Of a DNA stretch of 64,000 nt, positions 1-64,000 are shown one piece after another (position 1 is the stretch's first letter; each line of letters starts with the position of its first letter). This stretch comes from Acetobacter oeni (GTDB lineage Bacteria > Pseudomonadota > Alphaproteobacteria > Acetobacterales > Acetobacteraceae): NCBI RefSeq assembly GCF_011516825.1, contig NZ_WOTA01000018.1, positions 1 through 64,000 on the forward strand, written 5' to 3'. The notes beneath the pieces were generated by a model. That model saw only the letters and a list, made by a program, of their open reading frames with translations, had not been told where the DNA came from and ran no database searches. The translations under genes and the position numbers were made by a program.

Positions 1-113
1 TGGGTGGATCTGAAGCATCATTCGCTCTCCCTGCAAACGGAAGAAAACCATGGAGCGTAACGCGGCATCGCCCACGCTACACCATCCCAATGACGTCTCA
101 CAACCTGACACTT

Positions 114-1160
114 ATGAAGCAACGTGAACTTGGCCGTACCGGTCTGATGGTCAGTGAAATCTGCCTGGGGACCATGACATTTGGTCAGCAGAACACGGAA
201 GCGGAAGGCCATGCCCAGCTGGATTTGGCGGTCGGACATGGCATCAATTTCATCGACACGGCGGAGCTGTATTCGATTCCGCCGCGCGCGGAGACGGCAG
301 GTGCGACCGAAAAAATTATCGGAAGCTGGCTGAAAGCGCGTGGCGGCCGCGAAAAACTGCTGATTGCGAGCAAGGTGGTCGGGCGCACGACACAATCCTG
401 GTTCCGGCCGGACGGCGAGGAAGCGCGCCTGACTCCGCGCCAGATCCGGTATGCCGTGGAAGGTTCGCTCCGGCGGCTCGGAACGGATTACATCGATCTC
501 TATCAGTTGCACTGGCCGGACCGCCGGGTGAATCTGTTCGGCTCGGGCGGGACGACGTTTCAGAGTTTGCCGAAGGACGATGCGGTTCCGCTGGAAGAGA
601 CGCTCGGCGTGCTGGGCGATCTGGTGACGGAGGGCAAAATCCGCCACGCGGGCCTCTCCAACGAGACGGCCTGGGGGGTGATGCAATGTATCGCGGCCTC
701 GAAAACCGGAGCGCCACGCGTAGCTTCGATTCAGAATGCTTACAATCTGATCAACCGGACGTTCGAAACCAGTTTGGCGGAAATCGCGCTGCGTGAAAAA
801 GTGGGCCTGCTCGCCTATTCCCCGCTCGCTCAGGGGTATCTGACAGGCAAATACCTCGACGGCGCCCGCCCGGCTGGCGCCCGCACGACGCTGTTTAATC
901 GTGGCCAGCGGTATCAGAAACCGGGCGTGGACGAGGCGATCCGGGCTTACCACGCGCTGGCACAGGACGAAGGGCTCGACCCGGTGCAGATGGCGATTGC
1001 CTTTGTCACGTCGCGGTCATTCGTGACGTCGAACATCATCGGCGCAACGAGCGTGGAGCAGCTTCGGGTCATTCTCGGTTCTGTGGATCTGACGATCACG
1101 CCGGAGCTGGAGGCGAAGATCAACGCGATTCACCAGGTTCATTCCAACCCTGCTCCCTGA
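114..1160 (+). CDS. tas: Tas-like NADP(H)-dependent aldo-keto reductase
   Basis: A 348-residue aldo-keto reductase that resembles E. coli Tas over its whole length, including the LGTMTFG start of the barrel, the NxEAxxHAQLD stretch and the C-terminal HQVHSNPAP. The AKR catalytic tetrad is visible: Asp and Tyr in FIDTAELY (about residues 48 and 53), Lys in IASKV (about 87) and His in YQLHW (about 133). It should reduce carbonyls with NADPH in the cytoplasm; the physiological substrate is unknown. An in-frame ATG lies 24 bases upstream, but the chosen start matches the MKQRELGRTGL opening typical of the family. Neither start has a clear Shine-Dalgarno sequence. The first 113 bases of the window hold nothing else recognisable. 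Confidence 0.9.
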   Translation: MKQRELGRTGLMVSEICLGTMTFGQQNTEAEGHAQLDLAVGHGINFIDTAELYSIPPRAETAGATEKIIGSWLKARGGREKLLIASKVVGRTTQSWFRPDGEEARLTPRQIRYAVEGSLRRLGTDYIDLYQLHWPDRRVNLFGSGGTTFQSLPKDDAVPLEETLGVLGDLVTEGKIRHAGLSNETAWGVMQCIAASKTGAPRVASIQNAYNLINRTFETSLAEIALREKVGLLAYSPLAQGYLTGKYLDGARPAGARTTLFNRGQRYQKPGVDEAIRAYHALAQDEGLDPVQMAIAFVTSRSFVTSNIIGATSVEQLRVILGSVDLTITPELEAKINAIHQVHSNPAP

Positions 1161-1294
1161 GTATGGGGTGAAGCGGCCCCCCCTGTGTTAGACTGGACGG
1201 AACGATCTCGCGGGTCGTCCGTTCCCGGAACTGATCCGTTGACCGGGACGGAGGCCACGCCAGACAGCGTGGCGTAGTGAAAGGACAGAGAGAT

Positions 1295-1630
1295 ATGGAT
1301 AATCCGCTAGAGGATTCCCCGCAGCGCGATGCGAAAATCCGCGCGAAAGCAAAAGAGATGTGGGTTGCGGACGGCAAGCCGACCTGCGGGCCGGAAGGCT
1401 ATCTGGAGCAGGCAACCGATCTGATCGGCATGGAGATCAATCCTGACGCAGGCGAGATTCCGGTTGAGCCGCCAGTCCCCCTCGGCCCGGACGGAGAACC
1501 CGTTGAAGACGCGCGAATTCAGGAAAACCTGGGCAATCCGGGCGGCAGCATGAACGAGCTGGATAATAAGCAGGAAGTGCCGTTTGGCACATATCAGGAA
1601 GAAGGTAAGACCCTGAAAGACGAGGGCTGA
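1295..1630 (+). CDS. small DUF2934-like protein
   Basis: A 111-residue acidic protein. Residues about 12-40 (KIRAKAKEMWVADGKP and following) resemble the DUF2934 motif of small proteobacterial proteins, which have an Ile-Arg-x-x-Ala start and a Trp followed by Gly-x-Pro. The rest is Pro/Glu/Asp-rich and probably disordered. The ATG at 1295 is preferred over an in-frame GTG six codons upstream because an AAAGGA sequence ends nine bases before it. It is a stand-alone gene between tas and ptrB. No biochemical role is known for the domain. Confidence 0.7.
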   Translation: MDNPLEDSPQRDAKIRAKAKEMWVADGKPTCGPEGYLEQATDLIGMEINPDAGEIPVEPPVPLGPDGEPVEDARIQENLGNPGGSMNELDNKQEVPFGTYQEEGKTLKDEG

Positions 1631-1693
1631 GTTTTCCTCCGGGGTCGGGGCAAAGTCCGGCTCCACCCCTCGACCCTCACCCGAAAGGCTTTC

Positions 1694-3799
1694 ATGTCCG
1701 GCACATTCACACCACCCGTCCCCCACAGGGAAACGCATCGCATCGAACAGCTCGGGCGTGTGCGCACGGATGATTACGCGTGGATGAAGGACGATAACTG
1801 GCAGGCGGTCCTGCGCGATCCGGCGCTGCTGCGCGAGGATATTGCCAATTATCTCCGGGCCGAAAATGCCTATTCCGACGCGGTTCTGGCCCCCACGGCT
1901 TCATTGCAGGCGGAAATTGTCGCGGAGATGAAAGGCCGGCTGAAAGAGGATGACACTTTCCCGGCCCTGCCGCACGGCAACTGGCATTATGGCGTGCGGT
2001 ATGAGACCGGAGGACAGTATCCGCATTATATCCGGTTCCGCGAGGGACATCCGGACGAACCGGAGACGCTGCTGGATGCGGATGAGCGGGCAAAAGGACT
2101 GGCGTATTACGCGGCGCGCCAGGCAACGCACAGCCCGGATCACCGGCTTTTTGCCTGGGCTGAGGACACGCAAGGCTCGGAGATTTACACGATCCTGGTG
2201 CGGGATCTGACGACAGGCCAGATTCTCCCGGTTGAGATCGGGAACTGCTCCGGCGACTTCACCTTCTCGCCGGACTCACAGCATATTTTCTGGACGTATC
2301 GGGATGAGCACGGGCGCCCGGTCAGGATCTTCCGACGGGCTCTGTCCGGCGCCGAAGACGTGCCTGTCTATGCGGAGCCCGATCCGGGTTTCTTTACCGG
2401 CGTGAGCGCCAGCCGGTCGGGCAAATGGATTGTCATCAGCACAAACGATCATGACACGTCTGAATGTCACGTCATTCCGGCTTCTGACCCGACCGCGCCT
2501 CCCGTCTGCGTCGCGCCGCGCGAAAAGGGGCTGATGTATGATCTGTCCCACTGGGACGACCGGTTCGTCGTGCGGACCAATGCGGACGGCGCGACGGATT
2601 TCAAACTGATGGTGGTGATGGACGATGCGCTCGGAGACCGGGCAGCATGGAAAGCCTATGTGCCACATCGCCCGGGGCATTATGTGACAGGCTGCATCTG
2701 CTTCGCGGATCATCTGGTCTGGACGGAGCGTGTCAACGCGAACACGGTGATCGAAATCGCGGATCGCGAGGGCATCCGGCACCAGCTGGCGACGGATGAG
2801 GAAGCGTACACGCTTTCTCTCGACGGCTCTTACGAGTTTGCGACGGATGAACTGCGATATTCCTACCAGTCACCGACAACACCACGGCAATGGTATGCCT
2901 ATGACATGGCCCGGCGCACGCGCGATCTGCTGAAAGAGCAGGACGTGCCTTCCGGGCATGACCCGGCGAACTACCGCACGCGACGGTTGCTGGCTCGGGC
3001 GCCGGACGGGGAGATGGTGCCGGTCACGCTGCTGTCGCATGTGAATACCCCCGAGGGCGAGCCGGCGCCGCTGCTGCTTTATGGTTACGGGTCCTACGGA
3101 ATTTCGATCGATCCGACATTTTCCACACGCAATCTGAGTCTTGTTGACCGGGGCTGGATTTATGCGATCGCGCATGTGCGGGGCGGTTCGGAAAAGGGCT
3201 GGAACTGGTTCCTCGGCGGCCGCGGGGAAAACAAAACGAACACCTTTACCGATTTCATCGCCTGCGCGGATCATCTGATCGACCAGGGCTATACGGAAGC
3301 AGGCCGGATTGTAGCCGACGGGCGGTCCGCGGGCGGAATGCTGATGGGGGCGGTCGCCAATCTGCGGCCCGATCTGTTTGCCGGGATTGTCGCGGTTGTG
3401 CCGTTCGTGGACGTGCTCAACACCATGTCGGACGACACGCTGCCTCTGACACCGCCGGAATGGCCGGAATGGGGAAACCCGCTGACGGACGAAGCGGCCT
3501 ATGACCGGATCGCGGGATATTCGCCTTATGACCGGATCGGGGCGAAGCCATATCCGGCGATTTTTGCGATTGGCGGACTAACCGATCCGCGTGTGACGTA
3601 CTGGGAGCCGGCGAAGTGGATCGCGAAGCTGCGGGCCTGCTCGACATCCGATAACCCGCAATTGCTGCGGATCAATATGGAAGCAGGCCATGGCGGCGCA
3701 TCCGGGCGGTTTAAGTCGCTGAACGAGGCGGCGCTGATCCATGCCTTTGCGATCCAGGCCGTGGAACGGGCCGGAAAGGCAAAAGACAGCCGTTGCTGA
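1694..3799 (+). CDS. ptrB: oligopeptidase B (S9A prolyl oligopeptidase family)
   Basis: A 701-residue serine peptidase of family S9A, the usual length for oligopeptidase B. It should cleave short peptides after Arg or Lys in the cytoplasm. The N-terminal part is the seven-bladed propeller (RTDDYAWMKDDNW near residue 25 is typical) and the C-terminal third is the alpha/beta-hydrolase domain. The catalytic triad is visible: Ser545 in GRSAGG, Asp631 in LTDPRV and His666 in EAGHGG. There is no signal peptide. The gene follows the DUF2934-like gene by 63 bases with an AAGG just ahead of the start. The ~200 bases after it contain no convincing gene. Confidence 0.93.
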   Translation: MSGTFTPPVPHRETHRIEQLGRVRTDDYAWMKDDNWQAVLRDPALLREDIANYLRAENAYSDAVLAPTASLQAEIVAEMKGRLKEDDTFPALPHGNWHYGVRYETGGQYPHYIRFREGHPDEPETLLDADERAKGLAYYAARQATHSPDHRLFAWAEDTQGSEIYTILVRDLTTGQILPVEIGNCSGDFTFSPDSQHIFWTYRDEHGRPVRIFRRALSGAEDVPVYAEPDPGFFTGVSASRSGKWIVISTNDHDTSECHVIPASDPTAPPVCVAPREKGLMYDLSHWDDRFVVRTNADGATDFKLMVVMDDALGDRAAWKAYVPHRPGHYVTGCICFADHLVWTERVNANTVIEIADREGIRHQLATDEEAYTLSLDGSYEFATDELRYSYQSPTTPRQWYAYDMARRTRDLLKEQDVPSGHDPANYRTRRLLARAPDGEMVPVTLLSHVNTPEGEPAPLLLYGYGSYGISIDPTFSTRNLSLVDRGWIYAIAHVRGGSEKGWNWFLGGRGENKTNTFTDFIACADHLIDQGYTEAGRIVADGRSAGGMLMGAVANLRPDLFAGIVAVVPFVDVLNTMSDDTLPLTPPEWPEWGNPLTDEAAYDRIAGYSPYDRIGAKPYPAIFAIGGLTDPRVTYWEPAKWIAKLRACSTSDNPQLLRINMEAGHGGASGRFKSLNEAALIHAFAIQAVERAGKAKDSRC

Positions 3800-4007
3800 T
3801 CCGGCTGCTTCCCGGCCACCGCTCCGAAATCCGCCGGAAGACCGCAATCTCCGCCACGCCGCCCTATTCGCTCCGGGAGTGAAATTGCTTTATGATGATC
3901 GTGTCTGCGAACGCACTGCGCGGTCCGCTTTTTCAGCAGGCCTCTTCATCGGAGCGGACATTTTTATCTGACGGGGGAAAGATGCCCGCAAGGGAGCAGG
4001 ACGCCTG

Positions 4008-5177
4008 ATGTCGCACGCCGGACCGCCCCCGCATGACAGGAACAGTGACGGCTTGCCTCCTGCCGCCCCTTTCACGCCATACGGTCGGGACGGCGAAGGC
4101 GAGATGTCGAGGACGGTAAAGGGCCGCGCGCAATGGAAAGCACGGGAGTTTCTCGCGGCGCTGATCGTTGCCGTCGCGGTTTATACGATCCACGGATTTC
4201 TGACGGCGCTCGCCTGGGGGTTTGTTTTCGCTGTGGCCACCTGGCCGCTTTACAAGCGCGCCGAAATGCGCTGGCCGGCCGTGGCCCGGAAAGGCCCCCT
4301 GCTGCCGCTGGTCTGCACGGCGGCAATGGCGCTGATCTTTCTGATTCCGATGCTTCTGGCGGGCATTCAGGCGGCCAATGAGGCGCAAAGCGTTCTTCTG
4401 CTGATGCATCATGCGCGGCACACGGGTATTCCGGTTCCGGAATGGGTTCACAGCCTGCCGTTCGGGAACAAATCGATCACCGTCTGGTGGCAGAACAATC
4501 TCTCCAGTCCCGAGGGAGCGAACGAACTTCTCAGTTCCTTCGACAGTCGCGGCCTGGCGATGACCCGGACCGTGGGATCGCAGGTAGTCCATCGCGTCAC
4601 ACTGTTTTTCTTTTCGATCCTGACGCTGTTCTTTCTCTACAAAGACGGCGACACGATCACACGGCAATGCACGCTGGTCTCGCGCCGGGCCTTCGGCCGG
4701 CGTGGCGAGGTGATCGCGCAGCAGATCGTGGCGTCCATTCACGGCACGGTTGCGGGGCTGGTTCTGGTCGGAGTCGGCGAAGGCTTTCTGATGGGCCTCG
4801 TCTATCTGATTGCCGGGGTACCTCATTCAGCGCTGCTCGGCGTGGCGACGGCGATCGCGGCAATGATTCCGTTCTGTGCGATGATTCCCGTGGCACTGGC
4901 CTCCATCTTGCTCCTGATCGGCGGCGCCGGCACGTTTGCGGCCATCAGTATACTGGTCACGGGCGCCGTGGTGATTTTCCTGGCCGACCACCTGGTGCGC
5001 CCCAGCCTGATCGGCGGGAGCACACAGTTGCCGTTTCTGTGGGTGCTGCTGGGCATCGTCGGCGGCGCCGAGACCTGGGGACTGCTCGGACTGTTTGTCG
5101 GACCGGCGGCGATGGCGACGCTGCATCTGCTCTGGACCAACTGGACGCGGGAACATGGCCCGGACAGGACAACCTGA
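4008..5177 (+). CDS. AI-2E/PerM family membrane transporter
   Basis: A 389-residue integral membrane protein of the AI-2E (PerM/TqsA) family. Two hydrophobic segments near residues 45-75 and 95-120 are followed by a soluble stretch and then a cluster of about five membrane segments (residues 200-370), as is usual for the family. Members include quorum-signal exporters and Na+/H+ antiporters, so the substrate cannot be assigned. An AGGA sits six bases before the chosen ATG. An in-frame ATG at 4104, also with a purine-rich leader, would remove a 32-residue hydrophilic Pro/Gly-rich tail and is a real alternative. Confidence 0.85.
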   Translation: MSHAGPPPHDRNSDGLPPAAPFTPYGRDGEGEMSRTVKGRAQWKAREFLAALIVAVAVYTIHGFLTALAWGFVFAVATWPLYKRAEMRWPAVARKGPLLPLVCTAAMALIFLIPMLLAGIQAANEAQSVLLLMHHARHTGIPVPEWVHSLPFGNKSITVWWQNNLSSPEGANELLSSFDSRGLAMTRTVGSQVVHRVTLFFFSILTLFFLYKDGDTITRQCTLVSRRAFGRRGEVIAQQIVASIHGTVAGLVLVGVGEGFLMGLVYLIAGVPHSALLGVATAIAAMIPFCAMIPVALASILLLIGGAGTFAAISILVTGAVVIFLADHLVRPSLIGGSTQLPFLWVLLGIVGGAETWGLLGLFVGPAAMATLHLLWTNWTREHGPDRTT

Positions 5178-5330
5178 GACGCGGATCAAAGCGGAGAACC
5201 GCCGGGAACGGCAACAGGTTTCGACATTCAGAGGATGTTCAGTCATGTCTTTTTTCGGTTCAGGATGTGCCCGGACAGACTGTGGGCCTGTGATGAAAAA
5301 CCCGCCATCGCCTCCGGATTTCAGAAAACG

Positions 5331-6359
5331 ATGAAACCCGTTCAGACCGGAGATCCGGCGCCGCTGTTTGTCCAGAACTGCAACAGTGAACACGGTCGTT
5401 ACAGCTTTGACATGGCCGGCGGACGCGCGAACCTTCTGGTGTTTCTTCCACCGGAAAACGCGGCTGTTGCCGAAAGCCTGCTCAGGCGTTTTCGCGACCT
5501 TGCATCCTGCGGCAACAATGCCGCCTGCCGGATATTTAGTGTTGTTTCAGGCCCCGGCAGCCTTTCGTCTGAAATCGCGACTCTTTCCGATATTGTCCTG
5601 ACAGATGACGATCTGAAAGTGCGGACGCTTTACGGATTCGGCGTCAGTGACACCGCCTTTGTGCTGGTCGATCCGGCTCTTCGTATCCGGGATGTGGCGG
5701 GACCGGATACTCCGGACGCCGCGCGGCGTCTGGCCAGGGCACTGAGCGATGTCATGCGCAATGATGACAGGCCGGTGCCGGCCCTGATGCTCGATCGCAT
5801 TCTCGAACCTGAAGTCTGTCAGACCCTGATCCGTTATTTCCACGCGGTGCCGCCGGTTTCGTCTCCGGTGCTGACACAGTCCGCAGATGGAAAACCACTG
5901 GCCATGGCGGATCGTTCTTTCAAAAGACGATTTGACCGGACACTGAAAGATCGTGCTCTGATCAGCGCTCTTCAGGGCCGGATCATCCGGCGCGTGGTGC
6001 CGGAGATCAGCAAAGTGTTTCAGTGTACCGTGACCGGAATGGATCGGATGCTGGTCGCCTGCTATGACTCATCGGATCAGGGATGTTTCGGAGCACACCG
6101 GGATAATACGGTCAACGGGGCACGGCACCGGCTTTTTGCAATCTCGATCAATCTCAATGATGATTTTGAAGGCGGCGACCTCTGGTTTCCCGAATTTTCG
6201 CCCCGTGGATTCCGGCCACCGGCGGGAGGAGCCGTGATCTTTTCCTGTGGGTTGCTGCACGCGGTGCGCCCCGTAACGCGCGGCCGGCGTTATGCGTGTC
6301 TGCCCTTTGTGTTTAATGAAGCCTCGAAAGCTTTTGCCGCCGGACAGATGTCCGGATAA
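5331..6359 (+). CDS. redoxin-like domain fused to 2OG-Fe(II) oxygenase
   Basis: A 342-residue two-domain protein. Residues about 5-150 look like an AhpC/TSA-type redoxin fold (GDPAPLF opening, FVLVDPALRIRD strand), but the peroxidatic Cys position is lost: the segment reads FLPPENAAVAES with no TxxC motif. Residues about 165-335 form a 2-oxoglutarate/Fe(II) prolyl-hydroxylase-type domain with the HxD iron ligands in GAHRDN, the distal His in LLHAV and the 2OG-binding Arg in GRRYA. The oxygenase is probably active; the redoxin part may be a binding module. The ATG at 5331 fits the domain start; an upstream in-frame ATG at 5235 would add 32 non-conserved residues. Confidence 0.82.
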   Translation: MKPVQTGDPAPLFVQNCNSEHGRYSFDMAGGRANLLVFLPPENAAVAESLLRRFRDLASCGNNAACRIFSVVSGPGSLSSEIATLSDIVLTDDDLKVRTLYGFGVSDTAFVLVDPALRIRDVAGPDTPDAARRLARALSDVMRNDDRPVPALMLDRILEPEVCQTLIRYFHAVPPVSSPVLTQSADGKPLAMADRSFKRRFDRTLKDRALISALQGRIIRRVVPEISKVFQCTVTGMDRMLVACYDSSDQGCFGAHRDNTVNGARHRLFAISINLNDDFEGGDLWFPEFSPRGFRPPAGGAVIFSCGLLHAVRPVTRGRRYACLPFVFNEASKAFAAGQMSG

Positions 6360-6447
6360 ATTTCCCGGAGCGTAGTCCGATCAACATCCGGACAGCTCAG
6401 GGATTTATACAGCTCGAAGCAGGCAGATGACCTCCCCGGGCAACCGC

Positions 6448-7866
<1,419 letters not shown>

Positions 7867-7920
7867 TCATCTTGCGCGCAGAGACCGGTTATCGTCCCAT
7901 AACAGAAGCGTATTGTTTAT

Positions 7921-7936
7921 CTGACTGTTCGGTCAA
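7921..7936. promoter_or_regulatory. candidate RutR-like operator between hydA and the NCS1 transporter
   Basis: An imperfect palindrome (TGACTG-TT-CGGTCA core) in the divergent promoter region. It agrees with 10 of the 14 defined positions of the E. coli RutR box TTGACCA-NN-TGGTCAA. It lies 70 bases before hydA and 41 bases before the transporter start. A RutR-like TetR regulator is encoded next to the transporter and a second similar site precedes preT. Binding is inferred from similarity only. Confidence 0.5.
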
Positions 7937-7976
7937 TATAATGTTCCGGGCAGAAAACATATTCAGAGGAGATGGC

Positions 7977-9431
7977 ATGCCGGAGACGACAGGCGACCAT
8001 GCGGACAGCTATCTCGTCAATGAAGATCTGGCTCCGGTGCGGACGCGCAACTGGGGCTGGGTGGATTACCTTTCGCTCTGGATGTCGGATGTTCACAGCG
8101 TTGCGGGATATGTGACGGCCGGCAGCCTGTTTACGATGGGACTGCCAGCAGGCGACGTTTTCGTGGCGCTTATTCTGGCAATCCTCGTCGTTCAGCTCGT
8201 GTGCAATTTCATCGCGGTTCCGAGTTTCCGCTCGGGCGCGCCCTTCCCCGTGATCGCGCGAATGTCATTCGGCGTGCATGGCGCCGTGGTGCCGGCCATC
8301 GTGCGCGGCGTGATCGCGGTCGGGTGGTATGGCATCCAGACGTGGCTGGCCTCCAATGCCGTCATCTTCCTGCTGCTCCGCTTCTGGCCGGAACTGACTC
8401 CGTGGGCAAACGTCAGCGCGCATGGGTTTCTCGGGCTGTCGCTCCTGGGTTGGGGCGCATTTCTGTTTGTCTGGCTGTTGCAGACAGCCCTATTCCTGCG
8501 CGGCATGGATGCGATCCGGCACTTCATCGACTGGGCCGGCCCCGTTATTTACGTGATGATGATGGCTCTGGATGTGTGGCTGCTGTGGTCGGCGCACTGG
8601 CATCTGGATTTCGATGTCTTTCATATAGCGCCGGCGAGCGCCGGACACCGGGTCGGGCTGGTGCTGAACGCCGTCGGGCTGGTGATTGCGTTTTTTTCGC
8701 CGATTGCGCTGAATTTCGGCGATTTTGCCCGCTATGGCCGAAGCATGACCGATATCCGGCGCGGCAATTTCTGGGGCCTTCCGATCAATTTTATCGGATT
8801 TTCGGTGCTGACCCTGGTCACGATCGCTCTGACACAGCCGGTTTTCGGGCGGCTCATTCTCGATCCTGTCGAGACAGTCACGAAGATCAACCATTCACTG
8901 GCCGTCATTATCGGCGTGGCGACGTTTGTCGTGGCCACGATCGGCATCAATATTTCAGCAAACTTTGTGTCGGCGGCGTTTGATTTTTCCAACATCGCGC
9001 CTGCCCGGATCTCGTGGCGAAAGGGAGGAATGATCGCTGCGGCCGGAGCCATTGTGGTGATGCCGTGGAATCTGTATGCGCGACCCGATCTTATCCATCT
9101 GACACTGGATGTGCTGGGCACGTTTATCGCGCCGCTGACCGGAATTCTGCTCGCGGACTATTATGTGGTGCGGAAACGGCAGATGGTGACGGACGCTTTG
9201 TACAGCACGTCACCGGACGGACCTTACTGGTATGCAAACGGGATCAATCCGGTAGCGATCACGGCGCTTGTACTGTCCGTGCTCTGCGGACTGGCCACGG
9301 TTTTCGTGCCGCTCCTGGCGTTTTTGCAAAATTTTTCGTGGTTTGCCGGATTTTTCGCCGGATTTATTCTGCACACCGGGCTTACCCGGCTGGCTTCACC
9401 GGAAAGCAGACAGACGCGACGAGCTTCATGA
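7977..9431 (+). CDS. NCS1 family nucleobase/hydantoin:cation symporter
   Basis: A 484-residue membrane protein of the nucleobase:cation symporter-1 family with about twelve hydrophobic segments. The conserved TM1 NWGWVDYLSLWMSD stretch and the SFRSGAPFPVIARMSFG motif are present. It probably imports uracil, thymine, dihydropyrimidine or a hydantoin across the inner membrane, feeding the divergent hydA and the preTA products; the exact substrate is not readable. The ATG at 7977 is chosen because AGAGGA lies six bases upstream; longer in-frame starts exist at 7872 and 7941. The 3' end overlaps the opposite-strand TetR gene by 50 bases. Confidence 0.92.
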   Translation: MPETTGDHADSYLVNEDLAPVRTRNWGWVDYLSLWMSDVHSVAGYVTAGSLFTMGLPAGDVFVALILAILVVQLVCNFIAVPSFRSGAPFPVIARMSFGVHGAVVPAIVRGVIAVGWYGIQTWLASNAVIFLLLRFWPELTPWANVSAHGFLGLSLLGWGAFLFVWLLQTALFLRGMDAIRHFIDWAGPVIYVMMMALDVWLLWSAHWHLDFDVFHIAPASAGHRVGLVLNAVGLVIAFFSPIALNFGDFARYGRSMTDIRRGNFWGLPINFIGFSVLTLVTIALTQPVFGRLILDPVETVTKINHSLAVIIGVATFVVATIGINISANFVSAAFDFSNIAPARISWRKGGMIAAAGAIVVMPWNLYARPDLIHLTLDVLGTFIAPLTGILLADYYVVRKRQMVTDALYSTSPDGPYWYANGINPVAITALVLSVLCGLATVFVPLLAFLQNFSWFAGFFAGFILHTGLTRLASPESRQTRRAS

Positions 9432-10041
9432 TGGTCTGCACGCCGGCTTCAAAGTCTGCTTTCGTCAGCGAGGCTTTGTCGAGAACAGCGGCCATCTGAA
9501 CCTGCATGTCGGCATAGGATTGGGTCAGCGACCAGAGGGAAAACAGGAAATGAACCGGATCGATTTCGGTCATCAGCCCCTGACGCTGCCAGTGCCTGAA
9601 CACCTCTGTCCGGCGAACGACGTGGTCCCGCAGGGGGCCGGCGAGAAAGCCTTTGACGAAGGCGCCCCCCGCCAGAAGCTCGTAGGCAAAAATGCGGGAT
9701 GCAGCGGGACGCTGACGCGAGAATTCCATCTTGGCGCGGACGTAGCCTTCAACGGCGTCCAACGGCGCATGAGCGGAGGAAAGCCAGAGATCGGCATCAT
9801 CCAGCCAGTGCATCAGCAGGCGTTCGAGCGTGGCCTGATAGAGATCCTCTTTCGTGCCGAAATAATAAAGGACGTTAGCTTTGGGAAGTTCGCAGGCCTT
9901 CGCGATGTCATCGACGCGGGCGCCAGCGAAACCATGTGTGGAGAACACCTGTTCGGCGGCATTGAGAATCTGCGGAACCGTATTCCTGCGCGGCGTGCCG
10001 GTCCTGGCCGGCGTGTTCTGGTTCCTGCGTGATTCGGGCAA
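9382..10041 (-). CDS. RutR-like TetR family regulator
   Basis: A 219-residue TetR-family repressor. The helix-turn-helix domain spans about residues 20-70 (ILNAAEQVFSTHGFAGARVDDIAKA, then LYYFGTKEDLY), followed by a ligand-binding domain resembling the RutR/YcdC C-terminal type. RutR homologs sense uracil or thymine and control pyrimidine catabolism. Here the gene lies tail-to-tail with the NCS1 transporter (50-base overlap), and RutR-like palindromes precede both hydA/NCS1 and preT, which supports a local pyrimidine-responsive role. The ligand is inferred. The first 20 residues are basic and low-complexity, so a shorter start is possible. Confidence 0.85.
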   Translation of the reverse strand: MPESRRNQNTPARTGTPRRNTVPQILNAAEQVFSTHGFAGARVDDIAKACELPKANVLYYFGTKEDLYQATLERLLMHWLDDADLWLSSAHAPLDAVEGYVRAKMEFSRQRPAASRIFAYELLAGGAFVKGFLAGPLRDHVVRRTEVFRHWQRQGLMTEIDPVHFLFSLWSLTQSYADMQVQMAAVLDKASLTKADFEAGVQTIMKLVASVCFPVKPAG

Positions 10042-10204
10042 AAGACCGGCCTGTCTCTGTCATCCTGTTCCGGTGACGGATTGTAGAGCCCGGGCGCTTT
10101 AACGCAACTCCGGACGATGCACGGCTCCGATGCCTGGCCTGCGACACAGGAGAGAGCTGCTATCCGGCTCCCGCCAGCCTGATTTTTTCACCGGAACAAA
10201 CAAA

Positions 10205-10226
10205 AAGCCGCCCCTAAGGGCGGCTT
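10205..10226 (-). terminator. rho-independent terminator of the cold-shock gene
   Basis: A perfect nine-base stem (AAGCCGCCC / GGGCGGCTT) with a four-base loop, followed on the minus strand by TTTTT. It begins about 30 bases after the stop codon of the cold-shock gene. Confidence 0.88.
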
Positions 10227-10256
10227 CCTGCACGTCAGAACCGTGAACTCAAAGCG

Positions 10257-10463
10257 TCAGGCAGCTTTGAGGTTCACAGCCGAAGCCTTGCCATTCCGGC
10301 CGGCTTCAAGCTCATAAGAGACTTTCTGACCTTCGGTCAGGCTATGCATGCCAGCGCGCTCCAGTTCAGAGATATGAACGAACGCATCCGCTTCCCCGTT
10401 ATCGGGCTGAATGAAACCAAAACCTTTGGTGGTGTTAAACCACTTTACGGTGCCTGTCGTCAT
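10257..10463 (-). CDS. cold-shock protein, CspA family
   Basis: A 68-residue single-domain cold-shock protein. The RNA-binding motifs RNP1 (KGFGFI) and RNP2 (DAFVHIS) are intact, so it should bind single-stranded RNA or DNA as a chaperone. The ATG at 10463 is set by AAGGAG ten bases upstream and by the family-typical MTTGTVKWFN opening; the reading frame continues upstream but is not conserved. The long AT-rich leader fits the untranslated leader usual for csp mRNAs, and a strong terminator follows. It is monocistronic. Whether it is cold-induced or constitutive cannot be told from sequence. Confidence 0.95.
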   Translation of the reverse strand: MTTGTVKWFNTTKGFGFIQPDNGEADAFVHISELERAGMHSLTEGQKVSYELEAGRNGKASAVNLKAA

Positions 10464-10890
10464 AACGAGGCTCCTTTTTAACAACAGCAGTCGTGTACAA
10501 AACACACACGAAATCATAACTTTTAAAGAGAAAAACTGACGCAACACGCGCCGATAGCTCAGATAAAAGCATCCGCCTGACACGTAACTACGCCAGATAA
10601 AAATAAAACGCAAGGAAGAACCAGCCGCACAGCAGACTAAATTATACTGTGCGGCAATGTCCCGATTTACAGGTTTATATATTTATCCCGGCGTCTGTAT
10701 TTTTTTGCCTCCGGGAAATAAAACAGGGTTCTGCCTCGACAGCTGACACCCCTTAGCAGGGTCCGGAGCAGAATCCGGGGAAACAGTCACCTCATTCCCC
10801 GCCCTTCACGCCGGCAACGTCCAGGGCCGCAAGCAGAGCCGGTCCCGTGTCTGACCGGACATATAAAACACGAATGCAGGATACAGACGA
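10464..10890. other. 427-base intergenic region between csp and the esterase
   Basis: This divergent spacer carries the AT-rich leader and presumably the promoter of the cold-shock gene in its left 200 bases. It also contains a perfect inverted repeat, GCCGCACAG (10624-10632) and CTGTGCGGC (10647-10655), with a 14-base AT-rich loop. Short open frames in the right half show no recognisable protein. No RNA gene was identified. Confidence 0.6.
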
Positions 10891-12201
10891 TTGGCATCGG
10901 GCTTCAGAACACGGTTTTCACTCCCCGCGGGGATTTGCGCGGTTTACCTTGCCGCATCAGCGTCGCCCGCCCGTGCTGACTGCCAGTCCCTGCATGTTCC
11001 GCCTGCGCCAGCCGCCAATACAACAAACCCCGAAGCCCCGTTCTTCATCGATCTTTCCGGGCTGACGGCTGCCGGTATGGCGCCGCAACGCGACCCGCAT
11101 AATCCGCATTATCCGCCCGCGCAGGATCTCCCCGACGGAAGTGTCCCGCCGGAAACAGCCAGCGGCAATTTCGTGCTGGGGCCAGCCCATCCGGTTGCGC
11201 CCGAATTTGCCGCTGCGGCCAGCGCGCCACACGGACGGATTGTCTCCTTCACCATGGCCTCCGGACACAGCGCCCGGTTCAACCCCGGCATTGTGCGCGA
11301 CGACCCCGACAGTTGTCCCAACGGCGCGATCTACACAGCCCGCTCCGCCCCCGGCGACCCGTCTGATCTGCGTCTGACGGAAAGCCATCCCGGCCCATGG
11401 ACACGGCAGGTGGATGTCTATGTGCCCGCTCAGTACAAACCCGGAACCAGAGCGCCGTTCCTCGTCTTCGGCGATGGCGGTGCGGACGGTATCTATCCCG
11501 GCCGGGACCTGTTCGCGGTTCTGGATGTGCTGATCGCCGGCCACCGCCTGCCACCCATCGTCGCAATCGGTATCGGTTCCGGCGGACAGGATGCGCAGGG
11601 CAGCGAACGTGGCCGGGAATACGATACGGCGTCAGGCGCCTATGCCGAATGGGTCGAACGTGAGGTTCTGCCGCTGGCACAGCAGAAGGCCGGGATCACC
11701 CTGACACACGATCCGGATGGCCGGGCCACAATGGGCGTCAGTTCAAGCGGCGGCGCGGCATTCGGCATGGCCTGGTTCCACCCGGACCTCTACCATCGCG
11801 TGCTGGCCTATTCTCCCACGCTGACAAACCAGCAATGGCCGCATAACACCGCCATGCCGGGCGGGGCCTGGCAGTATCACTCCCCCTGGGCGGGCAACCC
11901 GAAGGCAACAGGCAGCCAGCCCGGCGCGGCGCTGATTCCCGATGCCCCGCATAAGCCGATCCGCTTCTGGTTCGCGGCGGGAGACCAGGATCTGTTCTAT
12001 CCCGCCCCCGCCATGCCCGACGGCATGCATGACTGGGTAATGGCCAGTGAAAACATGGCCCGTGTGCTGGCCATGAAAGGATATGAGTATCAGTTCGTTC
12101 TGTCGCGCAACGCCGGCCATGTGGACGGTCCCACGATCGGCCAGACACTGCCCGAAGCTCTGCTCTGGCTGTGGCAGGGCTACACGCCGGGGAAAAACTG
12201 A
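10891..12201 (+). CDS. exported esterase, Fes/esterase-D-like alpha/beta hydrolase
   Basis: A 436-residue protein starting at a TTG, with an N-terminal basic and hydrophobic region ending in SASPARA, which looks like a Sec signal peptide cut near residue 29. The body resembles the enterochelin esterase/esterase D fold: the RQVDVYVPAQYKPG strand, then LVFGDGG, the nucleophile Ser in GVSSSGG (about residue 285), an acid in AAGDQDLF and a His in NAGHVDG. It probably hydrolyses an ester in the periplasm; the substrate is unknown. The residues between the signal and the hydrolase domain are Pro-rich. No operon partner is evident; it converges with the tautomerase gene. Confidence 0.78.
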   Translation: MASGFRTRFSLPAGICAVYLAASASPARADCQSLHVPPAPAANTTNPEAPFFIDLSGLTAAGMAPQRDPHNPHYPPAQDLPDGSVPPETASGNFVLGPAHPVAPEFAAAASAPHGRIVSFTMASGHSARFNPGIVRDDPDSCPNGAIYTARSAPGDPSDLRLTESHPGPWTRQVDVYVPAQYKPGTRAPFLVFGDGGADGIYPGRDLFAVLDVLIAGHRLPPIVAIGIGSGGQDAQGSERGREYDTASGAYAEWVEREVLPLAQQKAGITLTHDPDGRATMGVSSSGGAAFGMAWFHPDLYHRVLAYSPTLTNQQWPHNTAMPGGAWQYHSPWAGNPKATGSQPGAALIPDAPHKPIRFWFAAGDQDLFYPAPAMPDGMHDWVMASENMARVLAMKGYEYQFVLSRNAGHVDGPTIGQTLPEALLWLWQGYTPGKN

Positions 12202-12216
12202 TCCGCCGCCTTCGTG

Positions 12217-12609
12217 TTACAGATCACCGGTAAGGAACTGAGCGCGACCGAGACCGAAACTCCAGTGCTCATCGCTGTTCTGAACGATGGAGACCATAAG
12301 ATCGGAGGAAGCGAGACCGCAGCCTTTTTCGAGCTTTTCAGCAAGCAGGCGGTAGAAATTCTCGATCTGCTCTTTTGAACGCGGCCTGGAGACGATCTGG
12401 AGCAGAACGACCTTGTTCGTACGAGGAATATCGAGTCCTGTGTCCTCGACGATCATGTGGCTGGGCTCGTGCTCGGAGACGAGCTGATAGCGATCACGAG
12501 CCGGAACCTTGAAAGCTTCCAGCATGGCGGCGTGGGCCGTATCGAGAAGCGACTTCAGTTCGTCAGGGGTGCGGCTGCCTTTGACAATGTGGAAATGCAG
12601 CAGTGGCAT
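12217..12609 (-). CDS. tautomerase family protein (Tautomerase_2 type)
   Basis: A 130-residue protein of the long single-domain tautomerase branch. The N-terminal catalytic Pro follows the initiator Met (MPLLHF), and PARDRYQLVSEH, DTGLDIPRT and the C-terminal FGLGRAQFLTG are characteristic. Family members are 4-oxalocrotonate-tautomerase/MIF-fold enzymes that use Pro1 as a base; the substrate is unknown. It lies on the preTA strand downstream of the amidohydrolase but is separated from it by a dispersed repeat, so membership in that operon is doubtful. Confidence 0.85.
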   Translation of the reverse strand: MPLLHFHIVKGSRTPDELKSLLDTAHAAMLEAFKVPARDRYQLVSEHEPSHMIVEDTGLDIPRTNKVVLLQIVSRPRSKEQIENFYRLLAEKLEKGCGLASSDLMVSIVQNSDEHWSFGLGRAQFLTGDL

Positions 12610-12635
12610 GGTGTGCTCCTTGCGACGGGATCAGG

Positions 12636-12755
12636 ACCGGGCTGTGCCCGGACCCGGCAGGAACCGCAGGCCCCTGCACCCTTTGAGTTTAACAAACCGG
12701 TTTCCAAAGGTCCGCGACCTCCGGCAGGTTTCAGGACAGCATCCTGAGACCTGTT
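12636..12755 (+). repeat. dispersed intergenic repeat, copy A
   Basis: About 120 bases that closely match, in inverse orientation, the segment at 36851-36976. Both copies share CGGGCTNTGCCCG, ACCCGGCAGG, AGGCCCCTGCA and a conserved block from AACAAACCGG to CCAAAGGTC. The element contains several short self-complementary stems. It lies in the spacer upstream of the tautomerase gene. It is likely a small dispersed element of this genome; copy number is unknown. Confidence 0.75.
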
Positions 12756-12803
12756 GCGAGACTGAGCCGAACAGACCTGCCTGAAAACCCTTACAACGAA
12801 AAA

Positions 12804-14075
12804 TCACGAATCCTTGCTGAACCCGGCATCAGCTTTCAGGACAGCGCGCAGCAGGACACTCGCGCCGGCCTCGGCATCCGCCTCCAGAATGCTTTCTTCC
12901 TCATTATGGCTGAGACCATCCTTGCAGGGGACAAAAATCATGGCGGTGGGCGCAACACTGGCCAGATAGGCGGCATCATGCCCCGGCCCGGACACCATAT
13001 GGCGGGCGGAATAACCGGCTTCGGACGCAGCTTCCGCGACCATCCCGATGCAGGCCGGGTCGAAGTGCACCGCCGGAGCATCCCAGATCTGCACGATGTC
13101 GAGAGTGACGCCACAGGTTTCCGCAATATCGGCGAAGATTTTCTTAAACCCGGTTTCCATGTCGAGCACGACGGTATCATTCGGATCACGGATATCGACG
13201 GTGAAGAACGTCTCGCCGGGGACGACATTATTACTGTTCGGACGATTTTCAATCAGCCCAACGGTGCCGACAGCAGTGGGCGCATGGGCGAAGGCTATCT
13301 GGCTGAGCGCTTCGATCATTTTCGCGGAGGCGACCAGAGCGTCATGCCGCATCGGCATGGGGGTGGAGCCGGCATGGGCATCCTTGCCGCGCACGGTGAC
13401 TTCGTACCAGCGCATCCCCTGAACCCCCTCGACGATGCCGATGGTTTTCTCTTCGGCTTCGAGAATCGGCCCCTGTTCGATGTGCAGCTCGAAATAGGCA
13501 GTGACCGGATGCCGCCCGCACGGTTCGCTGCCGCGATAGCCAATCCGCTCCAACTCGTCGCCGAAACGGATCCCCGCGCGGTCCCGCTTGTCGAGCACGT
13601 CCTGCTCGGTGAAGATGCCGGCGAACACGCCCGAACACATCATGGGCGGCGTAAAGCGCGCGCCTTCCTCGTTGGTCCAGTTAATGAGTTCGATCGGATG
13701 ACGGGTGGTGTAGCCCGACCTGTGCAGGGCGCGAAGAACGGAGAGACCACCGAGCACACCAAGAATACCGTCGTATTTGCCGCCGGTCGGCTGGGTGTCC
13801 AGATGGCTGCCCATGGTGACGGGCGGCAGGCTGTCATCCTGCCCGGGGCGCCGGGCGAAGAGATTGCCCATGGAATCATAAGAGACAGTGCAGCCGAGGC
13901 TTTCACAGGTTTTGACAAACCAGTCCCGGACCTGGCGGTCCTCGTCTGTCAGAGTAAGGCGTTTGATACCGCCTTTCGGGGTACCGCCGAACCGGGCCGT
14001 TTCCATCAGGTCGACCCAGAGCGCCTGCCCGTCGATCCTGAGATTGCTGCCGGTCTTCCCGGTCTGCTTTGTCAT
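12804..14075 (-). CDS. M20-family N-carbamoyl-beta-alanine/amino-acid amidohydrolase
   Basis: A 423-residue zinc hydrolase of the hydantoinase/carbamoylase family (M20/AllC/HyuC type). Metal ligands are visible in GSHLDTQPTGGKYDG, WTNEEGARFTP, ELHIEQGP and near the C-terminus SHNEEES. It should remove the carbamoyl group from N-carbamoyl-beta-alanine or -aminoisobutyrate, the last step of reductive pyrimidine breakdown, releasing NH3 and CO2. The gene follows preA by 63 bases on the same strand, which supports beta-ureidopropionase activity over allantoate or hydantoin roles. Specificity within this family is hard to assign from sequence alone. Confidence 0.88.
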   Translation of the reverse strand: MTKQTGKTGSNLRIDGQALWVDLMETARFGGTPKGGIKRLTLTDEDRQVRDWFVKTCESLGCTVSYDSMGNLFARRPGQDDSLPPVTMGSHLDTQPTGGKYDGILGVLGGLSVLRALHRSGYTTRHPIELINWTNEEGARFTPPMMCSGVFAGIFTEQDVLDKRDRAGIRFGDELERIGYRGSEPCGRHPVTAYFELHIEQGPILEAEEKTIGIVEGVQGMRWYEVTVRGKDAHAGSTPMPMRHDALVASAKMIEALSQIAFAHAPTAVGTVGLIENRPNSNNVVPGETFFTVDIRDPNDTVVLDMETGFKKIFADIAETCGVTLDIVQIWDAPAVHFDPACIGMVAEAASEAGYSARHMVSGPGHDAAYLASVAPTAMIFVPCKDGLSHNEEESILEADAEAGASVLLRAVLKADAGFSKDS

Positions 14076-14138
14076 TCCTGTGCCTTTCGCGACGAACCCG
14101 CGCCGAAACCTGTTCCGTATGCGGGATAGTTACCGCCT

Positions 14139-15416
14139 TCAGGAGGCGGGTTCTGCCACCCTGTTCGGATTATTGGGATGCTCGGGCCAGGTCAGCACCC
14201 CGTCAACCGGCTGCGGCTCCATTGTGATGCAATTGTCGATAGGGCAGACATGCGCGCAGAGATTGCAGCCCACGCACTCCTCCTCGATGATTTCATAACG
14301 ACGCTCGTTTCCGGGCGAAGCTTTCGAGATCGACTGATGCGAGGTATCTTCGCAGGCGATATAACAGAGACCACATCGGACACAGGCGTCCTGATCGATA
14401 TGCGCGATGGTTCTGAACTTCAGGTTCAGCCTGTTCCACGGCACGAAATTCGGAATCGCCCGACCGGTAACGTCGGCGAGAGTGGCATAGCCTTTCCCGT
14501 CCATCCAGGTCGAAAGCCCGTCGATCATATCTTCGACGATCCGGAACCCGTAATGCATGGCGGCGGTGCAGACCTGGAGCGTGGAAGCCCCCATGGCGAG
14601 AAATTCCGCGGCATCGCGCCAGGTGGAAATGCCGCCGATGCCGGAGATGGGAATGCCACCGATCCCCTCATCACGGGCAATATCGCCAATCATACGCAGA
14701 GCTATGGGTTTGACGGCGGGGCCGCAATAGCCGCCATGGGTGCCTTTGCCGCCAACGACAGGCATGGGAACCATCTGGTCGAGATCGACGCCGATAACGG
14801 ACTGAATGGTATTGATGAGCGAAACGGCATCGGCACCACCGCGCACGGCGGCCCCGGCGGGCATGAGAATGTTGGTGATGTTCGGGGTGAGTTTCACGAT
14901 GACCGGCATGCGGGTGTTCTGTTTGCACCAGCGGGTCACCATCTCCACGTATTCCGGAACCTGACCGACAGCAGCCCCCATGTTCCGTTCCGACATGCCG
15001 TGCGGGCAGCCAAAATTCAGCTCGATGCCATCGGCGCCGGTTTCCTCGATAACGGGAAGAATCGCTTTCCAGCTTTCCTCCTCGCAGGGAACCATAAGGC
15101 TGATAACGACAGCACGGTCCGGATAGTCTCTTTTGACAGACTTGATTTCCGCGATATTGGTCGCAAGCGGACGATCGGAGATCAGCTCGATATTGTTCAG
15201 CCCGATCATCCGGGTCCCGTTATAGTTCAGCGAGCCGTAGCGCGAGCTGACATTAACGACCGGCGGGTCTTCGCCAAGCGTTTTCCAGACGACACCGCCC
15301 CATCCGGCCTCGAAGGCACGACGGACGTTATACTCCTTATCCGTCGGCGGGGCGGAAGCCAGCCAGAACGGATTGGGCGATTTGATTCCGACAAAATTAC
15401 TGCGCAGATCAGCCAT
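14139..15416 (-). CDS. preA: dihydropyrimidine dehydrogenase subunit PreA
   Basis: A 425-residue protein with an N-terminal FMN-binding dihydroorotate-dehydrogenase-like barrel (residues about 1-310) and a C-terminal ferredoxin domain with two 4Fe-4S motifs, CVRCGLCYIAC and CVGCNLCAHVCP. With PreT it reduces uracil or thymine to the 5,6-dihydro form with NADH, the first step of the reductive pathway. The catalytic-region motifs ELNFGCPHGMSER and KLTPNITNI are present. It starts 14 bases after preT and precedes the amidohydrolase, forming a compact operon. The start is supported by the MADLRSNFVGIKSPNPFWLAS family opening. Confidence 0.96.
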   Translation of the reverse strand: MADLRSNFVGIKSPNPFWLASAPPTDKEYNVRRAFEAGWGGVVWKTLGEDPPVVNVSSRYGSLNYNGTRMIGLNNIELISDRPLATNIAEIKSVKRDYPDRAVVISLMVPCEEESWKAILPVIEETGADGIELNFGCPHGMSERNMGAAVGQVPEYVEMVTRWCKQNTRMPVIVKLTPNITNILMPAGAAVRGGADAVSLINTIQSVIGVDLDQMVPMPVVGGKGTHGGYCGPAVKPIALRMIGDIARDEGIGGIPISGIGGISTWRDAAEFLAMGASTLQVCTAAMHYGFRIVEDMIDGLSTWMDGKGYATLADVTGRAIPNFVPWNRLNLKFRTIAHIDQDACVRCGLCYIACEDTSHQSISKASPGNERRYEIIEEECVGCNLCAHVCPIDNCITMEPQPVDGVLTWPEHPNNPNRVAEPAS

Positions 15417-15430
15417 GTTCCGTTCTCCTG

Positions 15431-16786
15431 TTACGCTGCAACGCCCGTGGCGGAGAGGGCTTTGCTGATCGCTTCGGCGGCATCCCGGCCGTCGCGGACA
15501 GCGGCAACGGTCAGATCCTCGCCAGCCGTGCAGTCGCCCCCGGCATACACGCCCTCCATCGTCGTACGGTACGCACTGTCCACGACAATGCGCCCGTTTT
15601 TGACAAGAACGGCTTCACCGCTGATCGGATCGGACACAAAAATCTGACCGACAGCTTTCAGCACCATATCGGCAGGGACGACGAAGGTGTCTTCCGCGTC
15701 ATATGTCGCGCGACCATCCGCTGTTGCGACGCCACGGGCAAATTCCACGCCACCAAGGGCGCCGTCTTCCGGAACCATGCGGACCGGGGAGGACCAGAGG
15801 CGCACGGTCACGCCGTTGGTCTGCGCCCATTCACGTTCGACAGGGGTGGCGGACATCTGTTCGTGGCCGCGCCGGTAGACGAGCGTAACCTCGTCGGCAC
15901 CAAGACGGCGAGCCTGCACAGCGGCATCCACGGCAGTATTGCCGCCGCCAATGACAACGACACGCCGGCCGACCGGAACATCTTTCTTATCCCTCGAGCG
16001 GACCGCTTCAATAAAGGTCACGGCGTCCTGCACGCCTTCCAGTTCCTCGCCTTCAACCCCCATGGCCCGGACACCGGCAAGCCCCATACCGAGAAAAACA
16101 GCGTCATAGTCACGGCGAAGTTCGACCAGCGAGAGATCCGCGCCCAGCCTGCGGTTGCCTTCGAAAGTGATGCCCCCGATATCCATGAGGAAATCCACCT
16201 CGCGCCGGGCAAACTCATCGGCGAGTTTATAGGCAGCGACACCATATTCGTTGAGGCCACCCGGCTGACTGCGCGCATCCAGCAACATGACATCGTGACC
16301 ATGCATGGCCAGCCGGTGAGCGCAGGCCAGACCGGCAGGTCCGGCGCCGACCACTGCAATCCGGCGCCCGGTCAGCGGAGCGCGGGTGAAAGGCTGACCG
16401 CCATGCTCCATCTGCCAGTCCGTAGCGTGACGTTGCAGAGCGCCGATGCGGATCGGATTCCCTTCTTCACGCGCGTTGTGCACACATTTCTGCTCACAGA
16501 GAATCTCTGTCGGACAGACACGGGCGCAGGAGCCACCAAGAATGTTGGACTCCAGAATGGTCTTTGCCGACCCCTGCATGTTCCCGGTGGCAATCGCTTT
16601 GATAAATTTCGGAATATCAATGCCGGTCGGACACGCCTCGACGCAGGGCGCGTCATAACAGAAGAAGCAGCGATCGGCTTCGACCGTGGCCTGCCCGGCC
16701 GTAAAGGGCGGGTGGGCGTCGGCAAAATTGACGGCCAGTTCAGCGTCGCTTAGCCGGGCACTGGCGATATCGGGGATTCGCGTCAT
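15431..16786 (-). CDS. preT: dihydropyrimidine dehydrogenase subunit PreT
   Basis: A 451-residue glutamate-synthase-small-subunit-like flavoprotein. The N-terminal part carries Fe-S cysteine motifs (CFFCYDAPCVEACP, then GGSCARVCPTEILCEQKC), followed by a FAD site (VVGAGPAGLACAHRLA) and an NAD(P) site (VVIGGGNTAVDAA). It passes electrons from NAD(P)H to PreA. The ATG at 16786 is preferred because AGGAG lies six bases upstream; a further in-frame start 60 bases upstream lacks one. It is the first gene of the preT-preA-amidohydrolase operon, with a RutR-like palindrome about 70 bases before it. Confidence 0.95.
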   Translation of the reverse strand: MTRIPDIASARLSDAELAVNFADAHPPFTAGQATVEADRCFFCYDAPCVEACPTGIDIPKFIKAIATGNMQGSAKTILESNILGGSCARVCPTEILCEQKCVHNAREEGNPIRIGALQRHATDWQMEHGGQPFTRAPLTGRRIAVVGAGPAGLACAHRLAMHGHDVMLLDARSQPGGLNEYGVAAYKLADEFARREVDFLMDIGGITFEGNRRLGADLSLVELRRDYDAVFLGMGLAGVRAMGVEGEELEGVQDAVTFIEAVRSRDKKDVPVGRRVVVIGGGNTAVDAAVQARRLGADEVTLVYRRGHEQMSATPVEREWAQTNGVTVRLWSSPVRMVPEDGALGGVEFARGVATADGRATYDAEDTFVVPADMVLKAVGQIFVSDPISGEAVLVKNGRIVVDSAYRTTMEGVYAGGDCTAGEDLTVAAVRDGRDAAEAISKALSATGVAA

Positions 16787-16854
16787 GACAGCTCCTGTCA
16801 CCTGAGTCTGAAAACGATCATAAGGCGGATCAATCTGATTCCGCAATATATTTC

Positions 16855-16870
16855 CTGACCATCGGTTCAG
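16855..16870. promoter_or_regulatory. candidate RutR-like operator upstream of preT
   Basis: The imperfect palindrome CTGACCATCGGTTCAG agrees with 10 of the 14 defined positions of the E. coli RutR consensus, with an intact TGACCA left half. It is placed like the site upstream of hydA, about 70 bases before the start codon. Assignment to the nearby TetR protein is inference. Confidence 0.45.
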
Positions 16871-17003
16871 GTTTCTCCGGCGGACAAGCCCAACCGCTGC
16901 CCGGCCCCGCTAAAATCGCGGCGCCCTGCCACACATCATATCACCAGAGGGCGGATCCGCCGGACTTTCCGCGGAGTCCCAACAAGCCCCCCCGGGGAGA
17001 GCG

Positions 17004-17651
17004 TCATTCAAAATCGGTCGGAAGCTGCGGCGCGCGGCGATGTTCGAACATGCGTCTGATCTGGCCCGGCAGAACACGGCCCACGGACAGATCCTCCGGA
17101 ATTTCGTTCTCGCGAAACCAGCCGACAGCAGAAGTTTCGATGCTGGTGGCCGGCGCCCCTCCCGTGACCTCGCAGAGGAAAAACAGCTTGTAGCAGGAGA
17201 AAACGCCGTTCGGATGCGCCTGCCTTGTCCGGTCCCACAAGGCCGCCAGCTTCACGACCGCAACCTGATAGCCGCTTTCTTCCAGAACTTCCTTCGCGGC
17301 ATTCTCAGCAGCCGTAACATTCGTGTCTGCCCAGCCACCCGGAAGAGTCCAGCGATCCCGGTCAGCCGTTTCCCGGACCATCAGCAGCCGGTCTTCCTGA
17401 TCGAAGACCGCAGCGCGGACATCGATTTTCGGCGTAGCATAGCCGGTTTCACCAGCGAACAGGGCGACAATACGTTCGGCGGATGTCTCCGTATGGGAAG
17501 CAAAGATCCGGGCCGACAGATCACGCAGGGCGACATAGCGCTCGCGGTCGTACTGATCCTGCGTGAAGGCAAGGCCCGTCTGGGCGATGGCCTGGAGTTC
17601 TCTCGCCCAGACAAGCCAGTCGGGTTCGCGGGCCGAAAGGTTCTCGCTCAC
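17004..17651 (-). CDS. NUDIX hydrolase with N-terminal helical domain
   Basis: A 215-residue NUDIX hydrolase of the type with an N-terminal helical domain (WLVWARELQAIAQTGLAF near residue 12). The NUDIX box (GGWADTN to KEVLEESGY, about residues 110-133) keeps the catalytic EVLEESG core but has Val and Lys at the canonical Glu and Arg positions; I believe the Lys is usual in this subfamily. It probably hydrolyses a nucleoside diphosphate linked to another moiety, such as ADP-ribose. The GTG at 17651 is chosen because AGAGGA lies seven bases before it; an ATG 42 bases upstream is in frame. It lies 52 bases after the DsbA-like gene on the same strand. Confidence 0.85.
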   Translation of the reverse strand: MSENLSAREPDWLVWARELQAIAQTGLAFTQDQYDRERYVALRDLSARIFASHTETSAERIVALFAGETGYATPKIDVRAAVFDQEDRLLMVRETADRDRWTLPGGWADTNVTAAENAAKEVLEESGYQVAVVKLAALWDRTRQAHPNGVFSCYKLFFLCEVTGGAPATSIETSAVGWFRENEIPEDLSVGRVLPGQIRRMFEHRRAPQLPTDFE

Positions 17652-17702
17652 ATGTTGTCCTCTTCTGCCGGGGCCGGAGTCGTGTCGCCGCACTCCACGC
17701 TC

Positions 17703-18266
17703 TCAGCCGAAAATTTTCCCGATCCAGTCTTCGACGGAATCACCGCTGCTGATCGCCGGGGCGATCAGACCATCGACCATGAACGTCGGTGATACGTGGA
17801 TGCCATTTTGCCGTGAATATTTGCAGTGCCATTTAATGACCGCCTGAAGCTCCGGCACTGCAAAGGCACGCGCGAGCGCGACACCACTATATGTTTCAAG
17901 CCGGGCGATAATGTCATTCGGTGTGGCGTCCATATTAGGGCCGGCGCAATGGCTGACGAACTCGAATTCCTCGCGATGCGCTCCGACAGCCGCCATCACT
18001 TTCTTCGCGGTCTCCCTGCCGCCTTCCAGCGTGGAAGCCGCCAGAATGCAGCGCACGATAATGCCGGAAAACAGATGCCAGGGCTGTGACTGCATCCGGA
18101 TTTTGATGGTGAGCTTATCGCTGCCTGCCTGCTGCAGCAGATCATCGAGCTTATTGAATGCCCTGACCGAAAACGGACAGGTCGGCTCAAGAAAGGCCTC
18201 GAAGACTGTCGGACCCTGACCCCAGACAAGCGGGTCGGCATGAAACGGAGATGGTGACTGGGGCAT
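17703..18266 (-). CDS. DsbA-like thioredoxin-fold protein
   Basis: A 187-residue thioredoxin-fold protein. The segment VFEAFLEPTCPFSVRAF (about residues 22-38) holds a CPFS motif with only one Cys, so a dithiol oxidase mechanism is unlikely; a thioltransferase or kappa-GST-like role is possible. A cis-Pro loop (HVSPTFMVDG, about residue 160) and the helical insertion typical of DsbA-like proteins are present. There is no signal peptide. The start at 18266 has GGGAAG about ten bases upstream; an in-frame ATG 42 bases earlier exists. Confidence 0.75.
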   Translation of the reverse strand: MPQSPSPFHADPLVWGQGPTVFEAFLEPTCPFSVRAFNKLDDLLQQAGSDKLTIKIRMQSQPWHLFSGIIVRCILAASTLEGGRETAKKVMAAVGAHREEFEFVSHCAGPNMDATPNDIIARLETYSGVALARAFAVPELQAVIKWHCKYSRQNGIHVSPTFMVDGLIAPAISSGDSVEDWIGKIFG

Positions 18267-18422
18267 GTGCGCTGATCTTCCCGTTGCTTTACGGAAGGCT
18301 AACAGCAATCAGGAGATTTCGAAAATACTGCGTCTGCCCTCGGGATCGCGCGACATCCGGGGTCCGGAGGCACCACGGCGTCCGGGCCTCTGCCGCCCGG
18401 ACGCCGCGAAAGCTGTCAGTCT

Positions 18423-19091
18423 TTACTGAGCCGCGCCAGACGTCGTGGCCGTGCGATTTATGATCGCGGTCCCGGTAGCGGTTCCGGCGGTCGTCGCGGC
18501 GCTGGTCGCGGCCGTTCCGGCAGCCGCCGCCGCAGGCGCCCCTGCCGTGCCAGGCGTGGATGTGGCGGGCAGCACCGCAGCCGGGCCGCTCCACACCGCA
18601 CTCTGACTCTGCGCCGGGATCGAAGGCGAACCGAAAGCCGACACCGGCCCGAAAGGACCGCCATTGACATTGCGCATCGTCGATTCCGGCTGGCGCATAC
18701 AACCACGGATCAGCGGCGTGCAGACGCCATCGTTACCGATCATCTTGTCATTGTCGCCGGTGTAATGAACTTCCGTCACCTGATTATGGTCGAGACGCAT
18801 GATCGCGGTACAGGCACTGCCATTCCCGGTAACGCTGACCGCTCCGAGCCCGAACGGATTAACCGAAAAAGCTCCGGTCGAACTCGGCTTATAGGCATAT
18901 TGATAAAGCTGCGTCGTGGCGTTCAGCGTCGTGACCTTGTCCGGCGCTCCGGCACAGGCCTGCAAATCATTTGACGTCATCCCGATCATAGCCAGCTGCG
19001 CTTTATGCGCAGTGCGTGAATCAAAATAACCGCATGCACTCAGACTCAACACGGCACTCATCAGCACCACACGCGACGCAACCCGGGACAT
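18423..19091 (-). CDS. putative lipoprotein, Ala/Thr-rich C-terminus
   Basis: A 222-residue protein with a lipoprotein signal: the basic MSRVASR start, a hydrophobic core and the lipobox LSAC at about residues 17-20, so it is probably anchored in a membrane. Residues about 30-115 form a Cys-containing domain (MTSNDLQACAGAPDKV, then GVCTPLIRGCM) that I do not assign to a named family. Residues about 165-222 are an Ala/Thr/Gly low-complexity tail. The ATG at 19091 is set by GGAGAAG just upstream. Function unknown. Confidence 0.75.
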   Translation of the reverse strand: MSRVASRVVLMSAVLSLSACGYFDSRTAHKAQLAMIGMTSNDLQACAGAPDKVTTLNATTQLYQYAYKPSSTGAFSVNPFGLGAVSVTGNGSACTAIMRLDHNQVTEVHYTGDNDKMIGNDGVCTPLIRGCMRQPESTMRNVNGGPFGPVSAFGSPSIPAQSQSAVWSGPAAVLPATSTPGTAGAPAAAAAGTAATSAATTAGTATGTAIINRTATTSGAAQ

Positions 19092-19423
19092 ATCTTCTCC
19101 GTAACCAGACTTCAGGGGAGACAACCTTCAGGGTCGCCTCAATGCACAGGCCTGTACATCATCGATTTCTTACCGGAACAAGACAAGCCGACCGGCCCCT
19201 GTCAATGCAGCAGTTTCATTTTTCTGCAAACCGCACAGACGCGCCCCTCAGAAAACCGTGTCCTTTCCCGGCACCCGAAAGAGTTGCGACGACGCCCGGC
19301 AATGCCTATTAGCCAGAGCCATGCACCCTTTCGGGTGCGCCAGCATCCATGATGCGGGGTCAGCCGGATAGCTCCGGCAACTGAATGTCAGTGCCCCTGC
19401 CAAGTCCCCGGAGTACTTATTCA

Positions 19424-19651
19424 ATGAGCACGATTTCACCCGGCGAAATTGCCCGCCTGCAGGTCTGCCTGCGCCGCCTTCTCGGCTCACAGGGCCTCAC
19501 CGTAAATCCCCCGCCCCGCCCGGGTCTGTCCGTGGAACTTGCGGTCAATGGCGAAGTCATCGGCACGCTGCACCGCGATGATGATGAAGGCGAGGTGTCC
19601 TACAACCTCAACATCGTCCTGCTGGAAGAAGACCTTCCGGCCAAAGCATAA
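19424..19651 (+). CDS. DUF3126 family protein
   Basis: A 75-residue protein. ISPGEIARLQVCLRRLLG at the N-terminus and the strand-forming VELAVNGEVIGTLHRDDDEGE match the small DUF3126 family of alphaproteobacteria, whose function is unknown. The ATG at 19424 gives the family's usual length; an in-frame ATG lies 39 bases upstream. The stop codon directly abuts a strong bidirectional hairpin. Confidence 0.85.
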   Translation: MSTISPGEIARLQVCLRRLLGSQGLTVNPPPRPGLSVELAVNGEVIGTLHRDDDEGEVSYNLNIVLLEEDLPAKA

Positions 19652-19655
19652 AAAA

Positions 19656-19683
19656 AGTCCGCCTCCCGCGCGGGAGGCGGACT
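19656..19683 (-). terminator. rho-independent terminator, best on the minus strand
   Basis: A perfect 13-base stem (AGTCCGCCTCCCG and its complement) with a two-base CG loop. On the minus strand it is followed by a run of seven T, terminating the DUF2939 gene 27 bases after its stop. On the plus strand it directly follows the DUF3126 stop but has no T run, so it may act in both directions with different strength. Confidence 0.88.
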
Positions 19684-19710
19684 AATCCGCATGCTGCCGG
19701 GGTAAACCGG

Positions 19711-20328
19711 TCAGGCATGGCGCTGAGTGATGGAAGCCTCCATCACAGGATGACTGGCAGGCACCGGAAAATCGACCCGGGTCAGCTTCCAGCGCCACCC
19801 TTCGATCCGTAGCTGCACGCGCAGCGGCGTTTCATTTTCATGACCGGGAAGCGCAACCTGCGCCTCGAACAGATTCGCGCTGGTGAACCTGACAACGGCA
19901 TGCGTCAGAGCCGACAGAACTTCCCTGTTATCGTTCGCACCGGGCGCGGACGCCATCGCCTCGTCAACCACATGCCCGAGATTTCGCTGATTCACCGTCA
20001 GATCAACCGCATTCGACACAACGTTTGTCGCAAAGGATGACCCGAATTCCGGCAGCTCTTCAACAGCATCCGCCGCCGGACCGAGGTGCAGCCCGTCCAG
20101 AACCTGCTCTTTCAGAGACGCATCCAGAGATGACCAGTTAATCGTCTGCCCAAGCGCCGTCATGTCCCGGTTCGAAACAGAAGATGCGATCGTCCATAAC
20201 GTCACGAACGGAGACGCGGCGTACAACCCAAGCGACATCATGAAAGCTGCGATACAGACCCGCCGTGCCCGCTTTCTGGCGGGGCAGGCCCATGCGTCAG
20301 ATGTGGAGGTGGCCGGTGCGAAATACAT
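19711..20328 (-). CDS. DUF2939 family membrane-anchored protein
   Basis: A 205-residue protein with one hydrophobic segment (CIAAFMMSLGLYAASPFVTLW, about residues 25-45) that acts as signal anchor or transmembrane helix, followed by a periplasmic domain. The ASPFVTLWTIASSV and NRDMTALGQTINWSSL pattern matches DUF2939, an uncharacterised family. The start at 20328 has an AGGG seven bases upstream; an ATG 54 bases further upstream is in frame but lacks one. It is transcribed divergently from moeB and ends in a strong terminator. Confidence 0.75.
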   Translation of the reverse strand: MYFAPATSTSDAWACPARKRARRVCIAAFMMSLGLYAASPFVTLWTIASSVSNRDMTALGQTINWSSLDASLKEQVLDGLHLGPAADAVEELPEFGSSFATNVVSNAVDLTVNQRNLGHVVDEAMASAPGANDNREVLSALTHAVVRFTSANLFEAQVALPGHENETPLRVQLRIEGWRWKLTRVDFPVPASHPVMEASITQRHA

Positions 20329-20418
20329 GATGAACCCTGTTTGTGTCCTGAATGTGATACCACATGCAACACAGTTATGCATTTACGGCTTCACTGATTC
20401 GCACGTCAATCACGAAAA

Positions 20419-20434
20419 TGTGATTTCCATCGCA
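20419..20434. promoter_or_regulatory. candidate CRP-type binding site
   Basis: TGTGA-TTTCCA-TCGCA matches the CRP half-sites TGTGA-N6-TCACA with one mismatch. It lies in the divergent spacer between the DUF2939 gene and moeB, about 50 bases before the latter. Which gene it would serve, and whether this organism's CRP homolog uses this sequence, is unknown. Confidence 0.35.
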
Positions 20435-20480
20435 CCACATCGTGTTCTTTCGCTCCAGACCCCGCAGACCGGAGATCACC

Positions 20481-21260
20481 GTGTCCCCTGACTTCACGGA
20501 AGCTGAAATCCAGCGCTATTCCCGCCACATTCTCCTGCCGGAAGTCGGAGGAACAGGGCAGTTACGCCTGAGAAACGCTTCGGTTCTGATCATCGGCGCC
20601 GGCGGGCTCGGCTCGCCCGTCGCGCAATATCTCGCAGCGGCGGGCGTGGGCCGGATAGGACTTGTCGATCACGACCGGATTGAACTGTCCAATCTCCAGC
20701 GACAGATTCTTCATACCACGGAACGCGTCGGCTCCCTGAAAGTTGATTCGGCGAGAGAAACATTGTCCGCCCTCAATCCGGAAATCGTGATCGAGACGCA
20801 CGACAGACGTCTGGACACCGGCAACGCCGCGTCCCTTGTGCGCGGCTACGACCTCGTCTGTGACGGAAGTGATAATTTCGAGACTCGTTATCTGGTGAAC
20901 GCTACCTGCGTGCAGGCGCAACGAACACTTGTCTCGGCGGCCGTGACGCGGTTCGACGGGCAGCTTTCAACCTTCCGGCCCCACCTGGGCGGCCCCTGCT
21001 ATGAATGTCTGTTCCCCCGAAGCAAAAGCGTCGCGGATGCGCCCTCCTGCGGCGATGCCGGGATATTCGGTGTTGTGACCGGCGTGCTCGGAACCCTTCA
21101 GGCAACGGAAGCCCTGAAGGAAATTCTCGGGCTGGGCGAGACCCTGGCCGGACGGCTCCTGCTGTGGGACGCACTCGCAACCCGCTTCACCACGATCGCC
21201 ATCGCGCGCGACCCGACATGCCCGGTCTGCGGACATCTTCCGCCGGAGCCGAGTCCGTGA
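20481..21260 (+). CDS. moeB: MoeB/ThiF family adenylyltransferase
   Basis: A 259-residue E1-like adenylyltransferase that activates the C-terminus of a ubiquitin-fold sulfur carrier (MoaD or ThiS). The ATP site GAGGLGSPVAQYLAAAGVG lies near residues 39-57, with DxDRIELSNLQRQ after it. The zinc-binding cysteine pairs CYEC (about residue 174) and CPVC (about 247) are intact. The GTG start is preferred because GGAG sits six bases upstream. It overlaps the following DsrE-like gene by four bases. MoeB and ThiF cannot be separated by eye. Confidence 0.88.
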   Translation: MSPDFTEAEIQRYSRHILLPEVGGTGQLRLRNASVLIIGAGGLGSPVAQYLAAAGVGRIGLVDHDRIELSNLQRQILHTTERVGSLKVDSARETLSALNPEIVIETHDRRLDTGNAASLVRGYDLVCDGSDNFETRYLVNATCVQAQRTLVSAAVTRFDGQLSTFRPHLGGPCYECLFPRSKSVADAPSCGDAGIFGVVTGVLGTLQATEALKEILGLGETLAGRLLLWDALATRFTTIAIARDPTCPVCGHLPPEPSP

Positions 21261-21646
21261 CCCACCCTCATCGCCCGGGCCTCGCCCTGATGCTGTGCAG
21301 CGATGATTTCGATCGCCTGCACGCTGGGTTCATGCTGGCAGCGGCCGCCCTCGCGCTCGATCGCCCGGTTGTCGTTTTTGCGACCGGCCCCGGCGTTCTG
21401 GCACTTTGTCAGGAGGCCCCGTCGCTCATGTTCGCGGAAAGAAATGCCGGGCTGGCGGAAAGAGGCGTCGCGTCTCTGTTCACCCTGCGCGATGCGCTTG
21501 TGGCAATGGAGGCACCCCTGCTGGCCTGCGAATCGGGGCTGCGCAGAACGGGCGCCCAGCCGCAAGACCTGCTTCCCGGGGTGCGCGTCGTCGGGCTGCC
21601 AACCTTTCTTGACCTCTCGGCGGACCATCAGATCGTGACTTTCTGA
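21257..21646 (+). CDS. DsrE/DsrF-like small protein
   Basis: A 129-residue protein resembling the DsrE-like fold: LALMLCSDDFDRLHAGFMLA opening, then the VVVFATGPGVLAL strand. Conserved-type Cys residues occur in LMLCSDD, ALCQEAP and LACESG, and the last (about residue 90) sits where DsrE-type proteins carry a sulfur-relay Cys. It starts at a GTG that overlaps the moeB stop by four bases, so the two are probably translationally coupled. A sulfur-transfer role beside MoeB is attractive but not shown. Confidence 0.75.
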   Translation: MTHPHRPGLALMLCSDDFDRLHAGFMLAAAALALDRPVVVFATGPGVLALCQEAPSLMFAERNAGLAERGVASLFTLRDALVAMEAPLLACESGLRRTGAQPQDLLPGVRVVGLPTFLDLSADHQIVTF

Positions 21647-21723
21647 CGGTTCCGGGCGTCATGACCCCAGGGAATACACGAACCGTCTTGCCGCCGGGCG
21701 CAGAACGCGGCACGGATGCGCGC

Positions 21724-22734
21724 ATGATCGCTTCCCGCTCCCTGTACGCGGCCGCAGTTCTGTTTGCCGCGCCTGCCTCCGTGTCACTCGCAGACTCTGC
21801 GCTTGCGGCAACGACAACCGCAACGCCGGACGCGTCTCCGCATCACCACCATCACCATAAAGCGCAGGAGAAGGCCGGCTCCGGAACCGCATCGTCCGGC
21901 AAGGCCGCGCCGCATCATCACGGAAGCACCACCGGCGCAACCGCGGCTAAAACACATGCCGGGACAAAAAAATCCGCCGGGCATGCGGAAAAGCCGCATC
22001 ACAAGCCCCACACACCGAAACATGTCCACCACACCGGGCCGACGCCCGGAGCACCGGTCACGACGCCGCTTCCCGAGGATGGCGAGCCGGCAAACGCGCC
22101 GGATGCCACGCAGAACGGCGCAAACGGTCAGCCCGACGTTCCGAAAGGCACCAACACCGGGCTGCCGCTGCCGCGCTTTGCTTCCCTGCGGGCCGATAAG
22201 GTCAATATGCGCGCGGGACCGGGCGACCGGTACCCGATCCAGTGGGTTTACCATCGTCGTGGCCTGCCGGTTCAGATCGAACGCGAATTCGATGTGTGGC
22301 GCCTGGTCGAGGATTCCGACGGCGTCAAAGGATGGGTGCATCAGGCCACCCTGGCCGGCGCCCGGGACTTCGTGATCCCCTCGCCGGCAGGACCCGCGCC
22401 TGCCGCACCGGCACAGCAGGCGCCAGCGGAAGATAAGCCGCAGGCCGCCGCAGAGCCGGAACAACAGGCGGCCAGACACACCGAATCCCGGATTCTCGGC
22501 CATGTCAGAACGGTTGCGGACGCAGCCGACATTTCCGGCGCCGTCATCCTGAGAGCATCGGGAGATAACGATGCCTCACCCGTGGCCGTGCTGGCGCCCG
22601 GCACGGTGGGCACGCTCAAAACCTGCGCGTCCGGCTCCGCCTGGTGCAGGGTCTCGGTGCGTCAGTATGATGGCTGGCTCAGACGCAGCGCGATCTGGGG
22701 TCTTTCCGCCGATGAAGCCTACCCGCCCTCCTGA
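21724..22734 (+). CDS. exported His-rich protein with two SH3-type domains
   Basis: A 336-residue protein with a signal peptide (MIASRSLYAAAVLFAAPASVSLADSALAA-like region cut near residue 28). Residues about 35-115 are a His/Pro/Lys-rich linker that includes six consecutive His and several HH pairs. Two bacterial SH3-like domains follow: about residues 155-205 (KVNMRAGPGDRYPIQWVY and GWVHQATL) and about 275-330 (VILRASGD, YDGWLRRSAIWG). Such domains often bind peptidoglycan or proteins; the His-rich part may bind metal. An in-frame ATG at 21661 would add 21 residues ahead of the signal peptide. Confidence 0.8.
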   Translation: MIASRSLYAAAVLFAAPASVSLADSALAATTTATPDASPHHHHHHKAQEKAGSGTASSGKAAPHHHGSTTGATAAKTHAGTKKSAGHAEKPHHKPHTPKHVHHTGPTPGAPVTTPLPEDGEPANAPDATQNGANGQPDVPKGTNTGLPLPRFASLRADKVNMRAGPGDRYPIQWVYHRRGLPVQIEREFDVWRLVEDSDGVKGWVHQATLAGARDFVIPSPAGPAPAAPAQQAPAEDKPQAAAEPEQQAARHTESRILGHVRTVADAADISGAVILRASGDNDASPVAVLAPGTVGTLKTCASGSAWCRVSVRQYDGWLRRSAIWGLSADEAYPPS

Positions 22735-22797
22735 CACGAAGATGTGGATTACGCGGCGGGAAACACTCCGGCATACAATGCGTTCGACAGACTGTCG

Positions 22798-22817
22798 GTC
22801 CTGCTGAGGCAGGACCA
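22798..22817. other. stem-loop in the spacer before pyk
   Basis: GGTCCTGC and GCAGGACC form an eight-base perfect stem around a four-base loop. No T run follows on either strand, so it is not a standard terminator. It lies between the SH3 protein and pyruvate kinase genes. Confidence 0.5.
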
Positions 22818-22951
22818 TCTCACCGGGTGAAACTGTTCGTCACAGGAGAAAAACGCGGCACGATTCACACTGTCCGGAAGTGTGGGCCGGGCCGGGTTTA
22901 CGTGCGGGGACGGGCTCTGCTTTATCCGGTGCTCCTTGGGGAAAGCATGTA

Positions 22952-24385
22952 ATGGTAGCCGCGCATTGCCGAACAAAAATCGTTGCCACTCTGGGTCCGG
23001 CCTCTTCGGACGCTGAGACGATCCGCGATCTCGCCCGCGCCGGGGCGGACGTGTTTCGCTTTAATTTCTCCCACGGGACTCATGATGACCACGCGGCCCG
23101 CCATCGTATCGTGCGTCAGGTCGAAAAAGAGATCGGCCGTCCGCTCGGGATTCTCGCCGATGTTCAGGGTCCCAAACTGCGTGTGGGCCGGTTTGCCGAT
23201 GGCCGGGTCATACTGGAGACCGGCAGCAAGTTCCGGCTCGATCTCGACGATGCGCCAGGCGACATCACCCGCGTTAATCTGCCTCACCATGAGATCATAT
23301 CCGTTGCGCAGCCCGGCAGTATCCTCCTGCTGGATGACGGCAAGCTGAAACTTTGCGTGACAGCGATCGGTAAGGATTTCCTTGAAACCGAAGTCGTCGT
23401 CGGCGGCCCCCTCAGCAACCATAAGGGCGTCAATGTCCCGGATCTGGTGCTGCCAATCCCCGCCCTCACCCAGAAAGACCGCGACGATCTCGATTTCGCG
23501 CTGAATATGGGCGTGGATTTCGTCGCGCTATCGTTTGTCCAGCGGCCGGAAGACGTGATTGAAGCCCGCACCCTGACGAACGGACGCGCCTGGATCGTGG
23601 CGAAACTGGAAAAACCCCAGGCGATGGACAATCTGGAGGAGATTCTGGAAGTCACCGACGCCGTCATGGTCGCGCGCGGTGATCTCGGCGTGGAACTCCC
23701 GCCGGAGACCGTGCCGCTGGCGCAAAAACGCATCACCCGCCTGGCGCGGAAGCTGGGCAAGCCGGTCATCGTGGCGACACAGATGCTGGAAAGCATGATC
23801 ACGGCGCCGACACCCACACGGGCCGAAGCCTCCGATGTGGCGACGGCCGTGTTTGACGGCGCGGATGCGGTCATGCTGTCGGCGGAATCGGCGGCAGGCA
23901 AATACCCGCGCGAGGCCGTCGCCATCATGAACCGGATCGTCGAACGCGTGGAAGCCGATTCAGGCTGGCAGGCGATGATGAAGGCGGGGCGCCTGGAGCC
24001 CGAGCATTACGTCGCCGATGCAATCGCGGGCGCCGCCGAACATATCGCCGGAACACTGGGCGCCAGCGCCATCGTCGCCTATACCCATGCCGGGCCGACC
24101 GCCCTGCGCGTGGCCCGGGAACGGCCTTTTTCTCCCATCCTCGGTGTGACGCCCACAGAGATAACGGCGCGGCGCCTGACCCTGGTATGGGGCGTGCAGG
24201 CTTTCGTCGCCGATCCTTCCCGACCCGTTCAGAACACCGAAACCATGGTTTCGACAGCCATCGACGTCGCCAGGCAGAGCGGCAGGACACAACCCGGCGA
24301 CACGATCGTCATCACGGCGGGCATGCCGTTCGGTGTCAGCGGCTCGACAAATACATTGCGGGTAGCACGCCTCCCGGAAGCCTGA
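22952..24385 (+). CDS. pyk: pyruvate kinase
   Basis: A 477-residue pyruvate kinase, the usual length for bacterial enzymes; it converts phosphoenolpyruvate and ADP to pyruvate and ATP. Visible motifs are [12 protein letters not shown] at the start, FRFNFSHG with the substrate Arg/Asn, [17 protein letters not shown] with the metal Glu, [12 protein letters not shown] and the [10 protein letters not shown] loop. The C-terminal allosteric domain is complete. The ATG has GGGGAAAG just upstream. glmM and thiD follow on the same strand. Confidence 0.96.
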
Positions 24386-24560
24386 CCCCGCTTTCTTCCC
24401 GGGAGGACATCGGAGAGGAACCCCGGGGCGTCCTGACGACCAGCCATTCGTGAGAACTCCGGCTCTGGAACGCAGGACGCCCGCAGGGTATGAGGGTGTA
24501 ACAAGCACAGCGTGCGGAGACCCCCTTCGCCTTCGTGCGCCAACAATCATCGGGCGCGAC

Positions 24561-25919
24561 ATGAGCACGACACGACAGTTTTTCGGGACCGACGGCATAC
24601 GCGGGACAGCCAATACCCACCCCATGACCGTCGAAGTCGCGCAAAAACTCGGACAGGCCGCGGGCCTCCACTTCATGCGCGGCCATCACCGGCATCGCGT
24701 CCTGGTCGGCAAGGATACGCGACTGTCCGGCTATATGATCGAGTGTGCGCTCGTGGCCGGCTTTCTGTCGGCAGGTATGGATGTGACCCTGGTCGGACCG
24801 ATGCCCACACCGGCGATTGCGATGCTGACACGGTCGCTCCGGGCCGATCTCGGCGTGATGATTTCCGCGTCTCATAATCCGTTCAGCGATAACGGAATCA
24901 AACTCTTCGGACCCGACGGTTTCAAACTCTCCGATCAGGAAGAAGCCGCGATCGAAGCCATGATGATGGCCGACCTGTCGGGCCGCCTCGCAGCTCCCGC
25001 CGAGATCGGCCGGGCGACGCGCCTGAACGACGCGGCCGGACGATATGTGGAACACGCCAAGGCCTCTTTTCCGCGCGGCTGCCGTCTGGACGGACTGAAA
25101 ATCGTCATCGACTGCGCGAATGGCGCGGCCTATCGCGTCGCGCCGACGGCGTTGTGGGAACTCGGCGCCGATGTCATCAGACTTGGCTGCGAGCCTGACG
25201 GCGTGAATATTAACGAAAACTGCGGATCAACTCATCCGGAGGCGCTCTGCCGGGCCGTCGTCGCACACGGCGCCCATCTCGGAATTGCCCTCGATGGCGA
25301 TGCCGACCGCATGCTGCTCGCCGATGAGAGAGGCAATCTGATCGACGGCGACCAGATCATCGGCCTGATCGCCCGGTCATGGGCCGCAAGCGGCCGCCTC
25401 GCGACGACTTCAATTGTGACGACGGTCATGTCCAATATGGGTCTGGAGCGTTTTCTCGCCTCACTCGACCTCAAACTGGAACGTACCTCTGTCGGTGACC
25501 GGTATGTTGTCGAGAGGATGCGGGAAAACGGAGCGAATCTCGGCGGAGAGCAGTCCGGGCATCTGGTGCTGTCGGATTTCGCAACCACCGGGGATGGCCT
25601 GCTCGCGGCATTGCAGGTTCTGGCCGTGCTGATCGAAGACGGCAGGCCGGCCAGTGAAGTCTGCCGCGTGTTTTCGCCGTTCCCGCAAATGCTCCGGAAT
25701 ATCCGCTTCTCCGGCCCCAGCCCTCTGCAGCTGCCTCAGGTCAAAGCAGCCCGGGCGCAGATCGAAGCGCGTCTCGGAAAAAGCGGACGACTCGTCTTGC
25801 GGGAAAGCGGCACCGAACCGCTGGTGCGCGTCATGGTTGAAGCCGAGGACCCCGATACAGTCGAAAACGCGGTTGACGACATGTGCGCGGCCATCCGGGC
25901 TGTGTACGAACCGGCCTGA
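24561..25919 (+). CDS. glmM: phosphoglucosamine mutase
   Basis: A 452-residue alpha-D-phosphohexomutase that interconverts glucosamine-6-P and glucosamine-1-P for peptidoglycan and LPS precursors. The phosphoserine loop [14 protein letters not shown] carries catalytic Ser104; the metal loop DGDADRML (about residue 243) and the C-terminal phosphate loop [12 protein letters not shown] are present. The FFGTDGIRG opening sets the start at 24561. The Shine-Dalgarno sequence is weak. thiD follows after four bases. Confidence 0.96.
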
Positions 25920-25923
25920 TCCG

Positions 25924-26739
25924 GTGCGCGCCCGGATTCTGAGCATCGCAGGCAGCGATTCCGGCGGGGGCGCCGGGATTCAGGCGGACATAAAGACCGT
26001 CACGGCGCTGGGCGGATTTGCAACCACGGCGATTACCGCCGTAACCGCGCAGAATACGCTTGGTGTTTTCGGCGTGCTGGATATTCCACCTGAATTCCTG
26101 CGAAAACAGATCCGATGCGTTCTTGATGACATCGGAACCGATGCGTTCAAGACCGGCATGCTGGGACAGGCGCAGAACATCGCGGTTGTCGCGGAGGAGA
26201 TCTCCCGCTACCGGAACATGCCGTTTGTGCTGGACCCCGTCATGGTCGCAAAAGGGGGCGCTTCGCTTTTGCAAAAGGATGCACTCGCAATCCTGACCGC
26301 CCGACTTATTCCGCTCTGCACGCTTCTCACGCCAAACATACCCGAAGCCGAAACGCTGCTGGACCGCCCGATTTCAGGCGAGGACGATATGATCGCGGCT
26401 GCGCAAGCGCTGCGCGAAAAAGGGGCGCCGGCTGTCCTGCTGAAGGGCGGGCATCTGCCCGGAAACCGTCTGACCGATGTTCTCGTAACACCGGACGGCA
26501 TTGAGACCTTTACCGCTGAGCGAATTCAGACCCGACATACTCATGGTACCGGTTGCACGCTGGCCAGCGCGACAGCGACTCTCCTGGCTCAGGGACGCTC
26601 TTTGCGGGATGCCGTTATGGAAGCCCGCCTTTATCTCAGAGCCGCCATTGCGGCGGCACCGGAACTGGGAGCGGGAGCCGGCCCCGTCGATCATGGCGTG
26701 ATGATCGCGCCTGACCGGAACGGGCCGCGTGTATCGTGA
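25924..26739 (+). CDS. thiD: hydroxymethylpyrimidine (phospho)kinase
   Basis: A 271-residue ribokinase-fold enzyme that phosphorylates HMP and HMP-P for thiamine synthesis. Family motifs are SIAGSDSGGGAGIQADIKT at the N-terminus, FVLDPVMVAKGG in the middle, and TRHTHGTGCTLASA with the anion hole and catalytic residues near the C-terminus. The GTG start lies four bases after glmM, so the two are co-transcribed. Upstream in-frame starts would fall inside glmM. Its end is three bases from the convergent ctrA-like gene. Confidence 0.95.
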   Translation: MRARILSIAGSDSGGGAGIQADIKTVTALGGFATTAITAVTAQNTLGVFGVLDIPPEFLRKQIRCVLDDIGTDAFKTGMLGQAQNIAVVAEEISRYRNMPFVLDPVMVAKGGASLLQKDALAILTARLIPLCTLLTPNIPEAETLLDRPISGEDDMIAAAQALREKGAPAVLLKGGHLPGNRLTDVLVTPDGIETFTAERIQTRHTHGTGCTLASATATLLAQGRSLRDAVMEARLYLRAAIAAAPELGAGAGPVDHGVMIAPDRNGPRVS

Positions 26740-26742
26740 GTC

Positions 26743-27501
26743 TCAGGCCGCAACCTGCGGCTGGCTGAGCCGAACCGCGACAGGCGCCGCTTCGACCGGA
26801 ACATCCATCGCAGCCACATCCGTGCGCTGCATCTGCTCGCGGAGCATGTAGCCACGGCCCCAGACGGTGGTGATCAGGTTTCCCGCCCCAACAGTCTGCA
26901 GTTTTTTGCGCAGCTTGCAGATGAAAACGTCGATGATCTTCATCTCCGGTTCATCCATGCCACCATATAGATGGTTCAGAAACGCATCCTTCGTCAGGAC
27001 CATTCCCTTGCGCAGCACGAGCAGCTCAAGAATTGCATATTCCTTGCCCGTCAGATGAACCGGGGCATCGTTAACCGTCACCTCGCGGCTGTCGAGACTC
27101 AGCTGAAGCGGGCCAACACGCAGGGTTGGTTCACTGAATCCTTTGGAACGGCGCAGGATAGCCTGCATGCGGGCAATCAGTTCCTCGGGATCGAACGGCT
27201 TCGTGAGATAATCGTCAGCGCCGACCGAGAAGGCTTTTACCTTAGCCTGCGGCCGGGTGAGCCCGGAGAGGACAACAATCGGGGTCGCAACGCGTGCCGC
27301 ACGGACGCGGCGGACAACCTCATATCCTTCAATATCCGGAAGCATCAGCTCCAGCACGGCGAGATCATAATCGTAATGACGAAGCATCTCGACTGCCTCT
27401 TCGCCGCTGCTGACATGATCAACAGTAAATCCGGCGCCCTTCATGATCTGGGTGACATCGTTCACCGCGACCGTATCATCTTCGACGAGCAGAACACGCA
27501 T
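26743..27501 (-). CDS. ctrA: CtrA-type response regulator with Glu at the phospho-acceptor site
   Basis: A 252-residue OmpR-family response regulator clearly of the CtrA type. The output domain contains HLTGKEYAILELL, FLNHLYGGMDEPEMKIIDV and WGRGYMLR, close to Caulobacter CtrA. The receiver keeps the acidic pocket (Glu7, Asp8, Asp9), Ser79 and Lys101, but residue 51, the phospho-accepting Asp in CtrA, is Glu (codon at 27349-27351, GAG). Asp56 five residues on is the ordinary LPD residue. Numbering uses the ATG at 27501, which has GGGAG eight bases upstream; an in-frame ATG ten codons earlier exists. The tail after WGRGY is about 20 residues longer than in Caulobacter. It is divergent from fliI. 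Confidence 0.93.
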   Translation of the reverse strand: MRVLLVEDDTVAVNDVTQIMKGAGFTVDHVSSGEEAVEMLRHYDYDLAVLELMLPDIEGYEVVRRVRAARVATPIVVLSGLTRPQAKVKAFSVGADDYLTKPFDPEELIARMQAILRRSKGFSEPTLRVGPLQLSLDSREVTVNDAPVHLTGKEYAILELLVLRKGMVLTKDAFLNHLYGGMDEPEMKIIDVFICKLRKKLQTVGAGNLITTVWGRGYMLREQMQRTDVAAMDVPVEAAPVAVRLSQPQVAA

Positions 27502-27523
27502 CTGAGTAACTCCCGGTTCGTTG

Positions 27524-27538
27524 TTGACCATTAGTTAC
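27524..27538. promoter_or_regulatory. degenerate CtrA-box-like sequence
   Basis: TTGA-CCATTAG-TTAC resembles the CtrA recognition sequence TTAA-N7-TTAA with two mismatches. It lies 23 bases before the ctrA start, in the spacer shared with fliI, where autoregulation could be expected. The match is weak and could be chance. Confidence 0.25.
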
Positions 27539-27669
27539 CACCAGAGGTTGTATGCGTCTACGGAAATTTCACGTAAAGCGTGTATAAAGAATTTCTACAC
27601 TCGTTAATGAAACGGAAAACGTATGATTTTTGACACTATTCTCACCATATCCCGGAAAAACCCGGCTAT

Positions 27670-29067
27670 ATGACAAGATCAGAGCTCCTCGACCGTTTCT
27701 CCGCAACCTGCGCGGGTATTCCAGCCGCAACCGCGTCCGCACGCATAACCGGAGTCTCGGGGCTTGCCGTGACCGTTTCCGGCCTGGGCGGACTCGCCTC
27801 CGTCGGAGACCGGATCACACTGCTCCGGCGCGACCGGACAGAGATCCCGGCGGAAATCATCGGGTTTTCCGGCGTGACAGCGCGCGCGATGGCGTTCGGC
27901 AGCCTCGATGGAATCGGAAGCGGAAGCGAAGCACGGTTTCCGCTCTTTATCAGTCCGAAAGCACCAAAGCCCGGCGGCACACTCCGGGTTTCCGATGCCT
28001 GGGTGGGACGGATCATTGATCCTCTCGGACGCCCGATCGACGGAAAAGGGCCGCTGCCACCGGGCGACATCGCCCGCCCGGTGCGCGCCTCACCTCCGGA
28101 GGCGACCCTCCGCGCCCGGCTCGGGCCACGGATCGATCTCGGCGTCCGGACCATGAATCTGTTCACCACCTGCCGGGAAGGGCAGAGACTCGGATTGTTC
28201 GCCGGTTCCGGCGTGGGAAAATCAACGCTGATGTCGATGCTGGCGCGCAATACCGCCTGCGATGTCGCCGTTATCTCACTGGTCGGCGAACGTGGCCGCG
28301 AAGTCAGAGAGTTCGTCGAGGACGATCTTGGACCGGAAGGGCTGGCGCGCTCGGTTGTGGTGGTCGCGACATCCGACTCTCCGCCGCTGATGCGACGTGA
28401 AGCTGCCTACGCCGCGCTGACGGTTGCCGAATATTTCAGCGACGCGGGAAAATCGACTCTTCTTCTTATGGACAGCGTCACCCGCTTCTGCCAGGCCCTG
28501 CGCGAAATCGGCCTTTCCATGGGCGAACCACCCGCCACGCGGGGTTATCCACCCTCGGTGTTTGCCGAACTGCCGAGACTGCTCGAACGCGCAGGCCCGG
28601 GTATCGTGCAGCCGGACGGGACGGCCGGCCAGATTTCCGCGCTCTTTTCCGTTCTTGTCGAAGGTGACGATCAGAACGAGCCGATCGCCGATGCCGTGCG
28701 CGGCATTCTCGACGGTCACATCGTCATGGACCGACGGATCGCGGAGAGCGGCCGCTACCCGGCGATCGATGTCCTCCGATCCCTGTCGCGCACTGTGCCC
28801 GGCTGCAATTCAGCGGATGAAAATGCCCTGACACAACGAGCCCGGGCCATCCTCGCCGTCTACGCCGAGATGGCGGACATGATCCGTCTGGGTGCGTACA
28901 AGCCCGGCGCCGATCCGGATGTCGATGAAGCCATTCAGCTTCGGCCGGCCATCGAGCAGATTCTCTCGCAGGGCAAACATGAATGTGCCCGGCTCCCGGA
29001 CTGTTTTGCCGCGCTCAGAGACGCGCTCGCGGAAACCCCGATTCCGGAAGAAGGCGCCGCCGGATGA
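27670..29067 (+). CDS. fliI: flagellar export ATPase FliI
   Basis: A 465-residue type III export ATPase of the flagellar branch. Walker A is GLFAGSGVGKSTL (about residues 178-190), then LVGERGREVREF and the Walker B region STLLLMDSVTRF. The N-terminal beta-barrel and the C-terminal domain are complete. With FliH and FliJ it supports export of flagellar axial proteins at the inner membrane. fliJ follows after 61 bases; no other flagellar gene is in the window. There is no clear Shine-Dalgarno sequence before the ATG. Confidence 0.94.
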   Translation: MTRSELLDRFSATCAGIPAATASARITGVSGLAVTVSGLGGLASVGDRITLLRRDRTEIPAEIIGFSGVTARAMAFGSLDGIGSGSEARFPLFISPKAPKPGGTLRVSDAWVGRIIDPLGRPIDGKGPLPPGDIARPVRASPPEATLRARLGPRIDLGVRTMNLFTTCREGQRLGLFAGSGVGKSTLMSMLARNTACDVAVISLVGERGREVREFVEDDLGPEGLARSVVVVATSDSPPLMRREAAYAALTVAEYFSDAGKSTLLLMDSVTRFCQALREIGLSMGEPPATRGYPPSVFAELPRLLERAGPGIVQPDGTAGQISALFSVLVEGDDQNEPIADAVRGILDGHIVMDRRIAESGRYPAIDVLRSLSRTVPGCNSADENALTQRARAILAVYAEMADMIRLGAYKPGADPDVDEAIQLRPAIEQILSQGKHECARLPDCFAALRDALAETPIPEEGAAG

Positions 29068-29128
29068 TCTGTCTTGTGATCGCCCCCCGGCCGCCAACCC
29101 GCATAATTTCCTGACAGGACAGATATCC

Positions 29129-29557
29129 ATGGCCAGATCCCCGCTCGACTCGCTTCTTCGTCTCAGACGTCAGGAACTCGACGAAGCAAAACGACTGCTC
29201 TCCGAGGCGCTGGCACAGGCCATGACTGCTGCCAACGCCATAAAGAACGCCGAGCAGAATATGGTCAAAGAACGTGATATCGCGCTCGATCTCTCAGCCG
29301 ATGATCGGACAGTCGAGACCTATTCCCGCTGGCTGCCGATCGGGAGAGCCGCTCTCGAGCGAGCCAGAAAGCAGGAGCAGGACGCAGCCGCCGGGGTTCA
29401 GTCTTCGCGCACCCGCGTCAATATGGCCCGGGCCGCCCTGGAAGTCGCGGAGAAGCTGGCGGAAAGTCGCGCAAAGGAAGAGCAGGCACGCCAGGACAAA
29501 AAAGAACAGAATACGCTCGACGACCTGTCCGCCCGCCGCTCTTACGACGCCGAATAA
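29129..29557 (+). CDS. fliJ: FliJ-like flagellar export coiled-coil protein
   Basis: A 142-residue, almost wholly helical, charged protein with heptad-like coiled-coil stretches over about residues 8-125, matching the size and character of FliJ, the stalk and chaperone of the FliI ATPase. The assignment rests mainly on its position directly after fliI, because FliJ sequences diverge quickly. The ATG fits a short hydrophilic MARSPLDSLLRLRRQ opening. A 99-base spacer separates it from tsaE. Confidence 0.8.
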   Translation: MARSPLDSLLRLRRQELDEAKRLLSEALAQAMTAANAIKNAEQNMVKERDIALDLSADDRTVETYSRWLPIGRAALERARKQEQDAAAGVQSSRTRVNMARAALEVAEKLAESRAKEEQARQDKKEQNTLDDLSARRSYDAE

Positions 29558-29656
29558 CCCTCCTTCACACAATCCCCCTTCCAAACTCGCTCGTGACAGC
29601 TAACAGAGGTAAACATAGCCGCTTCTGACAGAAGCCCGACCCGGACCCCGCCGCGT

Positions 29657-30157
29657 ATGACCGAGAAGACATTAAGGCTGCCGACCCGCGCCGCCACGGA
29701 ACACCTGGCCGTCGCGATCGCCCGGGCCACCCGGCCCGGCGACGCCATCCTTCTTTCCGGTCCGCTGGGCGCGGGGAAAAGCGTCTTCGCAAGAGCATTT
29801 CTGCGTGAGCTCTGCCACGACCCCGCACTGGATGTCCCCAGCCCGACCTTCACACTCGTACAGACCTATGACGCCACCATCTCACCCGTGGCGCATTTTG
29901 ACCTCTGGCGTCTCGACGGACCGGAGGCTCTGGAAGAACTGGGCTGGGACGATGCGCGAAACGGCGTCGTCCTGGTCGAATGGCCGGAACGGCTGGAGGA
30001 CATGACACCACCGGATGCCCTCCATATTGTCCTTACGCCGGACGCCATAACCGCGACGGACGAGACCGGAACAGAGGACACACCCCGAACCGTGACGCTG
30101 ACCGGCTGGGCGGCACGCCTCTGCACGCTGTCTCCGGCAGGACTCCCCCACGCATGA
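29657..30157 (+). CDS. tsaE: tRNA threonylcarbamoyladenosine biosynthesis ATPase TsaE
   Basis: A 166-residue P-loop protein. Walker A is LLSGPLGAGKSVFARAFL (about residues 34-51), followed by the family motifs VPSPTFTLVQTY and HFDLWRL, and VLVEWPERL. With TsaB and TsaD it makes the t6A37 modification of ANN-decoding tRNAs. The C-terminal 30 residues are a variable tail. Its last codon overlaps the addB start by four bases. Confidence 0.94.
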   Translation: MTEKTLRLPTRAATEHLAVAIARATRPGDAILLSGPLGAGKSVFARAFLRELCHDPALDVPSPTFTLVQTYDATISPVAHFDLWRLDGPEALEELGWDDARNGVVLVEWPERLEDMTPPDALHIVLTPDAITATDETGTEDTPRTVTLTGWAARLCTLSPAGLPHA

Positions 30158-33100
30158 GTAAAACTCTTCCTCTGGCGACACTTCCGGCTCATCTCCGCTT
30201 TCTCGACGAAATCGCCGCCCGCTGGACCGCCGGCGTCGATGAAGATCCGGAACTGATCGGAAACGGTACCCTCGTGCTGCCCGGCCGTCGCGCTGCCCGT
30301 GCTCTGACCGAAGCGTTCCTCCGTCATACCGACGGCCGCGCGGTCCTGCTCCCCGCGATCGTTCCGATCGGCGGCCTGGATGAGGCGGAAATGGCGCTCG
30401 CCAGCCCGGAAAGCCTGCTTCTGCCGCCCGCCGTTCCACCGATGCGCCGACTGGCGGTTCTGACCCGGCTGGTGCTCCAGGCGGAAAACGCCTTCGGTAC
30501 GCGACCGATGCTCGATCAGGCCTGGCCACTGGCGCGCGCGCTGGCGGATCTGATGGATGAAGCCGAACGGACGGACATCGACCTGGCGAGAGCGTTGCCG
30601 GACGCCGTGGACGAGGGTTTTGCAGCGCACTGGCAGGTGACGCTGCAATTTCTCGGCATTGTCACCTCGGTCTGGCCCGAATGGCTTCGCGAACAGGGAC
30701 TGATGAATCCCGTGGCCCGTCAGGTCGCGCTGCTTAAAGCGCAGGGGGCATACTGGGCGCGGAATGTCAGCAAAGCCACCAGCCGGCTGTGGGCCGTGGG
30801 CTTCACGGACGCACTGCCCGCGACAGCGGAAGCTCTGCGCGGTATTCTGACTCACCCGAACGGTCGCCTCGTCCTGCAGGGTCTCGATCTTTCAATGGAC
30901 GAAGACACCTTCGCAGCCCTGCCGGACGGCCATCCGCAGGCGGGCTTTTCCCGCTTACTGGCCACGCTCGACGCCCGGCGCGACGACGTGGAGCTCTGGC
31001 CCCCGGTTCTCCCGGACGAGGCCGGACAGCACACCCCGCCCGCCACCCGCGCCGACCTGATCGCCCGGGCTCTGTTGCCGGCCAGCGCCCTCGGCGACTG
31101 GACGCTGAACCCGGAGCGCGTCGACTGCACCGGCCTGATGCGACTGACAGCAACCGATCAGCAGGAAGAAGCAGCGGCCATCGCGCTCGCGCTCCGGGCC
31201 GCCATCGCGCGGAAAGGACGGCGGGCCGCGCTGGTCACGCCCGATCGCGCCCTGGCCGGCCGCGTCGCCGCCGAACTGGCGCGATGGGACATCCTCGCCG
31301 ATGACAGCGCCGGCGAGCTTCTCATAGCAACGCCGGCCGCCGTTCTGGTCCGCCTGCTCGCCCAGGCCGCGGATCAGAATCTCGCCCCCGTCGCGCTGCT
31401 CGCGCTGCTGAAACATCCGCTGGTCGCCTGCGGCATGAGCCCGGGCGCCTGCCGGGCTTCGGCCCGCCTCATCGAGCGGCTGCTACTCCGTGGTCCGGCT
31501 CCCGCCCCGGGGATCGGGGGGCTCCGGGCACGGGTCATCGAACTGCGGCAGGATGAGACCGACCCGCTGCCCGGAGCCTCGGCCGACCGCCCGGACGAAC
31601 CACAGCCGGTCGATCTTTTTCTCGACCGGCTCGAAGCCTGCCTGCTCCCGGCGCTGAACGCCACGCGTGAGGCCGCGCCGCTGCCGGATCTGCTGACCGC
31701 CCTGCTGACAGCGGCGGAATCCCTGGCGGCAACGGACGAAACACCGGGCGCCGACAGGCTCTGGAGCGGCGAGGACGGCAACGCGCTGGCGCACCGGCTT
31801 TCCGATCTGCTGACCTCCGGCGACGTCCTGCCCCCGCAACCATGGACAGTGCTGGACGGCCTGCTCTGCGCCGTGCTGACCGAAGAGCGAATCCAGACCC
31901 GTCATGCCCTCCGGGGGCGCGGCGAAACAACGCTGACACTGCATCCCCGCGTGTTTATCTGGGGTCAGACCGAAGCGCGTTTGCAAACAGTCGATCTGAT
32001 AATTCTGGGCGGCCTGGTCGAAGGCGTCTGGCCACCGGCAACGGACCCGGGACCATGGCTCAGCCGTCCGATGCGAACCCGCGTCGGACTGCCCTCGCCG
32101 GAACAGGCCATCGGACAGGCCGCGCATGATTTTGCGACCTGCATCGCTTCAGCCGAAGAGGTGATCCTCTCCGCTCCGGGCCGCCGCGAAGGCGCCCCCG
32201 CCGTGCCGGCCCGCTGGCTTGTCCGGCTTGATGCGTTTCTCGCCGGACGCGGCCAGAGCCTGCCGGACCATCCCGCGCAATCCTGGCTGAAACAGCTCGA
32301 TCGCCCGGACGGCGCGCCGGTCGCAGCCACCCCGCCCGCGCCCCGCCCGCCTCTGAGCCGGCGCCCGCGCAGACTCAGCGTCACGGAAATAGAAACGTGG
32401 ATACGCGATCCTTATGCGATCTATGCCCGGCATGTCCTTAAACTGAGACCGCTCGATCCGCTGGAACAGTCCGTGGATGCGTCGGATTACGGCAGTCTCG
32501 TTCATGGCGCGCTCGATGACTGGTTCCGGGAGCACGGCACAAACTGGCCCGCGAACGCAGCCGCGCGCCTGCAAAGCCTCTTTCTCGCCCGACTCGACAA
32601 CGCCGGCCTGCGCCCCGCTCTCGCCGCCTGGTGGCGTCCGCGCCTGACCCGGATCGCCGCCTGGGTCGCAGAGGCGGAAACCGCCCGCCGTCAGAACGGT
32701 GTGCCATCCAGGATCGTCACGGAAGCCCGGGGACGCACCCGGATGACGGATCTGCCGGGCGGACCGTTCGATCTGACAGGCCGGGCCGACCGGATCGACG
32801 TGTTCGAAGACGGCAGCGCGTCGATCCTCGATTACAAGACCGGCAGCGTCCCTTCGAATACCAACGTGGTGGCCGGCTGGAATCCGCAGCTTCCGCTTGA
32901 GGCCGCCATGCTCGCGACCGGCGGCTTCCCGGACGTCCCGCCCGAACCCGGCGACAAAAAGCCGGTCAGCGTCACGGAACTGCTGTACTGGCGACTAACC
33001 GGCGGCGCCAGTCCGGGCGAGGATATGGGCGTGACGGTTAAAGACGGAACCATCGCGGAACTTGCCGTGCTGGCCTGGGAAAGTCTCCGGGAGCGGGTCA

Positions 33101-33231
33101 CTGCCTATGACAATCCGGATCAGCCCTATCTGTCTCACCCCCATCCGGGCAACGAGCCGCGTTTCGCCGATTACGCTCAGCTCGCCCGCGTGGCGGAATG
33201 GAGCACGGCACGGGAGGACGGAAGCGAATGA
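30154..33231 (+). CDS. addB: double-strand break repair protein AddB
   Basis: A 1025-residue alphaproteobacterial AddB, partner of AddA in the helicase-nuclease that processes DNA ends for RecA recombination. The N-terminal region holds a degenerate helicase-like fold (VLPGRRAARALTEAFL near residue 43). The C-terminal RecB-type nuclease shows the ILDYKTGS motif near residue 892 and an upstream acidic residue in GRADRID. The start overlaps tsaE by four bases and the end overlaps addA by four, so the three are probably coupled. Confidence 0.93.
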   Translation: MSKTLPLATLPAHLRFLDEIAARWTAGVDEDPELIGNGTLVLPGRRAARALTEAFLRHTDGRAVLLPAIVPIGGLDEAEMALASPESLLLPPAVPPMRRLAVLTRLVLQAENAFGTRPMLDQAWPLARALADLMDEAERTDIDLARALPDAVDEGFAAHWQVTLQFLGIVTSVWPEWLREQGLMNPVARQVALLKAQGAYWARNVSKATSRLWAVGFTDALPATAEALRGILTHPNGRLVLQGLDLSMDEDTFAALPDGHPQAGFSRLLATLDARRDDVELWPPVLPDEAGQHTPPATRADLIARALLPASALGDWTLNPERVDCTGLMRLTATDQQEEAAAIALALRAAIARKGRRAALVTPDRALAGRVAAELARWDILADDSAGELLIATPAAVLVRLLAQAADQNLAPVALLALLKHPLVACGMSPGACRASARLIERLLLRGPAPAPGIGGLRARVIELRQDETDPLPGASADRPDEPQPVDLFLDRLEACLLPALNATREAAPLPDLLTALLTAAESLAATDETPGADRLWSGEDGNALAHRLSDLLTSGDVLPPQPWTVLDGLLCAVLTEERIQTRHALRGRGETTLTLHPRVFIWGQTEARLQTVDLIILGGLVEGVWPPATDPGPWLSRPMRTRVGLPSPEQAIGQAAHDFATCIASAEEVILSAPGRREGAPAVPARWLVRLDAFLAGRGQSLPDHPAQSWLKQLDRPDGAPVAATPPAPRPPLSRRPRRLSVTEIETWIRDPYAIYARHVLKLRPLDPLEQSVDASDYGSLVHGALDDWFREHGTNWPANAAARLQSLFLARLDNAGLRPALAAWWRPRLTRIAAWVAEAETARRQNGVPSRIVTEARGRTRMTDLPGGPFDLTGRADRIDVFEDGSASILDYKTGSVPSNTNVVAGWNPQLPLEAAMLATGGFPDVPPEPGDKKPVSVTELLYWRLTGGASPGEDMGVTVKDGTIAELAVLAWESLRERVTAYDNPDQPYLSHPHPGNEPRFADYAQLARVAEWSTAREDGSE

Positions 33232-36200
33232 TGACCGCCATTCAGCTGGCCTGCGAACAGCAGAACATCGCCTCCGACCCGAACGCCTCCGTTTTCGTCT
33301 CGGCCTCCGCCGGAAGCGGTAAAACCAAGCTGCTGATCGACCGGCTGCTGCGTCTGATGCTCCCGCGCCCCGATCCGCACGATCCGCAGGCGCCACTCAT
33401 CCCCGGCACCGACCCCGCACGTATTCTCTGCCTCACATTCACGAAAGCAGCGGCGGCGGAAATGGCCATCCGTCTGCAAAGGACGCTGGGCCGATGGGTC
33501 ACACTGTCCGACGCGGAACTGGATAAGGCGCTGTCCGGTCTGCGGGTTCCCGTTTCGGCACGACCTCAGGCACGCGCTCTGTTCGCCCGGGTGCTGGATC
33601 TCCCCGGCGGGATGCGGATCGGGACAATTCACGCGTTCTGTCAGTCCCTGTTGCGCCGCTTCCCGCTGGAAGCCGCGATCAATCCGCATTTCACGCTGCT
33701 GGAAGACACCGATGCCTCGCTGGCATTGCAGGATGCAACGGAGAGCGAACTGGCACGGGCACCGTCAGGACAGATTTCATCGCTCGCCACGCAGATTTCG
33801 CTGACGGATTTCACCACCCTGCTCGCGGAACTTCGCGGCAGCGGTCAGGCCGGCGCCGTTCTCAGCCTCGCCCGCAGCAGCCCGCGGGACCTGCGTGAAG
33901 AGCTTCTGCATGCCCTCGGCATCGAAAACACCGAAACAGCCGATCCCGTCCGGGACGCCTGCACCGGCATCCCACAGGAAGACAGACTCAGAGACGCACT
34001 GAGACAGGTCGCGGAAGGCGGCTCGGACAGCGTGAAAAAAATGGCCGTCGCAATGCTCGACTGGCTGGCGCAGCAACCCGACGCCCGCGCGGAAACCTGG
34101 TCCGCCTGGTCCGGACTCTTTCTGACATCGAAGGGAGATCCACGGAAAAATGCCGGTCTGAACAAGAAATTTTCGGACGCTCACCCAGATATCGTCACAA
34201 TCCTGGAAGCGGAATGCACCCGCATTCTCGCGGCAGAGGAAAGCCGGCGCGCCCTGACGCTGACAACGCTGACAATGGCCCTGCTGCAAACCGCCTCACC
34301 CGTTCTGGAGACGTACGCGACCGGAAAAAACCTGCGTGGACAGGTCGAGTATGATGATCTCATCGTCCGCACCCTGCGCCTGCTGCGCGATCCGGGCGCC
34401 GCATGGGTGCTCTACAAACTGGATGGCGGCATCGATCATTTGCTGCTCGATGAAGTTCAGGACACATCGCGTGAACAGTGGCGGATCGCGGGCGGTCTGA
34501 CGGAGGAGTTCTTCACCGGCGAAGGAGCGCATGAACGCGCACGCGGGTCACGAACGATCTTTGCCGTCGGGGACTACAAACAATCCATTTACGGGTTTCA
34601 GGGCGCCGATCCGGAAGCCTTTCGTGAATGGCGCCACCGCTTCGAGCAGCGCGTGAAAAATGCTGACGAACAATGGGAAGAACCCACCCTCACCGTTTCC
34701 TTCCGGTCCACAACCCCCGTGCTGTCGCTCGTTGACGCGGTGTTCAGCAATCCGCTCGCGGCACGCGGAGTCAGCGAGCCCGGACAGCCCATGCCGCATC
34801 ACGAAACCGCCCGCCCAGGCCAGGGCGGATGCGTCGAACTCTGGCCACTTGTGCCAAAAGATGACGACAGCGACAGCGAACCGGCCGCTTCAGAAGCCAC
34901 CTCTCCCTGGCAGGCGCCCACGGAAAACGCTGCCCAGGTCTCACCGCCCCGGCGTCTGGCGGACACGCTCGCCCGCCAGATTGCAACAGAGCTGCTGAAG
35001 CCTCCGGCGCCCGGCGAACAGCCGCTGAAACCGGGAGACGTCCTGGTTCTGGTCCCGCGCCGGTCCGCCTTCGTCCGCGCCCTGATCAGGGCGCTGAAAT
35101 CGGTCGATGTGCCGGTCGCAACCCTGGTGCGGACCGGCCTGGCGGACCAGGTTGTCGTACAGGATCTGATGGCGCTGTGTGATGCGCTGTTGCTGCCACA
35201 GGACGATCTCACCCTGGCCTGTGTGCTGACATCCCCCCTCGGCGGGCTGACAGATGACAGCCTCATGGCGCTTGCGCTCGACCGCTCGCCGCCAGGGGAG
35301 GCGAAGACCCGGCCAGAACCGCTCTGGACCGTGCTGCGCGAACGGCACGCCGAACGCCCGGACTGGTCAGCGGCCTGGACCTTTCTGTCCGTCCTGTTTC
35401 GTCGCGTGGATTACATCTCGCCCTTCAGATTGCTGTCCGAAGCATTGGGCACGCATGGCGGACGGGCACGTATCCTGGCCCGGCTCGGTCCGGAAGCCGC
35501 CGAACCGATCGACGATCTGTTGTCCGCCGCCCTCCGTTTCGAAGAGGCCCACGCAACCTCTCTGCAAGGCTTCCTGCACTGGCTGCGGCACTCGAACGAG
35601 ACCGTAAAGCGGGAACCCGACGCCTCCGCGAACGCCGTGCGCGTGATGACTGCCCATGGCGCGAAAGGACTACAGGCACGGCTGGTGATACTGCCGGATA
35701 CAGTCGGCACACCCCGCTCCGACGCCAGGCTGCTCTGGCTGCCCAAAGAAAAAGGCGAGCCGGCCCTGCCGGTTTTCGTACCGCGAAACGATGCCGCGAC
35801 AGAAACAACCCGCGCACTTCGCGAGACACTCCGGGTCCGGGCAGCGGAGGAATATAACCGGCTGCTCTACGTCGCCCTGACGCGCGCAAGCGACCGACTC
35901 ATCATCTGTGGCTGGGAACCGCGAAAGCTGAGCGAGGAAAGCTGGTACAGCCGCTGCGTCGACGGTTTCGCTAAAGCCGGGGCACAATCAGAGGATTTCG
36001 CAGGCGGATGGAGCGGCGAACGCCTGGTGATCGCGGAGCACACCCAGGCTTCCGCGCACTCCACAGCCCCGTCGCCGTCTCCCGTGCCACCCCCTTTACC
36101 CGCCTGGATGGGGCAGGCGCCGGACTGGACCCCGGTTCCGCCCCCCGCCGAACCCGCGCTGGCCCGTCCGCTCTCCCCCAGCCGACCGGACGACACAGTC

Positions 36201-36767
36201 CTCGGGGAGCGCCCGGCCACCCGCTCCCCGCTGGATCTCGCGGCGCTAACCCCCAGCGCCGCGCGTGAAGCCGCGTTCCGCCGCGGCACCCTGATCCATG
36301 CCCTGCTTCAGTTTCTTCCCGACAGAGCAAAGGAAGATCGTACGAATGTCGCTTACAACTGGCTGCTGCGCCCCGGAAACGGACTGGACGAACAGGAAGC
36401 CGCGCGGCTTGTCGCCCGGGTTATCGCCGTCATGGACGATCCGGCGCTTGCGCCCCTCTTCGCACCCGGAAGCCGGGCCGAGCAGCGTCTGGCCGGAATT
36501 GTGGGTGAAAACGTGATTGTCGGTCAGGTCGACCGGATGAGAGTCATGGATAATCGTGTTCTGATCTGCGATTTTAAGACAAACCGGCGCCCTCCCCTCT
36601 CTGTCGATCGTGTGCCGGTTCTGTATCTGCGCCAGATGGCCGCTTACAGAGCTCTGCTCAGTCAGCTCTATGCCGGACGCATAATCGAGTGCAGCCTCGT
36701 CTGGACGGAAACACCCGTGGCAATGGTCATTCCGGATGAACTCCTGAACAGGCAGGGACTGCTCTGA
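33228..36767 (+). CDS. addA: double-strand break repair helicase AddA
   Basis: A 1179-residue UvrD/RecB-type helicase-nuclease. Walker A is ASAGSGKTKLLIDR near residue 26, Walker B is LLLDEVQDTSREQW near residue 405, motif III GDYKQSIYGFQGA follows, and AEEYNRLLYVALTRA is motif VI. The C-terminal nuclease has the LICDFKTNRRP motif near residue 1112. With AddB it degrades double-strand ends. It starts at an ATG overlapping the addB stop. A Pro-rich linker (about residues 945-1000) precedes the nuclease domain. A repeat-containing spacer follows it. Confidence 0.94.
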   Translation: MMTAIQLACEQQNIASDPNASVFVSASAGSGKTKLLIDRLLRLMLPRPDPHDPQAPLIPGTDPARILCLTFTKAAAAEMAIRLQRTLGRWVTLSDAELDKALSGLRVPVSARPQARALFARVLDLPGGMRIGTIHAFCQSLLRRFPLEAAINPHFTLLEDTDASLALQDATESELARAPSGQISSLATQISLTDFTTLLAELRGSGQAGAVLSLARSSPRDLREELLHALGIENTETADPVRDACTGIPQEDRLRDALRQVAEGGSDSVKKMAVAMLDWLAQQPDARAETWSAWSGLFLTSKGDPRKNAGLNKKFSDAHPDIVTILEAECTRILAAEESRRALTLTTLTMALLQTASPVLETYATGKNLRGQVEYDDLIVRTLRLLRDPGAAWVLYKLDGGIDHLLLDEVQDTSREQWRIAGGLTEEFFTGEGAHERARGSRTIFAVGDYKQSIYGFQGADPEAFREWRHRFEQRVKNADEQWEEPTLTVSFRSTTPVLSLVDAVFSNPLAARGVSEPGQPMPHHETARPGQGGCVELWPLVPKDDDSDSEPAASEATSPWQAPTENAAQVSPPRRLADTLARQIATELLKPPAPGEQPLKPGDVLVLVPRRSAFVRALIRALKSVDVPVATLVRTGLADQVVVQDLMALCDALLLPQDDLTLACVLTSPLGGLTDDSLMALALDRSPPGEAKTRPEPLWTVLRERHAERPDWSAAWTFLSVLFRRVDYISPFRLLSEALGTHGGRARILARLGPEAAEPIDDLLSAALRFEEAHATSLQGFLHWLRHSNETVKREPDASANAVRVMTAHGAKGLQARLVILPDTVGTPRSDARLLWLPKEKGEPALPVFVPRNDAATETTRALRETLRVRAAEEYNRLLYVALTRASDRLIICGWEPRKLSEESWYSRCVDGFAKAGAQSEDFAGGWSGERLVIAEHTQASAHSTAPSPSPVPPPLPAWMGQAPDWTPVPPPAEPALARPLSPSRPDDTVLGERPATRSPLDLAALTPSAAREAAFRRGTLIHALLQFLPDRAKEDRTNVAYNWLLRPGNGLDEQEAARLVARVIAVMDDPALAPLFAPGSRAEQRLAGIVGENVIVGQVDRMRVMDNRVLICDFKTNRRPPLSVDRVPVLYLRQMAAYRALLSQLYAGRIIECSLVWTETPVAMVIPDELLNRQGLL

Positions 36768-36850
36768 CGGAAATTGAAAGCAAACCGCGTCCCGCCGCCT
36801 TCCTGAAAACACAGTGCCAGCAATGGCTCTGTTCACTTTAAAAGTGACTG

Positions 36851-36976
36851 CATTTCTCAGGGCTTTGCCCAGAAACCCACCAAAGGCCGGAGACCTTTGG
36901 AAACCGGTTTGTTTATCAACAGATCCGGATGCAGGGGCCTGTGGTCCCTGCCGGGTTCGGGCAGAGCCCGGGTCAC
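36851..36976 (-). repeat. dispersed intergenic repeat, copy B
   Basis: Inverse-oriented copy of the element at 12636-12755. The best conserved block is the complement of AACAAACCGGTTTCCAAAGG; flanking GC-rich stems (CGGGCTCTGCCCG, CAGGCCCCTGCA) also match. It occupies about half of the 265-base spacer between addA and the acyl-CoA-dehydrogenase-like gene. Nothing else was recognised in that spacer. Confidence 0.75.
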
Positions 36977-37032
36977 TGTGAAAAATTACATATCAGAACT
37001 TAACAAAAACACAGCTTCAGCCATACACCAGA

Positions 37033-38181
37033 CTATTCCATCAGAGCCGCTCTGCCCGCCGCCTCCAGCACAACATCGGCTTGCGGCGTATGAATGCGCC
37101 CGCACAGAACATTCCGGTAATGCCGCTCAAGCGGATTATCCTGACTCAGCCCCGGGTTGCCCGTCACCTCCACCGCCCCGGCAACAGCCGCGATTGCATT
37201 TTCAGTGACCAGACGCTTGATCTGTCCCGCCTCGGCCCCGCTGCTCACACCCGACTCTTTCCGGCTCAACGCCTGTTCGATCAGCGCTTCGTTCGTCAGC
37301 AGAAGACCGTCAATTTTTCCAAGAACAGTGTGAAATGCAGGCAAAGTCGAAAGCGGCCGCCCCAGCGCGGAAGGCACGCGCGTTTTCAGAAATGAGATCA
37401 GCCAGTCCCTCCCGGATCGCGCGATCGCATCGTAGAGCGCGGCCACCACAACGGCATGCCACGCCGCCTGCACCGGCGGCTCCGGGCTTTCGGCGCCGGA
37501 GGGAACCAGATTGACGAGATACCTGTCCGGAACAGCTGCATCGTCAAAAACAATCGTATGACTGCCCGTCGCGCGCATACCGAGCTGATGCCAGCTTTTT
37601 TCAATCGTCACGCCCGGCAGATCAAGCGGTACGAGAACCTGCCCCACGCGCGGCTCCGGCTCGTCCGTGGCACTCCAGACAATCCCCCATGTCAGGGCCA
37701 ATGAGCCCGTTGAAAAAATCTTCCGCCCGCTCAGACGCCAGACCCCGTCGACACGCTTTATCCGCGTGGCCGGAATACCGCCCCGCGCGGGCGTGCCCAG
37801 ATCGGGCTCGACACGAAGCGCGTTGATCAGCGCGCCATCACGCACGATCGTTGTAAAGACTTCATCTTTCACCGGATCCGGCCACACCTGAGACTGCGCC
37901 ACAGCGCCAGATTGCAGATACTGCATCGCCAGAATCAACGCCGTCGAAGGATCACCCCGCGCAACCTTCGAGATAATCTCCACCATCTGCCGCAGATCGA
38001 TAGCAGCTCCCCCTTTCGCACGCGGCAATGCCAGTGCCAGAAACCCAGCCCTGCGAAGATCTTCGATGTTGTCAAGCGCAATGTCACCGGAACGGTCATA
38101 CGCCGCCGCGCGGGCTGCAAACCGCTCCACAAGCTCATCCGGCACCTCTGTCCGGAAGCTGCCTGCCTGTGATCCGTCCAT
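37033..38181 (-). CDS. acyl-CoA dehydrogenase-fold flavoprotein, SfnB/DszC-like
   Basis: A 382-residue protein of the acyl-CoA dehydrogenase superfamily. The sequence pattern (LPRAKGGAAIDLRQMVEII, GDPSTALILAMQYLQ, SGRKIFSTGS, LGMRATGSHTIVFDD) resembles the SfnB/DszC branch, whose members are often FMNH2-dependent monooxygenases or sulfur-starvation proteins rather than true acyl-CoA dehydrogenases. It is last in a minus-strand operon with a binding protein, an AprA-like flavoprotein and a ferredoxin, which points to organosulfur oxidation. The ATG at 38181 has AAGGA six bases upstream. The substrate is unknown. Confidence 0.82.
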   Translation of the reverse strand: MDGSQAGSFRTEVPDELVERFAARAAAYDRSGDIALDNIEDLRRAGFLALALPRAKGGAAIDLRQMVEIISKVARGDPSTALILAMQYLQSGAVAQSQVWPDPVKDEVFTTIVRDGALINALRVEPDLGTPARGGIPATRIKRVDGVWRLSGRKIFSTGSLALTWGIVWSATDEPEPRVGQVLVPLDLPGVTIEKSWHQLGMRATGSHTIVFDDAAVPDRYLVNLVPSGAESPEPPVQAAWHAVVVAALYDAIARSGRDWLISFLKTRVPSALGRPLSTLPAFHTVLGKIDGLLLTNEALIEQALSRKESGVSSGAEAGQIKRLVTENAIAAVAGAVEVTGNPGLSQDNPLERHYRNVLCGRIHTPQADVVLEAAGRAALME

Positions 38182-38220
38182 CACCGATCCTTCCCTGCAT
38201 CCACAGGATGGTATGATATT

Positions 38221-38556
38221 TCAGACACCACGTGCCCGTCTGAAAACATCTTCCAGCCGCCAGTGCTGATTCCGCAGACGCGGATCGTCACCCCATTCAT
38301 CCCACCCTGACTCCCGCCGGAAATCTCCCGAAAGCTCTGCTGCCTGATCATGAGATACACTCCGTTCATCAGTCTGTGGCGCCACGTAAAGTGCGTCAGT
38401 CCTGCAATAAAGTTCGCACATAAAGCAGGTATGACAATCATCAGGCCGCGCGATCACCGGAGACTGACCGGCGCGGGCATCAAATACATCTCCCGGACAA
38501 ACGGCCACACATTCATTGCAGGCCGTGCAGCGCTCATCGAAAACGACACTGATCAT
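38221..38556 (-). CDS. 4Fe-4S ferredoxin partner of the AprA-like flavoprotein
   Basis: A 111-residue ferredoxin with two clusters of cysteines: CTACNECVAVCP (about residues 10-21) and CHTCFMCELYC (about 41-51). It should carry two 4Fe-4S clusters like the beta subunit of APS reductase. The C-terminal 50 residues are hydrophilic and Trp/Asp-rich (SGWDEWGDDPRLRNQHW). The start overlaps the flavoprotein stop by four bases, which supports a two-subunit complex. Upstream in-frame starts would lie inside the flavoprotein gene. Confidence 0.88.
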   Translation of the reverse strand: MISVVFDERCTACNECVAVCPGDVFDARAGQSPVIARPDDCHTCFMCELYCRTDALYVAPQTDERSVSHDQAAELSGDFRRESGWDEWGDDPRLRNQHWRLEDVFRRARGV

Positions 38557-40130
38557 GCGCGCGCCTCCACAGGAACGCGGCGCGTCCGGACCATATCCAG
38601 ACCACAGCTCGTAATATGAAAAGGAGTGAACTCTTCCGACGAAGTATCCGTCCTCCGGTGCATGCCCAGACTGTTTTCCCGCGCCAGCGCACTTGCCGTA
38701 CACCACCGCGCAACCGCAAGCATAGATTCCAGCTCCCGAAATTTCTGCTGACCACGCCGCGTTGTTTCAGAACGAAGCGTGGCCAGTGTCCGGTGACACT
38801 CAGCCAGCCGCACCTCTGTTTTCAGCAGATTACCCGCCGTACGGAAATATTGCTTTTCCGGCGAAAGCATTTCGGAAGCGATGACCTCCCGCAATCCGGC
38901 CAGATCCGCCTCCCGGGCCACATGAGCGCGATCCGCCCTCTCCGCGAGACGGCTCTCAGCCGGTTCCGGCAACACCCTGTTTATCCCCGCAAACGCAACC
39001 GCACTCTCCGCCGCAATGCACCCTGACCCCAGCGCCCAGGCGGAATTGACAGCACCCCCGCCACTGACCGGACCAGTCACCTGTTCGCGCGACGCCACAT
39101 CGCCGGCCACAAACAGGCCCGGAACACCGCACCCGCTATCCGGACCAGTGACACGAATGCCCCCCACACCCCGGATAGTTCCTTCACCAGTCAGCGTCAC
39201 CGGAAAACGCTGACGGAACGGATCAATGCCCATACGCCGGAATGTCACAACCACATTCGGTGAAATCTGAGGAAGCTGACGCTGTATATCTTCAGGCACG
39301 GCGGAAAGATCACATAACACCGGCCCCCGTGCCAGCGCCCCGGCAAGAAAAGCATTGTCGTGCGGTCCCGCGGGGGGAACGATCCGATACCCGTCTGAAT
39401 CGTAGTAGTGCGCGAAAGAATAGATCATCGTTCGCGTCATCGTCGTCCGGGCAGGCGCCACCGTGAAGACCGATGAAAACTCCATGCCGGACATCCCCGC
39501 CCCCGCCTCGGCCGCCATCAGATGACCGTCGCCGGTGTTGTTGGCCGCCCCCAGCAAAGCCGAGCCGAAAGCACATCCTCCCGTCGCCAGCACAACCGCC
39601 CCGGCCCGCACGCGCCACTCCGACGCCGTCCCCTGCCGAAGGACACCGTGCGCGCCCGTCACAATACCCGCGCTGTCCTTCAGAAGACCGGCAGCCGGCG
39701 CATGGTCCAGAATACGCACACCCGCGGCGACCACCTTCTGCCGCAACGCCCGCAGATACTCGGGACCGCGAAGCGCGTGCCAGCGTATGACCCCGTTATC
39801 GTCCGGCTCATACCGATAATGCGATGAAATGGAAGGAAGCGTTTCATACGTCCGCTCGATGATCCGCATCATCCAGACCGGATCGCCCAGACCCTGCGCG
39901 GCCGCCAGCCGCCTGCTGACAGCATTCTCGCGCAGCCCCTTTTCCGGCGGCACCCACCAGTGACCGGGTCCTGCCGTCGCCGCCACGCCGGACGTGCCGC
40001 AATACCCTTTCTCAGCCACGATCACACTCGCACCGAGCACCGCCGCTCTCAGCGCCGCCCAGCATCCGGCAAGGCCGCCGCCAAGAACAAGAACATCCGC
40101 CCGGGCACTCAGGATTTCCGCACCGCTCAT
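38553..40130 (-). CDS. AprA-like FAD flavoprotein (fumarate reductase superfamily)
   Basis: A 525-residue flavoprotein of the succinate dehydrogenase/fumarate reductase/AprA superfamily. The FAD site VLVLGGGLAGCWAALRA lies at about residues 13-29, AVVLATGGCAFG near 175, and the second FAD motif GLFVAGDVASREQVTGP near 345. The C-terminal helical domain ends with an ENSLGMHRRTD motif. It is shorter than dissimilatory AprA (about 600 residues) and I cannot see whether the APS-binding residues are kept. Overlaps with the binding-protein gene upstream and the ferredoxin gene downstream imply a coupled operon in sulfur assimilation. The substrate is unknown. Confidence 0.85.
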   Translation of the reverse strand: MSGAEILSARADVLVLGGGLAGCWAALRAAVLGASVIVAEKGYCGTSGVAATAGPGHWWVPPEKGLRENAVSRRLAAAQGLGDPVWMMRIIERTYETLPSISSHYRYEPDDNGVIRWHALRGPEYLRALRQKVVAAGVRILDHAPAAGLLKDSAGIVTGAHGVLRQGTASEWRVRAGAVVLATGGCAFGSALLGAANNTGDGHLMAAEAGAGMSGMEFSSVFTVAPARTTMTRTMIYSFAHYYDSDGYRIVPPAGPHDNAFLAGALARGPVLCDLSAVPEDIQRQLPQISPNVVVTFRRMGIDPFRQRFPVTLTGEGTIRGVGGIRVTGPDSGCGVPGLFVAGDVASREQVTGPVSGGGAVNSAWALGSGCIAAESAVAFAGINRVLPEPAESRLAERADRAHVAREADLAGLREVIASEMLSPEKQYFRTAGNLLKTEVRLAECHRTLATLRSETTRRGQQKFRELESMLAVARWCTASALARENSLGMHRRTDTSSEEFTPFHITSCGLDMVRTRRVPVEARA

Positions 40131-41092
40131 GGCAGGACCGTCTCCCGGTCGAACGCCGAGGATACAGGCCCCGGTGGCGTCATGAGACCGGCATCGCGAT
40201 AAGTGTCCAGAGTGACCTCCTCCGCCCGCACCACATCGTCACCGACGGGTACCGGCGAAGCAATCAGCCGCTCCGCCACAGAGGCGGCAACCGCATCCGG
40301 CAACCCGGTCTGCTGCGCCAGGATACGGGCATACTGATCCTGATGCTGCCGGCCCCATGCATAAGCCTGTGTGACCCGCCCGTAAAAATCATTGAGGAGC
40401 GCACGTTTGTTCCGAAGCGCGGCCTCTGTTGCCACAAAAAAACTGTTGTTCGGCATCAGACCCGCCGCATCCACCACGACATGCCCGTTATGACCGGTCG
40501 TTTCCAGCGACACATACGGCTCCCATGTCGACCACGCATCCACACGCCCGGTATCCAGAGCGGCTTTGGCCTGAGAGGGCTGAAGAAACACAATCTGCGG
40601 CGCCGGCGCGGGAATGGCCCCTGTCGCGATCAGCCGCAGAAGAAGCAGATGACCAATCGATCCGCGCCCGGTGGCGATCCGCTTTCCGGACAACTGCGCG
40701 GCCGACGTAATGCCCGATCCGGCAGCCACAACCACCGCCGTCGCATGGCCTCCGCCACGCGGCGGCACCACATACGCGGCCTTTATGGGAATACCCGCTC
40801 CCCAGGCGAACAGAAATGGCCCGTCCCCCGCTATCCCGGTGTCAACCGCGCCGGCGCCAAGCGCCTGCAAAAGCGGCGCGGCAGCCTCGAATTCCACCCA
40901 GTGTATCCTGTACGGAAGATCATGCCCGACGCCGGCCGCTTCAAGAAGCGCCTTTTGCTGTCCTTTCTGATCCGCCACGATCAGTTCATCCTGAGCCCGC
41001 GCCGCAATGACCGGCACAAAACAAATAAATGCGGAAAACCCCGACAACAGAAACAGCATCACGCCGACAAAACGAAAAAGCGGAGCAGAACG
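40127..41092 (-). CDS. sulfonate/nitrate-type ABC transporter binding protein
   Basis: A 321-residue periplasmic binding protein of the SsuA/TauA/NMT1 class. The N-terminus is a signal peptide ending in VIAARAQ (about residue 35). ALLEAAGVGHDLPYRIHWVEF, the DTGIAGDGPFLFAWG ligand loop and RVDAWSTWEPY are typical. It should deliver an organosulfur compound to the permease/ATPase pair encoded divergently at 41259-42865. The ATG at 41092 is the best signal-peptide start; a GTG 48 bases upstream is in frame. It overlaps the AprA-like gene by four bases. Confidence 0.88.
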   Translation of the reverse strand, partial: RSAPLFRFVGVMLFLLSGFSAFICFVPVIAARAQDELIVADQKGQQKALLEAAGVGHDLPYRIHWVEFEAAAPLLQALGAGAVDTGIAGDGPFLFAWGAGIPIKAAYVVPPRGGGHATAVVVAAGSGITSAAQLSGKRIATGRGSIGHLLLLRLIATGAIPAPAPQIVFLQPSQAKAALDTGRVDAWSTWEPYVSLETTGHNGHVVVDAAGLMPNNSFFVATEAALRNKRALLNDFYGRVTQAYAWGRQHQDQYARILAQQTGLPDAVAASVAERLIASPVPVGDDVVRAEEVTLDTYRDAGLMTPPGPVSSAFDRETVLP

Positions 41093-41191
41093 CATGGTCA
41101 CGCAGCTTTCAGGAATAAGGACGTCCGCGTAAACCAGCACCGGGGTCAGTGCGATACAATTAAATCACGCTAAACTATGGCCTGAATATAA

Positions 41192-41214
41192 TTTACCGGA
41201 CCATCTGGGGTAAA
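41192..41214. promoter_or_regulatory. inverted repeat in the divergent sulfonate-transporter promoter
   Basis: TTTACC (41192-41197) and GGTAAA (41209-41214) form an inverted repeat between the binding protein and the permease. A TATAAT-like hexamer just upstream overlaps it. It is a plausible operator, perhaps for a LysR-type regulator, but no binding protein can be named. Confidence 0.35.
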
Positions 41215-41258
41215 CCGTGTGAAAACAGGACGAAGAAGATCCAGCCAACGGAGCCCCC

Positions 41259-42113
41259 ATGTCCGAGACGACCCTCCGGCACACGGTCCACACCGCCCGC
41301 CCGGTCCTGACGATGAAGCCGCACGCAAAATTTCAGCTGCGGGGCTGGCACACCCTCAGACGGTACCTCTCGCCGGTCGTCCTGCTGCTCATCTGGCAGA
41401 TCGCCTGTTCGACCGGGCTCCTGTCAACGCGTCTTGTCGCATCCCCGACGCAGATCATCTCCACGGGCTGGTCCCTGATCCATGACGGCACCCTGCCGGT
41501 CAATCTCGGCGTCTCCCTGCTCCGGGCCGTGTCCGGTCTCTCGATCGCGCTGGTGGCCGGAATCGGCCTCGCCCTGATCGCGGGCCTGTCCCGCACCGGG
41601 GAGGATATCGTCGACGCGCCGCTCCAGATCATGCGCACACTGCCGGTCCTCGCGCTCGTGCCGCTGTTCATCCTCTGGTTCGGCATCGGTGAAACCCCCA
41701 AGATTCTTCTCGTCGCACTCGGCTCGACGTTTCCGGTGTATCTGAATCTCCACAAAGGCATCCGGTCCATCGACCCGAAACTGCTGGAAATGGCGCGGAC
41801 ACTCGGACTTTCACGCGGCCAGACAATCCGCGATGTCATCCTTCCCGGCGCCCTGCCCGATCTGCTCATCGGCGTGCGGTTCGCCGTCGGCATCTCCTGG
41901 CTGATGCTCGTCGTCGCCGAACAGGTCAACGCCGACAGCGGCATCGGACATATGATGATGGACGCTGAAGATTTCCTCCGGACCGATATCATCCTCGTCG
42001 GTCTCTTTATCTACGGTCTGCTTGGTCTCGTGTCAGATCAGATCGTCCGGATGCTGGAAAACAGGCTTCTCGCCTGGCGCCCGGCACAGCACCGCAAAGG
42101 GCAGCCCGTATGA
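41259..42113 (+). CDS. ssuC: ABC transporter permease, SsuC type
   Basis: A 284-residue inner-membrane permease with about six hydrophobic segments. The EAA loop appears as LEMARTLGLSRGQTIRDVILPGALPDLLIGVRF (about residues 180-210), the form seen in aliphatic sulfonate and nitrate permeases. It partners the ATPase that overlaps it by four bases and the divergently encoded binding protein. The first 30 residues are hydrophilic. Family members transport sulfonates, taurine or nitrate; the sulfur context favours a sulfonate. Confidence 0.88.
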   Translation: MSETTLRHTVHTARPVLTMKPHAKFQLRGWHTLRRYLSPVVLLLIWQIACSTGLLSTRLVASPTQIISTGWSLIHDGTLPVNLGVSLLRAVSGLSIALVAGIGLALIAGLSRTGEDIVDAPLQIMRTLPVLALVPLFILWFGIGETPKILLVALGSTFPVYLNLHKGIRSIDPKLLEMARTLGLSRGQTIRDVILPGALPDLLIGVRFAVGISWLMLVVAEQVNADSGIGHMMMDAEDFLRTDIILVGLFIYGLLGLVSDQIVRMLENRLLAWRPAQHRKGQPV

Positions 42114-42865
42114 ACGCGATTTCACAGCCTCCCGCAAACATCATACCAGCGGAACACAACAGCGGCGCCGTCACCGTGCAGGGCCTGACCCGCCGTTTCA
42201 GCAACGGGCCGCCCGTGCTCGACAGACTCGATCTCACCATCGCCCCCGGCGAATTCGTGGCGCTTCTCGGACGAAGCGGCTCCGGCAAATCGACATTGCT
42301 GCGGACCTTATCCGGGCTCGATCCCGTCACCGAAGGTCATGTCTCACGTCCACGGGACGTCGCCGTCGTCTTCCAGGAAAGCCGGCTTCTGCCCTGGAAA
42401 CGTGTCTGGCAGAATATCATTCTCGGCCAGACCGGCGGCAAAGCCGGACGCGAACGGGCCGGAGAGGTTCTGGAGGAAGTCGGTCTCGGCCATCGCGGAG
42501 ACGCCTGGCCCCTGACTCTCTCTGGCGGCGAATCCCAGCGCGCCGCGCTGGCCCGCGCGCTCGTGCGGGAACCCGCCTTTCTGATGCTCGACGAGCCCTT
42601 CGCCGCGCTGGACGCGCTGACACGCCTCAGAATGCAGCAACTCGTCGCGGGATTATGGACACGCCACCGCTGCGCCGTGCTTCTCGTCACACACGATGTC
42701 GACGAGGCGCTGCTCCTTGCCGACCGCGCCGTGGTCCTGGAATCCGGACGCATCCGGACCGATCTGCCCATTCCGCTGGATCGCCCGCGCCGTCACGACG
42801 ATCCGCGCTTCGGACATCTGCGTTCCATCCTGCTCGACGCCCTCGGCGTCCACGACGACGACTGA
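42110..42865 (+). CDS. ssuB: ABC transporter ATP-binding protein, SsuB type
   Basis: A 251-residue ABC ATPase. Walker A is GRSGSGKSTLLRTL (about residues 56-69), the Q-loop lies in VFQESRLLPW, the signature is LSGGESQR, Walker B is FLMLDEPFAALD and the switch His is in VTHDVDEA. The LLPWK region after the Q-loop is typical of the nitrate/sulfonate subfamily. It overlaps ssuC by four bases and is followed by a hairpin terminator. Confidence 0.9.
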   Translation: MNAISQPPANIIPAEHNSGAVTVQGLTRRFSNGPPVLDRLDLTIAPGEFVALLGRSGSGKSTLLRTLSGLDPVTEGHVSRPRDVAVVFQESRLLPWKRVWQNIILGQTGGKAGRERAGEVLEEVGLGHRGDAWPLTLSGGESQRAALARALVREPAFLMLDEPFAALDALTRLRMQQLVAGLWTRHRCAVLLVTHDVDEALLLADRAVVLESGRIRTDLPIPLDRPRRHDDPRFGHLRSILLDALGVHDDD

Positions 42866-42868
42866 TAC

Positions 42869-42886
42869 CAGGGGCCTCCGCCCCTG
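42869..42886 (+). terminator. terminator after the ssuCB operon
   Basis: A seven-base stem CAGGGGC/GCCCCTG around a four-base loop, followed by ATTTTCC on the plus strand. It starts three bases after the ATPase stop codon. Confidence 0.7.
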
Positions 42887-42902
42887 ATTTTCCGCTTGTA
42901 AA

Positions 42903-42923
42903 ATCCTCTGCTAAACAGAGGAT
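42903..42923 (-). terminator. terminator after the rhodanese gene
   Basis: An eight-base perfect stem (ATCCTCTG/CAGAGGAT) with a five-base loop, followed by TTTT on the minus strand. It directly abuts the stop codon of the four-domain rhodanese gene. Confidence 0.78.
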
Positions 42924-44543
42924 CTATTCCAGAACATTAAAACCATGCGTCCCGTCACGCTCAAGCTGCGCGACAAGACCATACTCCCAGTCGAGATAAG
43001 CCTGCATGGCGGCCCGGGCATTATCCGTGCCTTCATAAGGCCGCTTGTAGGCATCCGTCGGCGCGGACAGAGCTTCCGCTTCGGTAAGACCGGTCTGAAC
43101 AGGCAGACCCGCCGCCTGCCAGGCCCGTGTTCCCCCTTCGGAAACACGAACACGATGCCCGGCCTGAACAAGCTGTGCCGCTCCGATCCGCGCCGCAACT
43201 CCGTCCGGTGACGTCAGAACAATGTCAGCCGCTTCCGCAAGCAGAGGATGCGCCGTCAGCTCCGCCGGAAGAATGAACAGAGCGCCCGGAATATGTCCTT
43301 TGCGAAACACCGGGCTGGGAGCAAGATCAATCACGACCGGCGGCATCGCGGATTTCAGAGCCGCCGCAAGACTGTCCGGCGCAATGGTGTCCGCCTCCGG
43401 CAGCGGCGCCGCGAAAAGATGAGGCTCAGCCCCCTTTTCCCGCGCCAGACCCGACCAGTCATCGAGAACATACACCTCCCGCCAGCCAAGCTGCCTCAGC
43501 CAGTGGCCCGTCATCCGGGCGCGAACACCATCCGTGTCGGTGAGAACAATGGTCCCGTGCCGCACACCCACCCATTCATCCGTGGCCTGTACAAGCTGCC
43601 CCCCGGGAGCGGAGCGAAACCCCGCCAGATGCCCTTCTTCATATTCCTCGGGAGACCGGACATCCAGCCTGTAGAGCGACCGATCCGGATCAGCCTCAAG
43701 CCCCTGAAATTCTTCGCGCGAAAGAACCCCCACCCCCGTCCGGTCCGCCAGACCCGCCGCATGAACCCGTGCTTCCCGCTGATTTTCCGCCCCCGGTTCC
43801 ACCGCGCGCCGCGTCGCACCACGATCAAGCTCAAGACCCGCCAGCGTCCAGCCGATGGTCCCGTTGCGCAGAGCAAAAACCGGATTGGGAATCCCCGCGT
43901 TCACCAGAGACTGAGCCCCGATGATCGAGCGCGTGCGCCCGGCGCAGTTGACAACAACCGCCGTCTCCGGAGACGGCGCGATATCACGCACCCGCAAAGC
44001 CAGTTCGCCGCCGGGCACCGAGCGTCCGCCCGGGATCGACATCGTATTGTATTCGCTGAACCGACGCGCATCGAGAATGACCAGATCATCCCCCCGTTCA
44101 AGACGCGCGTTCAGCTCCTCCGCCGGCAGAGACGGCGTGTGACGAACATGCTCGACGAGTTCGCCAAAAGACTTGGAGGGCACATTCACATCAATGAAAA
44201 TTTCGCCGCCGGAGTCTTTCCAGCCTCGCAGATCATCTTTCAGAACAGAGACATCCGCGTACCCGAGCCGGCGCAACAGCCGGACCGCCGCCCCGGTCCG
44301 GCCCTCGTCATTATCGTACAGAACAACCGGCGCCGTCCTGCGCGGAACAAGCCCGGCGATCCGCTCTTCAATGCGCCCGAATGGCAGATTGACGGCAAAA
44401 AGCGGATGCCCGGCCGCGAAAGGATCTTCCTCCCGCAGATCAATCAGCGCGATCTCCTGGCCGTCACGCAGCAGACGCCGCACGTCCTCCGCAGCAGTTT
44501 CCCTGACAGCCGCCGTGGCGTCCGACGATGAAAACGCGTTCAT
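42924..44543 (-). CDS. four-domain rhodanese, one catalytic cysteine
   Basis: A 539-residue protein made of four rhodanese-like domains (about residues 15-112, 135-240, 275-375 and 390-485). Only the second has the active-site Cys (Cys200 in VVNCAGRTRS); at the matching loops the others read LYDNDEGRT, LTDTDGVRA and LTSPDGVAA and lack Cys. It probably transfers sulfane sulfur through domain 2, the others being structural or regulatory. Its start overlaps the thiol dioxygenase gene by four bases, so the pair likely acts on the same thiol or persulfide. It is the last gene of the minus-strand operon that begins with the LLM monooxygenase. Confidence 0.88.
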   Translation of the reverse strand: MNAFSSSDATAAVRETAAEDVRRLLRDGQEIALIDLREEDPFAAGHPLFAVNLPFGRIEERIAGLVPRRTAPVVLYDNDEGRTGAAVRLLRRLGYADVSVLKDDLRGWKDSGGEIFIDVNVPSKSFGELVEHVRHTPSLPAEELNARLERGDDLVILDARRFSEYNTMSIPGGRSVPGGELALRVRDIAPSPETAVVVNCAGRTRSIIGAQSLVNAGIPNPVFALRNGTIGWTLAGLELDRGATRRAVEPGAENQREARVHAAGLADRTGVGVLSREEFQGLEADPDRSLYRLDVRSPEEYEEGHLAGFRSAPGGQLVQATDEWVGVRHGTIVLTDTDGVRARMTGHWLRQLGWREVYVLDDWSGLAREKGAEPHLFAAPLPEADTIAPDSLAAALKSAMPPVVIDLAPSPVFRKGHIPGALFILPAELTAHPLLAEAADIVLTSPDGVAARIGAAQLVQAGHRVRVSEGGTRAWQAAGLPVQTGLTEAEALSAPTDAYKRPYEGTDNARAAMQAYLDWEYGLVAQLERDGTHGFNVLE

Positions 44544-45139
44544 GCCGCCTCCTTCTGACGGGACCGATCCCAGAGATTCGGCACGTCCTCACTGGAATAG
44601 CCTGAAATAAACGCTTTTTCCGTGCCGGTGACAGGATCGTAGGTGGCGCGGGAAACGCCGCCGATATTGGCCCCGTAAACGTGAATTGAAACAGAGGTAC
44701 GGTCGTCGAATGCATTGGCGACCAGATGATAGTCATTGACCCCCGGCGCCAGCGTCGCCACCTCACCCGGCTCCAGAAACGTCGTCTCACCCGCACGGAA
44801 TGTTCCGTCCGGGGCCACCTCATACTGGGTCTCGCTCTCGCGCCCGCGCAGCATCCCGATCAGCCCCCAGACACGATGATCGTGCAAAGGCGTCTTCTGC
44901 CCCGGCCCCCACACAAAACTGACAACCGAAAATCGTTCCAGAGGATCGCAATGCAGCAGATACTGACTGTATCGTTCCGGATGTGGCTGAGCGAACTCAT
45001 CAGGAAGCCAGGTGTCGCGGGCCACAAGAGCCCGCAGCAGCGCGGCACCTTGCTGCTGAACGACAGCCTCCGGAAGGTTGCGATCGTAGATTTTCGTGAG
45101 CCCGACGACAAAGTCGCGAAGCGGAGCGATGGATGACAT
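44540..45139 (-). CDS. cysteine dioxygenase family thiol dioxygenase
   Basis: A 199-residue cupin of the cysteine dioxygenase type I family. The iron ligands are visible in the TPLHDHRVWG motif (about residues 84-93) and a third His in SIHVYG (about 150). It adds O2 to a thiol to give a sulfinic acid. Bacterial relatives act on cysteine, 3-mercaptopropionate or other thiols, and the substrate cannot be chosen by eye. It is co-encoded with a multi-domain rhodanese and SsuD-like monooxygenase, which suggests thiol or persulfide intermediates of sulfonate use. Confidence 0.88.
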   Translation of the reverse strand: MSSIAPLRDFVVGLTKIYDRNLPEAVVQQQGAALLRALVARDTWLPDEFAQPHPERYSQYLLHCDPLERFSVVSFVWGPGQKTPLHDHRVWGLIGMLRGRESETQYEVAPDGTFRAGETTFLEPGEVATLAPGVNDYHLVANAFDDRTSVSIHVYGANIGGVSRATYDPVTGTEKAFISGYSSEDVPNLWDRSRQKEAA

Positions 45140-45193
45140 CGTTTTCGTTCGTCCTGTTCTAAAAAACCATATTCCCGGGCTGCCTGCCCCCGG

Positions 45194-45985
45194 TCAGTCG
45201 AGAAGGTCCGGCTCCTGAGCAACAATCCAGTCCCACAAAGGCTGAAAAGAGAAATAGCCGCCCTGATGAGTGCCAACCTGGCTGGCCGTCAGTCGCGCCA
45301 CCCCCGGCGCAATCGGCTTTACCGGACCTGCGGCCTGAGCCAGCAACTGGGCATGCGCGGCATTATCCATGGAGATAAACCACCAGGCCGCTGCCTCCAC
45401 GGAAGGCCCGACTGTCAGCAGACCATGATTCTGAAGGATCAGCGCCTTTCTGCTGCCCAGCGTCTCCGCCAGCCGCTCACCCTCGCTGTCGTCGAGCACG
45501 ACACCACTAAAAGGATCGAAGACCACATGATCTTCATAAAACGCGCAGGAATCCTGGGTAAGCGGAAGCAGTTCGGTTCCCAGCACCGAAAAAGCCTTGC
45601 CATAAGTGGAGTGCGTGTGCGCGGCCGCAATGACATCCGGCCGCGCCTTGTGCAGCGCGGAATGAATCGTGAACCCCGCCGCGTTGACCGGTCTGTCCCC
45701 GATCAGGATCGTGCCGTCATGACCGACAAGCTGCAGATCGGAAACCTTTATCTGCGAGAAATGCACCGCAAGCGGATTGATCCAGTACTGATCGGGAAAT
45801 TCCGGATCTCTGACCGTCACATGCCCTGCCAGCCCCTGATCGAACCCATACCGGGCGAACAGCCGGAACGTCGCGGCCAGACGCTGCTTCCGGTGGAGAC
45901 GTTCCTCCCCGAACGATACAGCCGCCGGTCGCGGCTCCAGACGACGATGACGCGCTTTCGGAACAGCCTGTGTGATGACATTCAC
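45194..45985 (-). CDS. class II aldolase/adducin family protein
   Basis: A 263-residue class II aldolase-fold protein. The zinc ligands lie in AAHTHSTYGKAF (about residues 118-129) and the later LQNHGLLTVG (about 190); a Glu-type acid is seen near CAFYEDHVV. Family members are fuculose-phosphate aldolases, decarboxylases or non-enzymatic adducins. Within a sulfonate operon it may cleave or decarboxylate the carbon skeleton left after desulfonation. The spacing to its neighbours is 24 bases (dehydrogenase, upstream) and 54 bases (dioxygenase, downstream). Confidence 0.85.
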   Translation of the reverse strand: MNVITQAVPKARHRRLEPRPAAVSFGEERLHRKQRLAATFRLFARYGFDQGLAGHVTVRDPEFPDQYWINPLAVHFSQIKVSDLQLVGHDGTILIGDRPVNAAGFTIHSALHKARPDVIAAAHTHSTYGKAFSVLGTELLPLTQDSCAFYEDHVVFDPFSGVVLDDSEGERLAETLGSRKALILQNHGLLTVGPSVEAAAWWFISMDNAAHAQLLAQAAGPVKPIAPGVARLTASQVGTHQGGYFSFQPLWDWIVAQEPDLLD

Positions 45986-46009
45986 CGGAATAATCCTCTG
46001 ATTCTGCGT

Positions 46010-46996
46010 TCAGTAGCCACGGAGCGGATCGACGATGTCGAGAAGAGGCCGTCCGTCGAGATAACGTTCGATATTTTCCCGGACACGATCGGAAAACCGG
46101 CGCCGCACATCCGGCCCCGACCAGCAGATATGCGGGGTGAGACGAATACGGGGATGGCTGTAAAACGGATGCCCGGGGGGCAGCGGCTCCGGATCGGTCA
46201 CATCAAGCGTCGCAAACCCCGGACGACCGGCATCCAGAGCGCGGAGCAGAGCCTCCTGATCGATAAGCGCGCCACGTGCGATATTGACAAGATGCTGACC
46301 CGGCTTCGAGACAGCCAGAACGGACGCGCCGATGATCCCACGCGTTTCCGGCGTCAGCGGCGCGGCCAGAACCAGATGATCCGCCTCCTTCACAAGTTGC
46401 TCCAGGGATGAAGCCGCCTCAACTCCTTCCTCAACACCAGACCATCCGGTCCGGCGCAGGGCCAGAACACGCATGCCAAAAGCACGCGCGCGGCCGGCGA
46501 TAGCCCGCCCCGTGGCGCCAAAACCGAAAAGACCCAGCCTGCGTCCCTCAAGTGTGCCGCTGGCCGGGTTATCCCCGAGCTTCCGCGCCGTCTCCAGCCA
46601 TGCCGCCGGCCCGTCGGGACGCAGGATATCGATCCGCTTTTCATGAAGCAGAAGCGCGGTCAGCACATATTCCGCGATCGGAACCGCCGCATCTCCGCGA
46701 CCACATGTAACAAGCCGGTCACGCAGCAGCCACTCCGGAAAACCATCGACACCCGCGGACGCGATCTGCACCCAGCGCGGCCCCCTGCCCCAGCTTTCGG
46801 GCACCTCGCGCGGCGCCCCCGCCCAGGCCGGCGAAGGGCCGGTCAGCAGAATGTCAGCCTCGCCGACATCCCATGGCGCACCGCCATCGCGACGCCCCGG
46901 CACCACCGACAGACGACCCTGAAAGCGCTCCAGGTCATGCCCCAGGCGGTCGCCAAGCTGATTGAGCAATACCGGAACAGACGCGGTCTGCGGCAT
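46010..46996 (-). CDS. D-isomer-specific 2-hydroxyacid dehydrogenase
   Basis: A 328-residue NAD(P)-dependent dehydrogenase. The Rossmann motif GLFGFGATGRAIA lies near residue 153; the catalytic Arg is in NIARGALID, the Glu in VTDPEPLPPGHP and the His in LTPHICWSG. It should interconvert a 2-keto acid and a D-2-hydroxy acid. It sits between the LLM monooxygenase (14 bases) and the aldolase, so it probably handles the carbon product of the desulfonated compound. The substrate is unknown. Confidence 0.88.
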   Translation of the reverse strand: MPQTASVPVLLNQLGDRLGHDLERFQGRLSVVPGRRDGGAPWDVGEADILLTGPSPAWAGAPREVPESWGRGPRWVQIASAGVDGFPEWLLRDRLVTCGRGDAAVPIAEYVLTALLLHEKRIDILRPDGPAAWLETARKLGDNPASGTLEGRRLGLFGFGATGRAIAGRARAFGMRVLALRRTGWSGVEEGVEAASSLEQLVKEADHLVLAAPLTPETRGIIGASVLAVSKPGQHLVNIARGALIDQEALLRALDAGRPGFATLDVTDPEPLPPGHPFYSHPRIRLTPHICWSGPDVRRRFSDRVRENIERYLDGRPLLDIVDPLRGY

Positions 46997-47010
46997 GATC
47001 GTCGCGCCCC

Positions 47011-48102
47011 TCAGGCAGCCCGGCTTGCCGAGCGTGCGTCTTCCTCAGCAACCAGAGCCCGCACGCGGGGAATCAGATCGCGGCCATATTCATAAGCATC
47101 AGGCAGCGGATCGAATCCACGAATCAGGAAAGTACTGATCCCGATCCGGTAATAATCCAGCAGCGCATCCGCCACCTGATCCGGCGTACCCACCAGTGAT
47201 GTCGAATTCCCCTTCGCCCCGGTCAGCGCCGCGATCCCCGTCCACAAACGCTTGTCGAGCCGCGTTCCCTGACCGGCCGCGGCAAGCAGACGACGCGATC
47301 CTTCATTCGGAATCTCAGCGTTGCGCGTGAAACCGGTTTTTTCCTGAAGAGACCGGGCTGTCTCAAGAATCCGGTCCGCCCTGGCCCAGGCCGCCTCCTC
47401 CGTATCCGCAAGGACAGGGCGCAGGGACAGCGAGAACCGGGGTGTGCGCCCGTATCGCGCGGCGGAGGCCCGGACCCGGGCAACCGTTTCAGCAACCTGC
47501 TCGTACGTCTCACCCCACAGCGCATAAACATCGGCATGCCGACCGGCCACCGCGATGGCTTCCTCCGATGACCCGCCGAAATAAACCGGAATCCCCGACT
47601 CACGATAAGGCCGGACGAGCGAGTTCGCCCCGCGAACATCGTAGAATCTGCCAGCATAATCGAAAGACGCCGGCTCGCTCCATTCCTTTCGGACGATGTC
47701 GAGATATTCGCTCGTCCGGGCATACCGTTCCGCCTTGGTGGTATGATCGCCGTCCGCCTGAAGCTCAATATCACTACCGCCCGTGATGATATGTACGGCA
47801 ACCCGGCCCCGTGACAGATGATCAAGCGTGGCAAGCTGACGCGCCACGATGGTCGGCGCGTTAAAACCTGGCCGGTGCGCGATCAGCACACCCAGATCGC
47901 GGGTCACCGACGTCGCGTGCTGCGCCACAAGAATGCTTTCGGGCGAGCTGGCGTTAAAGGCGATCAGAGTTCTGTCGAATCCACCGTTTTCATGAAGTTT
48001 TGCCGATGTCTCGATATGATTCAGATTCACCACCGGACCCTCCGGAGGAATAATCTCTGACTGATTGCGGCTCCCGATGAAACCAATGAACTCAACGGAC
48101 AT
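47011..48102 (-). CDS. LLM-class FMNH2-dependent alkanesulfonate monooxygenase-like protein
   Basis: A 363-residue luciferase-like monooxygenase close to SsuD: VEFIGFIGSRNQSE, VLIAHRPGFNAPTIVARQLA, GRVAVHIITGGSDIELQADG and VYFGGSSEEAIAVAG are SsuD-type blocks. It would cleave the C-S bond of a sulfonate with O2 and reduced flavin, releasing sulfite and an aldehyde. It is first in a five-gene minus-strand operon (dehydrogenase, aldolase, thiol dioxygenase, rhodanese) and divergent from a LysR gene. A flavin reductase is encoded at 49923-50462. Confidence 0.9.
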   Translation of the reverse strand: MSVEFIGFIGSRNQSEIIPPEGPVVNLNHIETSAKLHENGGFDRTLIAFNASSPESILVAQHATSVTRDLGVLIAHRPGFNAPTIVARQLATLDHLSRGRVAVHIITGGSDIELQADGDHTTKAERYARTSEYLDIVRKEWSEPASFDYAGRFYDVRGANSLVRPYRESGIPVYFGGSSEEAIAVAGRHADVYALWGETYEQVAETVARVRASAARYGRTPRFSLSLRPVLADTEEAAWARADRILETARSLQEKTGFTRNAEIPNEGSRRLLAAAGQGTRLDKRLWTGIAALTGAKGNSTSLVGTPDQVADALLDYYRIGISTFLIRGFDPLPDAYEYGRDLIPRVRALVAEEDARSASRAA

Positions 48103-48118
48103 GGCGTGTCCCCTTATT

Positions 48119-48194
48119 GCACTAAAATGATTAGTGATTAGTTAAATTAACTCTTGCTTATGCAGATAAAACAAGCAAGAAATAATCATAGTGC
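48119..48194. promoter_or_regulatory. nested inverted repeats in the LLM/LysR divergent promoter
   Basis: Three dyads share an AT-rich 146-base spacer. The outer pair is GCACTA-aaa-TGATTA (48119-48133) with TAATCATAGTGC (48183-48194). Between them lie the perfect palindrome AGTTAAATTAACT (48140-48152) and the seven-base pair CTTGCTT (48153-48159)/AAGCAAG (48173-48179). This is what a LysR-controlled divergent promoter could look like, with multiple operator sites. Binding is inferred. Confidence 0.55.
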
Positions 48195-48248
48195 AGTTTA
48201 CGGGCGTTAATATGCCAGAGAGGCATGACCCGATCAGGAGTGCCCGCC

Positions 48249-49136
48249 ATGTCCCAGTCCGGCCATTCCCTCCCGCAGCGCATGGCACGCAACGTGCCAA
48301 CCGAACTGCTGCGATCCTTCGTCGCCATTGTCGAAGCCGGCTCCATGGCGCAGGCCACGGAAACGATTTTCCTGACGCAGTCCGCGCTCAGCCTTCAGAT
48401 GAAACGACTGGAAGACACCCTTCAGCAAAAACTGTTCCGGCGGGACGGTCGCCGCCTCCTGCTCACCCCCGTCGGCGAGGAACTCGTCACCTACGCCCGC
48501 CAGCTGCTCGCCCTCAATGACCAGATCGTCCGGTCGCTGGGCCAGGATTTCGACCCCGAACCCATCACCATCGGCATGGTGCAGGATTTTGCCGATACGA
48601 TTCTCCCCGACGTCCTCGGGGAATTTCGTCTCGCCCATCCGCGATCAAGACTCGTCGTGCGTGTCGGCGGCTCCGTGGAGCTGCTGGAAATGTTCGACCG
48701 CTCACGCCTCGATCTCGTTCTCTGCCTCGGTCAGCATGGCGACCGGCAGGGCGCGACATGGGACGTGGTCGGCCACGATCAGATGGCCTGGATCGGAGAC
48801 CCCGCCATCGCGGAACGCGAGGAAGTGCCCCTGGTTCTTCTCGAACCTCCCTGCCGTTTTCGTGACGCGGCGCTCCGCGTGCTCACAGAGGAACGGCGGG
48901 ATTACCGCCTTGTGCTGGAAACCCCCAACCTGCCGGCCATGCGGGCAGGTGTTCGCGGACGTCTGGGAATCAGTTGTCGTACCCGACGCTTCGCCACGGC
49001 GGAAGGCCTGCCCGTCATCACCAGCGGAACCCTGCCGGACGTTCCCGCCATCGAGACAATCCTGGTGCGTCGCAACGGCCTTTCAGATGCCGGAACCGAT
49101 CTGGGCGACCTTCTGGCGCGGGCGGCCGCCGGTTGA
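48249..49136 (+). CDS. LysR family transcriptional regulator
   Basis: A 295-residue LysR-type regulator. The winged helix-turn-helix occupies about residues 14-72 (LLRSFVAIVEAGSMAQATE, LTQSALSLQMKRLED), followed by a substrate-binding effector domain. It is divergent from the LLM operon and leads a plus-strand operon with a peroxiredoxin-like protein, a flavin reductase and an ABC transporter, so it is the obvious local regulator of sulfur scavenging, comparable in role to Cbl or CysB although not clearly orthologous. The ATG at 48249 has AGGAG eight bases upstream. Confidence 0.9.
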   Translation: MSQSGHSLPQRMARNVPTELLRSFVAIVEAGSMAQATETIFLTQSALSLQMKRLEDTLQQKLFRRDGRRLLLTPVGEELVTYARQLLALNDQIVRSLGQDFDPEPITIGMVQDFADTILPDVLGEFRLAHPRSRLVVRVGGSVELLEMFDRSRLDLVLCLGQHGDRQGATWDVVGHDQMAWIGDPAIAEREEVPLVLLEPPCRFRDAALRVLTEERRDYRLVLETPNLPAMRAGVRGRLGISCRTRRFATAEGLPVITSGTLPDVPAIETILVRRNGLSDAGTDLGDLLARAAAG

Positions 49137-49231
49137 GCAACACTCAAGCGACAGTTGAAAAGAACTCCTTATGCACCGGACACGCCTCCGCGCCAGGATC
49201 GGTCGTCGGATATTCTTTTCTGAGGATCATC

Positions 49232-49933
49232 ATGAGTTCAGATCGCGTCAACGCCCGGCCATCGCTCCGGTCCCGGTTCCAGACCCTCGAAGAGGAACGG
49301 GCCCGCACATGGACACCGGAGGCGCTCGCCGTAAACCGTAACCAGAGAACCCGTCTCGTGCGTGAACACGACGCGACAGCCCATGTCCGTGCCGGCGATG
49401 TCCTGCCCGATATTTCGCTCCGGCCCCTCGACGGAACGCCGGTTTCTCTGTCCCGTCTTGCTGAAAACGGTCCGTTCGTTCTGGTCTTTTTCCGCTTTGC
49501 CGGGTGTCCGGCCTGTAACATCGCGCTGCCTTATTACCGCGACACACTCTGGCCCCGTCTGTCAGCCGCCGGCATCCCCCTGATCGCCATCTCGCCGCAG
49601 CCAGCCGGACCGCTCAGCGAGATCGTGACCCGGCATGATCTGCCCTTTCCGGTCGTCTCCGACACGGACCTCACCCTCTCCCGCGCGCTCGGGATCACCT
49701 ATGAGTTCGATGAACCCTCCCGTCTGTCAGCCGAAACCAAAGGCGGTAAAAGTGCTTCTCTGAACGGCCTTGACAATACCTGGGAACTTCCAAAACCAGC
49801 CGTGCTGATCGCAGGCGCCGGACGCGTCGTACAGTTCGCCGACATCTCCCCGGACTGGATGGACCGCACAGAAAGCGAAGACATCCTGGACGCACTTGGT
49901 CTGAAAAAGGAGGCCGCCTCCCATGCAGCCTGA
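49232..49933 (+). CDS. AhpC/TSA-type peroxiredoxin-like protein
   Basis: A 233-residue redoxin. After a helical N-terminal extension (about residues 1-45, Arg-rich) comes a thioredoxin fold with the motif FFRFAGCPACNIALPYY (about residues 85-102), a CxxC pair, and later VVSDTDLTLSRALGITYEF. Such peroxiredoxin-like proteins are reductases or peroxidases; in a sulfonate operon it may protect against flavin-generated peroxide. The ATG has GAGGA six bases upstream, and its 3' end overlaps the flavin reductase by 11 bases. Confidence 0.85.
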   Translation: MSSDRVNARPSLRSRFQTLEEERARTWTPEALAVNRNQRTRLVREHDATAHVRAGDVLPDISLRPLDGTPVSLSRLAENGPFVLVFFRFAGCPACNIALPYYRDTLWPRLSAAGIPLIAISPQPAGPLSEIVTRHDLPFPVVSDTDLTLSRALGITYEFDEPSRLSAETKGGKSASLNGLDNTWELPKPAVLIAGAGRVVQFADISPDWMDRTESEDILDALGLKKEAASHAA

Positions 49934-50462
49934 AACACTCGCCGACCTGACACGCCCGCCCGTGGCGACCGATCTTTTCCGTGAGGCCATGAGCCGCCTT
50001 GGCGCGCCGGTCACGCTCGTCACCACGGACGGCCCCGCCGGGCGCCAGGGGCTGACGGTTTCAGCGATCACAAGCGTCAGCGACGCACCGCCAACTGTTC
50101 TCGTCTGCCTCAACCGCTCGAACCGGTCGCACGAAACCTTTTTGCAAAACGGCGTCGTCGGAATCAGCATTCTTGGCGCCCCGCACAATGCGCTGGCAGG
50201 CATTTTTGCCAGCAGCCGGCGCAGCGCAGACGAAAAATTCGCCACCGGCCGGTGGCGGACAGGCCAGACCGGAGCCCCCCTGCTCGATGACGCGGTGGTG
50301 ACACTCGACTGCACCATCAGCGATATTCACAGCTCAGGCAGCCACGATGTGCTGTTCTGCATCGTCGAAGCCATCGGCCTGCACGATGCCCCGGAAGCCG
50401 GCCTCGCCTGGTTCGGGAGAAACTTCCACCATCTGCCGCTCTCCGGCAGTGCCACACAATAA
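49923..50462 (+). CDS. flavin reductase (FMN-binding, HpaC/SsuE-like role)
   Basis: A 179-residue protein of the flavin reductase-like FMN-binding family. Signature segments are REAMSRLGAPVTLVTTDG (about residues 20-37), GLTVSAITSVSDAPPTVLVCLNR and VGISILGAPH. It should supply FMNH2 to the LLM monooxygenases nearby, the role SsuE plays in E. coli, although it belongs to a different reductase family. GGAGG lies about nine bases before the start, within the end of the preceding gene. Confidence 0.9.
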   Translation: MQPETLADLTRPPVATDLFREAMSRLGAPVTLVTTDGPAGRQGLTVSAITSVSDAPPTVLVCLNRSNRSHETFLQNGVVGISILGAPHNALAGIFASSRRSADEKFATGRWRTGQTGAPLLDDAVVTLDCTISDIHSSGSHDVLFCIVEAIGLHDAPEAGLAWFGRNFHHLPLSGSATQ

Positions 50463-50483
50463 ATCCGCCCGGAAAGAGCAATT

Positions 50484-51536
50484 ATGACATTGGACCGGTT
50501 CACATCCCGCAGAATCCTTCTCGGCGCCGGACTGACGGGGCTCTCCGCCCTCGCCACCCGGCCGCTGTTCGCCCAGACAGCCGCCCACGAAGAGACATGC
50601 CATTCCGCGGTACCGGACAATGTAAAACCCCTGACAGGCGCGCCGCGGAAACTTACGATCGCATGGAACGAAACAGCCCTCTGCGTCGCTGCGGTGCCGG
50701 TGGCAAAAGAGAAAGGGTTTTTCGCGCGCCGCAATCTGGATATCGATTATATCAATTTCGGCGGCGCCACGGATCAGCTCCTGGAAGCAATCTCCACCGG
50801 CAAGGCCGACGGCGCGCCCGGAATGGCTTTGCGCTGGCTGAAACCCCTGCAACAGGGCTTTGACGTCAAACTCGTTGCCGGCCTGCATGCCGGCTGCATG
50901 TATCTGATGGTGCCCGAAGGCAGCCCCGTCAGACAGATCACCGACCTGAAAGGAAAAACCGTCGGCGTCACCGACATGGGTGGCCCCGACCGGAATTTCT
51001 TCGCAATCCGGGTCAAAGAAGCCGGCCTCGATCCGGAAAACGATATTTCCTGGCGCGCTTATCCACCCGACCTCCTGCCGCTCGCGCTTCAGCGCAACGA
51101 AGTGCAGGCCATCTCGGACGGCGATCCCGTAAGCTGGCTCCAGAAACGCCAGTTCGGCCTGCGGGATATCGACAGCAACATGAGCGACCAGTGGGCACAT
51201 ACGACATGCTGCGTGATCGGACTCCGCGGCAGCCTGGTGCGCGACGAACCCGATGTCGCCCGCGCCGTCACACAGGCGATCCTGGAAGCCGGCGCCTGGC
51301 TGGCCTGCAATCCGGAAGAAGCCGGAGAGATCTTCAAACCTTACGCACCCAAAGCCTCCGCCGCCGACCTGGCGGCCATGATCCGTATCCAGGGTCATCA
51401 TCATCAGACACTGGCCGGAACATTCAGAGATGAGATCGTCCTGTATGCGGAAGCTCTGAAAAGCGTCGGCGTCTTTCGTCCTTCTCTCGACACGGCACGC
51501 TATGCCAGCCGTGTCACACAGGATCTGTTTGTATAA
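50484..51536 (+). CDS. ABC transporter binding protein with Tat-like signal
   Basis: A 350-residue NMT1/SsuA-type binding protein. The N-terminus has a twin-arginine-like signal (TSRRILLGAGLTGLSALA, residues about 7-24) ending at LFAQT. LTIAWNETALCVAAVPVAKEKGFF, NLDIDYINFGGATDQLLEAI and SDGDPVSWLQKRQ mark the family. It should capture an organosulfur anion for the permease and ATPase encoded just downstream, the permease start overlapping its stop. Export in folded form suggests a cofactor or fast folding, but Tat use is predicted only. Confidence 0.88.
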   Translation: MTLDRFTSRRILLGAGLTGLSALATRPLFAQTAAHEETCHSAVPDNVKPLTGAPRKLTIAWNETALCVAAVPVAKEKGFFARRNLDIDYINFGGATDQLLEAISTGKADGAPGMALRWLKPLQQGFDVKLVAGLHAGCMYLMVPEGSPVRQITDLKGKTVGVTDMGGPDRNFFAIRVKEAGLDPENDISWRAYPPDLLPLALQRNEVQAISDGDPVSWLQKRQFGLRDIDSNMSDQWAHTTCCVIGLRGSLVRDEPDVARAVTQAILEAGAWLACNPEEAGEIFKPYAPKASAADLAAMIRIQGHHHQTLAGTFRDEIVLYAEALKSVGVFRPSLDTARYASRVTQDLFV

Positions 51537-52525
51537 TGAGCGGAACAGACATGGCTTTTTCCGGACAGGCCATAACCGGAACCGCATCGGCATCTCCCGC
51601 CGGGTTACGCCCCGTTCTCCTGCCCTGGCTCGCCGGCCCGGCCTGGCTGGCGGCGGCTCTGGTCACACATTACTGGCCGGACGCCGATGATTTTCCCGAT
51701 ACGAATCTTCTTGCCATCCTGTTCGGTGTCGTCGGGATCGCCCTCCTTATCGGAGCCGCCCTGCGCCTGCTGACCGTGCGGGCTCCCTGGCTGATCGTCC
51801 TTGGCCTCGGCCTCGGCGCATGGGAGATCGCCCAGGCCAAACTGATCGCCCTCCCGCGCCCGTTCTTCGGAACACCCCAGGATCTGCTGGATGTTTTCAT
51901 CACCGACTGGCACCGCCTCGGGCTCAGCCTGCTTCATTCGCTCGGACTGCTCGCCGTGGGCTATGCGGCCGGCTCCCTCTCAGGCATCGCCGTCGGCATC
52001 GGACTGGGCCGCTCAAAACGCTTTCGGTACTGGACACACCCGATCCTTCGCGCCATCGGTCCCCTGCCGCCCGTCGCGCTGCTGCCACTCGCCTTCGTGC
52101 TGATCCCTTCAAGCTGGCTGGCGGGGGAAGCCCTCATGGCCCTGGCTTCCGGCTTCCCCGCCGCGATCCTCACATGGTCCGGCATCGCCGCCGTCGATCC
52201 GGCTTACTACGATGTCGCCCGGACCATGGGCGCGCGCGAACGCTTTCTCACATTCCGCGTCGCTCTCCCGGCGGCCATGCCTCAGATTTTCGTTGGCCTG
52301 TTCATGGGACTCGGCGCCTCGTTCGCCATGCTGATCGTGGCCGAAATGCTCGGCGTAAAGGCCGGTCTCGGATTCTACATGCAGTGGGCACAGGGATGGG
52401 CCGCCTACCCTAATATGTATGCAGCCCTCTTCGTCATGTCGGCGATGTGCACAGGACTTATCACACTTCTGTTCCGCGTCCGCGATCGTATTCTTGTCTG
52501 GCAGAAGGACGGACTGAAATGGTGA
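51536..52525 (+). CDS. ABC transporter permease, second sulfonate-type system
   Basis: A 329-residue permease. The N-terminal third contains three extra hydrophobic segments (LLPWLAGPAWLAAALV, LLAILFGVVGIALLIGAALRLL, LIVLGLGLGAWEIAQA) before the transporter core, making it longer than SsuC. The EAA loop reads YYDVARTMGARERFLTFRVALPAAMPQIFVGLF near residue 225. Its start overlaps the binding-protein stop by one base, and the ATPase start overlaps its end by seven bases. Confidence 0.86.
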   Translation: MSGTDMAFSGQAITGTASASPAGLRPVLLPWLAGPAWLAAALVTHYWPDADDFPDTNLLAILFGVVGIALLIGAALRLLTVRAPWLIVLGLGLGAWEIAQAKLIALPRPFFGTPQDLLDVFITDWHRLGLSLLHSLGLLAVGYAAGSLSGIAVGIGLGRSKRFRYWTHPILRAIGPLPPVALLPLAFVLIPSSWLAGEALMALASGFPAAILTWSGIAAVDPAYYDVARTMGARERFLTFRVALPAAMPQIFVGLFMGLGASFAMLIVAEMLGVKAGLGFYMQWAQGWAAYPNMYAALFVMSAMCTGLITLLFRVRDRILVWQKDGLKW

Positions 52526-53289
52526 CACCCTCCCCTGGCAATGGCCTCGCACTCAGCCTCTCCGGCATCCGGCACGGCTACACGATCGGCGGCGATTTCA
52601 CCGCCGTCGTAAGCGGCGTCACGCTCAACGTCGCCGCAGGCGAATTCGTGGCGCTGCTCGGCCCGTCAGGCTGCGGAAAATCGACCCTGCTGCGACTGGT
52701 CGCAGGTCTTGAACCCCCGCATGACGGCGAAATTCTCGCCGACGGCCTGCCCGTGCATGGTCCGGACCCGGACCGGATTCTGATGTTTCAGGACCCGACC
52801 CTCTATCCATGGCGCAACGTCCGCCAGAACGTGGCCCTGTCACAGGATATTTCCGGAAAACGCGACAACGCCGCCATCGATCAGGTTCTCTCGCTTGTCG
52901 GCCTGAACGGTTTCGAACGCGCCTGGCCACACCAGCTTTCCGGAGGCATGGCGCAACGCGCCGCCCTCGCCCGGGCTCTGATAAACCGTCCGAAATTACT
53001 GCTTCTTGATGAACCGCTCGGAAAACTCGACGCACTCACCCGGCTGACAATGCAGACCGAACTGCACCGTCTCTGGAAAGAGCGCGGCTTCACCGCGATC
53101 ATGGTGACGCATGATGTGGAGGAAGCCCTGTTTCTGGCCACGCGCATTGTCACGCTCAGCACGAGACCAGCCCGGATTTTGTCGGATATTCAGGTCGATC
53201 TGCCCTTCCACCGCCATCGTGACGACCCGCAGGTTCTGCAACTCCGCAGAGATATCCTGACACAGCTTGGACATCGGGATGACTGGTGA
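52519..53289 (+). CDS. ABC transporter ATP-binding protein, second sulfonate-type system
   Basis: A 256-residue ABC ATPase. Walker A is GPSGCGKSTLLRLV (about residues 49-62), the Q-loop region is MFQDPTLYPWRNV, the signature is LSGGMAQR, Walker B is LLLLDEPLGKLDALT and the switch His is in VTHDVEEA. It belongs to the nitrate/sulfonate/taurine subfamily. The ATG at 52519 lies inside the end of the permease gene. It completes the second importer of the island and ends the LysR-led operon. Confidence 0.9.
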   Translation: MVTPSPGNGLALSLSGIRHGYTIGGDFTAVVSGVTLNVAAGEFVALLGPSGCGKSTLLRLVAGLEPPHDGEILADGLPVHGPDPDRILMFQDPTLYPWRNVRQNVALSQDISGKRDNAAIDQVLSLVGLNGFERAWPHQLSGGMAQRAALARALINRPKLLLLDEPLGKLDALTRLTMQTELHRLWKERGFTAIMVTHDVEEALFLATRIVTLSTRPARILSDIQVDLPFHRHRDDPQVLQLRRDILTQLGHRDDW

Positions 53290-53320
53290 CGTGATTTCCC
53301 ACACAAATCGCATCCGCAAA

Positions 53321-53345
53321 GAAAATTGCTCCCGAGTTATAATGA
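53321..53345 (+). promoter_or_regulatory. shared promoter-like motif, copy 1
   Basis: GAAAATTGCTCCCGAGTTATAATGA, quoted here in two parts as GAAAATTGCTCCCG and AGTTATAATGA, contains a consensus TATAAT. A near copy occurs at 55367-55390 upstream of the orphan binding protein. It lies 75 bases before the hydrolase gene. It is probably a promoter; co-regulation is inferred from the similarity. Confidence 0.5.
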
Positions 53346-53419
53346 AAGACTTTCAATACAAAGCCGGAAACCCCTGAAACCGGAGAACGCTTGTCTCACC
53401 CGCAGCTCAGGACATCACG

Positions 53420-54133
53420 ATGAAGCAATCTCTTCATGCCGGCCGATCAGAGATAAGAAAAACGGGCTTTATCCCGCATTCAGCCGTCCCCCTGACTGTA
53501 TTGCCCGAGGACATTGTCAAAGCTCTTGCCGGATTCGAGATTGTTATCGTTCCCGGACTCGATGACTCAGGACAGAAACACTGGCAATCACAATGGGAGA
53601 CCCTGTTCTCAGAGAAAAATCTGCGCGTCGATCGTGTCCGACAGGAAAGCTGGACATACCCGGTGCGCGCGCGGTGGCAGGCCGGACTGGCAGACGCGCT
53701 TCAGAACCGCCGCCGCCCGGTTCTCCTGATAACGCACAGCCTGGGCGCCGTTCTGAGTGCCGGCTTTCATGACGCCGCCATCGCGGGCGCTCTGCTCGTC
53801 GCCCCGGCTGACACAGAACAATGCACGCTCCCGGATCATGCCCGTATCGCGGATTTCTCACCTCTCCCGTCCGGCCCGCTGAATTTCCCGGCTCTTCTTG
53901 TCGCAAGCCGTAACGATGAATGGCTTTCCCTGACCCGCGCCCGTCGTCTTGCCACGGCCTGGAGCCTCGAATTTTTCGATGCCGGAGCTGTCGGCCATAT
54001 CGGCAACAACAACCCCGAACCGGGTTACTGGCCGGATGGTCTGAACGCACTCCGGCGTCTGCTTGAAATCATGAACGTCCTGCCACCGACGCCACATTCA
54101 CACCGGACACCCGACAGAAAATCACATTCGTAA
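53420..54133 (+). CDS. RBBP9/YdeN-type alpha/beta hydrolase
   Basis: A 237-residue serine hydrolase of the RBBP9/YdeN family. VIVPGLDDSGQKHWQSQWE near residue 42 is the family opening; the catalytic triad is seen as Ser in ITHSLGA (about 113), Asp in SRNDEWLS (about 172) and His in GAVGHIGN (about 193). There is no signal peptide. Such hydrolases often sit in sulfonate and sulfate-ester loci, but their substrate is not established. The ATG has AGGA seven bases upstream. The gene is followed by the second LLM monooxygenase after about 100 bases. Confidence 0.85.
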   Translation: MKQSLHAGRSEIRKTGFIPHSAVPLTVLPEDIVKALAGFEIVIVPGLDDSGQKHWQSQWETLFSEKNLRVDRVRQESWTYPVRARWQAGLADALQNRRRPVLLITHSLGAVLSAGFHDAAIAGALLVAPADTEQCTLPDHARIADFSPLPSGPLNFPALLVASRNDEWLSLTRARRLATAWSLEFFDAGAVGHIGNNNPEPGYWPDGLNALRRLLEIMNVLPPTPHSHRTPDRKSHS

Positions 54134-54234
54134 TTGTCAGGGAATCGTCAATTCAGCCTTGAGACTTACTTGCGTGACGGAGCCCGCGCTCAGGACAGAT
54201 GATAACAACATCACATGTCAAAGGGGTTCCGGAA

Positions 54235-55323
54235 ATGTCGGTAAATTTTATTGGCTATATCGGGTTCAACAACACATCGGAACTACATTCCGCTGTCCGC
54301 AGCCGCGCGCTGGATCGCGATTATATCCGCTCAGCTCTTCAGGTTCAGGAAGACGGCGGCTTTGACCGGGTGCTGATCCCTTTCGGTTCCAGCTCACCGG
54401 AAAGCCAGATTGTCGCGGCCTACGGAACAGCACTCACCACAAAGCTCGGTTTTCTTGTTGCTCACCGGCCGGGGTTTACTCAGCCAACACTCGCCGCGCG
54501 TCAGCTGGCAACACTCGATCAGCTGTCGGACGGGCGTGTCGCCGTCCACATCATCACAGGCGGCGCCGATGAGGATATGGCCAGAGACGGGGATGTCGGC
54601 ACGACAAAAACCGAGCGCTATGCCCGCAGTGACGAATATCTGAGCATCCTGAGGGAAGAATGGACAGCACGGGCCCCGTTCGATCATGACGGAAAGTTTT
54701 ACCATATCCGAAAAGCATTCAGTTCCGTTCATCCCGGGAATCTTCCGGTGTTTTTTGGCGGCACCTCACCGGAAGCCATCGACGTCGCCGGACGGCATGC
54801 CGACGTCTACGCCACCTGGGGAGAAACACTCGAAGCAACACGGGAAGTCGTGTCACGCGTCAGAGCCTCTGCCGCCCGTTACGGACGCAGGATCGGCTTT
54901 TCCCTTTCGCTGCGCCCCGTTATAGCGGACACAGAGGAAGCCGCCTGGAAACGTGCGGCGGAAATCGAAGACCAGGTCCGTGCCAGTCGTGAACAGGCCG
55001 GCCTGCCCCTCAGCGGTCATCGTCCGCCCAATGATGGCTCACGTCGCCTGCTGGAAACAGCTTCCGCCCGCCGTCAGGATACCCGCCTGTGGACAGGAGT
55101 GGCCAGGCTCACAGGGGCCGCCGGAAACTCGACCGGCCTCGTCGGCACCGCTGAACAGGTCGCGGAAAGCCTTCTCGAATACTATAAGCTCGGCATAGGT
55201 AATTTCCTGATCCGTGGCTTCGAGCCCCTTGATGATGCCAGACGCTACGGTGAGGAACTTATTCCTCTGACACGCGATCTCGTCACGGCTCTGGATACCA
55301 CGGAAGAGCGGCAGGCGGTTTGA
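54235..55323 (+). CDS. second LLM-class alkanesulfonate monooxygenase-like protein
   Basis: A 362-residue SsuD-like flavin-dependent monooxygenase, clearly paralogous to the protein encoded at 47011-48102: both share VNFIGYIGFNNTSE-type starts, LVAHRPGF, GRVAVHIITGGADED and VFFGGTSPEAIDVAGRHADVYA. It would use FMNH2 and O2 to desulfonate a different sulfonate. The ATG at 54235 has AGGGG eight bases upstream; an in-frame ATG lies 36 bases earlier. It is followed by an orphan binding protein. Confidence 0.9.
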   Translation: MSVNFIGYIGFNNTSELHSAVRSRALDRDYIRSALQVQEDGGFDRVLIPFGSSSPESQIVAAYGTALTTKLGFLVAHRPGFTQPTLAARQLATLDQLSDGRVAVHIITGGADEDMARDGDVGTTKTERYARSDEYLSILREEWTARAPFDHDGKFYHIRKAFSSVHPGNLPVFFGGTSPEAIDVAGRHADVYATWGETLEATREVVSRVRASAARYGRRIGFSLSLRPVIADTEEAAWKRAAEIEDQVRASREQAGLPLSGHRPPNDGSRRLLETASARRQDTRLWTGVARLTGAAGNSTGLVGTAEQVAESLLEYYKLGIGNFLIRGFEPLDDARRYGEELIPLTRDLVTALDTTEERQAV

Positions 55324-55366
55324 AAGCGGCTCAGACACCTGTCGTCGCACCATGGTCTGAAACAGG

Positions 55367-55390
55367 GAAAATGTCCCGCTGTTATAATGA
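55367..55390 (+). promoter_or_regulatory. shared promoter-like motif, copy 2
   Basis: GAAAATGTCCCGCTG followed by TTATAATGA is a near copy of the motif at 53321-53345. Here it forms an extended minus-10 element (TG-T-TATAAT). It lies 140 bases before the orphan binding-protein gene. Confidence 0.5.
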
Positions 55391-55529
55391 TATTCTCCGG
55401 AACAGAAACAGGCTGTCGACACATCAGTGTCAGCGGCCTTACGGTGTTTAATGTTATGTCAGCCGCCCGCAACAGAGACTCAGACGGCGGAACAAAACGC
55501 CACTCACCGGCCCAAAGGGGCAATATCAG

Positions 55530-56438
55530 GTGATCAGTACCAGACGCTCAGTCCTGCTGTCAGGAGCGTCCGCCGCGCTTCTGCCGCTCCTGACCGGGAA
55601 GGCCCGGGCCGGAACGGATGTCGTCAGTATCGGATACCAGAAATACGGAACCCTGGTTCTGCTCAAAGAGAAAAAATTCCTTGAGCAGACCCTCGCACCA
55701 CAGGGCGTGACCGTCCGCTGGGCACAGTTTCCGGCCGGACCTCCCATGCTTCAGGCGATGATGGCCGGAGCACTCGATTTCGGACAGACGGGAGATCTGC
55801 CGCCGGTATTTGCGGAAGCCAGCAAGCCCGGAGAGTTAATCTGTACAGGACATGAACCGGCCAGCGGCTCCAGCGAAGCGATCATTGTGCCCGCTGAAAG
55901 TTCCATTCTCACAGTGAACGATCTCGCAGGCAAACGCGTGGCCGTCACACGCTGGTCCGACGCACACTGGCTCCTCCTGGCCGCCTTACGAAAACACGGC
56001 ATGTCATTTCATGATATCAGAGCCGTCTACCTTCTTCCCACAGCAGCCAGGCCCGCATTTGAAAACGCAACCGTGGACGCCTGGGCGATCTGGGACCCTT
56101 ATTTTTCCGCAGCCGGAGATCGCGCGCGGAGTATCGTAACCGGAAACGATGTTGGTACAGGAATGGAGTTTTACATGGCGCGCCGCCAGTTCGCAGAAGG
56201 CAGCCCCGCGCTCATGGAAGCCATCCGCACGGCTGTAACACAATGCGACGCATGGGCGCAGGCGAACAGACCGGAGGTGGTCGGACTGCTCTCCGCCAGC
56301 ACGGGACTGCCTCCTGATACCGTCGCACGTTCAATCGCGAAAATCAGCTTTGGACTCCAACCGATGACACCCGACATTGTGTCACGCCAGCGCGAAACCG
56401 CAGATATATTCCGCAAGGAAGGATTGCTGCCTTCCTGA
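55530..56438 (+). CDS. orphan sulfonate-type ABC binding protein
   Basis: A 302-residue NMT1/SsuA-type periplasmic binding protein starting at a GTG with AAGGGG upstream. The signal contains an Arg pair (STRRSVLLSGASAALLPLL) and ends near KARAG, so Tat export is possible. VSIGYQKYGTLVLLKEKKFLEQ, GALDFGQTGDLPPVFAE and TVDAWAIWDPYFSAAG are typical of sulfonate and taurine receptors. No permease or ATPase adjoins it, so it probably feeds one of the two complete transporters in this island. Confidence 0.88.
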   Translation: MISTRRSVLLSGASAALLPLLTGKARAGTDVVSIGYQKYGTLVLLKEKKFLEQTLAPQGVTVRWAQFPAGPPMLQAMMAGALDFGQTGDLPPVFAEASKPGELICTGHEPASGSSEAIIVPAESSILTVNDLAGKRVAVTRWSDAHWLLLAALRKHGMSFHDIRAVYLLPTAARPAFENATVDAWAIWDPYFSAAGDRARSIVTGNDVGTGMEFYMARRQFAEGSPALMEAIRTAVTQCDAWAQANRPEVVGLLSASTGLPPDTVARSIAKISFGLQPMTPDIVSRQRETADIFRKEGLLPS

Positions 56439-56502
56439 CCATGCAACCGGAAACCGGCGTGCGTAGCTCTGCCCGACGCCGACTACCCCTTCGTCCTGAA
56501 CT

Positions 56503-58680
56503 TTACAGATCAAACCTCATACTGAATGTAACCGTACGCGGCGCACCCGGGAAAAGCTGGAGCGCGCCACGACTGACCCAGTACCGTTCATTTCCGATAT
56601 TCTGAACCGCCGCCCGGAATGTAAGCCTGTGTTGCGCAACACGCGTGACATACTGCGCGCCGACATTGCCGAGAATATAAGATTGCAAACGGAATGTATT
56701 GGACGGGTTCAGCCACCCTGCGGAGACCCAGTTCATCCCGCCATTCACGCTAAGACCTCTGACCGCCGGAATCATATAATTCGCCGAAAAATTCGCTTCG
56801 AAAGGCGAGGTCGATTCAGCGCGCTTGCCATCATAGGGCGTACCCGCGCCATAGCGCGCATCAAGATATGTCAGACTGCCGGTCACCTGCAGATCACGTG
56901 TCGCCTGAAAAGTTCCTCCGGCTTCCGCACCCTGATACCGCACCAGGCCGCCCTGCTGCTGCACATTATCAGAGTCAACATAAGCCGCGATCGTATCCAG
57001 CCGGTACACCGCGAGGGTCCCGCTCCAGCGCGACTTCTGCACTTTCACGCCCAGTTCGTATTCCTGACTGCGCATGGGTGAGAAAACCGCATACGCATTC
57101 TGCGCCGTTGCCGCAGCCTGTGTTCCGGACTGCATCGCTTCGACATAACTGAAATATGCATTGATATCAGGCGTCGGTTTATAGGAAAGCGAAACAACCG
57201 GCGTTACAGGATTATTATGGCGCGCGGAAGTCCTGCGTCCGCTTCCGTCCGTCGCGTAATCATCCTCGAAATAATCCGTATAGCGCGCCCCGGCCAGAAG
57301 CGACCATTTATGCCACGTAATCGTATCGCTCCAGAACGGCGCAACCTGCGTATAATCAATGTAATTATATAATTTCGGATTATACGAATACGCATTCGTG
57401 CTGACCGGACGCGAAACAAAAATGTTTCCATATTCGTAGGGCTGATAATAGGCCGCGTTCGCATCCGCATCAAATTTCTGATAAAGCCACATAATTCCGG
57501 CAACAACATCATGATGCAGAGGGCCGGTCTTAAACCTCCCTTCCGTCGTCTCCTGCACCTGATGATAAGTGAAAACCCGCGTCATCTGAAAAGGACGATT
57601 GAGGTAATCGCCCCGGTTATCCAGAAACGTAATGGCATTTGACGGAAAGCGTTCGTCAAGATGCGTATAGGCATAAGCAAGTTTTGTGTTCCAGTTCTGA
57701 GAAAAATCCCAGTCAAATCCTGTATTGAAATGCTTGAAATCGTTCTTTTTCCATGAATCCGCGGCGCCAAGTTCAGCCCGCCCGCTGATCGGCGTCAGCG
57801 ACGTCAGACCACTGGCCACACTAACGCCATTCACCATGCCTCTCTGCAGCGTATTGAGATAGAAAGAGTCAAAATGCCAGGCAAGCTTATCGGTGATCTT
57901 CACACGGGTTGCCGCGGACATGGATGTGGAGCGAATAAAACTGCCGTTATACTGATTACCAACTTCGTTTCCGAACGAGAAACGATAGGTCACACGATCC
58001 GATTTCCCAATCGGCCCTCCCGCGTCGAGGGACTGCCGGAATGCCGCATCCGAGCGATACCCCGCTTCCAGGGATAATCTGGTCTCGGAAACCGGTTTTT
58101 TTAACTGGAAGTCCAGCACCGCGCCCGGCGATCCGAAACCGTACAGAAATGCCGACGCTCCTTTTGTCAGCTGGAACTGACCAAAATTAGCCATCGGCAG
58201 ATCGATGTACCAGTACGGAATGGCAAAACCATCGATTTTGTAACCATTCGTCCAGTCAAGATCGAGGCCACGCACACGGAAACTCGCGCCGGATGCCGTG
58301 GACCCGCCGTTGGAATTTTCCTGAACCCCCGGTTCCGCCCGGAAAATATCATTGATATCCACCGCCTGCATCTGCTCGACTTTCGCAGCGGAAACGACGC
58401 TGAGCGAAAAAGGCGTATCGAATTCCGACCGGGATCCAAGAGCACCCAGAGATGTATGAGCCGCAAGTCGTGGCCGGCGAACGTGCGCGTTCACCGTAAT
58501 CGTTTCAGGAGACGTTGCCTGAACAGATAACGGGGGCGAATGCGCTGCGGAAGCATTCGACTTTGAGTGGACAACCGTTTTCTTCTCTGTCGGGTTTTTC
58601 GCGTAGACTGTAACTGGTAAAAGCGTCAGAAAACCAGAAAAAATCATCGTTTTTCTGGCTACAGACCCGACCGGCTTCAT
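56503..58680 (-). CDS. TonB-dependent outer membrane receptor
   Basis: A 725-residue TonB-dependent receptor. A signal peptide (residues about 1-27, to TVYAKNP) is followed by a TonB-box-like ETITVNA (about residue 58), the plug domain (about 80-200, with VDINDIFRAEPGVQENSN and FRVRGLDLDW) and a 22-strand barrel ending in TFSMRFDL with the C-terminal aromatic-type signature. The family is annotated as siderophore receptors, but its place in a sulfur island suggests uptake of an organosulfur compound; neither is proven. A perfect palindrome lies 38 bases upstream. Confidence 0.9.
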   Translation of the reverse strand: MKPVGSVARKTMIFSGFLTLLPVTVYAKNPTEKKTVVHSKSNASAAHSPPLSVQATSPETITVNAHVRRPRLAAHTSLGALGSRSEFDTPFSLSVVSAAKVEQMQAVDINDIFRAEPGVQENSNGGSTASGASFRVRGLDLDWTNGYKIDGFAIPYWYIDLPMANFGQFQLTKGASAFLYGFGSPGAVLDFQLKKPVSETRLSLEAGYRSDAAFRQSLDAGGPIGKSDRVTYRFSFGNEVGNQYNGSFIRSTSMSAATRVKITDKLAWHFDSFYLNTLQRGMVNGVSVASGLTSLTPISGRAELGAADSWKKNDFKHFNTGFDWDFSQNWNTKLAYAYTHLDERFPSNAITFLDNRGDYLNRPFQMTRVFTYHQVQETTEGRFKTGPLHHDVVAGIMWLYQKFDADANAAYYQPYEYGNIFVSRPVSTNAYSYNPKLYNYIDYTQVAPFWSDTITWHKWSLLAGARYTDYFEDDYATDGSGRRTSARHNNPVTPVVSLSYKPTPDINAYFSYVEAMQSGTQAAATAQNAYAVFSPMRSQEYELGVKVQKSRWSGTLAVYRLDTIAAYVDSDNVQQQGGLVRYQGAEAGGTFQATRDLQVTGSLTYLDARYGAGTPYDGKRAESTSPFEANFSANYMIPAVRGLSVNGGMNWVSAGWLNPSNTFRLQSYILGNVGAQYVTRVAQHRLTFRAAVQNIGNERYWVSRGALQLFPGAPRTVTFSMRFDL

Positions 58681-59022
58681 TTTTTAATCCCTCCCGCAAT
58701 GAATTCTGCGTGAACCTCCGCAAATTTGCGGAATCGGGACTATCGTTAGAATGACTCCGGACGTGCTTATATTGAATTATATAAATTCCATATGTTTGTT
58801 ATTAAAATGTATTATTTAGTCAAAATATCCTCATTCAACACATATCCGCACTTCATCATTTCACATCATGCCACGCAAAACCCGCCTAAGCTTCGCCCGC
58901 CATTCCTGACATCCGGTTTCTCCGCCTCATCCCCGTCTGTCATGAAAAATATGCTGCCTGGAAAACTCGAAAACGATCAGACTGCCCGACGATTCACACC
59001 ACGCGGGCAGACACGATCGCAA
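58681..59022. other. 342-base AT-rich spacer between the TonB receptor and the TSUP gene
   Basis: The left part carries the leader of the TonB receptor gene with the perfect 14-base palindrome CCGCAAATTTGCGG (58718-58731), and the stretch 58760-58860 is markedly AT-rich, probably promoter DNA. A long plus-strand open frame crosses the region but shows no recognisable protein and runs antisense to the TSUP gene. Nothing else was identified. Confidence 0.6.
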
Positions 59023-59805
59023 TCACAATGCTCCGACACTTTTCCAGATCATATAAGCCGCAACAACAAAGATCACGCCGGAGAAAACCGTCGTCAGAGC
59101 CCCGCGCGACCCCGCCATCCGACAGGCCGCCCGCATCCCGCCATAACTGCCGAGAATACCACCTGCAATGAAAAAGCCCGCAAGACTCCAGTCGATATAA
59201 CCGGACAGCATATAGCTGAACGCCGTGCTAAACCCGAAAGCCGCAACAGCAACAAGCGAGGTCCCGACCGCATTCAGGATCGGCATGCCGGTCGCGGCAA
59301 TCAGCGCCGGCACAATCAGAAACCCGCCGCCAATACCGAAAAAACCCGAAAGCACGCCCGTTCCGGCCCCCGCTCCCGCAACCTTCAGCACATTATCCCG
59401 GTTGCACGTCGCGTCCTCACATCCCGGGCTGCTGCGACAGCGCAGCATCAGAAAACCCACGACAATCATCAGAATCGCGAAAAGGAACAGAAGCCTTTGT
59501 CCGTCAACGGCTTTTCCGAAACGCGCTCCGATCAGCGCACCGGCAACCCCACAGGATGCAAAAACAGCAGCGCATCGCCATCTGACATGACCCGAACGGG
59601 CATGCTGGGCCAGACCGGCGAGCGCATTGACCGCAACACTCAGAGCACTTGTGCCAATAGCGACATGCGGATCAGGAACCCCAACCACATAAACCATCAG
59701 CGGCACGGCCATAACGGACCCGCCGCCCCCGATCAGGCCGAGCGTAAAACCGACCAGAACACCTGAAAGAAGCTCGAAAACGATGTGCACAGGATCAGGA
59801 CTCAT
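59023..59805 (-). CDS. TSUP family sulfite/sulfur-compound exporter (TauE/SafE)
   Basis: A 260-residue membrane protein of the TauE/SafE (TSUP) family with about eight hydrophobic segments in two halves. The repeat motifs GLIGGGGSVMAVPLMVYVVG (about residues 24-43) and GFFGIGGGFLIVPALIA (about 150-166) are characteristic. It probably exports sulfite or another oxidised sulfur species. It is last in the set with the SQR fusion and the persulfide dioxygenase-like gene. A GTG ten codons upstream of the chosen ATG is an alternative start. Confidence 0.88.
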   Translation of the reverse strand: MSPDPVHIVFELLSGVLVGFTLGLIGGGGSVMAVPLMVYVVGVPDPHVAIGTSALSVAVNALAGLAQHARSGHVRWRCAAVFASCGVAGALIGARFGKAVDGQRLLFLFAILMIVVGFLMLRCRSSPGCEDATCNRDNVLKVAGAGAGTGVLSGFFGIGGGFLIVPALIAATGMPILNAVGTSLVAVAAFGFSTAFSYMLSGYIDWSLAGFFIAGGILGSYGGMRAACRMAGSRGALTTVFSGVIFVVAAYMIWKSVGAL

Positions 59806-59871
59806 CGGGAGCAACAGACCCCGGCCGCCACACAAAACCCCGCCTTACTCTCCCGGCGCATAACGCGCCCC

Positions 59872-61557
59872 TCAGGACGCAAGCTTTTCCGGCTTCACCA
59901 TAAATTCGTGGCCCTTCAGCATTTCCCAGTAAAGCCGGGGCATAACGTCCTTCTTGAGAAACCAGGCCAGCCGCGTCGGCTTCGTGCCGTCGAGAATCCA
60001 TTTCGGCAGTGTCGGCATCAGTTTGCCGCCATAACCAAACTCCGCCAGCACAATTTTGCCGCGCTCAACAGTCAGCGGACAGCCGCCGTAACCGTCATAG
60101 GCATAAACAGGATTTTTCCCGGCCAGCGTCGCCAGAACATTCAGCGCCACAACAGGCGCCTGCTTGCGTGCCGCCGCGGCCGTCTTCGCATTGCCCGTTC
60201 CGGCAATGTCACCCAGCGCATAAATGTTTTTATACGTGTTGTGCTGAAGCGTCGCCGGATTCACAGCCACGAACCCGCTGTCATCCGCAATCCCGCTGTC
60301 GCGCACAAAGGCCGGCGCAACCTGCGGCGGAACGACATGCAGCATGTCATATTCCCGCTCAACCTTCACTGCCCCGCCCTCGCGCTCAAACGTCGCAACC
60401 CTGCGGGCACCATCAACCGCGACCAGCCGCGAACCGAGATGAAGATCAACGCCATAATCACGAATGTAATTCATCAGCGCAGGCACAAAGGCCGGAACAC
60501 CGAATAGCGCGGGCGTACAGGTATCAAACCCGACGCTGATCGAGTCCAGCACGCCGCGACGCCGCCATTCGTCACAGGACAGATACAGCGCCTTCTGTGG
60601 CGCCCCGGCGCATTTGATCGGCATGGGCGGCTGGGTGAACAGCGCCGTCCCGCGCGAAAGCCCCTGCACGAGCTGCCACGTATAGGGCGCCAGATCGTAG
60701 CGGTAATTGGACGTCACGCCGTTACGGCCAAGCGCCTCTTCCAGACCGGGAATACCACCCCAGTTCAGAACAATCCCGGCCGCAACAATCAGCACGGAAT
60801 AGGAAAGCGCCCCTCCGTCGGCCACAACAACACGATTTTCATCCGGAAGAATACGCTCAACCCTGGTCCTGATCCATTCAGCTCCCCCGGGGATCAGCCT
60901 GGCCTCGGCGCGACAGGTCTGCTTCGCGGTGAAAACACCCCCTCCGACAAGCGTCCAGCCCGGCTGGTAAAAATGATCGGAAGAAGGCTCGACAATCGCA
61001 ACCGACAGACCCGGACGACGACGCAGGAGACCGGCGGCAGCAGAAAGCCCCCCGGCCCCGCCACCGATGACCACCACGTCAAAACGACGACCGGGCGCGG
61101 AGCCAGGTGCCGCATCCGGAGCTTTATCGGCCGCCGCCACACTCTCCGGCGGAGCAACCGAAACCGGAGAAAAATCGATCCCGATCCTGCGACCGACAGC
61201 AAGAATCTCGCTCTCCGGCATCACCCCGACCTGCGCGAAAGCCCACAGCATCGCAGCGCGATTCCCGGAACGGCAATACCCCAGCACCGGCCCGTCAACA
61301 CCGCCGAGAACCACCTTCATCCGCTCGATATCGGTCACGGAAGGCAGCATCCCCGACTGAAACGGAATCGCCTCGAACGTCATCCCCGCCGCAATCGCGG
61401 CCTTTTCCATCTCAGCCGCCGAAGGCTGGCCGGCCTGCTCCCCCTCCGGACGGGTGCAGACAATGGCGCGAAAGCCGTTCCGGGCCGCCTCGGCAATATC
61501 ATCAGTCGTGAGCTGAGCAGCGACAGAGTAGCGATCAGTGAGCGTACGAAGATTCAT
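59872..61557 (-). CDS. DUF442 phosphatase-like domain fused to type II sulfide:quinone oxidoreductase
   Basis: A 561-residue fusion. Residues about 1-125 are a DUF442/BLH-type phosphatase-like domain with the P-loop YCRSGNRA (about residue 93). Residues about 155-561 resemble type II SQR of the mitochondrial SQOR class: FAD motif VVIGGGAGGLSAA, first redox Cys in IKCAGAPQKALYLS, second in GYGGCPLT, and a membrane-facing C-terminus with MPRLYWEMLKG. It should oxidise sulfide to persulfide and pass electrons to ubiquinone. The linker (about residues 125-155) is Ala/Pro-rich. It lies between the MBL persulfide dioxygenase-like gene and the TSUP exporter, a sulfide detoxification set. Confidence 0.92.
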   Translation of the reverse strand: MNLRTLTDRYSVAAQLTTDDIAEAARNGFRAIVCTRPEGEQAGQPSAAEMEKAAIAAGMTFEAIPFQSGMLPSVTDIERMKVVLGGVDGPVLGYCRSGNRAAMLWAFAQVGVMPESEILAVGRRIGIDFSPVSVAPPESVAAADKAPDAAPGSAPGRRFDVVVIGGGAGGLSAAAGLLRRRPGLSVAIVEPSSDHFYQPGWTLVGGGVFTAKQTCRAEARLIPGGAEWIRTRVERILPDENRVVVADGGALSYSVLIVAAGIVLNWGGIPGLEEALGRNGVTSNYRYDLAPYTWQLVQGLSRGTALFTQPPMPIKCAGAPQKALYLSCDEWRRRGVLDSISVGFDTCTPALFGVPAFVPALMNYIRDYGVDLHLGSRLVAVDGARRVATFEREGGAVKVEREYDMLHVVPPQVAPAFVRDSGIADDSGFVAVNPATLQHNTYKNIYALGDIAGTGNAKTAAAARKQAPVVALNVLATLAGKNPVYAYDGYGGCPLTVERGKIVLAEFGYGGKLMPTLPKWILDGTKPTRLAWFLKKDVMPRLYWEMLKGHEFMVKPEKLAS

Positions 61558-61614
61558 AATGCAGACCCGTTTGTATGAAATCGTCCCCGTCGGACCGGGA
61601 CAGTGCGACAGAAG

Positions 61615-62571
61615 TCAGAGTTTATTGACAGGCACCTTGATATAACTGACGCCGTTATCTTCCGGCTCCGGCATATGGCCTCCGCGCATGTTCACCTGAA
61701 CGGACGGCATAATCAGCGTCGGAAGCGAAAGCGTTTTATCCCGCGCACTCCGCATCGCGACGAAATCGTCCTCATCAACCCCGTCATGCACATGCACATT
61801 CTGCGCCCGCTCGGCGCCAACCGTCGTCTCCCAGGCAAAAGCATCCCGCCCGGGCGCCTTATAATCATGACACAGAAACAGCCTGGTCTCGTCAGGCAGC
61901 AACAGTAAACGCCGGATCGAACGAAACAGCGCGCGTGCATCCCCCCCCGGAAAATCCGCCCGCGCGGTCCCGTAATCCGGCATGAACAGCGTGTCCCCGA
62001 TAAAAGCGGCATCCCCGATCACGAACGCCATGTCTGCGGGCGTGTGCCCCGGCACATGGAGCGCAATGGCCGGAATATTGCCCACACCGAACGTATCGCC
62101 GTCATGAAAGAGATGGTCGAACTGCGAGCCATCCCGCGCAAACTCCGTGCCGGCATTGAAGATTTTCCCGAATACCTCCTGCACGCGGATAATATCCGCG
62201 CCGATGGCCAGCTTCCCGCCGATCCGGTCCTGAAGCCAGGGCGCCGCGGAAAGATGATCCGCATGCGCGTGCGTTTCGAGCTGCCACTCCACTTCCAGAC
62301 CGCTCTCACGCACATAATCCACAACCATCTGCGCCGATCCATGCTTCGCCCGGCCGGACGAGGCTTCGTAATTCAGCACACTGTCGATAACCGCCGCTTT
62401 TTTCGTCGCCGGATCATGAACAACATGCGTGGCGGTAAATGTCTCCTCATCGAAGAAACTCCGGACCACCGGACGCAGCCCCGGATCGGCCACAGCCGCC
62501 CTGACCTGACTCGCAGCGGCAGCCAGCACGGGATCGGTCGCGGAACAGTGCGGATCGGACGGATCAGACAT
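61615..62571 (-). CDS. MBL-fold persulfide dioxygenase-like protein (BLH/ETHE1 type)
   Basis: A 318-residue metallo-beta-lactamase-fold protein. The metal motif THAHADHLSAA (about residues 100-110), HVPGHTPADM, the FIGDTLFMPDYGTARADFPGG block and LCHDY identify the ETHE1/BLH persulfide dioxygenase branch, which converts glutathione persulfide to sulfite. It leads the operon with the SQR fusion and the sulfite exporter, so persulfide made by SQR would be oxidised and the sulfite expelled. The ATG at 62571 has an AAAGG-like sequence upstream; an ATG seven codons earlier is in frame. Confidence 0.9.
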   Translation of the reverse strand: MSDPSDPHCSATDPVLAAAASQVRAAVADPGLRPVVRSFFDEETFTATHVVHDPATKKAAVIDSVLNYEASSGRAKHGSAQMVVDYVRESGLEVEWQLETHAHADHLSAAPWLQDRIGGKLAIGADIIRVQEVFGKIFNAGTEFARDGSQFDHLFHDGDTFGVGNIPAIALHVPGHTPADMAFVIGDAAFIGDTLFMPDYGTARADFPGGDARALFRSIRRLLLLPDETRLFLCHDYKAPGRDAFAWETTVGAERAQNVHVHDGVDEDDFVAMRSARDKTLSLPTLIMPSVQVNMRGGHMPEPEDNGVSYIKVPVNKL

Positions 62572-62595
62572 AACGGACGCCTTTAATTTCATAAT

Positions 62596-62603
62596 TTACG
62601 TAA
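62596..62603. promoter_or_regulatory. palindrome upstream of the persulfide dioxygenase operon
   Basis: TTACGTAA is a perfect palindrome in an AT-rich stretch, 25 bases before the start codon. Sulfide operons of this kind are often controlled by ArsR-type persulfide sensors (BigR/SqrR), but no such regulator is in the window and the match to known boxes is not established. Confidence 0.25.
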
Positions 62604-62815
62604 TCATGTATCTTGTGTGTTGCTAAATTATTAAGTGTCGCAAAGTCAAGTAAACCCACGTCAGTGCCCCGCTGCACAATACGCAACGCTCGGCGGATCA
62701 GCCGGTTCTGCGCCCCACACCACCGGTAAAACCGTCCCCCCTTATCAACTCGTTTCGGAAAATCACTGACTCTGAAAGCCATGTTTCTCAGTCCTGGTAG
62801 CCACCCGCCCGAAAT

Positions 62816-62829
62816 TTGACCCAGATCAA
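62816..62829. promoter_or_regulatory. candidate FNR/FixK-type box upstream of hsp20
   Basis: TTGAC-CCAG-ATCAA agrees with the FNR/FixK consensus TTGAT-N4-ATCAA at nine of ten positions. It lies 153 bases before the hsp20 start. It suggests control by an oxygen- or redox-responsive CRP/FNR family protein; no such gene is in the window. Confidence 0.5.
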
Positions 62830-62864
62830 AGAGATGGCATCAGCCGGATGATACGCCAAAAACA

Positions 62865-62903
62865 GCGGCTATCCCTGTGTGCGAAACACTCAGGGATAGC
62901 CGC
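62865..62903 (+). other. 13-base-pair perfect hairpin in the hsp20 leader
   Basis: GCGGCTATCCCTG pairs perfectly with CAGGGATAGCCGC around a 13-base loop that can add a three-pair GTG/CAC inner stem. No T run follows, so it is not a standard terminator. A weaker second hairpin (CGCCCTG 62920-62926 with CAGGGCG 62943-62949) and the palindrome GACCCGGGTC (62956-62965) follow, just ahead of the ribosome binding site. Confidence 0.7.
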
Positions 62904-62981
62904 AGCGCCTGTGTGCCATCGCCCTGCCCCGGGGAGTGATGACAGGGCGTGTTCTGACCCGGGTCATGGGAGGACAGTATT

Positions 62982-63476
62982 ATGGTCAGTCAGGGAAATG
63001 GCGGACGTCCGCAGGTCGTGCGCGTGCCGGCAGGCATGGTGCGCGTGGCCGATCCGTTCACCGCGCTGGAGCGCCAGATGGTGCGCCTGTTCGATGACTT
63101 CAAAGACCCGTCGGCCCCGGCCGGCGCCCAGAAAGCTGCCGGACGCATCGGCGCCACGGATGTCACCGAAGATGCAAAAGGCTACACCATCAGCATCGAA
63201 GTGCCAGGCTGCGCGGAAAGCGACGTCAAACTGTCAGCAACAAACGGTATGCTGACGGTCAGCGGCGAAAAGAAACGCCCGGAAGTCGCCGAAGGCACAA
63301 AGCAGCATCTCGCCGGACGCTGGTTCGCCTCTTTCGAGGATTCTTTCGCAATCCCCGAAGACGCCGACGCCGACAAGATCTCCGCCAGCATGAAAAACGG
63401 CGTTCTGACAGTCACGCTGCCACGCAGGCCGGAAATCAAGCCCGCCGAACGCACGATTTCAATTAAGGCCGGTTAA
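62982..63476 (+). CDS. small heat shock protein, Hsp20/alpha-crystallin family
   Basis: A 164-residue Hsp20. An N-terminal arm with ADPFTALERQMVRLFDDF leads into an alpha-crystallin domain (about residues 48-150: ATDVTEDAKGYTISIEVPG, GMLTVSGEKK, SFEDSFAIPEDADADKI, MKNGVLTVTLPRRPE). The C-terminal ISI motif for oligomer contacts is present (RTISIKAG). It is an ATP-independent holdase in the cytoplasm. GGGAGGAC lies about seven bases before the ATG. The unusual upstream leader suggests redox- or structure-based control. Confidence 0.93.
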   Translation: MVSQGNGGRPQVVRVPAGMVRVADPFTALERQMVRLFDDFKDPSAPAGAQKAAGRIGATDVTEDAKGYTISIEVPGCAESDVKLSATNGMLTVSGEKKRPEVAEGTKQHLAGRWFASFEDSFAIPEDADADKISASMKNGVLTVTLPRRPEIKPAERTISIKAG

Positions 63477-63485
63477 CATCTGACC

Positions 63486-63522
63486 GCTCTTCCGGCCGGG
63501 CTGCCTCGCCCGACCGGAGAGC
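63486..63522. terminator. GC-rich hairpin between hsp20 and the propeller gene
   Basis: GCTCTTCCGGCCGGGC pairs with GCCCGACCGGAGAGC with one mismatch and one bulge. It lies between two convergent genes, ten bases after the hsp20 stop. No T run follows, so termination is inferred from position and stem strength. Confidence 0.5.
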
Positions 63523-63539
63523 CCAAACCGGCCCTGGCC

Positions 63540-64000
63540 TCATGCATGATCGAGCGGAGAAGGCCCGGCATCGATCTTCGCGACAAAAAGCCAGACCGGA
63601 TAAATCACCGACTGTGTGCCACCCTGAAACCCATGCGTCCGGTTCTGCTGTGTGGCCGGAATCCAGAGACGGTGATCGTGATCGATCCACATGGCATCCG
63701 ACCAGATCAGCCTCGGATCGGCGACAAAAACCGATACATGCCGGTCCGGCGTAATGCGCAGGATGCGGCGATGGTTCACGTCCGACAGATAAAGCACGCC
63801 ATTCGCATCAATCGCGGTGCCCCCCGTGGTGCCGGTCTCAAGCCAAGGCACCAGCCCGGTGGCAAGCGCGGCAGAACCGACACTCTCATGATCGAGCAGA
63901 GCCGTCTCAATCCGGGCCAGCGGACCGGCGCACGACTGAACATAAAGATACCGGCCATCCGGCGTGACCTCAAGCTGATCAGCCTGCACCCGCAACAGCT
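63540..64000 (-). CDS. partial royal-jelly/SMP-30-type beta-propeller protein
   Basis: The C-terminal part (about 153 residues) of a gene that continues past the right edge of the window. LEVTPDGRYLYVQSCAGPLARI, GGTAIDANGVLYLSDVNHRRI and SDAMWIDHDHRLWIPATQQ are propeller-blade repeats of the major royal jelly/yellow-related or SMP-30/gluconolactonase class. Bacterial members are usually exported and may bind or hydrolyse sugars or lactones; the N-terminal portion needed to see a signal peptide is missing. The coding frame is open to the last base. Confidence 0.8.
   Translation of the reverse strand, partial: LLRVQADQLEVTPDGRYLYVQSCAGPLARIETALLDHESVGSAALATGLVPWLETGTTGGTAIDANGVLYLSDVNHRRILRITPDRHVSVFVADPRLIWSDAMWIDHDHRLWIPATQQNRTHGFQGGTQSVIYPVWLFVAKIDAGPSPLDHA

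What the first reader, a model, noticed from the sequence alone, without database searches (positions are those of the whole stretch)
26743..27501. CtrA homolog with Glu at the phospho-acceptor position (D51E)
Numbering from the ATG at 27501, the residue aligned with Caulobacter CtrA Asp51 is Glu (codon 27349-27351 reads GAG on the coding strand; context LAVLELMLPD). The other receiver residues (Asp8, Asp9, Ser79, Lys101) and the whole CtrA output domain are kept. In Caulobacter, D51E is the known phosphomimetic, partly constitutive allele. A natural D51E would imply a CtrA uncoupled from the CckA-ChpT phosphorelay and controlled instead by level, degradation or partners. I know of no description of this, but I could not search.
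Basis: partly seen in the sequence, partly recalled or inferred. Interest (0 to 1): 0.75.

Follow-up and report, generated by a model that had tools for sequence, protein, structure and literature searches.

The report
CtrA without its phosphate acceptor
The regulator CtrA of this Acetobacter carries a natural glutamate where the phosphate normally goes, the kinase relay that would switch it was not found in the genome, and many related acetic acid bacteria share or go beyond this change, so it probably works as a regulator that is no longer switched by phosphate.

Summary
Confirmed. The window encodes its genome's only CtrA, with GAG (Glu) at codon 51. It is no sequencing error: nine of nine Acetobacter loci and 28 of 80 named relatives have E51, though the same genus also holds D51/K9, H51 and CtrA-less genomes. 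In 115 Acetobacteraceae genomes chpT (E<=1e-4) is matched in 64 of 72 with an intact pocket, 0 of 26 with E51, 0 of 6 with H/A/N/R51 and 1 of 8 with D51 and another pocket change. CckA-like matches point the same way, less cleanly; the window's genome has neither. Most of this is one clade, possibly one ancient event. Outside the family 101 of 103 CtrAs keep D51. The receiver is no relic: dN/dS is 0.00-0.06 in 13 E51 pairs, and the OmpR-type dimer face is among its best kept parts. My reading: CtrA here is uncoupled from the relay and works as a phosphate-independent dimer set by its amount. Whether E51 mimics phosphate is unproven. The searches made found no description in print.

The parts
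26743..27501 (-). ctrA, 252 aa, sole CtrA of the genome
27349..27351 (-). codon 51, GAG (Glu in place of the phospho-acceptor Asp)
   Evidence: E51 also in L146-L154
27148..27501 (-). receiver domain, residues 1-118; D8 D9 S79 K101 and the dimer-face residues K87 D96 D97 E107 R111 R118 present
26836..27132 (-). output DNA-binding domain, residues 124-222; 87% identical to the consensus of the 64 intact chpT+ CtrAs
26746..26754 (-). C-terminal Val-Ala-Ala; the tail is otherwise variable, but the window and all 9 Acetobacter loci read end in V/F/L-A-A (possible ClpXP degron, inferred)
27523..27538 (-). GTAAC-N6-TCAAC upstream of ctrA, resembling a published CtrA box (GTAAC-N6-TTAAC); present in the window and all 9 Acetobacter loci; possible autoregulation, weak
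27537..27551 (-). near-palindrome ACAACC-N3-GGTGGT upstream of ctrA, operator-like, regulator unknown
27670..29067 (+). fliI, flagellar export ATPase, divergent neighbour of ctrA (ctrA-fliI also in chpT+ relatives and in the four outgroup loci L243, L246, L250, L254)
28892..29557 (+). ORF that contains fliJ (FliJ domain at residues 97-216)

Best explanation
This is the true CtrA orthologue of an Acetobacter, from a lineage that lost the CckA-ChpT phosphorelay. With no donor left, the acceptor Asp51 was replaced by Glu, and in many relatives the rest of the pocket followed. The receiver was not discarded: it is kept by selection, most strongly in parts that include the alpha4-beta5-alpha5 face by which OmpR-type regulators dimerise, so I infer that it now serves as a standing dimerisation module for a conserved DNA-binding domain. 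CtrA activity would then follow CtrA amount: transcription of ctrA and, in Acetobacter, perhaps ClpXP proteolysis through the conserved ...AA tail. Its likeliest retained job is flagellar gene control. Shown by sequence: E51, absence of chpT and of a CckA orthologue from the own genome, the clade-wide pattern, purifying selection, kept dimer-face residues. Inferred: constitutive dimerisation, control by amount, target genes, order of events, and whether Glu51 acts as a phosphate mimic in Acetobacter.
For: chpT at E<=1e-4: 64 of 72 intact-pocket genomes, 0 of 26 E51, 0 of 6 other-51, 1 of 8 D51 with changed pocket (values copied; at E<=1e-3 66 of 72, 1 of 26, 1 of 6, 1 of 8). CckA-like matches at E<=1e-90: 45 of 72 intact, 0 of 26 E51, 0 of 6, 0 of 8; own genome's best, all 60 candidates scored, 34% identical and 179 bits. 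Helix alpha1 positions 15, 18 and 19, which touch ChpT in the Brucella complex (passage of PMC9981736), lose their usual family residues in E51 CtrAs. Receiver dN/dS 0.00-0.06 in 13 E51 pairs and 0.097 in one H51 pair, against 0.02-0.14 in six measurable D51 pairs. Dimer face in the relay-less clade: D96, D97, R118 37 of 37, E107 and R111 36 of 37, K87 32 of 37, while D8 ranks 96th, P55 102nd and residue 51 58th of 118 by conservation. Identity to the intact consensus is 0.80 and 0.53 (intact, E51) in the receiver, 0.85 and 0.74 in the output domain (the consensus is that of the intact set itself). The 7 CtrA-less genomes tried lack flagellin; 21 of 34 CtrA-bearing ones, the window's genome included, have it.
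Against: The E51-chpT link rests mostly on one clade: 25 of 26 E51 rows lie in one 37-row group, and only 3 independent pairs could be drawn on supported branches, too few for a test; on the same tree residue 51 needs at least 11 changes, so E51 itself was gained or lost more than once. Eight of 72 intact-pocket genomes fall below the chpT threshold (two of them with weaker matches, some incomplete), and six small alphaproteobacterial genomes without a chpT match keep D51, so relay loss does not by itself lead to E51. CckA scores form no clean gap: a paralogue-type kinase (L230) reaches 4.4e-92, E51 genomes reach 3.6e-77, and only 5 candidates per genome were scored except in the own genome. 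No CtrA box of the forms tried was found in 56 kb around the own flagellin-domain genes, so flagellar control is not supported by motif. The ...AA tail is not kept in most E51 CtrAs (4 of 26). The pairing of the dimer-face residues is recalled from other OmpR-family regulators, and the ChpT contact sites are carried over from Brucella, where the family's intact CtrAs already have other residues at 11 and 15.
Confidence: 0.7

Rival explanations
1. Glu51 is a selected, true phosphomimetic: it locks Acetobacter CtrA in the active conformation, as the D51E allele is used in Caulobacter, and was the step that allowed the relay to be lost.
For: In Acetobacter the rest of the pocket is untouched (DDESK in the window and 8 of 9 named loci; 2 of 38 near-constant receiver sites differ). 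E is the commonest state in the relay-less clade (25 of 37). D51E is used as phosphomimetic in Caulobacter and Rhodobacter (passages of PMC12186491 and PMC6363796).
Against: H, A, N and R also occur at 51 in the same clade, and 24 of 26 E51 CtrAs no longer have Asp at 8. D to E is also a one-base change, so drift gives it readily. Intact-pocket D51 genomes below the chpT threshold exist (8 of 72), so relay loss may come first.
Confidence: 0.4
2. The receiver has been recruited to another input: a ligand, a protein partner or another modification controls it in place of Asp phosphorylation.
For: The receiver is under purifying selection without its acceptor; Tyr at 98 is nearly fixed in E51 CtrAs (25 of 26) against 16 of 64 in intact ones.
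Against: The best kept sites include the dimer face and core and show no new pocket (no structure was computed); SciP, a known partner, has no match in the 16 family genomes tried, D51 ones included.
Confidence: 0.2
3. CtrA is on the way out: relaxed selection after relay and flagella loss, E51 being an early neutral step.
For: Some relatives have no CtrA match and no flagellin; three Acetobacter without flagellin have no fliI or fliJ beside ctrA and carry K9 or H51/D101.
Against: dN/dS of receiver and output domain is as low as in D51 CtrAs; the window's genome still has flagellin, fliI and fliJ; output domain 87% identical to the intact consensus.
Confidence: 0.07
4. Sequencing error, or a paralogue with the real CtrA elsewhere.
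For: None found; reads not available.
Against: Nine Acetobacter loci from other records agree; no second CtrA in the genome; fliI synteny as in other alphaproteobacteria.
Confidence: 0.01

Closest known systems
Canonical CtrA (Caulobacter, other alphaproteobacteria)
   Same: Domain order, output domain, fliI neighbourhood, NCBIfam equivalog score
   Different: Phospho-acceptor D51 replaced; CckA and ChpT not found in the genome
Laboratory allele ctrA D51E
   Same: The same residue change
   Different: Here natural, widespread in a clade and without the relay; activity untested
Atypical (aspartate-less) response regulators (recalled)
   Same: OmpR-type regulator whose receiver lacks the acceptor Asp and is kept
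   Different: Acidic residue and the rest of the pocket still present in most Acetobacter loci read; descends visibly from a phosphorelay target
CtrA of Rhodobacter capsulatus, partly active unphosphorylated (passages of PMC6363796)
   Same: CtrA function without phosphorylation
   Different: There D51 and CckA are kept and both states are used
Wolbachia CtrA (passages of PMC4426382)
   Same: CtrA within a reduced set of two-component proteins
   Different: Keeps the conserved Asp

Membership tests
CtrA | REC plus Trans_reg_C architecture | tested here: met
CtrA | Curated CtrA equivalog model NF045991 over its cut-off | tested here: met
   351 against 350 bits, narrowly
CtrA | Orthology: only close CtrA in genome, beside fliI | tested here: met
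CtrA | Phospho-acceptor Asp51 | tested here: not met
   Glu; 101 of 103 CtrAs read from other families of the class have Asp
CtrA phosphorelay target | chpT in the genome | tested here: not met
   no PF10090 match in the own genome, 10 candidates scored; Caulobacter control positive
CtrA phosphorelay target | cckA in the genome | tested here: not met
   best of 60 scored candidates 34% identical, 179 bits; 45 of 72 intact-pocket genomes reach E<=1e-90, about 300 bits
CtrA | Binds CtrA boxes | tested here: inconclusive
   conserved GTAAC-N6-TCAAC before ctrA; none in 56 kb around own flagellin-domain genes
CtrA | Control by CpdR, RcdA, DivL, GcrA and CcrM | not tested
   not searched; SciP has no match in the own genome
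Atypical (aspartate-less) response regulator | Acceptor Asp absent, receiver kept by selection | tested here: met
Atypical (aspartate-less) response regulator | Phosphorylation-independent dimerisation and DNA binding | not testable with these tools
   dimer-face residues kept; biochemistry needed
Phosphomimetic CtrA (D51E) | Constitutive activity caused by Glu51 | not testable with these tools
   residue matches, effect unknown

The most novel reading that the evidence does not exclude
A whole clade, the acetic acid bacteria, has taken apart the CckA-ChpT-CtrA relay and runs CtrA as a phosphate-independent, permanently dimeric regulator set by its amount; the natural D51E of Acetobacter preserves an early step of this conversion, with the rest of the pocket still in place.
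Probability: 0.5. Interest if true: 0.82.

Novelty: new variant of a known kind. Interest (0 to 1): 0.7.

Why it matters
Phosphorylation is described as the one indispensable control of CtrA in Caulobacter, and a 2010 survey found ctrA without chpT in some alphaproteobacteria and suggested that other phosphotransferases may stand in (passages of PMC2877005). Here a simpler answer fits: in this clade the acceptor went as well as the relay. It offers natural intermediates, from intact, to E51 with a full pocket, to wholly eroded, of a switch turning into an unswitched regulator, in cultured bacteria where it can be tested.

Tried and rejected
A recalled CckA motif used as a DNA pattern found nothing in 17 genomes, so CckA was sought from the solved Caulobacter kinase core instead. 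That core alone did not separate CckA from other hybrid kinases; an Acetobacteraceae candidate orthologue did better but without a clean gap. Own hybrid kinases: the two best CckA-like ones (at C19 and C2, on L120 and L122) are 34-36% identical. Receiver-less CtrAs suggested by partial matches: G086 is cut by a contig end; G062 and G032 were fetched but not resolved; all three stand as 'truncated' and carry no part of the argument. SciP as the new controller was rejected. A C-terminal AA as a general feature of E51 CtrAs was rejected (4 of 26). CtrA boxes near flagellin-domain genes: none. The thiD query was in a wrong frame, so nothing is said of thiD from that call. No structure was predicted.

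Papers: searches showed no report of a natural E51 CtrA; only listings and passages were seen, several listings were cut (20 of 29, 25 of 1,640 and 20 of 42 papers), and the library lacks most subscription journals. Passages in AAB papers that mention CtrA: PMC12733265 cites Caulobacter CtrA only; PMC13214618 shows no CtrA in its main text.

Sampling: one search uses 112 of the 203 family genomes that match at 1e-60 plus 3 found only at 1e-40, chosen as best scoring, one per genus where possible, and low-scoring ones on purpose, so the percentages are not those of a random sample; chpT and cckA E-values were copied by hand. One search read 103 of the 106 genomes of other families that match. 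In the tree, half of the intact chpT+ rows (32 of 64) and the 3 truncated rows were left out.

Full report
OBSERVATION. The ORF at 26743-27501 (-) encodes a 252-residue CtrA with GAG (Glu) at codon 51. It has the receiver and winged-helix output domains and passes NCBI's CtrA equivalog model by one bit (351 against 350). The genome holds no other CtrA; the next regulator is 37% identical. fliI lies divergently beside it, as in chpT-bearing relatives and in four outgroup loci (L243, L246, L250, L254). The nearest named relative is Acetobacter musti (91% identical CtrA; records of the window's own genome may be left out there).

NOT AN ERROR, AND NOT ALONE. The nine Acetobacter loci among the best 80 named loci (L146-L154) have E51; eight of nine keep D8, D9, S79 and K101. 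Of the 80, 28 have E51 and 52 have D51; the E51 ones include Gluconobacter, Neokomagataea, Brytella and Tanticharoenia, these with Ser or Asn at position 8. The genus is not uniform: of five other genomes with the window's genus code, one has D51 with K9, two have H51 and two have no CtrA match at 1e-40. In a class-wide sample 101 of 103 CtrAs of other families have D51; the two E51 exceptions (L328, L343) come from genomes of 1.1-1.2 Mb without a chpT match.

LINK WITH THE RELAY. I read the five pocket residues in 115 Acetobacteraceae genomes and set them against chpT (PF10090) and a CckA-like search. chpT at E<=1e-4 is matched in 64 of 72 genomes with an intact pocket, 0 of 26 with E51, 0 of 6 with H, A, N or R at 51, 1 of 8 with D51 but another pocket change, and 1 of 3 with incomplete CtrA (Fisher intact against E51 p about 5e-17, which ignores kinship). 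At E<=1e-3 the counts are 66, 1, 1, 1 and 1. CckA-like matches at E<=1e-90: 45 of 72, 0 of 26, 0 of 6, 0 of 8, 1 of 3; at 1e-80: 52, 0, 0, 1, 2. This second marker is softer: scores run on without a gap, a paralogue-type kinase (L230) reaches 4.4e-92, and five candidates were scored per genome. In the own genome all 60 candidates were scored and the best is 34% identical.

KINSHIP. On a CtrA tree built without the pocket columns, 25 of 26 E51 rows, all 6 other-51 rows, 5 pocket-changed D51 rows and 1 intact row (G013, a long branch) form one group of 37 (SH-aLRT 95). chpT needs 7 changes on the tree and residue 51 needs 11, so E51 was gained or lost repeatedly inside the group. Only three independent pairs could be drawn on supported branches, so the association cannot be called repeated; the simplest history is one loss of the relay at or near the base of the acetic acid bacteria, with change of the pocket afterwards or alongside. 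G081 (E51), G053 and G093 outside that group hint at parallels. The tree is a quick one with several long branches that meet. Six small genomes of other families without a chpT match keep D51, so loss of chpT permits but does not force the change.

WHAT IS KEPT. In E51 CtrAs the receiver has lost much of its identity to the intact consensus and the output domain less (0.53 and 0.74, against 0.80 and 0.85 in the intact set, from which the consensus was made). Within the receiver of the 37-row group, D8 ranks 96th, P55 102nd, K101 61st and residue 51 58th of 118 by conservation, whereas D96, D97, R118, E107 and R111 rank 6th to 14th and K87 26th; S79 (25th) and P102 (11th) are also kept. The former six pair across the alpha4-beta5-alpha5 dimer of PhoP-like regulators (recalled). 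Residues of alpha1 that face ChpT in the Brucella complex (passage of PMC9981736) have changed at 15, 18 and 19. dN/dS for the receiver is 0.00-0.06 in 13 E51 pairs, 0.097 in one H51 pair, and 0.02-0.14 in six D51 pairs (two more D51 pairs gave no value). The receiver is therefore still used.

MECHANISM. I conclude that CtrA here works without phosphorylation, probably as a standing dimer. In the window's CtrA only two of 38 near-constant receiver sites have changed, one of them residue 51; a mimic of the phosphorylated state is plausible there. It cannot be the general rule, because the same clade has H, A, N and R at 51 and 24 of 26 E51 CtrAs lack Asp8. Control by amount is inferred: the variable tail ends in V/F/L-Ala-Ala in the window and all nine Acetobacter loci (but in 4 of 26 E51 genomes), which resembles a ClpXP degron (recalled). 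A GTAAC-N6-TCAAC element, resembling a published CtrA box (GTAAC-N6-TTAAC, passage of PMC6363796), stands 37 bases before the start codon in the window and at 37-40 in the nine loci. The pattern KTAAC-N6-TYAAC occurs before ctrA in 8 of 26 E51 genomes and 0 of 64 intact chpT+ ones (shuffle expectation 0.05 and 0.03). It is the only exact match in the 64 kb, but with one mismatch allowed the window holds 2 matches against 3.26 expected. The motif variant was chosen after seeing the alignment, the loci are related, and no such site lies in 56 kb around the own flagellin-domain genes, so this is weak. Flagella: the 7 CtrA-less genomes tried lack flagellin (two of them, G116 and G157, known CtrA-less only at the cut-off), and 21 of 34 CtrA-bearing ones have it; three Acetobacter without flagellin have K9 or H51 CtrAs.

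KNOWN AND NEW. Absence of chpT and cckA from many Rhodospirillales is reported (passages of PMC2877005 and PMC8116508), as is use of D51E as a laboratory phosphomimetic (passages). I found no report of natural loss of the CtrA acceptor in the searches named under Tried and rejected. I rate it a new variant of a known kind.

Noticed in passing
window 27537-27551 (-): Near-palindrome ACAACC-N3-GGTGGT before ctrA; a looser form (CAMMC-N3-6-GGTDGTA) stands before ctrA in 11 of 26 E51, 9 of 64 intact chpT+ and 27 of 80 named loci, 0 of 28 loci of other families, against a shuffle expectation near 0. Regulator unknown; found on both sides of the relay loss.
   Followed up: partly
L081, L088, L091: Flagellin-less Acetobacter: fliI and fliJ not found beside ctrA, which lies near tsaE and glmM with a conserved output domain and a changed receiver; this suggests a non-flagellar role or recent loss.
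   Followed up: partly
L328 (G337) and L343 (G336): Two further E51 CtrAs in alphaproteobacteria with 1.1-1.2 Mb genomes outside the family, without a chpT match.
   Followed up: partly
16 Acetobacteraceae genomes: No SciP (PF06627) match in any, chpT-bearing ones included; present in both outgroup genomes tried.
   Followed up: no
e.g. G003 C37, G166 C10, G047 C74: chpT lies about 6 kb from ctrA in several chpT-bearing relatives.
   Followed up: no
family sample, residue 98: Tyr98 nearly fixed in E51 CtrAs (25 of 26) against Phe in 47 and Tyr in 16 of 64 intact ones.
   Followed up: no
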